NCBI GenBank assembly: GCA_037043015.1
Contig: CM073323.1
Coordinates: 17,617,758-17,681,757 of the forward strand
From: Bryum argenteum
Lineage: Eukaryota > Streptophyta > Bryopsida > Bryales > Bryaceae
Reading direction: 5' to 3'
DNA length: 64,000 nucleotides
Position numbers and translations under genes: made by a program. This document shows, piece after piece, positions 1 through 64,000 of the stretch (position 1 is its first letter; every line of letters starts with the position of its first letter). The notes under the pieces were generated by a model. That model was given only the letters and a program-made list of their open reading frames with translations. It made no database searches and was not told where the DNA came from.

Positions 1-1596
1 CTTTACTGTCGGTATAGATTGTTAAGCTTGATTTTCTAGTCCTTTTACGAGGTTTGAGTTTCTTCCGTACTGATCTTAAGACAACGGAACGATCTGCGAT
101 GCTGCTTACAAGCTTTTGTTTTGATTTTTTTTTGTTCATGAGGTGCGTCGGTTTCGGTTTTCGGACTTACTGTTTTCGAAAGTTTCTAACATGCGTTTTT
201 TGGAAGCCGATAACGTTAAAGCGTTAGTTTCTCATGCAACGGATAGCGTATGATTTGGCTTCGTGTTTTGTAGTCGGAGAGGGCCATTTGCGCGACATTC
301 AAGCAGTTGTAGAGGGGAAGGTACTGACGGTGGCGAAAGAGTGAATGTTAGCGCATTAGTTTGGAATGGACTAGTAATTTATTACATTACGCCCTGTGAT
401 CTTCTTATGCGATGGCTAATCAATGTGAGATATAGATTGAAATTGGCCATTTCAGGGAAGAGAAGGTTGTACACGAGGGCTTCAGTGAAGCAGTTGCATT
501 TTGCTAGTCTGCGGCCTAGTACTCAATCAGTTCTTCGAGACTTTCCTCTTGGCAGCAGCAATGCCTCTCAGAGACCACCTTCCCCCGCCGATTAGAGGCT
601 GCCTCGGTGCTGTGAGTGAACCTTCAGCACTTGATTATGGCCTTTCTTTGACTTCCCGCAAATTGTTAAAGTGGAATAACTGTAATCTGGTTATGTGCCT
701 CCGGCTTAAATATTTGCGTTTTCATAGTGTATAGTGTCGTGCGTGTCTGCTCTCGGGAGTCGGCAATCCGATTGCAGCAGAAATGAGAACGAAAACGTCT
801 GCTTTTTGCGTTAACATACGCTGCCGGATTGTCTCTGTAATTTAATGTCATGATAATGAGCAACTCCATTATCCTTCGGAATGTCTGAGCATAATAGCTG
901 TGAGTAATGTACCCTCTCAGAGGTTGTACTTTCGCTGACATAATGCTTTTACGCTGTGTGCAGCTAGCCAAAAGATGGCTAAGCTTCTTTATGCCTCAGG
1001 TGTGCACTGTCATCCGAACTTCGATAATAATCCTCCCTCAATTAACTTGGCCAATGTTACTAAAGTCATCGTGACGTCCATTCCATTCCATTCAATTACA
1101 GCCTAAGTTGGTCCACCCTAAACTGCTTCCACATGTTTTTATTGAAGTACAGTCCAGCACTTGGTTACACTAGTACTTAGTTTGTTGGTCTGAACCAGAA
1201 CGATTTGGGAAGAGCGTCTGGCTATCTTTCTTCTTACCTTCTTTCTCCCGTCCTGTAGTTTTCTTCTTGTATCACGACTCTGACTGTGTCGGGCGTTAGC
1301 GGCTGTTTGTTCATGTACTGAGCACTGTTTTGCTTATTGTGAGAATTCCTAATACTTCTGTTCACAATTTTCAAGGAAAAAGTATATCACACCGTCGCCT
1401 AGCTTCTCGAAAATATTGTTGTTTTCGAAGATATGGTGTCGGATTTGTTCTCTCCAATATTCTTCCTCTCCAGTTTCCTCCCCTATATTGTGCTTTCCTG
1501 ATCGGACTTATTTTACATCCTGTACAGTCCATGTTTCCCTGTGTTACCATGTATAGGAATGTCACATGAATCATTTTCCTTTCCTGTGGTGTGCAG
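1..1596. other. Upstream region of the PP2C gene, no coding gene seen
   Basis: No open frame here resembles a known protein. The last bases before the PP2C start codon (about 1571-1596) form a pyrimidine-rich tract ending in CAG directly before the ATG, which looks like a 3' splice site. The PP2C transcript may therefore begin with a non-coding exon somewhere in this stretch and have a 5'-UTR intron. The promoter position cannot be fixed from sequence alone. Confidence 0.4.
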
Positions 1597-2881
1597 ATGG
1601 CTTCAGGTGAACAAACGATCGCATTTGGTCATCATACGATCAAAGGCAAATCACGGCATCTTATGGAAGATTACTACGTTGCTGAAGTGAGGAAGGTGAA
1701 AGACCAGGATCTTGGACTCTTCGCAATTTATGACGGTCATCTGGGTCATCTTGTGGCTGAATACTTGCAGCGAAATCTCTTCGACAATATAATCAAAGAA
1801 GTAAGTCTCATCTTGTTTTCGCATGTTTGCAATTGATTTGGACAGCCATGTACGAGGGACCCACTTATTATGAAATGGATAGTTGCTGTAAATTGGTTAA
1901 GACTGCATGTATCATGGTTGGAAGTTTAGTCTTACTCAGAGATGGTTCTTGTAATAGCTCACCTAAGTGTTGAGCATCCGTTTCTGATCACGCATCTGAT
2001 TCTTTTTAATCGTGAATAATTCTGCAGACTGATTTCCCCAACGATCCTAAGCTAGCCATCCAAAAAGCCTACAAGATGACGGATGAGGACATTCTTTTGA
2101 ACGCACCTAAGCTCGGACCCGGAGGTTCCACGGCCGTGACAGCAATTCTTATCGATTCCAAGGATTTGTATGTTGCCAATGTTGGGGATTCGAGGGCTGT
2201 TATCTCCAAGGCGGGGAGAGCGGAGCAAATGTCTGTTGATCACGAACCTGGGAATGAGGCTGAAAAGGGAAAGATTGAAGAGAAAGGTGGCTTCGTTTCG
2301 AACATGCCAGGTACTTCGTTGGAATTGGTGTTTATTATTCTCGTTCGAAGCCAGGTCTACAACGGTAAAACAGAGGGCTGTAGGCTTAGTCAATCCATGA
2401 TTTCTCCGATGGATTAACTGGAGTTCAGTGAGGGCTTGTTTCGTACCGGAAACTTGTGATCGACATACTAGGCGTCGGACATTAATATTCTAGCTTTTGT
2501 GGTGGTCCCGTACATTACATTAGTCTCTGTGGGCTCACGCACGATATTTTAACTTTTGGCCCGGTGTTGTTTTGTGTAGGAGACGTTCCAAGAGTTGATG
2601 GCCAACTTGCAGTTGCCCGGGCATTTGGCGATAAGAGCTTGAAGGTTCACTTGAGCTCTGTACCTGATATCAAAGTGGAGGTAGTCGACGAGACAACGGA
2701 GTATCTCATTCTAGCCAGTGACGGCCTCTGGAAGGTGATGAATAACCAAGAAGCGGTGGACTTGGTGAAGAAGGTCAAAGATCCAATGGCTGCAGCTAAG
2801 CAGCTTGCTCAGGAAGCGGCGAACCGCAAGAGCAAGGACGACATCTCCTGCATTGTCGTTCGATTCCCAGGAGCACAGTGA
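1597..2881 (+). CDS. Protein phosphatase 2C, small clade-F-like type (three exons)
   Basis: This gene encodes a Mg/Mn-dependent Ser/Thr protein phosphatase that removes phosphate from target proteins, usually in stress or hormone signalling. Coding exons are 1597-1800, 2028-2310 and 2580-2881, each bounded by GT-AG, giving about 262 residues, close to the ~280 residues of small plant PP2Cs. Visible PP2C motifs, in order, are MEDYYVAE, FAIYDGHLGH (metal-binding Asp), GGSTAVTAIL, ANVGDSRAV, DVPRVDGQLAVARAFGD, LILASDGLWKV and KSKDDISCIVV. The aspartates that bind the two metals are therefore present and the enzyme should be active. No signal peptide or membrane segment is seen, so it is probably cytosolic or nuclear. 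The start is the first ATG of the frame and lies directly after a CAG that may be a splice acceptor. The protein resembles the Arabidopsis PIA1/At1g34750 group by eye; the exact substrate is unknown. Confidence 0.93.
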
Positions 2882-3613
2882 TTGATGATGCCAGCCCGTC
2901 CCATCTCGTGCATATATATAATCCTTGTATATTCTCGGCCTTCCTTACTTTTATTCAGCAATTATTCTGCTTTAGCGGTTGGAAATTCCTTGCACATGCT
3001 TACGTCTCATCCTAACAGTAAGTATATGAAAGAAACTAGGGATACATTTAAGTGCCTTCGCGACGCACCTCGCATATTTATGTCTCTAAACCTTGACTTT
3101 TGTGAAAACGTTCCCCATAATATTGTGATTGGTTTTTTCATTCCAGGTTTTTTCTCATGATATGGGATCCTTAGGACTTCTCTCTTCGGTATAGGACGTC
3201 ACTGTTTGATGATGAGAGAATTTTAAGATCTTGGAAGCTGTAAGCAAGCATGAGCGGAGAGGGAAGGTGTAACCATGTTCATCAATAGGTGCATTGTGGT
3301 CCTGGCTCATGGTCTCGAGTACGCTCGAGGTTGACTCTAGTGCCCCCGTGGAACTGTTAACCTCACAGCAGCACCGTAATCTGTACACCAACCATGATTG
3401 AGTATCGTGCTTTGATTACTCAACAAGGTTAATAATCACGTAATCTGCACACTAACTATGATTCTACAGTACTTCAACTTTCATTCTTGATGGATTTTGT
3501 TTTAGACAATGGAACTCAGATAACCTTACACTCATTAGAGTTGAACCTAAGAGAGAAACCACTAGAAACTTTAGTCAACTTAAAATGCATCTCTCTTTGT
3601 AGATTTTGTATCC
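2882..3613. other. Intergenic region after PP2C
   Basis: This stretch holds the presumed 3' UTR of the PP2C gene and AT-rich sequence. I see no gene in it. The frame at 3155-3391 (minus) has no recognisable protein character. Confidence 0.4.
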
Positions 3614-3616
3614 TTA

Positions 3617-4045
3617 AGGTACATTCCCACTTGGCCTTAGAGGTGGTGTTAGAAGGTGGTCTTATCTCCTTAAAAGAGTGTGTGTCCACACCTACATTCT
3701 TTAGTAATTACCAATCCTACATGGATGCCCACATGGCACACTCTAAAACTTGGAGGACAAAAAAAATATTAGCTAGTATTTGGGAGGACAAAAGATAGTT
3801 GAGCATTAGTAGGCAAGTGTTAAGGAAGCACCACAATTAAAAATATTCTCAAGTTTTGAAGACTTAAGAGTGGTCTTAGTTAATGGGGCGTTTGAGGAGC
3901 CATTATGTAATTGAGGCTACTTTTCAAGACACTTTTCCAAGCCTCATTGATGAGGCCTTCCCTAAGAATAAGGAATTTCCCCAAAATTGTGGAGGTCTTA
4001 AGTTTTAATGTATGCTCTTATCAAAGGCCAGGTGGGAAGGGGTCT
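3617..4045. mobile_element. TTA-flanked MITE (PIF/Harbinger type), copy 1
   Basis: The 429-bp element is flanked on both sides by TTA (3614-3616 and 4046-4048). It starts AGGTACATTCCCACTTGGCC and ends with the approximate reverse complement, AAGGCCAGGTGGGAAGGGGTCT, so it has terminal inverted repeats of about 22 bp. A 3-bp TTA duplication with such ends is typical of PIF/Harbinger MITEs. A second copy of the same length lies at 38737-39165. The open frame crossing it (3487-3798) is accidental. Confidence 0.85.
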
Positions 4046-4048
4046 TTA

Positions 4049-6143
4049 GTTGATAGCATTAAATCTCAAGATGAAGATGGGAAATAAGCATTCATGAATT
4101 ACAAACAACTCTTGAACTGATCAAAGAGTTGTTTTTTCTTACACAAATCGCACAATGGCGCACAAGAATTCCTAAAATTATTCAAGGCACTAACAACATG
4201 GGTCTATAGAGAAATGTGCACCTGGTAACCAAGAGGAGAGCATGAAACTTTGTAGTGTGAGTATAGAACGTATGGAATTGTAAAGAGAAGAAGAACTCCA
4301 ACCTTATTTGAGGTGGGTGTGAATGGAGTGTCCGTTCAACCTACTTGGATGCATGCTTGGAGGTCATTAACACCGATGGTGAGACTGCTACCTCTCTTGG
4401 AGTGAACATTATACTAGTTCCTACCTAAGGTAGCGACACCCATAACCATCCGACTAAGCAAATATGGTTGGTTACAACCACCAAGGAAGCTTGAAAAAAA
4501 TATGTACAGATTAGCAATTGGGACTGAAAAATATTTGCTGTGAGAGATGAGGTTTTGTGACGAGAGTGAATTTATAAGAATATTTCAAAGTACAAAATGA
4601 ACATACTTATATGCTTGTCCATAGGTGGAGCTAAAAATGACCACCACTGAAGTGTTTGTTGTCCTGTAGCGGCTTAAAACCAAGAAAGATAGTTCCTATA
4701 AAAGTTAAATGGGGAATTGAAAAACGTCCCACCGTGGTTCAAAATTCCAAGCTTTGGATAAGCAAAAACTACCAGTAGAGGAAGAAAATGCTGGCCCCTC
4801 CAATCCCTTCACCAAGCACTAGTAACGAATAAACCAAAAGTCAAGGCACATAACACCGCCATCCAAAGACATAGAAGTGTGACTTTTCTCCCCTTGGAAT
4901 GCACCTTTAAACCAGTAATTAGTCCATTAATTTGCCATGCAAATCACTCCAAACCAACCGCTCAACCACCTCTCAATATTATTTCATTAAAACACTATGC
5001 AGTTTACAACATGACATACAACATCCATTTCCAACCATGACATGCACATTACAACATGACATACAACATTCATTTCCAACCATGACATGCACTTTAGAAC
5101 ACGACATACAACATCCATTTCCAACCAATTGGCACTAAAGCACCCTTTAATGTACACCCATTACCGTCCCTTTTTCACAACAGTCAGCTATGGGTCTAAA
5201 AAGGTCAGCAATAGGTACACTTATAGGGCACGCCAATGGGGACAGGGATGCGTATGGGTGTCGCTACCTTAGTGCTTGAGAAATAAACGACTTGGTATTG
5301 CCCCAAAGGACTCTGAGGTACCCATATGACCAGGTCCATCCAAAATTGCAACTATTAAGTGAGGTTGTTTGGTGAAGCGGCAAGTAATTGTCCTCGTTAT
5401 AAGCAAACTTACTACATAATTCCTAAAATGTAAATACTACGGTTCAGGTCTTAAAATCATAACAAGATTTGAAATCAATTTACGTCAATGGTAGCAATGT
5501 CCATAACTTTACAACTTTGTTTCTATTCAATTCGATGGTTTGATAATAAGAAAGTGAAATTGCAACCAACATGTAATTGAGTTAGTACATTATGCATAAA
5601 TGAGTTATTTGGGTATGCTATGCACAGAGCTACTGAAAGTGAATTCAAATAAACTGTATTTAATAAATTCAATATTTTTTTTCAAATTTTGAGTATGAAA
5701 ATGGGATCTGCGACCCCAATTTACCATTGGATGTGTCCCATGATGACATTGGTGACATCAACAACAAAAATTTAGGGGGCAAATTTACTCTCAAATCATT
5801 TTATGCGGGCAGGGTTTTGTGGGCGGGCAGTGGGGCGTAGGTCCTCCACTGTCCCGCCCTTAGAGGCGAGGTGTGCCATCACAACAATAATAAATTATCC
5901 AAAGTAGTGTTCTGTAAAGTATGAGGATGAAAATTTAATCACGTGCGACACCATTTTGGGTATATGTATTGCATAGGGTTTCATTACATCTAAGTAGAAA
6001 AAGATGCAAAAATATTGAGTGTTTATTTGGAAGAAGAACAATGAGTGTTTGAATGGCAAGGCAATTTATTACTTCTAAAGATTTGATTATAGATGGGATT
6101 ATAGACCCAAAATTACTCCAATCTACAACCTTAAACTCAAATT
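4049..6143. other. AT-rich intergenic DNA with repeat fragments
   Basis: No gene is supported. The stretch holds a three-copy 45-bp tandem repeat (5004-5130) and fragments related to the repeat at 40085-40395, for example around 5270-5350 (a piece reading roughly GAGGTACCCATA is shared). A short GC-rich patch lies at 5810-5880. The rest looks like decayed mobile DNA. Confidence 0.4.
5004..5130. repeat. 45-bp tandem repeat, about 2.8 copies
   Basis: Three successive units share the core ACATACAACATCCATTTCC with a few substitutions; the unit is 45 bp. Because 45 is a multiple of three, the repeat creates an artificial open frame with a 15-residue repeat. Nothing suggests that it is expressed. 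Confidence 0.75.
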
Positions 6144-6147
6144 TTAA

Positions 6148-6725
6148 CCCCTAAAGATCCAAGAGGACCAAATTGGGCTTTTGCTATTTTGGGCAGCTTA
6201 GATGAATAGGTTAAAAGTAATATTTTTGCCTAAATTTTTTAATGGGTGCTCCCTATACTGCAAAGTGTATGTGGTAAAATTTACAAAGCCAAATTCCAAT
6301 TTTTGAGTCTTCTACAACAATTCTTGGTTTGCGAGCCGAACTGGGGCAGTTTAAATTTAGTATTTTTTTGAATTTTTTTTTTGGAAATATGTTCATGACC
6401 AAATCACTACTTAAGTTCCAAAGGGCCCCAAGTCAAAAAGTGTACCAATTTTACAAGGGCAGCCTCCAAAAGTGTCAAAAATAATCTCAACAATGCCCAA
6501 AAAAACTTCGTAGACAAACTTTGGATGTTATAATCTCTCAAATGGTAAACATCCAACGGTCAATTTTTATATTAGATACTGAAAATTGGCTTAGGTACAA
6601 GATCTTACGGTTGGAAGTTAAGAAAAGAATAAAAAAATTGTTTCGCACCCCTTGAAGTGCATAGAGGTAGAGAATTGGAGTTTTGAGGTTTTAAGCTCCC
6701 AAAAACACCCAAGGATCTTTAGGGG
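6148..6725. mobile_element. TTAA-flanked MITE, family 1 (piggyBac-like ends)
   Basis: The element starts CCCCTAAAGATCC and ends GGATCTTTAGGGG, a perfect 13-bp inverted repeat. It is flanked by TTAA on both sides (6144-6147 and 6726-6729). It is 578 bp long and has no coding frame. Related sequence occurs at 46440-46990, 48120-48430, 52200-52335 and 63775-64000. Ends beginning CCC with TTAA duplications are the hallmark of the piggyBac superfamily. No transposase is present, so the assignment is by ends only. Confidence 0.8.
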
Positions 6726-6834
6726 TTAAACTACAAAACCAAACTTGAAAATTACCTTTTCTTTTCCCTATGAAATCCACTTACCGTGTAAGCACGAGAA
6801 CCTAGCTGTATCCACCACGCTTGTAAAGAGAGCC

Positions 6835-6930
6835 TATCCCGTGGGCATAGCATCAAGAGTATGTAGAACGGGCATTTTACTCACGCCAGGCCTACAAGGG
6901 TTTGGTTTTCTTATTTATTTATTTAAAGAG
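6835..6930. repeat. Dispersed repeat fragment shared with 34840-34925
   Basis: The stretch has the order CCCGTGGGCATA, then GAACGGGCAT, then CTCACGCCA. A similar order (CCTGTGGGCATA, GAACGGACAT, TTCACGCCA) occurs at 34840-34925. Both are probably remnants of the same unclassified mobile element. Confidence 0.5.
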
Positions 6931-6989
6931 AGCCACATCGAAAAGTTAAAATTAGTGAAAAAGTAAAAGTCATGTATATAGTTGAGTAA

Positions 6990-7844
<855 letters not shown>

Positions 7845-8831
7845 AGGAACTCTGTGCAGATTTACCCAAGGAGTAGTTTTAGTGAATCGCTGAGTTCCGC
7901 TTCAGGGATGACAGGGGTTTCAGTGCACCAGGCTACGGATGAATATCCTTTGGTGTTTTTCTGGTGGCTTTGATGGCGGCGAGAAACTTTGAGGATCTTT
8001 ATTTTAGTAGTAGTATAATTATCTGTCTTCTGTGTCTTGCGTGGTTAGAGACTGTTGTGAAGCAGCTTTAGATTCTTCCCTTATACATGAAGGGCTAGTT
8101 TCTAACCAATTGCAATTGCATCTTGCAGTCTATAAAATTTGTCCGACTCTTCTCTTATCTTTCATGCTCTCTGCCCCGATTAAGATGCGATCGTTCACTT
8201 AGTGTTTGTCATGGGGATTCGGAGTGTTAGGTGGATTCCATTCCTCATACATTTCTTTACCGTAAATAACATGGAATAATATTATGAAGTAAAGTTGTTG
8301 AAACTTACACAAGGGTGGGAGAGGTATAGCAAGTCCGATGCGAGCATCACAAACTTTGAGAATTGGTCCATGAGATCGGGTTAACGATTTCCAAAGCACT
8401 ACTCTTGGTGAGTGCTACAATTGAGTGTCTTAATTGTTGGTGCCCCCTTACACACCCAATTTTCAGTTGGTATCGAACGAGTTATTCCCCCTATCTGGTC
8501 CGAGGGACGTAATCAGTGTTCTGTAGAAATTTAATGCAAAGCAAGCTCTAGGTAGAGATTCTGTGATCTAGATGTTCGAAAGTATCATTGCGTGGAAGTG
8601 AAGGAACTGACAAGTCAGTTGTATTTGAACATTCCGGAGGAGCTGATAGAAAGTGCAACATATCGGAGGAGTCACATTAACTCGTGCGCATTTCTAATAT
8701 TTACACGATGGATCAATGAATCACTAGGAGAGATCTCTTGTAATTTTGCTTCAGAACAAAGTCACGTTCATATCAAACAGGCTTCAAATTCATACGAAAA
8801 ATTGCTTGATTCTTCCGCTACTCCATTATCG
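7845..8831. other. Intergenic space between two convergent genes
   Basis: This region holds the presumed 3' ends of RPS27 (plus) and of the SUI1-domain gene (minus). The open frame at 8592-8864 (plus) overlaps the last exon of the minus-strand gene and has no protein character of its own. Nothing else is seen. Confidence 0.4.
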
Positions 8832-9506
8832 TCATCGCCCCGACTTTTTGGCTTGAAACCCTAACTTGAGCAGCTCCTCCACCAGCTTCACAGAGTGATC
8901 ACCCTGGACGACCAAATGAAGTTAACATAAACTGGTGTACTGAGCCCGAATTATCATTGCGACAGGAGAGAAGTGACGATACACAAACCTGGATAACGAT
9001 TTCACCGTCTTTCACTGCACCACCAGACCCCATTTTCACTTTCAAGCTCTTGCAAAGCAATTCTAGCGACTCCATTCGAAACTGCAAGCCTTTGATCACG
9101 GTCACGGTTTTCCCACCTCGTCCCCGCTTGGTGGCTTCCACTATGAGGTTCTGTTGTTCCGGTTTCACATCAGCAGCATACTGCACACCCAGAAGACTCA
9201 ATCAATGTGGAACTGGTTGCTAAGAGAGATGAAGAGAGATTCAGGAGAGGTGATTACTGCAGGAGGAGAAGGCGAAGGCGGTGCTGATTCTCTGTGCTTG
9301 GCCTTCTTGGGCTCCGCGGGTGTGGAGGTGCGCAAAACTCGAACTTCGTCCCATCCCCCGCGTGTGGCAGCTCCGATGTCGATGAAATTGGGCTGTCTCT
9401 TGTTATCTCCTGCGTAAATCCTCACCACACGGCGCTGAGAGCTCCAACCACGGCGCACACCTGCTGCTGCTAGAAACTCTGGTGGGGATTTAACTAGGAG
9501 CTGCAT
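8832..9506 (-). CDS. SUI1/YciH-family translation factor, probably organellar (three exons)
   Basis: The gene is read on the minus strand. Exons are 9506-9258, 9180-8989 and 8903-8832, with GT-AG borders and matching phases, giving about 170 residues. Residues ~84-170 form a SUI1 domain: RGRGGKTVTVIKGLQ, then LLCKSLKVKMGSGGAVKDGE, then GDHSVKLVEELLKLGF. SUI1-domain proteins (eIF1, bacterial YciH) act at the initiation step of translation, in start-codon selection. The first 83 residues are rich in Arg, Ser and Pro and poor in acidic residues at the start, as expected of a chloroplast or mitochondrial targeting sequence. This suggests the YciH-like organelle form rather than cytosolic eIF1, which is ~113 residues and lacks such an extension. 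The first ATG of the exon-1 frame (9506) is taken as the start. Organelle targeting is an inference. Confidence 0.88.
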
Positions 9507-11871
9507 CGTGAAAAGCAAGTTGAGGTCTCCGATTCTGCTGCTATTTGCTATCAAGCTCCACGCTCATCGATACACCGAAAACTCCATGACTCGAAGCACG
9601 AATCTGAATCACTAAGAATGTGGCCCATGGTTGTGTGGACCAACAAATCTTGTTGCCTCCAAGTTTATCATCAGAATACCTTCGCTGCGGAATTGAAGGT
9701 AAGGTACTTACGCTCAATGCACACTCGTGGTCGGAGGCTCCCAAGCTCATTGGGGTAGTGCCTAAAGGAATTCATTTTGAAAATGTTTGTAGTATGCGTG
9801 AGATTGGACCAATTGGAATCATAACTTTTTCGATGAGTTAGTTAAATCTATAGGTGTACCAGAGATGGCTCGTTTTAGAATAAGTACCTTGGGTGTATTA
9901 AAAGTTGAAGTTGGAAGTTGAAATCTACCTCCTTCTTGGATATAAGGGAGAGTGCTCAAACCTGGAGTAGTATCAATAATGGAGCATTAGGTTTTTTCAA
10001 CCGGAGGTATGTAATAGCTTCACATGTCAACGATAGCATGTACTCATGGCAAACATTGTAGGGTGCAAATCTAGGGCACCATTCTAGAGTCACCTATGAG
10101 ACATTGCAAATACTACCACCCTCCAACTTTCACCTTGTTCATCTCATCCTTCTCTTATTTTTTTTCTAGATTTTGAAATACCCACATCATTTTAAAACAC
10201 CACGGGTGAAAACATATGTGTACATAACTACAATGGTATATGTTCTTTTTTTTTATGAGTTGGCTAAATACAAATTTTTTGGCAACTTGTAACTGTAAAG
10301 TGCCATTCTATATAGGAGAGAAAGTGGAGGTAATAAAACCAACCTGCTAAGTGACATGAGCTTATTACAAATAATCAAACATTATGATACACAAATGCCT
10401 ACACCAAATTTACCTAATGTTGGTTATATTGACCTTTACCCTTAAGAAATCAGATTCATCCAATCTACCTAATGTTGCTTAAAATGCTTTTCATCTCTAA
10501 GTATTCAAATTCATTGGGTTTATTGAAGGACACAATAATATTGTTTTTCAAGAAAGTTACCAAATCAAAAATCATCTCATGATACTATTCATTCACGGGT
10601 AAGATCTTGAAGTTAGCTTATAATTACGGGAGATTCGTGTCTTGGATCATAAGAAGTGAATGTAGATTGGAAAACTATAAGGTTTGACCAAATAACTTTG
10701 GTAGTTTGTCCAATTTGAAACATGCTTTATTAGACTTGATTCAACTTACTATATTTGTGTCTATTTGACTTTCTCAAAATCTTGTCATCATATGATGCAA
10801 CACCTCTTCCATGCTAATATGCAAAACATTTGTTTTTCCAGTAGCATTTGAGGCTTCTACTATTTCTACTCATTCCATAAAAAGAAAAAGTCTAGTTTGC
10901 GAGGTTGGTTAGAATAAACGACTATAATTCTTATACTATTAAGTGAATATTTGTCAAATGTTCAGCTATGCTAGGACCAACAAACCGATACCCGATGAGA
11001 GGTGATGACTCGTATGTAGTAGAAGAGATAGAAAGAGCCATTAGATTTAGTTCAACATGTTGGATGAATGGAAACATTCATTACGATTTCTCATCCACTG
11101 GGGGTTTCATCTCGTGATTGTGACTTCCTCTTATGTTGTTACTCGGTAGGTAAGGTTGTCTTTGTTGTTTTGAGTCACCAGCGTAGACAGTGCATGGGAG
11201 CAGCTAGTTGAAGGTGTATAGCATCGAGCAAGAAGATCAGAGAGTGCGATCAGTGCAGAGTATATAAATGAACTTTTATGAATACATTAAGCATCTGTTT
11301 CCATCAATGTGAGCGTATGTTTCATTTGTTTCACTTAGTTTTATAACAACATAGGTAGCCACAACTACGCAACCAAGCCTAACATCTTGTCAAGCCTGAC
11401 TCTATGTATACTCCTCCTCCAATTGAGAGGTGGGTTGCTTTTCATTTTATCTATAATTTCTCTCTCCACAAGCGACTGCTACTCTTGTTTGTTATGTCTT
11501 GTTGACTGATTGTTTGACATTGTGATGTCTTGTAGTCTGTTGACTTAAGCTTATTAGTCAAGAATGGCTAGGACTTCATAAGTTTGAGGATCTTCAGCAC
11601 TAGTAAGTGTGTACCTTGCTTTAGTTGAGTCAACTAGTTAGCTTGTTAACCTCCTTTCTAGTCGATTCGAAGATTCTTTCCTATTGTCATTGCTTGTGTC
11701 GACTATTCGACCGATTGCCACAGAGGAGTGAACAATAAAAATCATCACCACATATACGTTAGAGATGGTTCCTAAAAATTTACCCACAACAAATACTAGG
11801 CATATATTTATATAGACTAAGTTAACTATGAGTTTATAGAACAAATCCTCACATTCAAGGTAAAGCACTAG
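9507..11871. other. AT-rich intergenic DNA, no gene seen
   Basis: The first 300 bp probably contain the promoter of the SUI1-type gene. The remainder is AT-rich with no recognisable protein. Around 11640-11868 a minus-strand frame of 76 codons has low-complexity, hydrophobic composition and no family resemblance. Confidence 0.4.
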
Positions 11872-11875
11872 TTAA

Positions 11876-13172
11876 CTCTTGTATGGCCTTGGATAGATTT
11901 AATTCATAGATACAATTCAATAAAATTGTCACAGATGAAATTAAAAACAAGCTTTTTAGAATTTAACCATACAAATTTGCAATAAACTTGGTGTACATCA
12001 ATCTCAGTCACAAGGCCTCTTAATGCGAGATTACAACGTACTAGTATTTAAAGAAGAGAACCGAATTTAATATTTTCACGTTGAGCTTGGAATCCTACTT
12101 ATTAACCTACTTCAATAAAAATTCTCCAAGTAGGAAGTACACCTTCATCTCAAGATCACCTTTGTAAAAAAAACAAAATTTACGAACAATTAGAATAGTA
12201 CGCAAGCAATAGTGATAACCATCCCAAAATTTACGAACAACAAAGGTTCAAAACTAGATCTTGCAGAAGAATGAACGACATCTTCATCACATTTTCCATT
12301 CGATAGATATTCTTCCCATAAACGCTATATCTGAATAGGAATCCAACGGAACAAATGAAGTTTCAATCTCCAACCCCCCTAGCTGAAGGAGATACAACTC
12401 TTCAGGAACCATGTATTTTAAATAAAATCTTTTTGTCTTTGAAACATAACCCTTAAACGCCCATGGGGTGTGAAACGGGCAGCCCAAAATTGGATCACAA
12501 CATTTTTTGGACTTGGGCATCATGAATAGTGCACTTTTTGAACAAGGGCATCATGAATGCACCAATCAATGATGAGCTTGCAACCTCGTACAAGGTTATG
12601 TACAACCCCAACCTCGCTACCACAATCCTTCCAAAGCACAAAATCACTCATACAAATTGTGATTTGAATTGTAAAATTTCACTTTTTGAATGCATCACAA
12701 GAAGGTGACCAGTTTGACATCAAAATATAAGTGAAAAGTTGAGTACAGTGAGAGCTACATGGAAGATTCTGTTGGAAGGTGACCCCTCGGGTCACCTTGG
12801 GCGTTTAAGGGATAATTGTAAATCCAATACAAAAATTTTATTCCGAAAAAATATCTTTCAACTAAAACATTGTTGGAATATAGTTTAAGATCATCACTCA
12901 TGAAAGAAAATCATGTCCAATTGGATTTCTCAAAATTGGCTAGAAATGGTAAAATATGTCTCATGTTTGAAAGTTCCAAATTAAAAGCTGACTTCACTAA
13001 AATGTATGCCATAAATTCACTCCATATTTGGATGAAACTCCGATTTTCACCACACAATGTAGACTTGATTTGGAATCCAACCCAATAAATATGGTCAAAA
13101 ACAAACTTCTGATGATGAAGTTGTGACTCTACAAAGTTCCAACTTTTCATCAAAACTATAGCACTTTAGGGG
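11876..13172. mobile_element. TTAA-flanked element, family 2, carrying a nested insertion
   Basis: The flanks are TTAA at 11872-11875 and 13173-13176. The left end is degenerate (CTCTTGTATGGCC) and the right end reads CACTTTAGGGG. Interior landmarks match the copies at 37077-38084 and 47139-48111, for example ACTAAAATGYATGCCAT and TTTCACCACACAA. Without the inserted 362-bp element and its 4-bp duplication it is ~931 bp, close to the 973 and 1008 bp of the other copies. It has no coding capacity. Confidence 0.72.
12450..12811. mobile_element. 362-bp MITE with WTAA target duplication, copy 1 (nested)
   Basis: The ends are CCCTTAAACGCCC and GGGCGTTTAAGGG, a perfect 13-bp inverted repeat. It is flanked by ATAA at 12446-12449 and 12812-12815. 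Removing the element and one ATAA gives GAAACATAATTGTAAATCC, which lines up with GAAACATCATTGCAAAGCC in the uninterrupted copy at 47139-48111. That shows it inserted after the host element did. A near-identical copy is at 28872-29232. Confidence 0.88.
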
Positions 13173-13176
13173 TTAA

Positions 13177-14061
13177 CTACTACATAACGTTTTGAAGAAA
13201 CTACTTTCATCATGGTTTTAATGTCAGATTTTGTCTCCTATATTTCAAAGCAATCATAACATTTTGTTTTTAAAAGCATCCCCCACATGAAATACACAAA
13301 GTTAGGAAATTAAATCTATATTAACTCTCCGATTTTGGAGGCTTTAGCGCATGTCCATTCTATTGGCTGGGGCCTTTAGCCTTGGCAGGCTAGATTCCGA
13401 CGGAACGTGATGATTTCGTCGGGAATACGGACGAACGAAATCGCATAGCTGACTCTAGTAACTTAATAGACGAGCATCTGCGTGGCGGACGCGCTTTCGT
13501 TCTCGAAACCTGGATCATTAGTTCGCCGCCCTTCATTCGAGGTCGAATGTTTCCTCATTTGGAGCTTTGGGTCCAAATTCTGAGCAATAGCAGTCAGACA
13601 ATGATCCAAAATTAGATTTCGAACTTGACGCCCTTGGATCATCCGACCGATAAATCTCAGAGTCAAGAGAGTTACTTACCGTCACTTCTGCGAGGCGGGA
13701 TTGATACAGTAGCCCGTTATTTGAATGCGCTCATCATAAACTACACTTTCAATCTACGAAAAGATCGGAGTTACCGTTCGCTTGGACTATTTTCAATCAC
13801 ATGGGTCTTCGCTTTCATGCATCGACCACCGATATTCAAATTCAAGCTAGCGCCAGCGAGCTAGAACAACTTTGAATGGTAGATGATCGTGAATGTTCAT
13901 CAATGCAGGTCCTCCAAACTTCTGGTAATGCACGCTAGCTTCCAAGAGTTCAGGCGGCGTGTTTTTTTGTATGGATTCGGAGTTTCAGTTAGGGAAGCGT
14001 GTGAGGATTACGATGAATTCGTAGTAGGCGGCTTTCCGATCAGGTGGGACACGACCAGGCA
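13177..14061. other. Upstream region of the kinesin gene
   Basis: This stretch lies between the TTAA element and the kinesin start. It becomes less AT-rich from about 13330, as expected for a promoter and 5' UTR. No coding gene is supported: the short frames at 13463-13666 and 13625-13864 lack family features. Confidence 0.4.
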
Positions 14062-17000
14062 ATGAATCCTCTGCGCTTGTTTTCGAAGGTGGCGGCGTCG
14101 TCACCCAAGAAGCTGACGTTCGACAATGTTGGATCTGTGCTACCGCCGGTTGAGGTCTCAGATCCAGTGACTCCGGAGGATGTGAAGACGACGACACCGG
14201 CGACGACGCGGAAACGGAACCAGCAGTCATCGCCAGTCGCGTCGGAGTCGGGGTCGCCACCGAAGATCCCAACGCCGGGACGTTTGGGAAAGTCGAAGAC
14301 TACTACGCCGCGAGGATCTAGTGGTAGCAATAGTACTGGCAAGCTTGGGGGTCATCATCACCATCGCCGCTCGCTCAGCAACTTGCCGAGACTGGACAAT
14401 GGTGCTAGCAGCACCAGCAGCACTGGTTCCGACTTCACTGCCCCAGCAGCTCGCACTCTGCGTCAATCCGCTTCGTTTTCCGGCATTTCGGTTCCGCGTG
14501 CCAGTGGTGGTCGACCTCCAACCAGCGGAGACATGAGTTCCAGCCCGCTCTTCAACACCGTCGCCACCCCTCGTAGCGCTGGAAAGTCCGTGCGCTACGC
14601 CAACTCCAAGCCCACCAAGAGTGTCGCCAATGGCTATGGCGATGAACCTCGCATTGAGTTAAAGGAGGATCCCATGTTCTGGATGGACCACAGCGTGCAG
14701 GTAGCTGAATCTTCTCACCCTCCCCCAAGCTCCGAATCTCCATAAATCTCGAGTCCGTTCTCTGAATTTTGTACACAATGCTTCTTGGAAAGAGGTACAA
14801 TAGCTCTTGAAGCTACAAAAGCTCAAGGCATTTCGCATATGTATCATTCTCGAATAGTCTGAATTTTCTCATCAACGAGGTATCCCTCCTTGAAGAGATG
14901 GTATGCATCCGCATATCCTCATCTGGAACCCTGCTGCTGAAAGCATGAGCTCGTGTTGATCAGCGTACGGGTCCAGAGCATGGATCGTCAAAGTGGAGGC
15001 GGTCTAAAAGGCCGGTGTCTTGTTGCAGGTATTGATTCGGGCGCGTCCGCTGAGTGGGGCGGAGGTAGCGCGGCATGGAGTGGGGCGATGCGTGCGTCAG
15101 GAGAACGCGCACACGGTTTCGTGGCTGGGGCAGCCGGAGACGAGGTTTACGTTCGACCATGTGGCGGGGGAATTTGTGACGCAGGAAGAGCTCTTTCGCG
15201 TTGCCGGCTTACCCATGGTGGACAATTGCATGGCAGGATACAACAGTTGCATGTTCGCGTATGGCCAGACTGGGAGTGGCAAAACGCACACCATGTTGGG
15301 CGACCTTGGCGAAATTGACGCCCAATCGAATGAGAATCGCGGTATGACCCCACGCGTCTTCGAGTACCTGTTCGCCAAAATCTTCAAGGTACACTCTCAT
15401 TCCCAGGGTTTAAGGTTTTCTCTGGCAATGATGCTATTGAACCTTATACCCTAAACCCCGGCTCGCCGGTGATGCAGGAAGAAGAAGCCCAGCAACATGC
15501 TAAGCTGAAGTACAAGTGCACCTGCTCTTTCTTAGAGCTCTACAATGAGCAAATCTCCGATTTGTTGGAGCCGTCGTCCACAAATTTGCAAATGCGCGAG
15601 GATCTGAACAAAGGAGTCTACGTTGAAGGTTTATTAGAAGTCGAAGTGCAAAATGTTCAAGATGTTCTCCATCTCCTTCTGCTGGTACGTGACCTGCTAC
15701 CCTCAATTACACTGTCCTTAAAGCCAAGCTGAGTTGCTTACACTAGCTCCTGGTGTTTGGTTGCAGGGTGCGACAAATCGGAAAGTGGCTGCCACGAACA
15801 TGAATCGAGAGAGCAGTCGCTCACACTGTGTCTTTACTTGCGTGATCGAAAGTCAGGTACAAAGCTGAGTATCCCTAATTACTTCTCGTTGTCAGAGCCT
15901 CGTTGGTGAGCTACTCTAATGTAGTGGACATAATGGCAGTGGGAGTGCGACTCCATGATCAACTTCCGGTTTGGTCGACTGAACCTCGTGGACTTGGCTG
16001 GTTCCGAAAGGTATGTACACCGATCAACTTACGCATCAATCACTTCGCAGTCAGAAAGATCCATCAATAACTTAGAAAATTCTCTGCAACAGGCAGAAAG
16101 CCACTGGCGCTGATGGCGAACGGTTGCGAGAAGCGGCCAGTATCAACAAGTCGTTGTCTACCCTTGGGTACGCCCCCTTCGAAACCCTACCATTTCTCGA
16201 ATCACGTTCATTCACTAACGTTACCGTGCATGTATGCAGGCTTGTGATTATGGTGCTGGTGGACGTTGCAAATGGGAAGCAGAGGCATGTCCCTTACCGC
16301 GATTCGAAGCTCACCTTCCTCCTCCAGGTACGCTTTATGATACTCTTAAGCGCGCCTACACTGCAACTTTTTGTAAGGAAGCCGGCTGAAGATGTGGCTC
16401 TCAGGATTCTCTTGGCGGCAACTCGAAAACCACCATAATCGCCAACATCAGCCCCTCCACCTGGTACTCATCGTCCTCCATATCAGGCATTATCAACGAA
16501 AAATGTAAAGATTTTCTCACCTTATTCACTTACTGTGCAGTGCTTCCTCGGAGACCCTCAGTACCCTCAAATTCGCACAACGTGCGAAGTTCATCCAGAA
16601 TAATGTAAGGTTCTATCGCCTTCTCGTTCGTTATGGATATGGGTCAACTTCTTCTTCGCTGCTGACGGGTATGTAATGTACGACCAGGCTGTAATAAACG
16701 AGGAAGCATCTGGAGATGTCCGAGGACTGCAAGAGCAAATTCAGCAGCTGAAGGTATGGATGCCTTTCTGGTCGCTCAGTTTTAATATCGTGACTGTGCT
16801 TCTGGGATGAGATCGTGTTTCTCGTTTCACAGGATGAGTTAGCGCGCATTAGAAGACAGAGCATATCAAGGGTGCCGAACGGGCGAATCTCGGACATACA
16901 TGGTGATGAGCTCAGTTCGTCGATAGAAAACAATCTCGCGGGTGCGAAAGACGGGTTCGATCCGCTAAGAAGCTCAACCGAAGGCTCGTTTTTGCCGTTT

Positions 17001-20000
17001 GCTCGAGCTGTGTTGGGCCCAACGGCTTTTAGTCACAAGGTTGGTTAGCTTCTTTCTCATCGAGCGATCACGTCTTTGTGTCAGAATGTTGCAACTAACG
17101 TGGGTGGTTCTCAGTTGAAGGCAATGGAAGTGCTGTTAGCAGACGCGTTACGAAGAGAGAAGCACCTCGAGAAAACCACCGCTGCCGAAATCGAGCATCT
17201 CACTCGCATGGTTAGCTCTTGCTTCAATCAACCCCTTGCCTTCTTTGCACTGCTTTTTTCTGACCCGTAATGTACTATCTAGGTCAAGCAGCGAGAGGAC
17301 GAGATAGGATACCACAAATCACTAAACAACCGCAAGATCCGTCGGCTGGAGGGACCTGACACTCAGGATGATCATCTTGAGGACACGAGATTGGTTGCTG
17401 AGAATCGTTACCTCCAAGATCAACTCCGTAGGTACGCATCTCTCTTCCTCTTTTAACCTCCAGTCCTCTAGAAGATTAACTTATGGAAGAGTGCGTTGTT
17501 TCGGCAGGCTTCAGGAGTACGACGCATTTGGGGAAAGAGAAACAATGATTCAAGATATCGCACACTTGCGAGAAAAAGTGTGTGCAGCATCTCACCACCC
17601 TCTTTTTATTGTTGTTGAAATCTCTGGACACTTTCCTGACTTCGTAATCTGGTTTGCAGCTACTGGAGATGTTGGACCGGAACAGTACAATGGACTCCAC
17701 TGCTCCTACCGAGGTTCGAATCTCCCCCTCAATGCACTCCTTCTGATTGGTTGCGCAACTCCAGTTCTCACCGAATGTCTTCTTTCAGAAAGCTGGAGTG
17801 GAGTCCGAACGACAATCGGCTGAGCTTCTCCGAAAGGACGTCGAATCCTATCGCAGAGACCTCTCCGAATGTCGATTGAAACTGAAAACTAGCGAGGAGT
17901 CCAACACGAGAATGTCAAGGTATAGTAACGTAGCCTCAAAGTACTATTGTTTTTTTGTTGATATCTCTGGACACTTTCCTGAGTTAGGGTGCAGATATCT
18001 TCAGCTGATCGTGTCTGTTTCATGCAGCGAGTTGGATTCGTTGCGAATGGAGCTTGAAAGCTCACGGGAGGAGTGTCAGAAACAACGACGAGAGCTGGAA
18101 ATTCTTCAGGTACGTTGTCGCATTGAACCACTCAATGAATTGTTACTTCGTACGAGCAGACTTTCTCACCGAGAGAAGCTCAACGATCACCAGGTCAAAG
18201 CTCAAGAAGTAGCAAGTTTGGAAGTAAAGCAAGCACAGCATCAACAGTTCATGTTCGAGCTGAAGACGCAGCTTCAGAAGGTAATCACTGCTTCCGAAGG
18301 TAATCACTGTTACATGTATTGTCATCGGTCAGTCCATGAGATTGCAACAGAACTCAAGTGTACTGCCGCTTCATAGAATCACAGCTCTGGAATCACAAAA
18401 AAATATGTGTCTGATAATGAATAAATGTGTAGTCTTCGAACTTGGAGCAAGTTGGGCGACTTCTGAAGGTTAAATCCTCTGTTGTTGCATTTGGCTGTGT
18501 ACGGTTCTTCCATTCTTCCAGTACTAAGAAGGGTTCTGAATCAGAGCGAAGAGAAGGCCGAGCAAGAAGCGAGCCGGCGAAGCCAGCTTGAGCTGCAGTT
18601 ACAAGTGGCTCTGCAAGAGTCCACCAATTTGCAGACCGAGCTTCAGGTATCATCGCGCTTTTTGATACAATCCAACTTGTTAGACCAGGATTCGATAATA
18701 TGCTAATTCGATAGTGTGGTGGCAGTGGACGAAAGATGCACTGGAGGAAGCGGAAGGGCTCGTGGAAACGTTGCAACGGAATGAGCCCGTCTTGGAGATT
18801 GGCGATCCAGGAGGCTCATATGAATCATTCATGATAGGGCAGTTACAGGCAGAGATCATAGAGATGCACAAAAGACTGGAGGACGAGCGGAAGCGGGGGA
18901 GAGAGCTCGAGGTGCAGATCGCCAAAGACGGTAAGGCGTGCTGTAAGGAAACGGACGTGACGACTCACATTCGCAATTTGAGCACAGACTCCTGTGACTC
19001 AACAGGCCAGCGGAGAGTGAGGCACCACGATGCCATCATGCAGTTGCAGATGGAGCTCGAAAGCCTGGACGGCGGCTCACCGGGCGCCTCCCGCGATGCT
19101 ATCAAAGGCTACAGGTGGGAGGAAGGCACTCGTGACGAGGAGGCTGAATTGAAGCACTCGGTGACGATCATGCAGCTGCAGCTCGACATGGAAACGTTGG
19201 AAGGCGCACTCGCTGAGTCCAAAGCTTCCTGTGAGATCCTGCAACAGAAATTGGAGGCAACTGAAGCCGAGTTGGAGAGAGCCCGTGCCGGTACCCCTGG
19301 CCCCGCCCTGCACGATGCTGTGATCAAGGCGACGGGAGACATGGAAAAGATGCAGGAGGCGCTGGTCGTGGCAAGAGAACACTTCAACTCGGAGAAGCAG
19401 ACGCTAGTGGCAGCTGTTGCGGATGCCGAGGAGCGTTACTCGATTGCGACGAGGGAACTCGCGGTCCGGCACGAGGAGTTGCAATCCCTGGAGGACCGCT
19501 GCCAGCGAGCTGAAGCGCGGGAGCTTGTTGTGCAGGCCGAGAGGGTGAAGCTGGAGGAAGACTTCGTGAAGCTGCAAGAGCAACAGGAGGATTGGTTCTT
19601 GGAGAAGTCGAAGCTCTTGGGCACAGTGCGCGATGCCGAAGCTCGTTGTGTGGACAAGGATAAGAAGATTCTAGACCTAGAAACGACGATGGCCAACCTG
19701 CAACCGAGATGTGCGAATGAGAGCACTCCACATGTGGGTCTTCGAGACCAGTTCTCGGCGAGGAATCCAAAGCTTGAGAAAAAGCTTGCGAATATGACAG
19801 TAGTAATGGATGAACTTACTCGTGAGAATGCACAGCTTCAACAACATTTGAATCTCTTGCGAACTGAAGCTGAAGATGCACGGAAACTAGTTTGTCAGAA
19901 AGAAGAGGAGCTTGCTCCCATGAGGAGGAGTTTGGCGGATATGGATAACCGCCTGGAACAGGAGGATAACAAAATCAATGCGCTCACGCTGTCCATCACA

Positions 20001-23000
20001 AGCTCCGGGAAGAGCTGGGGTGATCACGCTGAGAAGGAGAATGTCAGAAAATCCGGGGGCGAGCTTGTCAAGAGCACCGATCGGTCATTACGGGCGCTAC
20101 CGGAGAATCGGAAGCCTCGCCGACTGAGCGATGGTGGCGGCAGACCGAGACTACAACAAGAGACCTCGAGGGTGAGTGCGGACAGATTCACGAAGCTCGG
20201 ACGTGCCAAGGCCCTTTTGGAGAAGGAGCAGCAGCAAGAGCTCGGTGCTTCGAAAGCTGAGCTTCAGGCCGCCATGAACGAAACCGAAAGGTACAAGACC
20301 CTGGCGCAGCAATGTGAAGTCGAAATGGAGCGTCTTACGTTGTTGCTCCTGGAGACCGAGGAGCGGCACATCAAAGCGGAGCAGTCGTGGAGGGAAGAGA
20401 AATCTCACCTCCTGGCTTACCGACACGAAGCCGAATTAGAGGCCGCATCGAAGAAACTCAAACTGCCGGCCCGTATCGCCAAGATGGAACGATGGCGTCG
20501 CCAGGTTCACGAGGCGGACAGCCTCATGAGCGTCCTCGTGCAGGCAAATGAGAAGGCGAAGCAGGAGAGCTCGTTAGCCTCCAACACACTCTTGGAGGAA
20601 TTGGTGGGCTCCATTACTTTCATCAAGGAGCAGTTGGATGCCACCATGACCCACGCCGAGAACGAGATTCGTGGGCTAATGGTGGAGACTCGGCTCGTGA
20701 TATCCGAGTGTGTGAATTTCTGCAAGGCGGCGTTCGCCGAGCAAGAGACCACCATCCAGAGCCTGCAAGCAGAGCTCAGCAAAGCTCGCAAGCAGACCTG
20801 GAGCGTGCAAGCTGACCAAGGCGCCACAGTCCGCGCTTTGCAAGAGAAAGAGGAGACGATCAGGAAGCTCCTCAACGAAGTGAACCATCTGAAACAGTCG
20901 GAGTCGCGGAGCATTTCGCTCAGACAGAGCTTAACGCGGCAGAGCTTGACAAAAGAGGGCGTTGAACCAGCGTTACGAAGGTCATTCTCGTGCAAGTTGA
21001 TTGAGGAGAAAGAGATGACTCTGACCGTGCTTAAGGAGGAAACGGACTTTCTCAAGACTCTAGTCTTCACCCTGGACACAGAAAACGCTGAGTTGCAGCA
21101 GCAGATTCTCGACTTCGAGGCGGAAACCACCTCTCTCAAATCCACCATCGCCAATCTTGAGCGAGAGAACCTCAACCTCGAGCCTCGTAACACTGAGGCG
21201 GACGTGACTACGCTATTGCAGAAACTGGACGAGAGCTCTCTCCGCGTTGCGGAACTGGAATGCCAGAGGTCTGAGCTCCGTGACGAACTGCAGCGCCAGG
21301 CAGTGTCTTTCTCTGAGCTCTATGCCGAGTTGCAAAAGCAGGAAGACATGGTGCGGGTCGATAACGATAGGTGCCTGCTTGAGGCTCTCGAGCAAGAGAA
21401 GGTGGAGCTCAAGGCTATGGTGGAGCGCCTTGACGCCGAGTCCAGCGGATTGAAACAAGCCCTGCAGCAGGAGCGCATGGAACGGGAAGCAGATATTCAG
21501 AGTAAACAGGAGCTTGAAGCCGAGCGTGACAAACTGGAAGCCGATCTCAATCTCTTCATGGAGCAGCTGGAGGCCGCCCAAGCCATGGCTGACGAACGGG
21601 ACGAAGCTCGCAAGGTCTTGCTTCCATCTATGCTATGCTTATACTTCACATTATACGTATGCACCAACTCATGTGTGTCTCATCTTGTGAGCAGTTGGCT
21701 GAGCTGAGCAAGAAACGAGCTGAGGAGAAGCAGGTTGAAGTTGAAATTCTGGGAAGATCGGTCGAGGAGCTCGAAAACACAGTCTATGCACTTGAGTCCC
21801 AGGTTTGCTCAGGCCCATGATCTATACCACTTTATACAGTGATATCCTTTCTAACTATGCTCGCGTTTGGCAACAGGTGGGGCTTTTGAAAAGGGAATGC
21901 GACTCTCAGCGCTTGCTGCGAGAAGAAATGGAAAGTGAGTTGCAAGGACTGAAGAACCAGGTGTCCATAATGCATGCCGCGCTGACGGAAGCCAGCAGCA
22001 GGAGTGGTGATGAACTCGTCGAAATGAAGATGCGAAGAGAAGATGCCGAAAGGTTCGTGATGAGCTTTACATTTCCTTCATTCACCTCTTGAGCTTTCTT
22101 GACCATACGCTGATTTTTGAGTTCGCGTTCATAGGATGCTCGAGGAGAGAGAAGCTGAGATGCATCTCCTTCGCAACAAACTGGAGAAGCTCCAAATGGG
22201 AACAGAAGGATGTAAGGTTCCCGTGGAAGCAGTGCATCCTCCTCCCATCCAGCTGAAGAAGGGCAACACACGATCAGGCTCCGCCTTCGGATGCATCAAA
22301 TTGAACCACCAGGTGCACTTGGAGCTCGAGGAAGAGCGAAAAAGCTACCAACGCCGCATCCAGGAACTGGAAGATGTGCTTCAGAACCACGAAGACGAGG
22401 TCACCATGCTCCATGAGAAGCTGGCTGATGCCGAGAGCATGACCCGCGACGTCCTTCGTGTTCTTCGTGGTGTCAAAACCGACATGACCAACGTCGTGGT
22501 ACGCAAATCTGCACCCCCATTCCTCAACAAGCTTGTCTTTCTTCCATTCCTGATGTTGTGCATGTGGCGCAGACTCTTCTGGATGAACAGGAGGAGGAGG
22601 AAGGCAAGAACAATGACACTCGATCGCTCCAGAAGGTTGGTTGGTTTCATGGCGTTTCGTATATCGATTTTACATTTTGGATTTGGACTGACAAATGCAA
22701 TCATCTTTCGTGCAGGACGAGGAGATCGAACAGATCTTAACCCGCCTAAACGATTTTATTGAAGAGCGGGAGAGGTACTCTCTTACCCTTGATGCATTTT
22801 AAAAGTTGCCCAACTTGTAATCGACTCACTTCTCTCGCTGGTGACAGTTGGTTGGAGATGATCAGCAAGAAGCAGGCTGAACTCATCGCTTCACAAGCTA
22901 CCGTTGAAACGCTCCGAGAACGAGAGAAGTCACTCATGGCCGATCTAAAGAAGCTCAAGGTTCGTGAAAAATTCAATCCCAAACTCGTTTTAAAATTCGT

Positions 23001-23778
23001 TATAATACAGAGCAGCGGAACTCATTCGGTGGGTATGGACAGATTGAAAATCGAACGCAGCTGAAGAAGATCGGGCAACTGGAACAGGAGAATAAGACAC
23101 TCTCGGGACAACAGAACCTCCAGCAGCGCATCAAACACCATGCTAGAATCAAGGTACCAATCAATCTGCATGTTATTTGTGAGGTGAGTGATGGCAGTTG
23201 GCTGATGGTGTCCGGGGTGTGATTGAGCAGGACGAGAACAACACCTTGCGGGTCCAGAACAATGAACTGAGTTCGAAACTGCGACGAGCAGAGCACTTGA
23301 ATACTCGGGTGAGTGAAGAGCTGGCGAAGTACCGGACCGCGCAAGGCAAGCCGGCTGCAATAAACTTGGAAGAGGAGGAGCGCTTGCGCACGTTGTTGCA
23401 GGAAGTGAAAGAGGAGCGGGACACGGAGGCTCAGAAGCTGGCCAAGCTCTGTACGAGCGTAATCAAGGCTGCGGGACTGGTGGACGGTGACAGTCCTGCC
23501 GTGGCTCTGGAAGCCGTTGAGCACTTGAAGGATCACTTGGACACTACCCGCCAGGAGTTTGAGGACTTCAAGCTCAAGGTATTGTGCACTCTCCTCGTTC
23601 CAGTTCCAAGAAGAGCATATAAATCCGTATTCAGAGCATGCCTCAAGTTCCCGTTCTGATGAGTGTCGTTTGATCATGTGGACAGACGAGAATCCTGGGG
23701 GAACGGCAGAAATTAAACGAACTGCGAACTGCGAATTCGCCATTGCGAGGCATTGATCCCCAGTTGACACCCAGATAG
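14062..23778 (+). CDS. Kinesin-12, phragmoplast-orienting (POK-like), about 30 exons
   Basis: This gene encodes a plus-end-type microtubule motor of ~2,360 residues. Exon 1 (14062-14700, 213 residues) is a Ser/Thr/Pro-rich head ending [11 protein letters not shown], which leads directly into the motor (VLIRARPLS, exon 15029-15388). Motor landmarks are [14 protein letters not shown] (P-loop, ~residue 290), NRESSRSH (switch I), [11 protein letters not shown] (switch II, ~445) and [12 protein letters not shown] (end, ~550). The remaining ~1,800 residues are mostly coiled coil, largely in one exon (18726-21614). The last exon is 23686-23778. All borders are GT-AG; the exon near 18160-18281 is the least certain. 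The WMDH motif before the motor and the motor sequence match the POK1/POK2 branch of kinesin-12, which guides the cell plate to the division site in plants. I see no stop codon or frameshift. The ATG at 14062 is the first in frame. Confidence 0.95.
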
Positions 23779-24595
23779 CGTAACGATACTCTCAGTTTTG
23801 CAGATCTTGTGCATACGAGACCACTTTGTACAGTACAGTCGCTGTGATATATCTAATATTCCAGCTTAGGCTTGTATATTATGCAACTAGCTTTAGTTAT
23901 ATATAGTACTCGGATCATAGAAATGATCTTGTTCGTGAAACACCCATGATGAACTGTTGTTGCGGGCGAGTTCTAGGTGATGGCGAGTTCTTCGCCAGGC
24001 TCCGTGCAATAAATTCACGGTTTTTGTTCATCGTTTCTCCTCATCTCCTCCCAGAATTTGCGTAAGTAGCCTTAGTAGAGATTGCATACTCCGACGCACT
24101 CCATTCCAATGTGATATTGTGATATTGTGATCCTGATCTCGAACTAATGGCCACCCTGATGTGGTTGACTTGAATATTGGCACCTTCTTGTTCGAAGTAC
24201 ACGTTGCTGGTAACGGAAATGTGGAGAAAGGACACACTTGCAAGCCAGGTGGGTCTGTAGGCGGGAACATGGACCAGAACTTTAACTTACAAAAAACTGT
24301 CACTGTACACTTCGTGTGTGGACATCAATCGCTCTACTGTGGCTGATAGCATATGAGAGAATATGTAGCATTTGTCATGGAAATCGATTCACTCTCGAAG
24401 TGTCCGGAGGAGGTTTTCAGCACTTTCTAGATTGTAGCATCACACGGATCCGTTCGAAGTTGGAAAGATCATTCACTGCCAGTGAAGCATTTAGTACTGG
24501 TCAGTGCAATGACTCGATTGCAATGTGTGCTGGGTATATTGTGGATGTGGTGTGAGCTTGTAACGGCAGTGCTGGTGACAACATACCCGACGTCA
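23779..24595. other. Kinesin 3' region and unclassified sequence
   Basis: The first few hundred bases are the presumed kinesin 3' UTR. A 61-codon plus-strand frame at 24161-24346 has a protein-like look (VDLNIGTFLFEVHVAGNGN) but no family I recognise. It may be a relic coding exon, perhaps of an unrelated gene. The CAP-like pseudogene starts shortly after. Confidence 0.3.
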
Positions 24596-25013
24596 AGGGA
24601 TTATCTGGATCCCCACAACGCGGCGCGAGCGCACGTGAAGGTGGAACCGCTGGAGTAGAACGTGACGCTGGCGGCGTACGCGCTCAAGCATGGGCAGAAG
24701 CAGCGCGACGGGAACAAGTGCGAGATGCTGGAGCATTCGATTGCGAATGGGACAGAAGTGTATGGGGAGAATCTGTTCTGGAGCTCGATCGTGACCGTGA
24801 CGGCGGAATGGGCTGTCAAGCAATGGGCAAGCGAGGCGGAGGCTTATGACTACGACTCGAATCGCTGTGTGCCGGAGTTCGTGGAGTGCCGTCACTACAC
24901 CCAAATCGTGTGGCGCAACACCACGCAGCTAGGTTGCGCTGCCGTGACGCCGCCATCTTGATCGTCTGTGAATACTTCCCTCCTGGCAACCTTAACGGGG
25001 AACTCCCCTTCTG
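24596..25013 (+). pseudogene. PR-1 / CAP-domain protein pseudogene
   Basis: The sequence translates to a CAP (PR-1-like) domain, a family of secreted plant defence proteins. Signature pieces are YLDPHNAARAHV, NVTLAAYALKHGQ, YGENLFWSS, HYTQIVWRNTTQLGCAAVT (the CAP signature) and, in another frame, LIVCEYFPPGN. Two lesions are visible. A TAG at 24656-24658 sits where family members have Trp (PLEWN). A frameshift near 24950-24962 separates the CAP signature from the conserved CEYFPPGN tail. I find no signal peptide and no proper start codon. The gene is therefore broken. Its C-terminus runs into a 24-bp minisatellite. Confidence 0.85.
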
Positions 25014-25036
25014 ACAAAACCGACCCAAAAACCTTG

Positions 25037-25220
25037 CGGCACTCTCACGGCGGGAGTTGGCGGCACTCTCACGGCGGGAGTTAGCGGCACTCCGAAAGCG
25101 GGAGTTGGCGGCACTCTCACGGCGGGAGTTCGCGGCGATCTGACGGCGAGAGTTAGCGAGGATCTAATGGCGGGGGTTAGCGGCACCTAGGCTGCGGGAG
25201 TTTGCGGCACTGTGACTGCG
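25037..25220. repeat. 24-bp GC-rich minisatellite, about 7.7 units
   Basis: The unit GGCACTCTCACGGCGGGAGT plus four bases (TGGC or TAGC) is repeated nearly eight times head to tail. The first units are almost identical and the later ones increasingly diverged. The period is a multiple of three, so frames stay open across it in both directions. It directly follows the PR-1-like pseudogene and stands out in GC content from the AT-rich DNA beyond it. Confidence 0.88.
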
Positions 25221-28053
25221 GTTTTTTTGTGGTAAGAACACTACTTTGTGAAGATTCTAAGATCTACGCCTTAGGAAGTTTTTAGGATAAACATGAACTT
25301 CAAAAAGATTTTTCATCATATTTTATCTTCAAAAGTCTTATGCAATTTATTGACATTTAACAAACATTTTACTTGGTTTTACCCTACTTTTTTAATCTTC
25401 TACTATGGATAGTCTATGTTCCTCAAGTAACTATACTATTTGATGTTCGTCAATGACAAGTTAGAGGGTTTACTTAGTGTGTGTCTCTACAAGATGTAAC
25501 ACCAAAAATATAATGTATCAAGCATTATACGTTCCAAGCAAACATGACATTTATTTTGGAGGGGTTGGAGTAATAAGGTACCTCAAATACCAATATCTCC
25601 TATACGCTCTCGATGTCAGAGAACGACATTGTGGATGAAGGGCTTATATTTTGTTTTTGTTCTTTCAAACATGGGGCATGTTTTACCATTGCAAGCCAAC
25701 TATGTGGATTCAAAATCGCCCTTCATGAAGAATATTCACTCAACTATGATCTTACAGTAACTTAATATTAGATTTGCAATTATAATTCTATATAGAAAAA
25801 ACTAAAATATTACATGATTTTGCGGAGCTACATCTTCTTCATCTCTGGAAAGTATTATATCTATTGAAAATATATATTATAAAATTAATATATATAACTA
25901 TTTATATTACTAAAATATTACATGATTTTGAGGAGCTATATCTCGATGACTTTTTAGATACAATGGTGTTTTTAAGATCAGATTTTAGTTGGTGAGTTTT
26001 AAAGTTCAAAGTTGTTTTCTAGTTGAATTTTCTCTTTGAAGTGAAAATGATGAAATTTTGTTTTTTTTTTCTAAGTACTAATAAGTTATATTATTGCAAT
26101 CTATACCTTGAGGCCGTGTGGCTTGAGGTGAACTCCACATGAAATATATCAAGTATAATGCAAGATTGTACGGTTGACATTTAGATAACTTGCATTTATC
26201 TTCATCTATGTCATGTTGTACAAAAGTAAGTATTTTGGCAAAAAGTAGGCTAGGACGATTAGGGGTTAAAATCACTGTAAGTATTAGAATGTAAGAAGTG
26301 AATTTGTGACATGCATGTTGAGTTTAGACTCCACAAAGAATTCAATATTTGAAAATATATATTATAAAAGGAAGATAGTTTGATTTGTTTTGTTTCTTTG
26401 TGACCATATACTTTTGGGGACTTTTGTCAGATTTTGTCGCATGAGGTGTCCTTTCAAGCAGGTCTTTTTAGAGGGGTGCAAGTAACCATTGGAGTGGAGA
26501 TTGAGTACAATGATTTTGAGACATCATATTTCAAGTGTTTATGATTTGAAAACTTCCCAAAATTTACAGACTGACCTAATTTTAGATCAAGCAACAAAAC
26601 AAATGGAACCACACGCGGCAAGAATCATGAATCATGTCGTACGGAGCCTTAGAAATGTTACCAAAAATAGAAATGTGAGCCTACAAGCATAGAATCATAG
26701 CATTTTCCTTGTTTTACGGTAGGAGGTGGGCATGGTCAATGTATTTATGTGGGCATGGTCAATGTATTTATGTGGGCATGGTCAATGTATTTATGTGGGC
26801 AACCGTGAGGGCGTAAAAACTCATATTAAGAATCAAGTTAGAATCATGGTGGAAATCACGTTGTTAACATTGAGCAACGTTAAAGCTTTGAGATTATGGT
26901 TGAAATCAAATGATTAACATTGAGTAATGTGAATCTATTTAATTGTAAACGTTCAAAATCACACGAGAACTATGGTGGAGATTATGTTGGAATTGACATT
27001 GGAAATCGCGTCAATAATTTTCAATATTTAAAAAGTGACTCGTATCAAGAATCACCTTAGGAATCATGTTAATAATTATCAATACTTAATTAGTGAATGC
27101 ATTCTAAAAATTACATAAGAAATCACATTGGAATCACGTCGTTAACGTAATGTGAGAACATATAGTATTATAAACTTATGTTGATCAACGTCTAAATTCA
27201 TGGGAGAAATCAAGTTGAAAATCATATTGGAGATCGCATTAGAGATCACGTAAATTTTTACTATCTAGAACATTAGTGTTGTGCATAAGGGTAATTGGAC
27301 TTACATGTGAAATAATTTTTGAATGAACATGGAGGTTGCAACTTGAATCACGCCACAAAAGTATCAACTCAAAAAAGAAGATGAAATTGCTTGTGAATGA
27401 AGCTTAGAAACCATGGATTAAGAAAGCTGCAACTTTCATCTTGCCAAAATCTAGGCACTTCAAGCAAGTATGGATTATTTGTGTCGCAAATTGTTCCACT
27501 TGCTCGAAGAGTGGAGGCCACCTTCTAAACCAAGTTTTGGAACGCATTAGGAATAGAGATTTGTGCTTAAAATGTGTAGTGAGAGGAAAAGAGAAGCAAG
27601 TGTGTGTTCATGTTGATTGTTGTGATTTCTTTATTTTGCCCATGTTCATTCCAATACCTCTTATATGATCTTTTCAACAATCTAGCTTGTCATGACTTCC
27701 AAAAAATGGCTTGCAACCAACTTTCAAAATTTTGGATACACATTAAGTACAAATAGGGTACTTGTTCTATTATTGAAATTAGTTTTAGTTGATAGGAGTT
27801 CCATTGTCCAAATCCATGTGTCATTCATTGAATTTTGACATTTGAAAAAAATGAATTACTTTTAGTTTATATATTTGAAAAGCTAAATCACACTATAGGT
27901 TTTAAGTGGTCATAGTGCTAAAATTGATGCTTATATTTGATGTGCATGGTACTTGGTTTGGTATTGTTAAAGAGATGCTTTTTCCTACGAGGTTGTACTA
28001 AATACGGCTTTTGTAACTTCTAATTAATAAATCTGTAAATTCAATGAAAGTAA
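25221..28053. other. AT-rich gene-free stretch
   Basis: I see no gene. It includes a 23-bp tandem repeat at 26726-26794 and many short dispersed repeats (for example recurrent GAAATCA-type words between 26820 and 27260). A minus-strand 65-codon frame and a plus-strand 75-codon frame show no family features. Confidence 0.4.
26726..26794. repeat. 23-bp tandem repeat, three perfect units
   Basis: The unit starts GTGGGCATGGTCAATGTATT and continues TAT. It is present three times without a mismatch, and a fourth copy begins and breaks off at 26795. The perfect copies suggest recent expansion. Confidence 0.9.
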
Positions 28054-28057
28054 CATA

Positions 28058-28557
28058 AACCTCAATTCTTTTAAAGTGGCATTATTCCATCTGTGCCGAA
28101 ACCTTAATGTGCCATTTTGCCATAACCCTAATGTGCCATTTTGCCATAACCCTAATGTGCCATTTTACAAGCATGTTTATTGAATCGCAATATGTTTATG
28201 CTTGTAAAATGACACATTTTACAATATCACACAATCCTTCATAATATCAAATGATTTCTATAATATCACCAAGATTTCTCTAATATCACACATTTTTTAT
28301 GGTTTTCAACCACAAAAACCGTTCAAATTGCAATATCTCTAAACCGCAATTCAAACATTGCTATTTTTAATTAGTCGTAGAGAAATATTTTGTCGTAGGG
28401 CACATCTTTCTCAACGACCGTATTTTTGGACTCCAATTTAGAAATACTGTTCTCTTTGAGGTCAAAAACCAAGAGAAACCTATGATATTTGTTTCGTTTA
28501 TTGCACCCAAAACGCGCCGATTTAGCGGAATTATGCCATTTTAACAGAATTGAGGTT
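28058..28557. mobile_element. 500-bp MITE with ~31-bp inverted repeats and CATA duplication
   Basis: The left end begins AACCTCAATTCTTTTAAAGT and the right end is its near reverse complement, finishing CAGAATTGAGGTT; the inverted repeat is about 31 bp with few mismatches. CATA occurs on both sides (28054-28057 and 28558-28561), consistent with a 4-bp target duplication. Inside are three copies of a 24-bp repeat containing ACCCTAA (28097-28168) and several AATATCA words. A related right end (CCATTTTAACTTAAGGTT) is seen at about 39950-39971. The superfamily is uncertain. Confidence 0.75.
28097..28168. repeat. 24-bp tandem repeat with telomere-like core
   Basis: Three units of CATAACCCTAATGTGCCATT plus TTGC lie inside the 500-bp MITE. 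The first unit is diverged. The core resembles plant telomere DNA (CCCTAAA) but is spaced every 24 bp, so this is not a telomere array. Confidence 0.8.
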
Positions 28558-28871
28558 CATAGAAGTGAGCAAGATTGAGAAACACCAATACAAGGTAGTT
28601 TGTGGTTGCACATGTTCTATATTACATGCTTTTATTTTTTCATTTTAACATAGTTTCTTACAATAATAGCAAGATTTACACAATGATAATGTCTTCCACA
28701 TTTGCATCATCTGAAAGTTAAGTGTTGAAGTCTTACTACTAATCTATTCTGCACCCAAGTTGAAAAAGTTGAAGGAGGCCATAGGCTGCTCATAATCCCA
28801 GTAGGAACAGAAACCGTGCACTAGGCCAATCTTTTTGGAAAGAAGATTTTAGCCTTCACGCCTACACTTAA

Positions 28872-29232
28872 CCCTTAAACGTCAGGCTATACAGATTTGG
28901 GCAGCCCAGTGTTGGATGACAACATCTTTGGAGCTCAGGCATCATGAATAGTGCACTTTTTGAACTTGGGCATCATGAATGATCCAATCAATGATGAGCT
29001 TGCAACCTCCTACAAGTATTGTACAACCCCAACCTACCTACCACAATCCTTTCAAAGCACAAAATCACTCATACAAATTGTGATTTGAATTGTGAAATTT
29101 CACTTTTTGAATGCATCAGAAGAAGGTGACCAGTTTGACATCAAAATATAAGTGAAAAGTTGAGTACATTGAGAGCTACAGAGAAGATTCTGTTGGAATC
29201 ATGCCCCTCAGGCTTGCTTGGGCGTTTAAGGG
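28872..29232. mobile_element. 361-bp MITE with TTAA target duplication, copy 2
   Basis: The ends are CCCTTAAACGTCA and GGGCGTTTAAGGG, flanked by TTAA at 28868-28871 and 29233-29236. The interior is nearly identical to 12450-12811, including GCATCATGAATAGTGCAC and the GAGCTTGCAACCTC region. The two copies differ by a few percent, which implies fairly recent amplification. Confidence 0.88.
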
Positions 29233-30305
29233 TTAAAATCATTGTCAATAAACGAGTGATGCTAGTCATATGGCTGCTAGAAACTATAGTCACATATTCA
29301 GTGTACTTAAGGTACGTTCAAACCTGTGCTTAGAGCTGCGCTCTTTGGGCCTAATATGCGGTAAGATCTACTGAGCATTCACACCAGTCGACGTTGGTAA
29401 CCGCCGAACCTACGTGGATGCCCACATGGCACTGAGTTAAGAGCGGTGGTATGCAAATCTTTCGGCACTACTTTCTGTTCCACTACGACAAATGCGTCAC
29501 ATAATATGTAGTTACAAATCCAGCAAAACTGTAGATTTCTGAGTTATAACCGGGGTCCTACGTAATTCAGGCCCACGGGTCGTTTTACAAAAGAGCGGTC
29601 TCCTAAAATCTGCCATTGAAGTCGGCATGAACCTGAGCTCGCACACAGCAGTGGCCGAGGTACTATGAGCATAAAGACATGGTCCACTGCGGAATACGTA
29701 CCTGTGTACAGTCCACCGTCGTTGGTACGCTCCTGTTCCTTCTTCAGTTGTTAATTGTTTTCACTGCTTTCATGTGTATTTTCAGGCATTCCGATTGTGT
29801 GATTTGTACGTAGTTTTGTGGGCCCTGTGCATTATTTCTATCTTTCTCCGAGTGTTGTCGGGCGTACACCATGCACATTTGAATCTCCACGGTACTTTCT
29901 GTACCCTGCAGTCATGTAATGCACACAGCATTGCAAGCCGCTGCTGATGAAACCGAGCCTGAAAGAACCAGGAATGCATATTCGTTGGTCAGTACATATA
30001 GTCAATGTAGTGAAGTGATTCGTGAGATCATTCTAGAACAAAGACCGGCACGTCTCAAATTTTTGGAACAGGAGTACGTTTGTATTACTACTGTAGCAAA
30101 CTGACTGCTATTACCTTGGTCATGATCCAGTTCAGAGAAACTCAATTCGATTACGATGGAGAACCGCCCACCTTCACAGCCCTTCGCTGCTCCGATACGC
30201 CCGTCCGCTATGCCAGTTGGAGGTAAGTACACCGTATGCTCTTAATTTTCCAATTTCCTTCATACACAGACAAAAAAGACCTGCAAAAAGACAACACACA
30301 CTCCG

Positions 30306-31931
30306 ATGCTAAAGTCAGTAAGTGTTCAGTATCGTTGCATACACAAGTTGTGGTCAGTCATATCTTTGAGAATCCAGCGTCATTCCAGATGCACAAGCTC
30401 ACGTGCTGTCCTTCTGAAATATGGTTGCACTGGTTCCTTTCACATGCCGAATCATGGAACTCCACGACCAACCGGCCGGAGCAGTCCAATTGGAACAGTC
30501 CGGCGTGCGCCTCAGGATGCTGGAACAGTCCCAGGTCCCAGCCAGCAGAAACGTGCACGAAAAGACCGAGGTCCAAATTGGTTGTCAGCGGAGATCGTGG
30601 CCCTTATTGCCATCAAACGAGAGATGTACTTTGAGGAATTGGATACTATTGACGGCAGAGATTTGATGACACCGGATACTAGCAAATGGAATAGAGTATC
30701 ACAACACATTATGCGACTGAATATTTCACCATGTGTACGTGACGGGGCAGCATGCAAGACGAAGTGGAACCAGTTGATACCCGATTACAAAAAGATTGCA
30801 GACTATCTCAGTCGTACTGGAAGGAACTCGGCAGAATATTGGGACTTGAATGCAGCAAAGCGTAAAGCGGAAAGCCTACCCCGGCTCTTTGCCCAAGATG
30901 TTTACGAATCCATCCACGAGTGGTATGGTAACCGCCCGCAGATACACCCGCCTCACGTAAGGGATTTGCTCGCACACAATGACAGAAATTACATGCCGGC
31001 TCTCCAAGAGAGAACAGACGATACAGAGGAGGTCCTGAGCGAACCAGAAACTGATGATCCAACAGACACACCTCAGCCCGAGGCCGTGGACACAACGGAA
31101 GAGTCGTCTCCAGTACTGCGCTCGCCTAGACAGAGTCTTTCTACTCCACCGCAGCCTGCATGCCAAGCAGACCCTCAGGGAAGCCAAGCTCCCCGACCTT
31201 TTAACGGCCTCCCTCCAGGTGTGTCCCCCCAAGTGATCAGTTCATCAGAGCAGTCTGAACTTGCGGTACACAGGAGGCCACGGAATACTGCGGTGAGGAG
31301 GAAAAGTTTAACTGGTCACTCTGTGATAGCTGAAGCCACAAAAGCTACAGGTGCCATCATGGCTGCTCAGATGCAGGAAATAGCTGACGCCAACAGAGAT
31401 TTAGAGCGGTCAAAAATTGATATTCAATTAAAGTTGTTCACCGAGCAGATGGAATACCAGCGGGACAAGGACAGGCGCATGTACAAAAATGCAGTAGTGG
31501 CAAACGAGAATGCACGGTTGGCAATAATGAAACATGGGGAGATGGTGAGCTGTTTGGCTCAACTCTCCACTGTGTTAAGCACCGGCCTCAGCAGGTCAGG
31601 AGGAACACCACATTCCGGGACAGCAAAGACAGGCCATCAGCCCTTCGGCTCTAACAATGCCCCTCCAACCTTCTCTGAGCCACTGAATTATGATTCCAGC
31701 GGCCTTCGAGGGATCATGGATGCTGGCATTGCAGTGCCTCCGGCGTTTGCCACAAATGCAACTGGACAAGGAATACATAATCGACACACTAACAACGAAG
31801 CAGCTACAACTGGAGGACATGGTACCGGTGATCCTGAACTCCAGGCTACTACGACAACAGAAGACACCATCAGTGACATCGAGGCAGTGCAAGCTCCAAA
31901 TGCAGGTGCGGCAGACAATCTCCCCCTATGA
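30306..31931 (+). CDS. Harbinger SANT/Myb-like (trihelix-type) protein
   Basis: This is the second protein of the Harbinger element. In this family it binds the element ends and helps bring the nuclease into the nucleus. The frame is open for 541 codons; a likely start within it is the ATG at 30444 (MPNHGTPRPTG). The SANT/Myb-like domain lies about residues 90-185 of the full frame, with NWLSAEIVALIAIKREMY, KWNRVSQHI and CKTKWNQLIPDYKKIADYL. It is followed by a Pro/Ser-rich spacer and a helical segment (IAEATKATG to EQMEYQRDKDRRMYKN). A possible upstream exon begins ATGGAGAACCGCCCACC at 30156 and ends at a GTAAGT donor (30223). No stop breaks the frame, so it could still be expressed. Confidence 0.85.
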   Translation: MLKSVSVQYRCIHKLWSVISLRIQRHSRCTSSRAVLLKYGCTGSFHMPNHGTPRPTGRSSPIGTVRRAPQDAGTVPGPSQQKRARKDRGPNWLSAEIVALIAIKREMYFEELDTIDGRDLMTPDTSKWNRVSQHIMRLNISPCVRDGAACKTKWNQLIPDYKKIADYLSRTGRNSAEYWDLNAAKRKAESLPRLFAQDVYESIHEWYGNRPQIHPPHVRDLLAHNDRNYMPALQERTDDTEEVLSEPETDDPTDTPQPEAVDTTEESSPVLRSPRQSLSTPPQPACQADPQGSQAPRPFNGLPPGVSPQVISSSEQSELAVHRRPRNTAVRRKSLTGHSVIAEATKATGAIMAAQMQEIADANRDLERSKIDIQLKLFTEQMEYQRDKDRRMYKNAVVANENARLAIMKHGEMVSCLAQLSTVLSTGLSRSGGTPHSGTAKTGHQPFGSNNAPPTFSEPLNYDSSGLRGIMDAGIAVPPAFATNATGQGIHNRHTNNEAATTGGHGTGDPELQATTTTEDTISDIEAVQAPNAGAADNLPL

Positions 31932-32312
31932 AAAGGCATGACAGGGACAGTCGGTGAGGTGGGAGGCCATGTTCCTGACTTTAGGTCGCACTTCACCAAT
32001 TATTGAAGATGACAGCGGTTTAGGTCCTTCTGTTCGGCCACTCTGCATGGACAACAGTGGGCTTAGATTAGAGTGGAAGTGTGTTGATTAGAATTTCTAT
32101 TCTAAAAAGCATGTGACCTCACTTGGATACAGTAAAGGTGATATTCTGCATCACTCCCTCAACAAACTTGCATTGCATGCCTATTACAACGTATCGCATG
32201 CCTCTGATAACATGCACCAACAACACTAGTATGATAGAATAACTCAAGTGCAGGAGGATGGAATGCAAAAAAACATAACATGGAAGTGGAATTAAGAATC
32301 TTACCTCGTCGC

Positions 32313-33663
32313 CTAGGGTCCTTGTCGTCGCTGCATGGTTAGGTAAACACCGAGCTCCTGTCGCTTCGCAATACCAGAAGGCGTTGCTGTGCCATCCCTC
32401 TGAGCCTCGGGTACTTCTGCTGCCCCCCCCTCCTCATCTTCCACCCCACCGTCAAGTCCCTCGCTACGCAGCACGTCCAACAGATTCTCTACTCCCTCGT
32501 GCGATTGCCCCATGAGAACATTGTGGAGTATGGCACAACACATAATGACATCAGGCAGAAAAGTTACATGCAAATCAGATTTAACAAGTAACTCCCTGAA
32601 TGTTTGCTTCAGGATCCCGAAGGCATTCTCCACCATGCAGCGACCTCGCCTGAGCCTTCTGTTGAATAGTGTTTCCGACACACTTAACGGTGCCGGAGTC
32701 CTGTGGGGAACCATGAGCCAAGGAAGCAAAGGGTAACCTAGATCTCCAATGATATAAGGAGCAAAACCCCTCACAGCTTGGTTGGGGCCGAGTATATCTT
32801 GTTGCATTGCCAAAGAGTAAAGAGACGAACGACGCAACATTCTGGAATCATTACTTGATCCCGACATACCTAAGTACAGGTCGAGGAATCGTTTCTCACT
32901 ATTAACTACTGTTTGGCAGTTGATCGTGTATCCCCCGTTCTTGAAATAATAGTAATCGGCGGCGCCGTAGGCTGGCTTAGAAATAGTCACATGCACGCCA
33001 TCAATTGCGCCAACGACACCAGGAAGACCACACATCTGGAAGAACTTAGACTCCGTGTCAAGTAGCCTGTTTCCTGAGGGCCAAAGGATCTCGTGACGTA
33101 ATGTGTCGTTGACAGCGTGTACAACATCTCGAAGGACCAGGGACACGGTGCTCCGCCCAATAGCAAACATTTCGCTACACACTGTCAAGTTTGCTCCATG
33201 AGCAAGCTTGAACAGTGTGCACGCTACCCTGATGAGCACCGAAATGGCCAATCTATACCTGGTGTTTTCTCTCTGTACATGGGGTTTTAGTAACTCTGAA
33301 AGAGCAATCACAGCAGGTTTTGTCATACGAAAACATTTGCACCCACCTGGAATTGTCATACTGCTCGAGGAGGAACCTCGAGAACCAAGTCGTGGACCTA
33401 GGCTTCACCCAAAATTCCACCTCTTCGTCTACGAAATTCAAGGCTAAGCACAGGCGGAAGTGATGCAAAGTAGCTCCCATGTCACTCTGGGCGTCAACGT
33501 ATCCAGCGTTTAGGTTCTCGGCAATGGCCACGAAGGGGTCCTCCTCGTCCTCGTCTGTTTCCAGCAGCATTGGCCTCAGGGGAATTTCGACATTGTTTAG
33601 GATTAAAACCAACAACCAGATACTGAAAGCAATGTGAGTCCACTGATCAGGTACGGGATCCAT
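32313..33663 (-). pseudogene. Harbinger DDE nuclease, disrupted by one frameshift
   Basis: The minus-strand frame ending at 32313 codes for the PIF/Harbinger nuclease (DDE_Tnp_4). In the 348-codon open part the catalytic triad is visible as GAIDG (D120), SSNDS (D171) and CMVENAFGILK (E244). The upstream part, from the ATG at 33663 (MDPVPDQW), gives the expected N-terminal segment FSRFLLEQYDNSRW, but in a different frame. The two parts meet within 33335-33350, where family members read RW-x-x-CFRM continuously. A one-base change there shifts the frame. Unless a tiny intron or frameshifting rescues it, the nuclease is dead. The catalytic part itself looks well preserved, so the loss may be recent. 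Confidence 0.85.
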
Positions 33664-34592
33664 CGTATCAGATTGGGAAGCAGACGAACTTCCGATGACT
33701 GTAAATGACAGTCCTGACAAGGAAAACAAAAAACAGAAACCATCAAAAAAACGATCGGATTGGCAACAACATCCGAATGCATTTCAGTTGATCACGGACA
33801 ACGATTGGTTTGGGTGCACCATGACCGATCAATGAGAGACGAATTGGACACAAAAATCATGAGAATTCTGAGTGTGAGAATTATGAACGAGGCTCCCATC
33901 TCAATTGAAATTGCACGATGCATTCATGCAAAAATTTTAAAAAACAACAAGAAAAAACATTTACTGTACGACATATTAACGTACCTGACGCCAGGAAGAG
34001 CTCGAAATTTTGCCTCGTCCGTCGCCTTCTGTACCGCACCTACGCTTCCTTCAAGTCAGAATGCCGTCCGATGAGTCGAGAAGCCCGACTCCGGTGAAAC
34101 CGAAAAGCTAAAACCCTAAAACAATCCCCAGTGAGTGTTTCTTTCGCGCCCACAAATACAATCTCGAAAACTTGCTCTATAGAATTCCGATATGCTCCTT
34201 CACTAAAACGTAGCAGAGAACCTGAGAGCTTCTCCGACACTCAGCGAAACTGGAGAACGAACACAATGAGCAAAGAAAAACAACCACAAAGCAGGAAGAA
34301 AAGAGAACCTCTGAGAGAGCATGCAGGACATGAAATGTTGCAACACGAAAGCACGAAGTTGTCCCCCTCCTGGTGTGACCGGGGGGTTCTTACGTAATTA
34401 GATAGTGGACAGTCACACCCAAAAGTCGATAAGACTGGGCTCATATGTGAACACTCACTTCAGTTTTGTCGTCCGTATTATACGGAGTGGGTAAAGATAC
34501 GGACCCCACCGTCACTGCAGATACGGTACACCATCGGGGGGGTCTTTACTCCCATTATTAAAAATTACATAAGGCCAGGTGTGTAGGTACCT

Positions 34593-36721
34593 GCAGTCAT
34601 ATGGCTGCCCAAGCAAAAAATAGCAAGAAAGACACATTTCCACCTGATGTCGTACATCCTGTTTGATGACTAACTTTACTCAGTATAATCCGAGCTCATA
34701 CAATATCTAGTCATATGTTTAGTTTTCTTAACTACGTACAACTAGTCATGTCACCCTCCCTCAGTCTCAACTTAGTCATAAATGTCATTAGGAGCATTGA
34801 ATTGATCATTGTATATAGTCATGCCGTTTGATGGTATGTCCTGTGGGCATATCACCAAGGGTAGGTCGAACGGACATTATATTCACGCCAACCCATAGGG
34901 TCTGGTGTTTTCTTTCTTTCATGCGGTGCGCACACAAACATGAACGTATATTGTTACTAATATACTCAAATAATAATAGAAGAGCTAGAGTAACAAATGG
35001 TAAGGTCTTCATTTCAACTAGTAGACTAACCTAAATAAAATTGAATTTGTAATTATCATTTATTATTGAAAACTAAAATTTATGTTCTAAAATTCTAATA
35101 TTGAAATTTGGCAGTGCAAATTTCACCACACACAATATGTATTTATTGCCACATCGAGACCAAATTATAGCTTATAATACCAAGATTAGACCCTTCATCT
35201 AAGATACTGGAAACAACACACTAAAGGTAATAAAAGCCGTTGCAATGCCTACTTTTCTGTGAATCAAGAGGTTTGTGTTGCATGTCGTGGCACTTCTTAT
35301 TCCATGATTCACGAGTGCTTGTGGAATTGCAGACAAGTGGACAGAAGGACTAAACAGTAGCTAGCTTTGTATTGTAGCCCACGGAGTTCTTGAAGCATCA
35401 AGCGTAAGCACCAAATGAATTAGTGACTCTACTTAGAGCATTCCCACCCATCATGCCCTGAACTGAAAAAAGGATGAATAGTAGTTCAGTTCAGGGCGGA
35501 AATGCCCCACCAACCGGCAAATCCCCCAAACTGAACTACTATTCATCGTTTTTTTTCAGTTCAACCTGCAAATGCGAGCCCTTTTGCAGGGAGGTGGGCG
35601 GGCCTGAAAACCGAGTACGACACGTGCTGGCCGATGTTCCTGCTGGTTCGCGCAGTTGCGAGTGGTCGGAATTTCCGTTTGGGGAGCAATGGCGCAGTTG
35701 CGGGTGGGGCTCCTCCTCCGCCCTGACGATTCAGTCACCCTGAATTGATGATTTCAGTTCTTGATTCAGTTCAGGGCGACCCCATGCCTTTAGTCTGAAG
35801 CATTTTGGTTCTCATGACTATATGTAGTGAAAATCTGTAGTCACATGCTCTAAAGCGATGACTACCAATATTCAAAGTATTTGCATTTTTGGCCGTAAAT
35901 GAAGCTTTTATTCAGTCTTCTGGTTGAGCAGGTAGTTGAATGTATGTGAGTTTCTGACTATAACTAGGCATCTCATTAAATTCTAAACCGCATTCATTCG
36001 GTTGGAAAGTAGTGGTTTGTTGTTAAGGTAGGAGTGGCTAAAACCGTCTAGCCCCAAAAACCGCACAGCAGGGTTCAAATATTCATAGAAAATTATAGGA
36101 TTACTCAAATAATGTCTTTTTTTTGGGGATGGATTTGCACTGGCTTCGCACACTATCAAGAAATAATTAAAATTTTACACCACTATTCCAAGTATGCAAA
36201 GCTGAAATTCGGACGGTTTTTGTGGCTGGACGGTTTTAGCCACTCCTACCTTACATATGACTACAAGTAGTCATCTTATACCACTAAATTCAGTCATCAT
36301 ATCCAAACAGTGACTACCTGTTGACTGTTGTGAATAAATGACGATCTGTAGTCATATGTATACCAACACAATGGCTAATTCTTGTCAACAAGACCACATA
36401 TCCAACTTCTAGCAGTCATGTTTTGACATCATTTAGAACTAAACATGACTAACCTCTGTCATTGACGAGAACCGAAAGACTAAGCGTGGGTAAGAGGTAA
36501 TGACTAATTTTTGTCATGCCTAAATGACTCAATATAGTCACATTTATCGGATTGCCCAAAATCGAGATTCCAAAATTCTTTTGGGATTGCGTCCTCGGAA
36601 ACGTTTGGTCGTGGTCAGTATAACTTGTCCACTCCGACTCATGTCATGATCAAAAATTGTAATAGTGAGCATCTAGTCATACTACGGTGTATAGTCAGTA
36701 GACCACATTTTTCTAGTAGTG
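34593..36721. mobile_element. CACTA-type element, right part with subterminal repeats
   Basis: The sequence ends CATTTTTCTAGTAGTG at 36721, the reverse complement of CACTACTAGAAAAATG, the classic terminus of plant CACTA (En/Spm) elements. The 2 kb before it hold many copies of TAGTCA or TGACTA in both orientations, often as TAGTCATATG. Such clusters are the subterminal repeats where CACTA transposase binds. Related motifs also flank the left side of the Harbinger element (29260-29300). No CACTA transposase gene is present, and I could not find the left terminus, so the element is incomplete or non-autonomous. Confidence 0.72.
35436..35789. mobile_element. 354-bp TTA-flanked MITE
   Basis: TTA flanks both sides (35433-35435 and 35790-35792). 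The left end reads GAGCATTCCCACCCATCATG followed by CCCTGAACTG. The right end, read inward, is AGGCATGGGGTCGCCCTGAACTG. The inverted repeat is imperfect at the outermost bases but exact at CCCTGAACTG. An internal inverted pair built on GATGAATAGTAGTTCAG is also present. The size, target site and ends fit a PIF/Harbinger (Tourist-like) MITE. Confidence 0.65.
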
Positions 36722-37071
36722 TACAAAAAAATAATCTCTTAAACACTCTATGAGGAACTTGTTCAACCAAAATTTGACAAAAGTCGTCTAGCTTACTTGG
36801 AGATTTTGAGATTCTAATGAGGATTGATGGAAAACATGCGATAGAATAGCGGGGGAGTCACCATCATAATCACCCTTTGTCAACTTTTTAATAATCCCAT
36901 TTAATCTCTAAATGGCCAAACAACCATTTTAAGATACTGCAACCCCTTGTGCGCACAATGTGGGTTTGATCCCTTACTTCCTCAAGGTAAATACAAGTGC
37001 ACCAACCCTATTCAAGTGCGTTACCTCCAGAAATAAGTACCATGCAAGCTTGCTTGTGTGCTTATACGCTT
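36722..37071. other. AT-rich DNA between two mobile elements
   Basis: No gene or clear repeat structure is seen. It lies between the CACTA terminus at 36721 and the left end of the TTAA family 2 element. Confidence 0.3.
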
Positions 37072-37076
37072 TTAAA

Positions 37077-38084
37077 CCCTTGTACATCTCAACCTATTTA
37101 AAGCTAAAAAACACATTTTCAAAAAAGTGTTATAGATGAAAATTGAATATAAGCAATTTGGATCTTAACCACATAAACCTGTAATAAACTTGTTATAGGT
37201 CATGTGGATTTTTTTTAAAAGAATTGACTTATGAAGTCTCATAGATTGCAAGATTGTAATTTATTAGTATTCAAAACAAGCTACAAAATTTCAACATTGT
37301 CACTTAGAGTGGAAATTCTACCAACAAAGCTACCCCAAAGAAAAAAAAAAATTAACTAGAAAGCTATATAAATATTTGAATATTCACCTTTAGCTCAATG
37401 TTATCCTCGTACCAAAATGAGTCATCAAAAAAATATCTTGGCTCAAATAATAGCCTTGCAATGGTATAAATGCTAGAAAATCTACAAAGGGAAAATAGTC
37501 AAGAATTACCCTTTGCACTCAAATCTACGCCTTATCTACAAAACATCTTTGATTTGGTCAAGGTTTATTCTATATCTAAGACAAGACTCTAGGTGAAATT
37601 TACCTCAAAAAATAAAGTTGAAATTTAATGATGGATGAAGGAGATATAGCTCTTCAAAATCATCCCGACTTTTCACTTTTTCCATTGTAGGAACATCATT
37701 GCAAATCCAGTATCAAGTAACTCGGATCAAAATCCTCCAATTGAAATTTGTTAAAATCTCATCTTAAGATTATGATCAAAAATAAAATTCATCCTGAACT
37801 ATTTTTGGTATCAAATAATTGGATTGCAAATTTGCAATGGTTGAGCATGCCTCAAATATGTTTCAAAATTCAAAACCAAAACTTGCCTTTACTAAAATGC
37901 ATGCCATTAATCACACTTCAACGTATGGCTCTGAAAGTTTCACCACACAAAATAGACTGGATTTGCGACCCAATGCAAGTGATCTTGTCAGAAAGAGAGT
38001 TTGATCAACAAAGAAATGGCTCTTCAAAGTTTCTTCCCTTCATCCAAAATGTAGAAAAAAAACAACATTGGGGACGTTTAGGAA
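37077..38084. mobile_element. TTAA-flanked element, family 2, full-length degraded copy
   Basis: The flanks are TTAA at about 37072-37075 and 38085-38088. The right end GGGGACGTTTAGGAA and the left end ACCCTTGTACATC are decayed versions of the CCCCTAAACGTCC ends. The interior follows the copy at 47139-48111 from end to end. The frame at 37748-38158 is a chance frame inside the element. Confidence 0.65.
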
Positions 38085-38088
38085 TTAA

Positions 38089-38736
38089 ACCAAAAAACAC
38101 TCTTTTCTTCCATGGTGAAATTCTCATATACGTTGTACTTTTATCCGAGTTAAGTTAATTTTTTGACCATGATATTCTTAATTGTGGGATTAAATAGATG
38201 GGTGAAATTTCAGCATACCTCCATGTGAATGATCATGTTTTTACTTAAATTTTACAAGTCCTATGAAAGTGATATGCATGTACACATACTCCCAACTCAC
38301 TCACAAACAAGAACTTGAAAAGCCTTGAGTCAATTCGGGTCACGATACACTTCAAACCCATTTTGCAACAAGGATTGAAAAATTGAAAAATTAAAAATTA
38401 TTTATATATATTAAAAAAAATAAAAAAATAAATCAACTTTGAACATCATGATCTCAATAACAGTAAATAACTTGAATCTTAGATTTGGAGTACATGTACA
38501 TACATATATAAGTAAGATATCAGATCCTGCGGCTAGATTACTGTCTGCCATTCGGAAAGAGCTACAAAAACAAAAGAAGACAATATAATTGTGAACTCAG
38601 GGTGATGAGTGGGTGGTGTTCTTCTAGAACAGAGTGTGGGTGGGGGGGGGGGTGCACGGATTGACGGTAGAAGAATGGGAGAAACAAGCCAGGCTCGTGT
38701 GAACACAGGCAGCCCAGGAAGAGGAAAGTTAACTTA
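38089..38736. other. AT-rich DNA with a long G run
   Basis: Part of this (about 38150-38410) resembles the interior of the element in the B3-gene intron (the CATACCTCCATGTGAATGATC region). A run of eleven G interrupted once by T lies near 38640-38652. No gene is seen. Confidence 0.35.
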
Positions 38737-39165
38737 AGGTACGTTCCCACTTGGCCTTAGAGGTGGTGTTAGAAGGTGGTCTTATCTCCTTAAAAGAGTG
38801 TGTGTCCACACCTACATTCTTTAGTAATTACCAATCCTACATGGATGCCCACATGGCACACTCTAAAACTTGGAGGACAAAAAAAATATTAGCTAGTATT
38901 TGGGAGGACAAAAGATAGTTGAGCATTAGTAGGCAAGTGTTAAGGAAGCACCACAATTAGAAATATTCTCAAGTTTTGAAGACTTAAGAGTGGTCTTAGT
39001 TAATGGGGCCTTTGAGGAGCCATTATGTAATTGAGGCTACTTTTCAAGACACTTTTCCAAGCCTCATTGATGAGGCCTTCCCTAAGAATAAGGAATTTCC
39101 CCAAAATTGTGGAGGTGTTAAGTTTTAATGTATGCTCTTATCAAAGGCCAGGTGGGAAGGGGCCT
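38737..39165. mobile_element. TTA-flanked MITE (PIF/Harbinger type), copy 2
   Basis: This 429-bp element is a near-identical copy of 3617-4045, flanked by TTA at 38734-38736 and 39166-39168. Its left end AGGTACGTTCCCACTTGGCC shares AGGTACGTTC exactly with the left end of the Harbinger element at 29310. The high identity of the two MITE copies points to recent transposition. Confidence 0.88.
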
Positions 39166-39168
39166 TTA

Positions 39169-40084
39169 GGGGGGAGGGCCTGAGCGCCACTTGTGGGAGA
39201 AGTTGTTATGCCCCCCATCCCCCCCCCCCCTGGGCCCTGGGCCCTGCAGTGGCTGGCAGGGATCCCACCACCCCCCTGCACGATCTTCCTGCCTCCTTAG
39301 AACTTCTTAGGAACTCCACTTTGGAACCAATCTGCTCACTACCCTTGATCCGTAGCTTCCTTTTTCCATAGCTGATACATTTGTCTCAACCGGGGTGGCG
39401 ATTGAGTTTCCCCCCGGCCCTGATCAATGCTCCCCGGCCTCACTGCATGCAGACTACTGTAGCTGCACCGTCTGCCTGCAGAATCTTGTGCGCTGCTGTT
39501 AAGACCATGAATAGCTAGCTCTTGCAAACCAGCGTTTTTTCCATCTGTCTTTGGAGAAGTCGTAGTTTTTCAAAATGACTGAACAGTGTGTCTTTTGAAC
39601 ATTGGAAAAAAATGGTGGAATTTATCGTTTTGGAAACTCTGGCATTATCAGACTATCAGCCGAGACGGTACCGGATATTTGGTGTGGCCCGGCATTGGCC
39701 TCGGGTGACTGGGGTTTCACGGTTCGAGCTGGGCGATTGAGCAGGTGAAAAACAAGCCAGCAGTGTGGTGTGGCCCCAGCATCATGTTTGAAGCAACCGA
39801 CACACAATGGTGTAATTCTGTAATATCACATTTTTCGGAAGAATCGCTTGTATTTGTATAATATCATTCATATTTCGTAATATCACTTTTTGAGTTTTGT
39901 AACGTCACCTAGTTTCCGGACTACCGCTAAGAGTGTCATGTTTGCGGAATAACTCCATTTTAACTTAAGGTTAATCTCTAGCTTTCAAAATCCTCCGTTT
40001 TTTCCCATACTCAATACCTCTCCTTCTCACTTGATCTACCCCCTTTAGATCAGATAGATAGAAACTCCGGTCCCTTTCTAAGGG
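39169..40084. other. Intergenic DNA with repeat remnants
   Basis: This stretch begins GC-rich with runs of C (39210-39240). It then contains AATATCA words and an end similar to that of the 500-bp MITE (to ~39971). I see no gene. Confidence 0.35.
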
Positions 40085-40395
40085 GCCGACGTGAATGAAG
40101 TGTCCGTTCGTAATGCTAATATCCCGATGGCCACCGGACAAGGGGAAATTGGAACAACACTACTTCCCCCTCTCGAGGGTGGACACTATAACTACGCTAG
40201 TTTCTAGCCTAGTTACAATTGCCTTGAAGATACTTGACATAGTATCCCCCCAAAGGGCTTTGAGGTACCCATACAACAAGGTCCAAAGACCCCCCACAAT
40301 AGTTGGGTGGACTATAGTGGTGAGCACCACGCCGGCATGGGGAATAGAACCCACGACCTCCTCACCCTTTAGATCACTTATTTATGGCTTACATC
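40085..40395 (-). mobile_element. SINE-like element, minus orientation
   Basis: Read on the minus strand, it begins with a tRNA-like head: GGTCGTGGGTTCTATTCCCC contains a good match to the polymerase III B box (GGTTCNANNCC). It continues through a body also seen in part near 5270-5350. The same head occurs at 42459-42540 in plus orientation. A tRNA-derived SINE is the best explanation. I did not identify a poly-A tail or target duplication. Confidence 0.5.
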
Positions 40396-42458
40396 GTCAT
40401 GAGAGCTGCAGTGCAGTCATGGGTGGTGATTAGGGCATCAAATATTGAAAAGTGGACAAAAAATGAACACTCTAGGGTAGTGGGTTGAGCAGATGGGTGG
40501 TTGTGCTCTTAGAGGATCAAAATTTGGCAAGAAAATCCCTTCTATTATCCCGTGTGCTTCTTGGTCATGCCAGTCCCTCGGAAGTTTCACATGTTCTCAT
40601 CGCCACCTCTTTATCCTTTTGAATCTACAATGGACTTTATTACCACTTCATGAGCAACGCATAACTCGTAGTTCCTTACTTGGCCAATTAAAGTGTGTCA
40701 AACTTTGGATGAACTGTGAATTTTGTGCACGCCTTGATTACAAGAGAGGAGTCTCTTTTGAGCGGGCGCGAAGCAATTTTTATACCGCGAGATTTAGATG
40801 TGCCCCTGCGTATGAGTGCTTGTAAATGCAACCCGCTTCTTTTACACAGTGATGACGATGCTCTTAACCCTTAAAGGAAAAATCTCTCACTCATATTCTA
40901 TACTTTGAAACTTGACCTTTTTTTAGTACAAAGGCGAATTATTTTTAATCTAATACATATGTTGAGTGAAGTAACCCTATGATTCATTACCAAACTTCAT
41001 GTACACACGTTCCCAAAATCACAATCCTCACTCTTTCTAATATCATATTGTTTAAAGTTTTTTATTTTATTTTTTCATATATTATCTCATGTGTTTAAGA
41101 AAGGAATTACAAGCCAAAATTCAAACTTTCACTCAAGACTCTTTCATACACAATTCTTACTCTCAAAAAACTCATAAACTCAAAAATGCTTCATTATTCA
41201 CATAGAGGTATGCTGAAATTCAAATACAAAGGCCAGTTTTTGACAATAAAAAAAGGCATGTGAGAATGATAGCGGTATCAAAAGTCCAAACAATGACATC
41301 ATGCTTTCAAAGGCTGAAGAATCTGCCCATACCCCCTACTAATTTTCTGACTTCCACCGATTGCCCTGTTGCGCACCACATTCCTTCCTATTAGATTTTA
41401 GTAACAGTACTTACTACTGTTATAACAGATTCCAAAGCGGCAGTGTGCGTTTCCTTCCATCATTAATGGCTCTTTTGTCTCTGTTCTGTTCCTTGACACA
41501 ATCAACGTAATAAACTGTTGTTCCGCTTCCTTTACACTTTTTGAAGTCCACCCGGCAGTCCCGGCTTCCTTCCCTTCTGAACATGCTTGTGCGTGTGTAA
41601 AATTAGCCATTCTAGATCCTTGACTCAGTTTGTAAGGATTTGATCCTTGTCTCTACCAACAGAGTTCTGGACCACTGTTCGGGAAGTTTCTGACAGAATC
41701 CAGTTATTATCCCCTTTCTCATAAAAGCATTCGGTAATTTTGTATGATACCTACATGATACTTGGGTGATACCCATGTGATACTTAGGTAATATTTAAAT
41801 CACGAGTCGGAAAAAATCCTAACTCTTTCAAATTGAATCGGTAATTTGACAACTTCATTCGGCTGATTTACAATTGACTGCCGGATCTCCCCGATCATTG
41901 TTCTGGACTGGACTGTCTGTCTTGCAAGCTATCTAGAGCTCTTTGATTGTAGCCCGACATGTGAGTTCATTGTAACTGCTCACGAGGACCAGTTGATCGG
42001 CCGTCATATCTATGAATATTGGATATTGTAGATGCTTGATGCATTATTGCCTAATTTCTGGAAAATGACCTTTGTCTACTTCACGCTAAAAATAACTCAA
42101 TCTAAGTATTGTTTAGAAGATCCAGCCGTAAGATCTGAAATTTAACTTGTTTTTTTAGGTGTTTGTAAAATTTGAACCGTTGATTCTTTTTCATTTGTGA
42201 GATTATAATTGTCAAAGTTGGGCTGATTGAATCCATGATTTCGACTTTCTTGAATCTTTAGGGATTATATGAAACTGAATGATATTTAGAACTTTTCACA
42301 AAGTTTGGATTTGTAATAGAATAACATTGTGGTATGGCAAGAATAAGTAACAAGAGTCGAGGCAACAAATATTTTGGGAAACAACAACATCCTTGAATGC
42401 CACAAATTGTAAAAAGGAGATTGAGTTTGGAATTAGTACCAAAAAAGGAGGCAAAACA
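40396..42458. other. AT-rich intergenic DNA, no gene seen
   Basis: Nothing coding is supported. At 40863 there is a TTAACCCTTAAAGG start that could be the left end of another TTAA-type element; sequence up to ~41250 resembles other copies, but I found no matching right end. Confidence 0.35.
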
Positions 42459-42540
42459 AGCCTTCGCTTGGTGGTTAGGGCTCATGGCCCCCAATGAGGA
42501 GGTCATGGGTTCTATTGCCCATGCCAGCGTGGTGCTCACT
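42459..42540 (+). mobile_element. SINE head (tRNA-like), plus orientation
   Basis: The sequence CTTGGTGGTTAGGGCTCATG resembles a polymerase III A box region, and GGTTCTATTGCC at 42508-42519 resembles a B box, 30 to 40 bp downstream as in tRNA genes. It matches the reverse complement of 40322-40395. It does not fold into a convincing tRNA, so I call it a SINE rather than a tRNA gene. Confidence 0.5.
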
Positions 42541-42813
42541 TTGTCAACCTAGTTGCTTACTTAGCCAATGCATCTCTAACATCCTACTCTACTTCTTTTT
42601 CATTTTGTAAATGAGCAAATGAAAGTTTGTATGCAAATTCAAGAACCAATGCAACTTTTCATACTCTAATATATTTTATTTTTTATTGTTTTTTGAAAAC
42701 AGATACAGATCCTTTATGAAAATTTAGTATCTATGCAACTTCACACATTTTTGCGAGGTAGGACTAACTGTAACAATGTATCTTTGTTGAAGGCACATGA
42801 AGAAAGGATTAAG

Positions 42814-44330
42814 CTACTGTCCAGGATTGGCATCTGCAGTGTGAGTGCGTTCTTCTGGTTCACGAGGTGGATCAGCACATTGATGTGGAGGATTTGAAGC
42901 TTGTCCGGTGGCTGAGAGAGTGATGGTTGCAGCTAAGCTTTGGATAGTTGATACAAATCCTCCTTGGTGAAATAAAGCCTCTCGTTTATACTCGGCTTTA
43001 ATGCGATCTTTTTCTTTTCTGTACTTCATGTTCTCACCATGAATCTGCCACTCGGTTTGTATGCGGGTTGTTTTCATTTGCTTGTTAGCCGTTGTCATTC
43101 TTTCAATGTGTCAACTATTTTCTCTCCGGTTTCAGCGGTGACTTTAGCCATCAGTTGATGGCTTGTACTACCTTTCTTACTTTGACCCGTATTTCCTTGA
43201 AGCTTTCGGCTGCTTTCTGATGCAGACTGTGAAGAAGACAGAACGTGTAGGTTCCTCACATCTCCAATAGTTGGACGACCATTAGTGCGAGGAGGGGTGC
43301 TCTTTTTCGAAGCCGGAGCAACCGGACTTCGAAGACACGACGAACTCCCTACACAATATGCGAATAAACTTCTTATAGATTACAGTAGCTTTAATTGCAA
43401 TTTAAAGTGGTTTCTAACATGAATCAATGAGAACAACATAAAATACATAATTAAAAGTCAAAACACAAAACTATAAAAAAAAACCCATACTTATTTAAGC
43501 ATCGGAGCTTTTGTGTGGGTTGTGCAGGTTAGCATGGTGTCTACAAGAACTTGCAACTCAAACATCAATTATTAAAGCATGCATGCAAGGTACGTTTATC
43601 ATACTAGCTAAGTTCAAATATTGTATTTATTTGAGGTTCAGTTGGATAACATACCTTGTAAACGTGAAGTTGATGTGGGTTGCATAGGTCCATCCTCTTC
43701 GAGCGGAACAATGCCATTGAGGTCAATGTTCATCATCACCATGGGTGCAGCGGTTCTCACTGTCATGCCATCACCGCCTCCACTCTCCACAGAGAATTCG
43801 GTAAACTCATCGGAGCCCAATATGTCATTATTAGGTGCATCGTTGGTGCTATCATGGTGAAAGTTGCCATCACCTAGGCGGAGAAGATCTCTAGCATGGG
43901 GAGGATTCATCAATGGTCTATGAACCATAAGCTCATGCATGCTCTGATACACCTCTCGGAATAAATAACGAGGCAAATTGAGTTGCTTACGATCAGCAAA
44001 TCTCAACTGAAAGTACTCTTCCTCGTTTCTACCTGTCGCACCATGGAAATCTGCAATTCGTTTATAGTATGACATAATTGATTGTCATTTGTACTTGCAA
44101 GTTGGGCCTTCACGAGTCACATCCCCTTCTGTGGTGTTATTGACCTTCGTGGCAATGCGTGTCCACTTGGAGACGTCGGTGACCATGAGGTCTCTAGCAT
44201 CAACAATATCTAGTTCCTCAATATACTCCTCCCGCTTGGCTTCCACTAGTGCTAGAATTTCTTCCCTAGCCCAATTCAGATCTCTCTCTTTCCGCTTCTT
44301 GGAAGTGGCTTGAACTTGTGCGAAACTTGG
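42814..44330 (-). pseudogene. SANT/Myb-like Harbinger protein pseudogene
   Basis: This minus-strand relic is homologous to the protein at 30306-31931. The first exon reads LNWAREEILALVEAKREEY, KWTRIATKV and CKYK, then a TGA at 44085-44087, then MSYYKRIADFHGATGRN in the same frame. The intact relative has Trp at the stop position (CKTKWNQL). An intron fits from a GTATGT donor near 43658 to an acceptor near 43345, in matching phase. The second exon ends at a stop near 43100, after which the helical segment continues one frame over (MTTANKQMKTTRIQ to YRKEKDRIKAEYKREAL). So there is at least one nonsense change and one frameshift. No nuclease gene accompanies it. Confidence 0.8.
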
Positions 44331-46439
44331 ATCTCCTACAAGGAGGTTGCCTTCTGTTGGGAGTACGGTACCTGATACGCGCTTGGCATGACCACCACCT
44401 TACCTCGGTGCTGTGATAGATCGCCTTGCTCCGGTTAATGATTGTGGTCGAGAACCTCCAACAGTAGTGGGAGCCAATGGAGAGGGTTGTCCTGACCATT
44501 GCAATGGTGCCAGCTACATCGCATTTTTAGTTTCTGAAAGCCACAAACAATGATATCAATTTCTATTCTATGAAACAACTTACTCATTTGAGCATCTGAG
44601 TGTGTGGGTTGGGTGTGCAGGTCCAGTGTTAGAAGCAAGTAGAACTCAAGATGAAGGAGCAATATGAACAATGTAAGTGCATCACATTCACAATAATACA
44701 AAAATTGAAAGCAAGTGATTATCATCAAGAGGTGAACACTCTTAGAAAACTCTATCAACATATTCTACTACACGTTCACGATCAGGTACCGCATTGAACT
44801 CATGTTATAAAAGATGCATGCTAAAGTCTTTTCGGACCCGTACAAACTCATATCATAAAATATGCATGCCAAAGTCCTTTTGAACATGAAGGTAAAGTGA
44901 ATGACATGTATAAACGCGAGCTAAAAATAGAAATGAGCCAACCCCTCATGAACGATGTTTGCAAGAAGCATTGAGCATTCACATGGATACAACAATAAAA
45001 GCAAGTGAATATTATCAGCAACTTAAGGTGAGCAAACTCATGAAAGACGCTTACTAGGAAACTTTTCGCCATGAAGTTAAAGTGAATGATCTTGTGTAAA
45101 CGTGAGCTGAAAGGAGAAAAAAAGTAACCTCCCTTATGTGCGATGTTTGCAGGAAGCTCTTCTGAACCTGAGCTCAAAGCATGGATCGACATTGTCTGAA
45201 GCAAGATGAATGAGTGCAATGCTTTGAAGTGTATATTTCTAAGAAGATGAGTCTTAAATAGGAGATTAGAACTGCAAATTTAGTATTAGGTAGTAAGAAA
45301 ATCAATGCCAAGCCGTCTAATGTTCCAAAAGTTGAAGGAGCAACGCAGCAGTGAAGAAAACGACGGTAGTGGTGGGCAACCGACATGTTGAGATCATGGG
45401 CTGCCCAAGAGACCAAAGTTGTAGCTACAATAAGATTAACTTAAGTGCACCATTAGTGCTTAAGTACCTGTGTGCTACCTACTTCCATAAGTTTGTTGAT
45501 TTTTGATGGCATATCTTCATTTTCCATAAATCTGAAAAATAGCAATTGCAACCATCATTGCTTCAAACCCTTGCCCTACTTGCGCACAACCTCTCTGTTA
45601 CTACTGTGTGCCAGATCAAAAGTTCATCATCCATGTCACTTGCCATGTCACTAATTTATGTCTCCTTCTTTCTGGTGCAAAGGCAACCTTTCATACTTCC
45701 ACTACACCGACTCTTTCTCTCATCTGTAACACTGGGTGCGTACATACCCTAAGTTTAGCTGACTAAGTCCGACATTCTACTTGCGATTGGTGCACTGACT
45801 ATTTCACATGCACTTCTGGTGTACTGGAGGGGTTGTTTAAGGGTGGGGAAGTGTGATTTCAAAGGCTCTTCAAATATAAAATGAACATTATTTTTAGCGA
45901 GTCACCCTTGGGTGGAATCATGTGAAATCTTCTCATTTTGAATCCAAATGTTCTCCATTGACTTGCCACGACTCTGACACATTGCATACTTTTCAATTCG
46001 CAGTAAAGTTAGTAAGCATATCTAATGAATGATCCAATTCCGAAACGATGACCTAACACTGATCAATCCTTGGGGAGGGTGCCGGAGCTAATAAATAAAC
46101 AACGGCCGCATCTTGCATGTGCGCGCAGTAACCAATGGTAGCGAGCGAGCGATGAGAGTCTCTGGCTATGGCGGAGTAGCTCAAAGTGAAGCTGCGAAGA
46201 AAAGGAAGAAGAAGAGTAGCAGAAAGACAGTGCAGGGAAGGATAAACACAAGAATCAAGGCGGGAGGAGAGTCTAAGCTTAATGCACAGAACTCTTACTA
46301 TTGATTCATTCGGCCAAGTGGGAATCATGGTCGGGCGCACCAATAAGAGAAGACCGATCGATCGGTCGAGGAATGCAAGTAGCAGTGAGGCGCACACAGA
46401 TGGAGCCAATTGACTCCTAACTAATCTTAAAATCTGAAT
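44331..46439. other. Intergenic DNA with an imperfect local duplication
   Basis: The part just above 44330 may be the 5' part of the SANT/Myb-like pseudogene. Between 44880 and 45180 a ~90-bp stretch (core AAAGTGAATGA, CGATGTTTGCA) is present twice, ~175 bp apart, with moderate divergence. No other gene is seen; the minus-strand frames here are low-complexity and hydrophobic. Confidence 0.35.
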
Positions 46440-46543
46440 CGGTCTCTTGCAATTTCGGGTAGCCTAGATTTTTGAGATAAACTAACTGATGTTTTTGTCT
46501 AAGATTTTTATTGGGTGTTCTCTACCGTACAAGGTGTGTGTAT

Positions 46544-46688
46544 GGTTGCCACATTGAATAATTTACTATTCATCACATTGGACACTTTGGACGAGTTTAT
46601 ATCTTGGCCTTTATGATTGGGTCAATCTAAGGGTGGTAAATAGAACTTGTCCGATGTGATGAATAGTACCTTGTTCAATGTAACAACC
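46544..46688. mobile_element. 145-bp foldback MITE, copy 1
   Basis: The ends are GGTTGCCACATTGAATAATT and, in inverted form, GGTTGTTACATTGAAC. Internal words ATCACATTGGACACTTTGGAC recur inverted. A copy in the opposite orientation lies at 63421-63556. The element interrupts a family 1 TTAA element at a GTGTGTG tract. Confidence 0.65.
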
Positions 46689-47138
46689 CTGAGTGGGTGT
46701 GTGTGTGGAACAAATTGCAAAATTTTGAATCAATTTTTGAATCTTCTAGCGCAATTCTTGGGATGCGATCCGAGATGGGGGAGTCTAGATTTATTTTATT
46801 TTGTTGTGGGAATATGTTTATAACCAAGTCACTAATCAGATTTTAAAGTGACCTAAATCCAAAAGTTTACTAGTTCTACAAAGGCACCCTTTGAAACTTA
46901 CAAAAATCCTCTCCAAAGTTATTAGTAATTTTTGCGTTATTTCTTTCGAGAATTTCCAAATTTTGAGATTTTGAGACTTTTTGAGAAAAAAAAATCGCTT
47001 AAAAAAAATAATTCATAAAGGCACCTAATTGCCGTTCACTTTTTTTCAAATTCAAGATTGTTATTGTATGATATTTAGTTTGCCAATTTTGTACATTTTT
47101 GACCTCCCTGTTAGAAACAATTTTATTTGTTGTCTTAA

Positions 47139-48111
47139 CCCCTAAACGTCCTTGGGGTATTTTTAGCCAAAAACTCATTTTCAAAAAAAGTGATATAGAT
47201 GAAAATAAAGATAAGCTACTCAGATCTCAACCATACAAACTTGTAATGGACTTGTAGTAGATCATGTGGACCAAAACTTGACTCATGGGACCTCATAGAT
47301 TGCTAGATCATAACATATTAGTGCGCAAAACAAGCTACAAAATACCATTGTTTCCACTTTGAAGTGAAAATACTACCAACATGAAATTTGCAATCAAAAA
47401 ATCAGCAACTAGAAAGTTGTTCATCTTCATCTCAAAAACACTCTTGTACCAAAAAAATTCATCAAACAAAAATCTTGGCTCAAATAGTAGCCTTGTAGTC
47501 GTGAAAACTGCCAAAAATTTTACAAAGGTAAAATAGTTCAAAACTAGACCCCTCGCACTCAAATCCATGCCTTTTCTTCAATATATCCTCGATTAGGTCA
47601 AGGTTTCTACCACTAAAAATAGAATATAATTGGAATTCATCCCAAAAAATAAAGTCAAAATCTAACGGTGGATGAAGGAGATCTAGCTCTTTAAAAATCA
47701 TCCATTCTTTCACTTTTTTCATCGTAGAAACATCATTGCAAAGCCAATACCAAAGTTATCTAAATCAAAAAACTTCCAACTACAAAGTTGTTGGGATGCA
47801 TCTAAATATCAAACCTATGAAAAAAAAATTCATGAAAGACTATTTTAGATTTCACATAATTGGCTTGCAATGGTAAAACATGTCAAATGTTTGAAAACCA
47901 AAAAACAAAAGCTGCCTTCACTAAAATCCATGAAATTTATTCATTATTTATTTTATGATTCTGCAATTTTTACCGCATGAACTAGACTTGATTTGCGACC
48001 TAACCCAAGTGATATCGTCAAAAACGGAGTTTGGATGAAGAAGTTATGGCTCTTCAAAGTTTCTGCCCTTCATCCAAAATGTCGTTTTTCGACATTAGGG
48101 ACGTATAGGGG
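47139..48111. mobile_element. TTAA-flanked element, family 2, best-preserved copy
   Basis: The left end CCCCTAAACGTCC and right end GGGACGTATAGGGG form an inverted repeat with one mismatch. TTAA lies on both sides (47135-47138 and 48112-48115). It is 973 bp with no coding capacity; the minus-strand frames inside are AT-rich and have no family features. It serves as the reference for the copies at 11876-13172 and 37077-38084. Confidence 0.85.
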
Positions 48112-48430
48112 TTAAGAACATGGGGCAACGCTAAGTTCTTGCATGCCCATACTCAACTTAGTTACCTACATGGAAAAAAATATGAGCAAAATGCTTGGGG
48201 TAACAATCATCGACTTACCCTTTGCACCATTGAGAACACACATCTCGTGCAATGCCCAAATATACTTTTGCTGCAACTTTGAATGTTATGATCGCACAAA
48301 TGATAAACATCCAACGATCAATTTTTGGATTAGTATATGATGGGGTCAAGTGCAATATCTTACGGTTGGAAGTCAAAAAATAGTAAAAAAAAAAAATGTT
48401 ATTAACACATGGGAGTACATAAGGTAGCAG

Positions 48431-49370
48431 CATGCATAACCGTGACTGTTCCCATGGGCGTGACCTATATTAGTATTGTTCAGCGTGGCTTTGAGTCCCA
48501 TGACCGGCATCTTGATAAAAATGACGGTAGTAGGTGGACAGTGTAATGATATAAGGTGAACATGCGTTTGGAAATAAATGCCGACAACGAGGGAATATAT
48601 GACAAGGCATTTTCATGTCAGTAAATATTTAAGTGTTGCAGAAGTTGGTTAATAGAAGCTTACCGAGCAGTTTTGGGGGTAATGACAGCAATTAAAGGTG
48701 CAGTCATCTTGTGATTTCTAATTGGTGGGAACAGATTTGGGGCCAATACGACGGTTATGAGAAACTTTTTGCTTATTATTATGAACAGTCAAGAACGGCG
48801 TAAGAACCACGATACTTGTATGAGTGAAGCAAAGTTGATGTGCCCCTTGAAGGCTGATGTGTTGGGCTAGCACTTTCGTTTAGATTGAGTGAAATATTTG
48901 CAAACTTAGAGGCATGGAGTGTGGTGGAGTAGAGAGACAGTCTTACTCTGAAAGGACTTTTCCGCATCTAGAGGCGTGGACACCAGAACTACAAACGTAT
49001 AGACTCCTACAGGAAGGTGGTTCGTCTCCATCGGAGGAATGCTATACTCGATCACAAGAAAGTCAAGAAAATCAGCGTGAGAGGGTTGCACGCCCTCTTC
49101 CGTTGCACGCAGGTGCATGGACAAGAATCGCATCATGCGGCACTGTAGAGGCTAGGCGAAGGAGCGCCATTGCTGTCGGCACAAGACAGACTGAATGGGG
49201 AGGGAGCGGGCGAGGTGTGTCTTCGGTGATGGCGCATCGGCCAGGTACGCAACAAGAAGTTACAGATCGCGTGGAATGACTTGCATGAACTGAAGTCATG
49301 AAAAACTTAGTAATCACATGCAATGACATGCAAGGAATTGGATGGACACACTGCGAGTTTAGGCGGCGCG
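48431..49370. other. Region upstream of the pogo-like transposase
   Basis: A plus-strand frame at 48914-49279 has moderate GC but no recognisable domain. It, or another short exon here, may supply the missing start of the transposase gene downstream. I could not identify the ends of the pogo element. Confidence 0.3.
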
Positions 49371-49373
49371 GTT

Positions 49374-51564
49374 CTTTGCCGACTGCGACGGATGGCGACA
49401 ACATAGCCGGAGTTCATGTGCAGCCGCGCTCCGATCCTTGAAGGGAACGTGGCGAGGTTTACAAAGCGTCCCCGCCTTGTTGAAGAGTCCCCGGCCGACG
49501 TCGGAGCTAGGGGCGGTCGATGTGGGCAAGCGAGGGTCACGGCCAAAGTACTGCGGTGCGACCAAAGACTCGTCGATCATCACCGGGCGGTCAAGCGGAA
49601 GTGGATCTCACCGTAAGAAACGCACAGGTACTTGGACAGACTCTCAACTCCAAGCAGCGATTGCAGCAGTAGATGCCGGTAACAAAATTGCAACTGTAGC
49701 AAAGGATTTTGGAATTCCAACGTCGTCGCTGAGGGATCATGTCTACGGGAGAACTTTGCAGCGGAAAAAAGGGAGGCAAGGAGTCTTAACTGTCGAAGAG
49801 GAAACAAATCTGGTACGTTGGATTCTAGATATGCAAGACCACGCTCATCCCATTTCAGTGATGGAACTTAAAAGCAAAGTTACACAAATTACGCAAGAGC
49901 GTTGGACACCCTTTACAGACGGAATACCTGGACGTGGATGGCTTCGGTGGTTTAGATATCGCCATCCAGAGTTGACGCTAAGATCCGCACAAGGTTTGGA
50001 AGAGGGACGCGCAAGAGCTCTGAATCCAAGTAATGTAGCTTCGTTCTACAAAAACCTTGAAGAAGCATACGACCGCCACAAGTATCCTGCCGCCTACATT
50101 TGGAATGCAGATGAATCGGGAGCACAAGCAGGCAAGAATGGAGGAGGTGCTCTGGTCTTTGCACGAAGGGGCACTAGATCTGTGCACACAACATTGCCAA
50201 ACAGTAGAGAGCATTTGACGGTCTTGTCATGCATCAACGCAGCAGGTGAATACATTCCAAACTTTTACATTTTCAAAGGCAAACGTAAGCAAAGAAACTA
50301 CATAGCTAGATGCGAACCGAAGGCATGCATGGCTATGCAACCAAATGGCTGGATGACAGGATTCTTGTTCTCAGCTTGGATCTCACACTTCATAGCAATT
50401 GTCAAAGAAAGGTACGGAATATCAGAGAGTAATAGACACCTTCTTATCTTGGACGGTCACGGGTCACACGTGACGCTTGAGGTCGTGCAGAAGGCAAAAC
50501 ACGAAGGCCTTGACATCATCACCTTGCCTAGCCACACAAGCCATAGGTTACAACCTTTAGACATTAGTATCTTTAAACCTTTCAAGGTAGCATTTCGGCA
50601 ATACAGGGATAAATGGACTATACAAAACAAAGGTCGTGGAGCACAAAAAGAGGAACTGGCAGAATGGGTATCACTAGGGCTACAAAAGGCACTCACACCT
50701 CAAAAAAATGTCAAGGGATTTGCAGCCACAGGGATATGGCCCCTACGTCCTACAGCAATGGAGTCTCACATGACGCCTAGCTCATGCTTCGTTGAAACTA
50801 TGGAAGGAGGCGACGATGTTGAAGGACTTGATTCAGATCAAGATGACCAGATGGACGACCTGCGGCACTGCGACAACGGAGACAATGGTCGACATCTACA
50901 GAGGGCCGACTCACACCAGCACTCCGAGTCCGAGGAGCAGGCCGCGTCGGAGCTGGCTCCGCTGGGCGCCGTCAATCTGCAAGGAGTGTCTGCGACAGGG
51001 GACAATTACTTTTCCGGCTACGGCGCTATGAGTGCCGACATGAACGAAGACCCGGTCGGTATGGAGGAGGGTGAGCCCTGCATTCGTGAAACGCAGCAGT
51101 ACTTCGTACAATCAGACAGTGCAAACTTTACAGAAGGTGACGAAGACACGGACTCCGAAGGAGATGCTCCGCCAAGTCTCGAGCCGCGCAATCTCTTCCC
51201 ATTGCCGCACCTGCAACGACCTACAAGAATCCGCTCACAAGCTGAACCAGTCATTGACTATTCAAAATCCATTCTTATGACTTCTAAAGAGTATATCGCA
51301 GCAATGAAAGAGAAGGTCGCAAAGCGAGAAGCTGTAGCGAAAGAGCGAGAGGCACGCAAGAAACAAGCGGAGCTTAGAAAAACTGAACGTGAAGAGGCAA
51401 AGGCACGGAAAGAAGCCGAGAAAGCAAGAAAAGAAGCGGAGAGGGTCTTACGGCGGATTCAAGCGGAGCGAAAGAAGGCTGAAAAGGAGCGCGAGAAGGC
51501 GAGGCGTCAGGCTGAGCAAGCCCGGAAGTGTGAAGAAGCAGAGGCACGAAGGCGCTCCAAATAG
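49374..51564 (+). CDS. Pogo-like (Tc1/mariner, DDE_1) transposase, open frame without ATG
   Basis: This frame codes for a pogo/CENP-B-type transposase, the enzyme that cuts and pastes its own element. Numbering from position 49438, residues ~66-105 are a psq helix-turn-helix (WTDSQLQAAIAAVDAG, IPTSSLRDHVYGRTL). A second DNA-binding (CENPB-type) region follows around 120-185. The DDE domain shows D225 (IWNADESG), D339 (LLILDGHGSH) and D375 (LQPLDISIF), a DD35D spacing. An acidic spacer and a Lys/Arg/Glu-rich helical tail (~625-708) end the protein. No stop or frameshift breaks the ~710 codons, so this looks recently active or domesticated. The frame is open back to a stop at 49371-49373 but has no ATG before 49831, which lies after the helix-turn-helix. 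A spliced upstream exon is therefore likely. Confidence 0.9.
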
Positions 51565-53094
51565 GAAGGTGGTGGAACGGCACAATCGCTCTGAGACCGC
51601 TCATTGAAATTTCGAAGTTTATAAACTGCAGCGGGGGATGCCTTCTTGAATCTGCTCAAAGTGGAGCGGGAAGCCTGCTCGTTGGAGCGCGGCGCGGACA
51701 ATAGCGGGAAGCTCCCTCGTTGGTAGCGTAAGGGTCACAGGGGAGGGCTCGCAACGGTCTCTCGAAGGCGGTCTTCGCGGGTGCCAGCGAGGCTTGCTTT
51801 TCTAGGCTCTGCCACTCGCATCATGCGTCCAACCCTTTCCACTTTCTGAAGAGTTGTTGACGGTTTTAGGTGCACATGTTGTTGTCAATGCATGTGGTAG
51901 ACTGCTATTTTACCTCTTTTTTGATGCGGCTTTAGAGCCGGTACAACTTGGAATTTTAAAGCACTCCAGTACGTTTTCTAGTTCTATATCTAACTTTTTT
52001 CGGGACTACCGAGATTGGCATAGTGATACTTAAATTGCACTAAACGCTTCAAGTCGACTCTTTTTTAGAGGCTGCTACAAACAACTATGGATTTAGATTC
52101 GAATCACACTTTAAAAATTTGTTGTAATTACATGCTCCTCATTCAAGCTTCCAAACTTAGATCAATCTTTTTCATTTCCTCTTGCTAATCCAAGAATATT
52201 ATTTTCAGACTTCAAAAGTCACTTTCAGTACCCCAAAACCCTTATTTTCGTGGTTATGGGTGCTGCTACCTTAGAGGTTGAAAATTTCAGTTTTGAGGTT
52301 CCAAACTCCCAAAAACACAAGGATATTTAGGAGTTAAACAATGCAATACCCGTGCAAGTGGGAGCTTATGATTATCAATTTTCCCAATGGGTCCGCTGAT
52401 CTAACGAAAGTTGGTTCCTGTCTCTACTAAAAATTGTATGAGGAAGTTACCGATAGTCTTGTGGCATGTAGTGAGCGGTGTAAGTCAGTTAGTATTACTA
52501 GAGCTAGTGGTCTATTTAAGCCTAAAGTTGAAAGCCTCCAAACTCCAAAAACTCCTCAAGACCACCCTCTCTCAATGAAAGATGGAAATTTTCAACTAGT
52601 GATATAATCTCAAGTATGTAAGTAATGCAACCGTAAGATCTTATACCTAACTTGTCCATGTATGTGTACTAAAATTTAGTTTCAAATTCCTTACCAATTG
52701 TGAGATCGTAAGATTCAAAGTTGAAAAATAGTTTTTTTTTTCCTTGTTGCAATATGGGTTCAAAGTTTTTTGTGAGCCCAAGAAACAATTTTGAGAGTAA
52801 ATTTGAGATGTGGCTCTTCAAATTCTTGTTCCTAAGTGAGTTGGGAATATGTTTATGCATTTTTCACCCTCGTGCGACCTATAAAACCTAAAGAAATGCT
52901 TGAATTTTCATATGGAGTACTCCTGAATTCCCCTCTTTGATAATTTTATGTAAAGAATAAGTGGGTGAAAGATCCAAATGGTAAGAACATGCCTTAGAAC
53001 CTTAATTTCAAGTTCAAAAAACAAAAGTGAAATCTCATTAAGGGGTTAACTTAATAGTTACTGGGTGGCCCTGGCCTGATTTGACTGATATGGC
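51565..53094. other. Intergenic DNA with TTAA-element fragments
   Basis: Right-end-like sequences GGATATTTAGGAGTTAA (~52320-52336) and AAGGGGTTAA (~53040-53049) mark fragments of the TTAA-type families; partner left ends were not found. The first 250 bp are GC-rich and may still belong to the pogo element. No gene is seen. Confidence 0.4.
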
Positions 53095-53135
53095 GTGAGC
53101 ATCTTCTGTTCGTCAGCCAAACAGAAGATGCTCAC
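53095..53135. repeat. Perfect 16-bp inverted repeat (hairpin)
   Basis: GTGAGCATCTTCTGTT (53095-53110) is followed by a 9-base loop and its exact reverse complement (53120-53135). It lies between a TTAA-element fragment and the coding-like frame upstream of the B3 gene. It may be a small foldback element or a stem in a transcript. Confidence 0.85.
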
Positions 53136-53149
53136 ACTTCCAAGAGCGC

Positions 53150-53404
53150 GTGAAAAAGCCAGGACGACCACTGCCCCCTTCTGCCGCCCTGCCTGCCCAA
53201 GCGGTTACGTCAGTCCCTCAAGTCGCAGCTCAGCCTCCTTTGCTCGGTTTGCCTGATCTTTTTTCTGATTCTGATCATCCCCTTTCTCATGCTTCTGTAG
53301 CGCAGTCATTAGTTCATGTTGATAGTTTTATCGGACGAGCATTTATTGCTGCGGCGGAAGAAGAAGAAGCTAGCAGAAGGAGAACAATGAATGTCCATTG
53401 CTGA
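53150..53404 (+). other. Coding-like frame resembling the N-terminus of the B3 protein
   Basis: An 84-codon frame starting with GTG ends in a stop at 53402-53404. Its second half (DLFSDSDHPLSHASVAQSL followed by VHVDSFIGRAF) has the same layout as part of the B3 gene's first exon (ALFDEEMDLYESHVSRAVI followed by GHLDRSVGKAL). It may be a leftover of a duplicated first exon or an upstream alternative exon. There is no ATG, so it is probably not a gene by itself. Confidence 0.3.
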
Positions 53405-53472
53405 CACCTGAGGCCAGCAGGCGACGAGCGTGTTACGTTGTCGTCGTGAGTTAATTAGCTAGAGTCAAGACC

Positions 53473-55993
53473 ATGGATGTCGTGAACGGCAAGATTGTGT
53501 CTGCGAGGACAGAGCGATCTAGATCAGACATTTGGAGTGCGCTCAAACCCACCCGGAGCTCGTTGCTGCTGGAACCGGGAACTGGAGTACGCGTGCCCGT
53601 GCACTCGTCCACAGGGAGCTTCTGTGCTCTGCGTGGGTTTCGAGAGTTTTACGGTAGTCGGTGCGGCAGCGGCAGCGGCCATGGACCACCTGTTGCTTCT
53701 TCCTTTGAGCCAGGATGGAAGCGGTGTAGTAGCACCGATCATATCCGGGTCTCTTATTGTAGTCCTATTCATCGTCACTGTTCTACTACTGCTGCTGCTA
53801 CTCCTGCTACTGACAGTAGTGTTAGTGCTAGTACTCATAGTGGTTGTAAGCGTCTTGCCTCCGCCTCGTCGATTAGCAATGCGCTCTTCGACGAGGAGAT
53901 GGACCTGTACGAATCGCATGTCTCCCGCGCTGTGATCGGCCATCTCGATCGATCTGTCGGTAAAGCACTCTCCTCGTCTCCCCCTGCTGCTGCTGCGGCG
54001 GCGGGATCTGCGAATCCGTTCAAGCGGCCTCGGATTGAGCCACCGTCTGCAAGTGACCAGGTGGGTGGTGATCAGTACCGCCATTTTGCTAGCTCGGAGA
54101 CCTGTTGCTACATTCGATTACTTACAAGAGAAAGAAACTCATGTTGTGTACAGACTTACTGAAAGCCAATTTGCACTTGAATGGCAGGTTGATGAGCCAT
54201 GGACAGCGCCTTTGCGGTACCTGCTGCGCAAGGTGATGAGTGCGTCGGATGTCGGAGAGCTTGGCAGAATCGTTCTGCCAAAGGTATGCATGTCTGTCCA
54301 ACTCCTTCAATCTGCCGAGTGTCAACATTCATCTCCATGAATCATCTGTCATGGAGATTTTGATTCTCGGTGATTCCGACGTGTTAGAATGCCCTGTTTT
54401 CGGTAGTACATGAATAAACTTGCTGTTCCAGATGGTTAATCAGAGATTACTTGACGTTTGTTTGTGATGTAGAAAGAGGCCGAAGGTATGCTTCCCCAGA
54501 TAGACACTCAGGGCAAGCAGCTGCAAATGAAAGACTACAGCTTTTCCAAAAGCTGGTTCTTCCATTACAAGTACGTAATGCCCTCAATTCCGCTATTCTA
54601 AGTGCCACATGGTCGTACCAAGACCCATCTCCGGGTCATGCCTGCAAATTTTCCATCATGGCCGCATTCTCTACTATCATTCATTTCTCCTGTAATATCA
54701 TCAAATGCTTTCTAGAATATCATCATCGTCACCTCTGTCATATCACCATGTAATATCATCAAATGCTTTCTAGAATATCATCATCGTCACCTCTGTCATA
54801 TCACCATCTCCTCTAAAACAGTCGTCTTAAAGCATTGACCAAAAATGACTCAAATTTACATGTTCTTTTTGGTGACTGGTCTTACCCGATAGGCGATACT
54901 CTAATTGTTGGAGTTCGAGTAAGCATTCAACACGGTCCACCATATGAAAGTGGAAGTGCTGTACAGAGTACACTCAGAGATGCTATTTGATGAACTTTAA
55001 ATGGATGGAGCAGGTGGTGGGCCAACAATAAGAGTCGAATGTATGTGCTACAGAACACAGGTCTGTACATGCATTCCTTCTCTGTCTTATTATGTTCCAA
55101 TAAACCATGTTGATTGCTGAATTCCAATAAAATTGAGCAAATGAAAATACAAGAACACTGAAGATCTTTCTGGTTTATGGCAAAAGTGAGTTGGGATTTT
55201 GACACAACTATAATTACCTTACTCCACATGACTCCATTTTGCTTGTAAGAGTAGATTCTCTAACACTACAAGTGATTTCGATTGGTAAAGTTCTAACTCT
55301 TTTACAGGTGAATTTATCAAGTACCATGGCTTAGAGCCTAATGACAGCTTCGTTGTGTATGAGGATAGCAGCGGTAACTTAGTAAGTTTCTTGCCAACGA
55401 AATCTCAAATTTATTAATCAAGTATCTAATACATGAAGCGCTAATACAAGCTCATGTATTACATGGTAATACCCGTATGTCATAGGCCAATTTGACAACC
55501 TTTTGTCAAATAATTATTCTTTGTTTGAGGTTTTCAATTCGACAATTGCTAAATTCGGTTCTTTTGGGTACCAATAATGTCTTTTCTAGATAGAAATTTC
55601 TAAGCTTTTAGGAAATTTTTTATTTTGATTTTAATTTAATTATCATCGAACTGACCTATGACATACGGTAATGTTTCTTGTTTCAGACAAGTCATGAAAT
55701 ATTGGCGACATTTCTTGATTGGTCTAATTGATTGCTATGGTATTTGTTTTGGCTATGGAGTTCAGGTAGCTCGAGGTCAGAAGAAACTAACATGGATTTC
55801 ACAGATGCATTCTCCTGGTAACCCCTAAAGTCGACTGAGGCCATATTTCTGGTCGTTTGGGGTTTGGTCAGCCTATGATTTACTATTTTTAGCTCTCATG
55901 AAGTTAAAACCTTTTGCAAGTTGAAAAGTTTTCCCATACATTTCACGCTTCAAAATTCCTCATACGTTAAGAGATATTCACGGTCAAAGTTTG

Positions 55994-56032
<39 letters not shown>

Positions 56033-56676
56033 ATGTGAAATCTGCCCAAAAAAGCTGCCCAAATTGCGATACATATGCTCATTTATTCTCAAAATCTACC
56101 CAGTATCAATTAAATCGCAGAAACTTCAAAAACTCACCAAAATTGAAATTTTACTTTTTTCCAAGTTTTGTTTTTTCGGACATGTAAGTAAGGTTCCAAG
56201 GCATTGCTCTCACCCTTTAGATTTCCAATCCAACTACTTTTCACATGCCATTTTCATTGTCAAAGACCAGCCTTTGTAGTTGAGTTTTGACATACCTCCA
56301 TGTAAATAATCAAGCCTTTCTTTAAGTTCTATAGGTTGCATGAACTATGTTCATACATACAAGTTAAATGCTAGATCTTATGATTACATACCTAAAATTT
56401 TGTCAAAATCTGAAAACTTTCACCTTGCATCAAAAATGGGTAGTTTCTGGCAATTTGAGGCTTGGACGACTTTAGGGGGTTAACAGGGAGTGCTCTCAAT
56501 CAGAAAAAGTAGCAGCAAGTAAACCCACCGCCATTGTGGAGGAGGCCATTTCTTCCTTCAACTCCTCCATTCCAGACGCTTCAGCTTCAACGACCATCCT
56601 TCAGGTCAGCTGTCAATCCACTCCTCTTTACCTCCTAAAGTCAAAATCGATCATAATGTTTATGGATTCGCTTTAG
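53473..56676 (+). CDS. B3-domain transcription factor, LEC2/FUS3/ABI3-like (seven exons)
   Basis: Exons read 53473-54060, 54188-54283, 54473-54570, 55014-55060, 55308-55381, 55766-55817 and 56504-56604 or on to the stop at 56674-56676; all GT-AG with matching phases. The product is about 350-375 residues. Exon 1 is a Ser/Ala-rich region with a basic patch (FKRPRIEP) that could be a nuclear signal. Residues ~205-300 form a B3 DNA-binding domain: LRYLLRKVMSASDVGELG, RIVLPKKEAEGMLP, KSWFFHYK, NNKSRMYVLQNTGEFIKYHG and FVVYEDSSGNLVARG. The KKEAE and NNKSRMYVL motifs place it with LEC2/FUS3/ABI3 regulators of embryo and seed or stress programmes, which bind RY (CATGCA) sites, rather than with VAL or ARF types. 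A MITE lies in the last intron and begins four bases after exon 6. If unspliced, its end gives a stop three codons on. The C-terminal exon is the least certain part. Confidence 0.85.
54691..54806. repeat. Perfect 58-bp tandem duplication in a B3-gene intron
   Basis: The 58-bp unit beginning TGTAATATCATCAAATGCTT is present twice without a difference (54691-54748 and 54749-54806). It lies in intron 3 of the B3 gene. Its AATATCA words resemble those of the 500-bp MITE at 28058-28557. Confidence 0.92.
55822..56479. mobile_element. TTAA-type MITE inside the B3 gene
   Basis: The left end CCCCTAAAGTCG and right end CGACTTTAGGGGG are inverted repeats. The right flank is TTAA (56480-56483) and the left flank is GTAA (55818-55821), one base off TTAA. 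The element is ~658 bp and contains an A37 run (55994-56030). The GTAA flank is also the predicted 5' splice site of the B3 gene's last intron. It belongs to the same end type as the other CCC/TTAA elements, with a different interior. Confidence 0.8.
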
Positions 56677-57447
56677 GAAGATATGTTACTTTTGCAAAAA
56701 CTGAAACTTTGACTCAATATATCTCAAGATCTGTACAGTGAAAGACAGGATACTATAATTGGATTATTCAAAATCCACCTGAAAAGTAGCAGTTTGAGCT
56801 TCATGTACGATCCACATAAAGCTGAACGGGAGTGATGGCCGCAAAGGTCGTGAAAAGCATTTGGATAAGGGAGATATTTTGAAGGTATCAATTTTGCAAC
56901 GGACACCGCTGTAAAGGGCATAAAACAAAGAATGATCGATGTGTGCTGTTGAACAGGGAAACAAATCTCCAGTGTGGGCAGCAGATAAGTTGGAGGACAT
57001 CGGAGAGCAAAACATGCATCAGCGAAACGGCACACAGCTTAGTACGAGAATCCAGGAGTTCACTCGAACGTAGGACCAAGATTTTGCAACAAACCCTTGT
57101 CTGTGTATAAACATTGGAGTTTTGGCACCCATGGCACAAAATTAAGAGCAAGCCGCGAACTTCTATGAAAACATTGTATGTATGTATGTATACCGGCAAT
57201 CGGCCTAGAATGACAATTTTATATCATAGGGCATGCCCTCGACAATACAAAAACCGCAATTTCATCAAAGACTGGTGCCTGTTGCCTGCCCTGGCAGGAA
57301 TGTTTGTATGTACACAGTGGCGATATCGCCAAATCAAAGAATGCGGGAATCGATTTACACACATGGCGATCAACAATAGTTACTGCAGATCTAGTATGTG
57401 ATTGCATACTTGTAAAGTTGGGGAATGGGTGGAAGGAGGAGTACTAG
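56677..57447. other. Intergenic DNA after the B3 gene
   Basis: This is the presumed 3' region of the B3 gene and of the convergent minus-strand gene at 57448. The open frames here, on both strands, show no family features. A short TGTA(TGTA)n stretch lies at 57176-57190. Confidence 0.35.
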
Positions 57448-57840
57448 TTAGGAAATGCTTCCGCGTCGTCGTCGTCGATGAGGGCGGGTGGTGGCGGTGG
57501 AGTCGTCGGAGGAGGAAACGAGGCAGCTGATGTAGCCGCGCAGCCACTTCATGGGCGCCATGATACCCAAGATGGAGGGCAGCTTCGGGTGGTGGTTGTG
57601 ATGGCCAGCAAGTGACGCGAAATCCGGTTGTGAGGTGTCGAGCGACACGGGCCGCACTCTGTGAATACTAGTGCTGTAGGGCTCCAGATCGCCAGGCGGG
57701 ACGTGAGCAAAATTCTCCGGTATGTCGGACAGGTTCATGTGCCGTCGCTGCTTGCGATGCTCCCGCTTCGCCTGCGCCAGAATGATGTCCACCTCCGCGA
57801 AGTCCTGCTCGTCGCCGTCGTCGTGCACCTTCGTCGCCAT
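57448..57840 (-). CDS. Small protein of unknown function (130 residues)
   Basis: This minus-strand single-exon frame starts at an ATG in good context (GCGATGG) and runs 130 codons. The N-terminal half is charged and coding-like (VDIILAQAKREHRKQRRHMN), followed by a Pro- and His-containing middle. A hydrophobic patch with two Cys-spaced residues follows (MAPMKWLRGYISCLVSS) and the end is Arg-rich (RPHRRRRRG). GC content is well above the surrounding DNA, as in the other genes of the window. I recognise no domain. No signal peptide is evident. It could be a lineage-specific gene or a gene fragment. Confidence 0.5.
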   Translation of the reverse strand: MATKVHDDGDEQDFAEVDIILAQAKREHRKQRRHMNLSDIPENFAHVPPGDLEPYSTSIHRVRPVSLDTSQPDFASLAGHHNHHPKLPSILGIMAPMKWLRGYISCLVSSSDDSTATTRPHRRRRRGSIS

Positions 57841-58664
57841 CGCTCACTCCCACGCACTCACACATCAAACTAACCAACTAACTAACCATCGATCCCACAC
57901 AATGCAAACTCCAAACAAGGCACCGACGAGCTGAAGCTTGTACTCATCGTAACGGCACACCTCCTCTGCGCAAAGTACCCAACAGACAGACAGTGTCGAA
58001 GCTCCTGGAGCTACAAAAGGAACCTCCTCAGCAACTGGGCGATCAATGATCGCATTCGGAGAAAAAGCATTTGGGGGACATCAACATGGGCAGCTAGAGA
58101 GAGCTGTGCTATGGTGGGCTGGCAACAGTCACGGAGGTGGAGCGAGTGAGAATGAAGAGAGGTCATGTGCGGTGATCCTGCAATGCCGCCATGGATGATG
58201 ATGCTGATGGTGGTGGAGCCGTGAGGATAACGTTGCGCTTTGAATTGAGCGAGATATGCACTCAATGCAGGCAGGCAGAGTGGTGGAATGGTACCGAAGA
58301 GAGTGGAGACATAACAGCAGGCCGCCGGGAGCTCCGGACACAGACTCCCATATTTGGCTCTGTTGCTCCCTCCATCACTTGCATTCATGGCTTTTGCCCT
58401 TTTCAGATTGCGGCAGTTGGGATTTTATTTGTGGCGCCCCCGTCTTTTCCTTCAAGTTACTGATCATCACATTGTACACATTGTACAAGTTACTATTCAT
58501 CACATTGTACAAGTTACAATACTACATAAGCGGTTCCAGCGACTGTCTCGCCTATGTGTCACTTCCTGATTGGCTACGAGCATGCTCGTCGAAATTCAAT
58601 TATGATGGCCTGGCTTCACCGGGCCTCCAGCAGCCCCAACAGGGGCAAAACCCCAGCTCGGGGC
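57841..58664. other. Upstream region of the small gene
   Basis: This stretch probably contains the promoter and 5' UTR of the minus-strand gene. The overlapping frames at 58011-58388 (minus) and 58256-58873 (plus) have no convincing protein character. The ATCACATTGTACA words at 58467-58515 resemble the foldback MITE family. Confidence 0.35.
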
Positions 58665-58667
58665 TTA

Positions 58668-59158
58668 GGGCATCCTCAATGGATGCCATGTTAAAAGGGC
58701 CGCCATCGGCATTTCCCAGGGCCCTTTCTGATGGCGGGGCAGGAACTGCGCAAGCGCCCTCAATGGTGTGCCCGGCAGCTGCGCCCGCCATCAGAGCCTG
58801 CTACAACCGAGTCGCCCCTTCTCACCCCCTGTCAGAGATTCTGGCATATAAAACGAGCGCTCGTTGCCATTAACGGCAAGCAAGCGACGGACTGGCACTC
58901 GTTTTTATTACTATTTTATTTTTCCAGTTTAATAATATCGGCCCCCCTCACTAGTCGAGTTATGGATAGCCCTTTGACTCCTTTTGGCATGAGTAATGCG
59001 TCTCCCTGCAAAGCCAGAAAATATGCCGAGAGCGGGAGCTCCAATAGCGGACTCGTCAGAGTGAAGGGAGTTGTAGCGTGACCGTTGGGTCGACTCTTTG
59101 GTGAACTCACGGTAAGAGCCGTTGGCGGGACCCGTTACCGAGTCCATTGAGGATGCTC
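58668..59158. mobile_element. 491-bp TTA-flanked MITE
   Basis: The left end GGGCATCCTCAATGGA and right end TCCATTGAGGATGCTC form a 16-bp inverted repeat with one mismatch at the outermost bases. TTA flanks both sides (58665-58667 and 59159-59161). Ends of the GAGCATCC-CAATGG type with TTA duplications are common for plant Tourist-like (PIF/Harbinger) MITEs. The element has no coding capacity. Confidence 0.85.
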
Positions 59159-59161
59159 TTA

Positions 59162-60012
59162 TGCCGGAGCGGCAGGGGGCTCCTTTTCCCCTGCTAGGGC
59201 TGCTGGAGGTGCTGGTTGCAAGGGGGTGCCTTGCATCCAACAGAGGGCCTCCATGACCGGCTGGAGCCCCCACCGACAGGCTAGGCACTGTTTTTTTTTT
59301 TTTTAATTTTTTTTTCTTTCTTTTCTTTTGTCTTTTCTTTCATTTTTTGTTTGTTCTTAGTCTTATGGAATTTTTAAAAATGGTATTTTTTTTAAATGGT
59401 ATATTTTTAAAAAATGGTTTTAAAAAAATTTTGAAATTTTTTTAAGGGGGCCGGCTACCCCCTCTTAGTCCCTCAACCTTCTGGACCGGCCTGCTGACGC
59501 GAGGTCACACCGGCCCAGCACGGGGTCAAACCCACCAGCCATGCTGGCTGGACTGGCTGGCCAGATAATTCTGGTGTGGCCAGGCCATGAACCAGACGCA
59601 CAGGATTATAACATCTCATGTGACAGACGACCCTACCATAGATGACTCAGCAGATTATCGTCCATTGAATACATCCATCCAATTTTCATATATTCATCCG
59701 TTTTGGTCATTTTGTTGGACATGCAGTCAATGTTGGAACATGGACATGCAGCCAACATGCAAATGAGATTACAGTTTGGTTGCAAATCAAATTACAATCC
59801 CTTTGCAACTCCGACACACCTGCTTGACGAAAAAAAATTATTGTTCGGAACAACTGGTCCAGCTTGAAAGTCAAGACATGTTAAGGCACCCACGCACCGG
59901 TCGAAAGCCAATGGGGATTTACAATCACTCAATCTAGGTCTCTGAGCCAATACAGACTTCGTTAACAACCTATTTTTCTCATTGAAACTACAAGTTACCA
60001 ATTTGCTAATTG
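59162..60012. other. Intergenic DNA with T-rich low-complexity tract
   Basis: A T/C-rich tract at 59290-59350 is followed by A/T homopolymer runs to about 59445, then a GC-rich patch. No gene is seen. Confidence 0.4.
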
Positions 60013-62746
60013 CTACTGATTTGACAAGAAGCGCCTGATGTCGAAATTCTGGTAATTGTAAATAGTATTACCAAAAACTGGCGCAATATGAGGCATCGAT
60101 GATGTATTCATTATCCCTGGCAAAACCAGATTGCCGGTACTATTTGAGCTCGACCTTTGAGGTCTAGATAAGGGAAACTCATGATGCTGATTCATAACAG
60201 GACCTTGAACGTTCGGAAACATTGCTTGAATATTCGGACGAGTTGGCAACCGGTTCCCTCCACCTGGAAAATTAGGATTTGGATAACTGTACCTTCCACC
60301 ATCAGGTCTTGCTTGCCAATGATTGAAGAACTGCAAGTTATGGGAGGTAGCTTGATGATTGAAGAAAGCAGTGGATTGTTCTTGTTGTCGTCGCAAAGCA
60401 TCTAGTTGTTGCTGAAAAAAGCTTTGTCTCTGCAAAGCTTGACATAATTGCTACTTAAGAACTGCATTCACTCTGCGAAGTAGGGCCACGTTCTTCTGCA
60501 TAGCGAACCTAGTTCCTTTTGGAGCTTCTGCAACTCTTGGCAAAGTAAACATGATGTCGTTCAAATCATCACATGGAATCTCAATAAAATATTGAGCCTA
60601 GAATTGCATCTCTTCTTTGACCAGAGAAGCCGGTGTTGCTTGAGTAAATGTAGCAAAAGATTGCGAAACATGAGCTGTAGCAATAGGTTGCAAAACAAGA
60701 ACTGGTGCAGGTTCTGCATCGTCAATAATGGGCCGGAAACATGGCCGAGAGCTAGAATTCGATGCTCTAATTGGAATAGATGATGGAGGATCTGAATTGA
60801 TGATTGGTGGCTGAGAATCAGAAGCCAAGGTTTTGAACTCAATATCAAGCTCTTGGCCGCAATCTCCATGCTCCGTGATTAACAAACTCTGCAATCTCGA
60901 AGCTGTATTCGCTTCATGCCAGTCAGAAACCTCAATTTCGTAATGCCTTTGAAAATTCCTTGGTTCACCGTTAGAGTTAGGCCTCGCCAAGTTTTGCGGT
61001 GCTCTACTCCTTAAAATTTTACTGGGATCATAATGTTGAATGCTAGACAGTGCCTTGTGGCCAGAATTTGAAGCAATATCCTCCAACGGCACTTCAGCAA
61101 TACACATTCTCGTAATTGCCGTGACTCTCCCTGATTTATTGGTGTAGTCACCTATCAATCCAACAGCAGCTGCCATATCACGAACAAAGTGTTGCAATGT
61201 AGATTCCCCGAGGTTGGTATTTTTTTTTTGAACCACACAATCGTCTTAGGGTGTTGTATGGGCGATAAGAACAAGTCGCCCTGCTCCGAATTCTTTGGCA
61301 TGTGAGCTAGAAGGACTTTGAAGGTGTGGATCACATCAGGATCCTCAGAGTAGACAGCATCACAAAAATGATCAGGCTGGTATTTCGTCAGCGTTGGCTT
61401 GTGATTCTTTGAAAGTGTTTCGTCATACCTTGCAGAAAAAACATAAAATAAAATATATAATTAGAATGCCAAAAAATAGACTTTTTAACAGGGTTCTTCT
61501 TTTTCATTTCGAGGTGATACATTCGGTATATAATACCTGAGAAGTTCCCTCCCACGCTCATCGCTGCCTAGAGTAAAATCACACAGTCACAAATTGTACA
61601 ACTCTTTGTTTCTTCTCATCAAAAAAACAGTGGTGCAAAATAACACCATTCTTTTTTGGACACCACTGGGATGCGTAGGTTGATGATTCGGGTGAGCCAA
61701 GATTTTGATCTCAGCATCATCGGTGAAATAATCTACTTTCCTCCTAGCTTTGTTTGCACGTTCTAGTATGTTTTTCTTCATTGCAACTACCACTGATTTA
61801 TTTACTCGGCCAAAGTGTGGATGAGAATGCATGACAAACTGCTCCTCGTTGATACGAGTCTCATTGATCCTCTCACATTGCACCTGACAAAATATTCTAT
61901 TGAAGCTCTTGTAAATTTGCATGATGCTTTGGCTTGGATAGTGAGAACCGTTTTTTTTCAACAGAACATAAAAAAACTTGCACAACATGTGAGCAAGCTC
62001 TTTCAAAGGAATCTCCTCTAATTGAACAGACGTATCCATGCCACTTGCAATTCTCCATTCATTACAGCGATTTCTAACCCACGAGTTGCTCTTTTCAGTG
62101 CCGCTCTTTTCAGCAGCAGACATCCCACGTTCAAAAGCAAACTCATCGAACATAGCAAAGCCTAAGTAAGATACAGAGACTCTAGAAGAGCTACCGAGTT
62201 CATCTATTTCCTTCTCGAAATTAGCACAACTGTCTCCAACATCATTGATCACGGATTCTTGAACGTGATTATCCACAACATCTCTCCCTGGAAATTTGAC
62301 AATCGCTTGAACGTTGCTCGAGGGAAATTGAACAGTACTAGCCTCTACATCGCTTGGAGGAAACTCAATGCTCAAAGGAAATTCAAGAGGATGACTGCAA
62401 TTTGCAAGATCAGATTCGTTGTCAATCACCGAAATTTCTACTCAGCCATCTAAAACACCGATATCAGACTCATCGGTGACCACGGAAATTCTGACCACTA
62501 GCTAACAACTAACGAGGGATCAACTGCAACTCTCTTTCTATTTCTTCCCCGTTTTCTAATACTTGGACTAATCATATCTTGCTCCTGAGATAAATCCGTT
62601 TCATTAAAGTCAAAACCAAGATTGAACGAAGGACAAGAATCTGCAAATATCGATTCCTCTATCGGCAACACAATGGGAGATGAAACTAGATGCTTGATCA
62701 GGAAATTGTCTACCGGAACTAAATTTGCTATTGATCCTACTTTCAC
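60013..62746 (-). pseudogene. Crypton-like tyrosine recombinase relic
   Basis: The minus strand carries a long decayed gene. The N-terminal part (62429-61590) has a DUF3504/ZMYM-like layout: SWVRNRCNEWRIASGM, LAHMLCKFFYVLLKKNG, YPSQSIMQIYKSFNRI and HPSGVQKRMV. After a phase-matched intron (about 61536-61429) comes a tyrosine-recombinase C-terminal core: STLQHFVRDMAAAVGL, YTNKSGRVTAITRMC and SGHKALSSIQHYD. The core keeps the box II Arg, the GH and the final Tyr, but Lys replaces the expected His of HxxR. A Gln-rich C-terminal region follows. Lesions along the frame are stops at about 62495, 62443, 61587-61589, 60598-60600 and 60451-60453 and a frameshift in a 10-base homopolymer (61220-61229). 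It is a dead copy. Crypton elements move through such recombinases. Confidence 0.72.
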
Positions 62747-63419
62747 AGAAGAATTAACGCCTCACCGCCTATTAGAACGTCGACGCTTACAATAATCCAT
62801 GATGCAATCAACATTGCTTCTCGTTAGAAAACAGAAAACCGAAATCACAAGAACAAATTGAAACAGAAAACAAGAAACCAAGAAACTCACAGAAGACCGC
62901 AATGCTCACCGAAGCCAACAGCCGTCACATCAACAAAAATGAGCGCGAAGAATTCAAATGCTAGCCGATAAGCAGCAGGTTACCAAGTAGCTCGACAGTC
63001 CTGTCCACCGGTTATAAAAGGTAACCGTTTTGTGAGCCTGGTCATCGCTGGAGAGGCGTCGCCATCGAGCACATCTTGGCCTATCGGCCTCAATGTGCTA
63101 GATGACACCGGTTCTCCAGCAATAACCGGGCTCACAAAACGATTACCTAATTCATACCACCGCAGCAGGTTCGTTCTTAAATAATTCTATTTTAAAAAAT
63201 GTAGAAAATAGAAATTACAAGCGAAGAGGAACAAAAAGTTGGGAAATTATATTATGAAAAGGATATCCAAAAGCCGCTTTATTGTGATGAAACAGTATCT
63301 AGAAGTTGGGAATTTTTTCTAAAAAAAAAACAAAAGGACGAATTTCCAAAAAACCTATTTCTGGCAGACGAACCTTATTTTTTCAAGAAAATAAATATGT
63401 GTTTGTTGAAAACCAAACC
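62747..63419. other. Flank of the recombinase relic with a foldback
   Basis: Apart from the palindromic element at 63020-63147, no gene or repeat is seen. The first 150 bp may be the 5' UTR of the recombinase gene. Confidence 0.35.
63020..63147. repeat. 128-bp foldback palindrome
   Basis: GGTAACCGTTTTGTGAGCC on the left pairs with GGCTCACAAAACGATTACC on the right with one mismatch. The pairing continues inward with CTGGAGA / TCTCCAG and GAGCACAT / ATGTGCT. It would form a long hairpin with a short loop. It is probably a foldback MITE. Confidence 0.8.
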
Positions 63420-63420
63420 T

Positions 63421-63556
63421 GTATCACATTGGACACATTGGACAAGTTCTATTTACCACCCTTCGATTGACCCGATCATAAGGCCAAGATATAAAGTTGC
63501 CCAAAGTGTCCAAAGAGTCCAATGTGATCAATAGTAGATTGTCCAATGTGACAACC
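63421..63556. mobile_element. Foldback MITE, copy 2 (inverted)
   Basis: Read on the minus strand, this matches 46544-46688 for most of its length, for example through ATATCTTGGCC and the CACATTGGAC words. It lacks the last few bases of one end. Confidence 0.65.
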
Positions 63557-63772
63557 TTGGTTTCATCTTCTACACTACTCCCTTCATTTTCCACCTTCTT
63601 TGTATTGCCTACCCGAATCTATACTTTTGATTGTGCAACTTTCTATTTGAATTTATTTATTTGTCTTTGGCATAAGGGAGGGACGCCTATTATTAGTATC
63701 CACATATTCTTGGTCATGAATACCTTCAATTATTTATTTTATTTTTAATCAATCTATGTATTTATCGGTTAG

Positions 63773-64000
63773 CCCCTAAATTTCCTTGTGTTTTGGGGAG
63801 CTTGGAACCTTAAAACTGCGATTTTCAACCTCTATGGACTCCCTAGAGCAAGTAACAATTTTTTTTACCTATTTTTTGACTTCCAGTCGAAAGATCTTAA
63901 ACTTAATCCTATTTTTAGGTAGTGCTCCAAAAATTGACCGTTGGATGTTTATCATTTTTGAGATCGTAACATTCAAAGTTGCATAAAAAGTTTTTTTGGG
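63773..64000. mobile_element. TTAA-type element, family 1, cut by the window edge
   Basis: It starts CCCCTAAATTTCC and continues through GACCGTTGGATGTTTATCAT, which matches the reverse complement of the right part of 6148-6725. The bases before the end are TTAG, so the target duplication is imperfect. The other end lies outside the window. Confidence 0.6.

What the first reader, a model, noticed from the sequence alone, without database searches (positions are those of the whole stretch)
55818..56503. A MITE appears to have created a new intron (or a new C-terminus) in a B3 regulator gene
Seen: exon 6 of the B3 gene ends at 55817, and the next four bases, GTAA, are both a 5' splice site and the left flank of a CCC/GGG-ended MITE (55822-56479). 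If the MITE and one flank are removed, the sequence reads straight through in frame (HSPGNRECSQSEKVAASKP) with no stop. With the MITE present, splicing from GTAA to the CAG at 56501-56503 restores the frame and removes the whole MITE plus about 24 bases of former exon. If it is not spliced, a TAA formed by the MITE end stops the protein three codons past residue P. Inference: a TTAA-to-GTAA base change in the target duplication made the donor. This would be intron gain from a piggyBac-like MITE in a LEC2/FUS3-like regulator.
Basis: partly seen in the sequence, partly recalled or inferred. Interest (0 to 1): 0.82.

Follow-up and report, generated by a model that had tools for sequence, protein, structure and literature searches.

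The report
Transposon that likely became an intron
In a plant gene of the seed-regulator type, a short jumping DNA element sits inside what was probably one coding exon, and a one-base change at its edge looks like a splice signal that would cut it out of the message; no RNA evidence was available to prove it.

Summary
A 658-bp MITE (55822-56479, perfect 12-bp TIRs) interrupts a LEC2-type B3 gene 10-16 residues past the B3 domain. Its family has hundreds of end matches in the host genome; its right flank is TTAA, its left GTAA. With the element left out (script only) the exon frame runs on 63 codons. Four of four AFL-class paralogs read in the same genome continue past the corresponding position without needing an intron, so insertion into a formerly continuous coding exon is well supported (about 0.85). 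The TTAA-to-GTAA change turns a non-site (-6.3 bits) into an average donor (7.1 bits; 10 of 19 donors of these genes score lower). Splicing itself is unproven. The rival, a truncated protein ending SPGNP, leaves the B3 domain intact and fits almost as well. No orthologue or RNA was reachable. Intron gain from DNA transposons via a target-site copy is a known mechanism (introners; maize Ds); a large introner survey found none in land plants. A piggyBac origin is suggested by the ends, but no matching transposase was found.

The parts
53473..54060 (+). exon 1, 196 codons, MDVVNGKIV...; similar N-terminus in two paralogs (L088, L084)
54188..54283 (+). exon 2, start of B3 domain to LPK
54473..54570 (+). 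exon 3, B3 domain
55014..55060 (+). exon 4, NNKSRMYVL
55308..55381 (+). exon 5, B3 domain
55766..55817 (+). exon 6, left half of the interrupted exon; ends phase 1
55818..55821 (+). left target-site copy, GTAA (family norm TTAA); candidate 5' splice site CTG|GTAACC
55822..56479 (+). MITE, 658 bp, A+T 67%; deletion derivative (11 of 12 other two-ended copies measure 793-881 bp, one 595)
55822..55833 (+). left TIR CCCCTAAAGTCG
56467..56478 (+). right TIR CGACTTTAGGGG
55826..55828 (+). TAA stop met if the element is not spliced (protein ends SPGNP)
56480..56484 (+). right target-site copy TTAA plus C: TTAAC, the only YTNAY branch-point-like motif in 56440-56503
56485..56503 (+). former exon sequence that would be removed with the element; candidate 3' splice site TCAG at 56500-56503
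56504..56604 (+). exon 7, right half of the interrupted exon, in frame
56957..57073 (+). possible last exon, phase 0, GNKSPVWAADKLED...TRT*; weak, one of 17 AG candidates listed

Best explanation
A TTAA-targeting MITE inserted into a continuous coding exon of a LEC2-type B3 gene, just past the B3 domain. The left TTAA copy then changed to GTAA, which made a 5' splice site. The spliceosome removes 55818-56503: donor from the mutated left target copy, branch point plausibly TTAAC from the right target copy, acceptor a pre-existing TCAG in the old exon. The protein loses eight tail codons and keeps its frame. Insertion and base change are read from sequence and from the family; the continuous ancestral exon is inferred from paralogs; splicing is inferred from signals and frame only.
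For: MITE identity and TTAA target. Paralogs: in 4 of 4 read, the frame runs from the last B3 intron through the conserved G.K for 29, 33, 103 and 145 further residues to a stop, past the MITE position (11 residues after G.K), with no intron needed. Empty-site frame open 63 codons (about 0.05 by chance, my arithmetic); on the measure used for 15 other copies the window copy is highest, 55 codons against at most 37. Donor 7.1 bits, 10 of 19 donors lower, 1 of 65 GTs in exons 1-5 as high; before the change -6.3. GTAA is rare: on the listed contigs C1-C3, 4 exact GTAA ends against 83 TTAA and 5 CTAA or ATAA (my count). Frame-restoring acceptor. A+T-rich insert, 67%. Without the MITE an intron from the same donor to 56503 would be only 24 nt.
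Against: No transcript. Donor has C at +5; 16 of 19 donors have G. A stronger GT lies inside the MITE at 56184 (9.2 bits). Acceptor pyrimidine content is ordinary (0.47; native window acceptors 0.35-0.65). Codon test is ambiguous: 5.9 bits in the expected frame of 56485-56604, 6.4 in another, and -7.7 for 56605-56679, so part of the 63 open codons may be chance. The tail has no detectable paralog match. An open right flank could survive neutrally: 0.29-0.58.
Confidence: 0.5

Rival explanations
1. Truncation: the MITE is not spliced. It supplies a new C-terminus (G N P, stop at 55826) and perhaps 3' UTR; the old tail is dead sequence.
For: TAA directly at the MITE end. B3 matches end at residue 302-308, MITE at residue 318, so the DNA-binding domain stays whole. 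Tails of the paralogs differ widely in length (29-145 residues) and sequence, so the tail looks dispensable. An ATTAAA lies in the MITE at 56109. The codon test of the right flank is ambiguous.
Against: The GTAA change, seen in a few per cent of ends, makes a good donor. The right flank is still open in frame although the copy differs by 14.4% from its nearest held relative; weak, since a neutral flank would stay open with probability 0.29-0.58.
Confidence: 0.33
2. Mixed or out-of-frame splicing: the donor is used, but with 56486 or 56490, or a donor inside the MITE is used, giving alternative short tails.
For: AGs at 56486 and 56490 are nearer; the first gives SPGSALNQKK*. GTAAGT at 56184 scores 9.2.
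Against: 56486 and 56490 lie 3 and 7 bases from the only YTNAY motif in 56440-56503; a branch point further up in the MITE was not looked for and remains possible.
Confidence: 0.12
3. An older intron stood here, the MITE landed in it, and the rest was deleted.
For: Cannot be excluded without orthologs.
Against: 4 of 4 AFL paralogs read lack it. Only 28 nt of the 686-nt interval lie outside the MITE. Both flanks still read as one TTAA target in one frame.
Confidence: 0.05

Closest known systems
Introners (Gozashti et al. 2022, PMC9860276; passages read)
   Same: Non-autonomous DNA transposons, many with TIRs and short TSDs, that create introns; a 5' splice site taken from a TSD and splice sites taken from neighbouring exon are both described.
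   Different: Introners are families with many intron copies. Here one copy is the only candidate I have: 15 other two-ended copies, of a much larger family, gave at most 37 open codons on the shorter side against 55 for the window copy, and the 5 other exact GTAA copies looked non-coding by eye. The paper reports no introners in land plants.
Maize Ds/Ds1 elements spliced from mRNA; Giroux et al. 1994, PNAS 91:12150 (titles seen in reference lists; paper not held; content recalled)
   Same: A plant DNA transposon in an exon behaves as an intron.
   Different: The Ds cases are recent mutant alleles and Ds is of the hAT superfamily (recalled); this is a diverged TTAA-type MITE present in the assembly.
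LEC2-type AFL B3 genes of land plants (PMC5379062, passages read)
   Same: B3 domain near the C-terminus; best solved match LEC2 6j9c, E 9.4e-30.
   Different: The exon after the B3 domain is split by a MITE.

Membership tests
piggyBac-type MITE | TTAA target duplication | tested here: met
   6 of 12 aligned copies have TTAA exactly at both ends; each of the other 6 differs by a single base at one or both ends. Window copy GTAA/TTAA.
piggyBac-type MITE | C-rich termini (CCC...GGG) in inverted repeats | tested here: met
   CCCCTAAAGTCG / CGACTTTAGGGG. That this is the piggyBac terminus is recalled.
piggyBac-type MITE | Autonomous relative with piggyBac transposase and the same ends | tested here: inconclusive
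   116 PF13843 matches scored of 775 candidates, but the one copy whose flanks were read lacks such ends, and a 2.5-kb element with these ends shows no transposase-sized ORF (longest 149 aa).
Introner family | Many copies acting as introns | tested here: inconclusive
   No other candidate among 15 joined copies or 5 other exact GTAA copies, but this is a small sample of a family with 313 end matches.
Spliceosomal GT-AG intron | GT donor of normal strength, AG acceptor, frame kept | tested here: met
   acceptor judged only by pyrimidine content
Spliceosomal GT-AG intron | Spliced transcript | not testable with these tools
   no RNA data
LEC2-type AFL B3 gene | B3 domain closest to LEC2/FUS3 | tested here: met
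   LEC2 107.1 bits, FUS3 85.7, VAL1 57.9; Pfam B3 48.9 bits. Solved structures only.
LEC2-type AFL B3 gene | B2 domain upstream of the B3 domain | not tested
   short motif named; not searched

The most novel reading that the evidence does not exclude
A naturally established intron in a non-seed land plant was built largely from one target-site duplication: the left TTAA copy mutated to the donor and the right TTAA copy supplies the branch point, with the 3' splice site taken from the old exon. It would show a stepwise route by which ordinary TTAA-MITEs, with no splice sites of their own, become introns.
Probability: 0.27. Interest if true: 0.65.

Novelty: new member of a known kind. Interest (0 to 1): 0.45.

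Why it matters
Natural intron gains with a visible source are rare in land plants as far as I know, and a large survey found no introners there. Here source element, target site, likely ancestral frame and the single base change can all be read, so the path from insertion to intron can be tested step by step in one gene.

Tried and rejected
Eight open codons as proof of one exon: rejected as weak, replaced by 63 codons plus paralogs. Codon-usage test: right flank 56485-56604 scores 5.9 bits in the expected frame and 6.4 in another; 12 of 385 overlapping non-coding chunks (best of three frames each) score as high; 56605-56679 scores -7.7; not decisive. Neutral-decay simulation: 0.29-0.58 chance that 33 codons stay open, uninformative. 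Search for a relative of the tail in the genome: 3 matches, all the gene itself. Search for the autonomous partner: no inverted TTAA ends around one piggyBac transposase copy (flanks of 1801 and 2001 bases read); near C2:22522369 a perfect right end but only a poor left end with 3 mismatches; a 2.5-kb element with perfect ends (L098) is a long inverted repeat around a retrotransposon-like ORF (the retrotransposon reading is mine, no family search was run on it). Other GTAA copies as introns: none evident by eye. Rows dropped: one search also listed B3-like matches at C4:16506372, C6:8235582, C3:11483140-11483617, C11:2108547, C5:3196750 and C11:5957179; only the C3 one (L082) was translated, looked VAL-like to me, and none was used in the count of four. 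Structure prediction was not used. MITE age in years is not given, since no rate is known for this plant.

Full report
What is there. The window lies in a genome of 258.8 Mb in 25 contigs; B3 genes make it a plant. At 53473-55817 there is a six-exon gene model whose exons join without stop into 318 residues. Residues 204-302 match the B3 domain of LEC2 (6j9c, E 9.4e-30), ahead of FUS3 (3.2e-23) and VAL1 (8.8e-15); Pfam agrees on B3. The sixth exon, 55766-, is broken after 55817 by a 658-bp element with perfect 12-bp inverted ends.

The element. It belongs to a repeat family: 56 matches, the window copy included, from 40 scored candidates, a lower bound because 2855 candidates existed; end motif 313 times with at most one mismatch, reversed control 4. 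Of twelve further copies with two ends, six have TTAA exactly on both sides and each of the others differs by a single base at one or both ends. Eleven of these twelve measure 793-881 bp and one 595, so the window copy is a deletion derivative; it also has an expanded poly-A tract. It differs from its nearest held relative (L002) at 89 of 618 aligned positions, 14.4%, and from the majority of the twelve at 103 of 615. The insertion is therefore probably not fresh, though its own branch cannot be separated from that of its relatives.

The target. The right flank is TTAA, the left GTAA. Exact GTAA ends number 6 in the genome, this one included. The listing shows 100 of 313 ends; its one-mismatch part reaches only into contig C3. 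In that part 83 are TTAA, 5 are CTAA or ATAA, and 6 are GTAA with a change further in; 4 of the 6 exact GTAA ends lie on these contigs (my count). So GTAA is a change from TTAA, seen in a few per cent of ends.

Was it one exon? With element and one target copy left out in a script, the frame runs 63 codons past the site; the other two frames stop after 12 and 8. The second part of this stretch, 56605-56679, does not look coding (-7.7 bits), so the true exon may end near 56604. Scored as 15 other copies were, the window copy has 55 open codons on its shorter side (introns read through), the highest of 16; the next is 37. Four other genes of the AFL class were read: C8 (L084), C2 29.18 Mb (L080, L081), C2 22.57 Mb (L088, reverse strand) and C4 (L085, reverse strand). 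All four have the same last intron inside the B3 domain, and from there each reads through the conserved G.K for 145, 103, 33 and 29 residues to a stop. The MITE lies 11 residues after G.K. Identity to the window gene is 43-51%, so these are paralogs, not close orthologs. None needs an intron where the MITE lies. Splice sites of the paralogs are inferred from protein homology, not from RNA. Further weaker B3 matches were not used.

Can it be spliced? A donor matrix from 19 introns of these five genes, placed by homology and frame, gives CTG|GTAACC 7.1 bits. Leave-one-out scores of the 19 range from 1.1 to 11.8, and ten are below 7.1. Among 38 GTs in 55766-56600 it ranks third; above it are the intron-exon border at 55766 and a GTAAGT inside the MITE at 56184. 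Of 65 GTs within exons 1-5 of this gene one scores as high. With TTAA instead, the nearest GT scores -6.3. Against it, +5 is C, where 16 of 19 have G; one of the 19, AAG|GCAACA, also has C there. The matrix is small. In-frame AGs after the MITE begin at 56503, 56509, 56512 and 56515; those at 56486 and 56490 shift the frame. In 56440-56503 the only YTNAY motif is TTAAC at 56480, the right target copy plus one base, with its A 20 bases from 56503 and only 3 and 7 from 56486 and 56490. About one or two such motifs are expected by chance in 60 bases (my estimate), so this is a model, not evidence. The yUnAy rule and spacing are recalled.

What else could it be? Unspliced, the protein ends SPGNP at a TAA in the MITE end. 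The B3 domain would be whole, and the tails of the paralogs are so different that loss of the tail may be harmless. This rival is almost as likely. The signs that the right flank is still read as protein are weak: coding score 5.9 bits in the expected frame but 6.4 in another, 12 of 385 non-coding chunks as high, and a 0.29-0.58 chance that 33 codons would stay open without selection. A further phase-0 exon at 56957-57073 is possible. If real, an unspliced message would carry an early stop before an exon junction. I could not test it.

Family of the element. TTAA duplication and CCC ends fit piggyBac (recalled criteria), and the genome holds many piggyBac transposase domains: 116 scored of 775 candidates, most of the listed rows without stops. 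But no transposase gene with these ends was found in the few places I could read. I therefore call it a TTAA-type, probably piggyBac-related MITE.

The plant. Not named. The largest contig (44.1 Mb) bears 1 of 150 scored B3 matches, which resembles the gene-poor largest chromosome reported for a moss (PMC10619864, passages). A moss is my guess only.

What is known. Transposon insertion is one of the commonly named routes of intron gain, with Oryza and Zea among the species listed (PMC3443670, section 7 and passages). Introners that take the 5' splice site from a TSD, or splice sites from the neighbouring exon, are described, and none were found in land plants (PMC9860276, passages). Maize Ds is titled as making an intron de novo (Giroux 1994, title in reference lists only). 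Searches for papers on MITE intron gain (1 paper), introners with TIRs, intron gain with cryptic sites in plants, intron gain in Physcomitrium with transposons (10 of 29 listed), piggyBac MITEs in plants and piggyBac in mosses or bryophytes (15 of 2371 listed) showed no such case in titles or abstract beginnings; apart from the passages named I read no full texts. So the mechanism is known in kind; this case, if spliced, would be a well-resolved natural example in a land plant.

Verdict. Observation confirmed; insertion into a formerly continuous coding exon well supported; the new intron plausible at about even odds; proof needs RNA or an ortholog.

Noticed in passing
whole genome G000: piggyBac transposase domain (PF13843) has 775 candidates, of which 116 were scored and matched, many in long open frames; unusually abundant for a land plant as far as I recall.
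   Followed up: partly
L081 near 1584 and L088 (reverse) near 863: In two paralogs the intron after LPK seems to begin with GC (AAG|GCAAGA and AAG|GCAACA), where the window gene and L084 have GT.
   Followed up: no
window 30306-33359: Myb/SANT-like ORF beside a DDE_Tnp_4 transposase ORF on the other strand: looks like a PIF/Harbinger element.
   Followed up: no
window 49438-51564: 708-aa ORF with DDE_1 and HTH_Tnp_Tc5 domains, pogo/Tc5-like transposase.
   Followed up: no
window 60598-62429, minus strand: Two ORFs, one with a weak Phage_integrase match below cut-off (22.5 of 27.1 bits), the other without a match: possible Crypton-like tyrosine recombinase.
   Followed up: no
L098 (C2:30680860-30683390): Perfect MITE-family ends 2.5 kb apart enclose a long inverted repeat around a retrotransposon-like ORF.
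   Followed up: partly
G000 contig C1: Largest contig, 44.1 Mb, with 1 of 150 scored B3 matches and 9 of the 94 listed one-mismatch MITE ends; perhaps a sex chromosome.
   Followed up: no
window 54691-54806: An exact tandem duplication of 58 bases inside intron 3.
   Followed up: partly
L002 and L003: The two nearest relatives of the MITE (C6 1.40 Mb and C4 1.82 Mb) share their flanking bases and a second MITE-like match, as in a segmental duplication.
   Followed up: no
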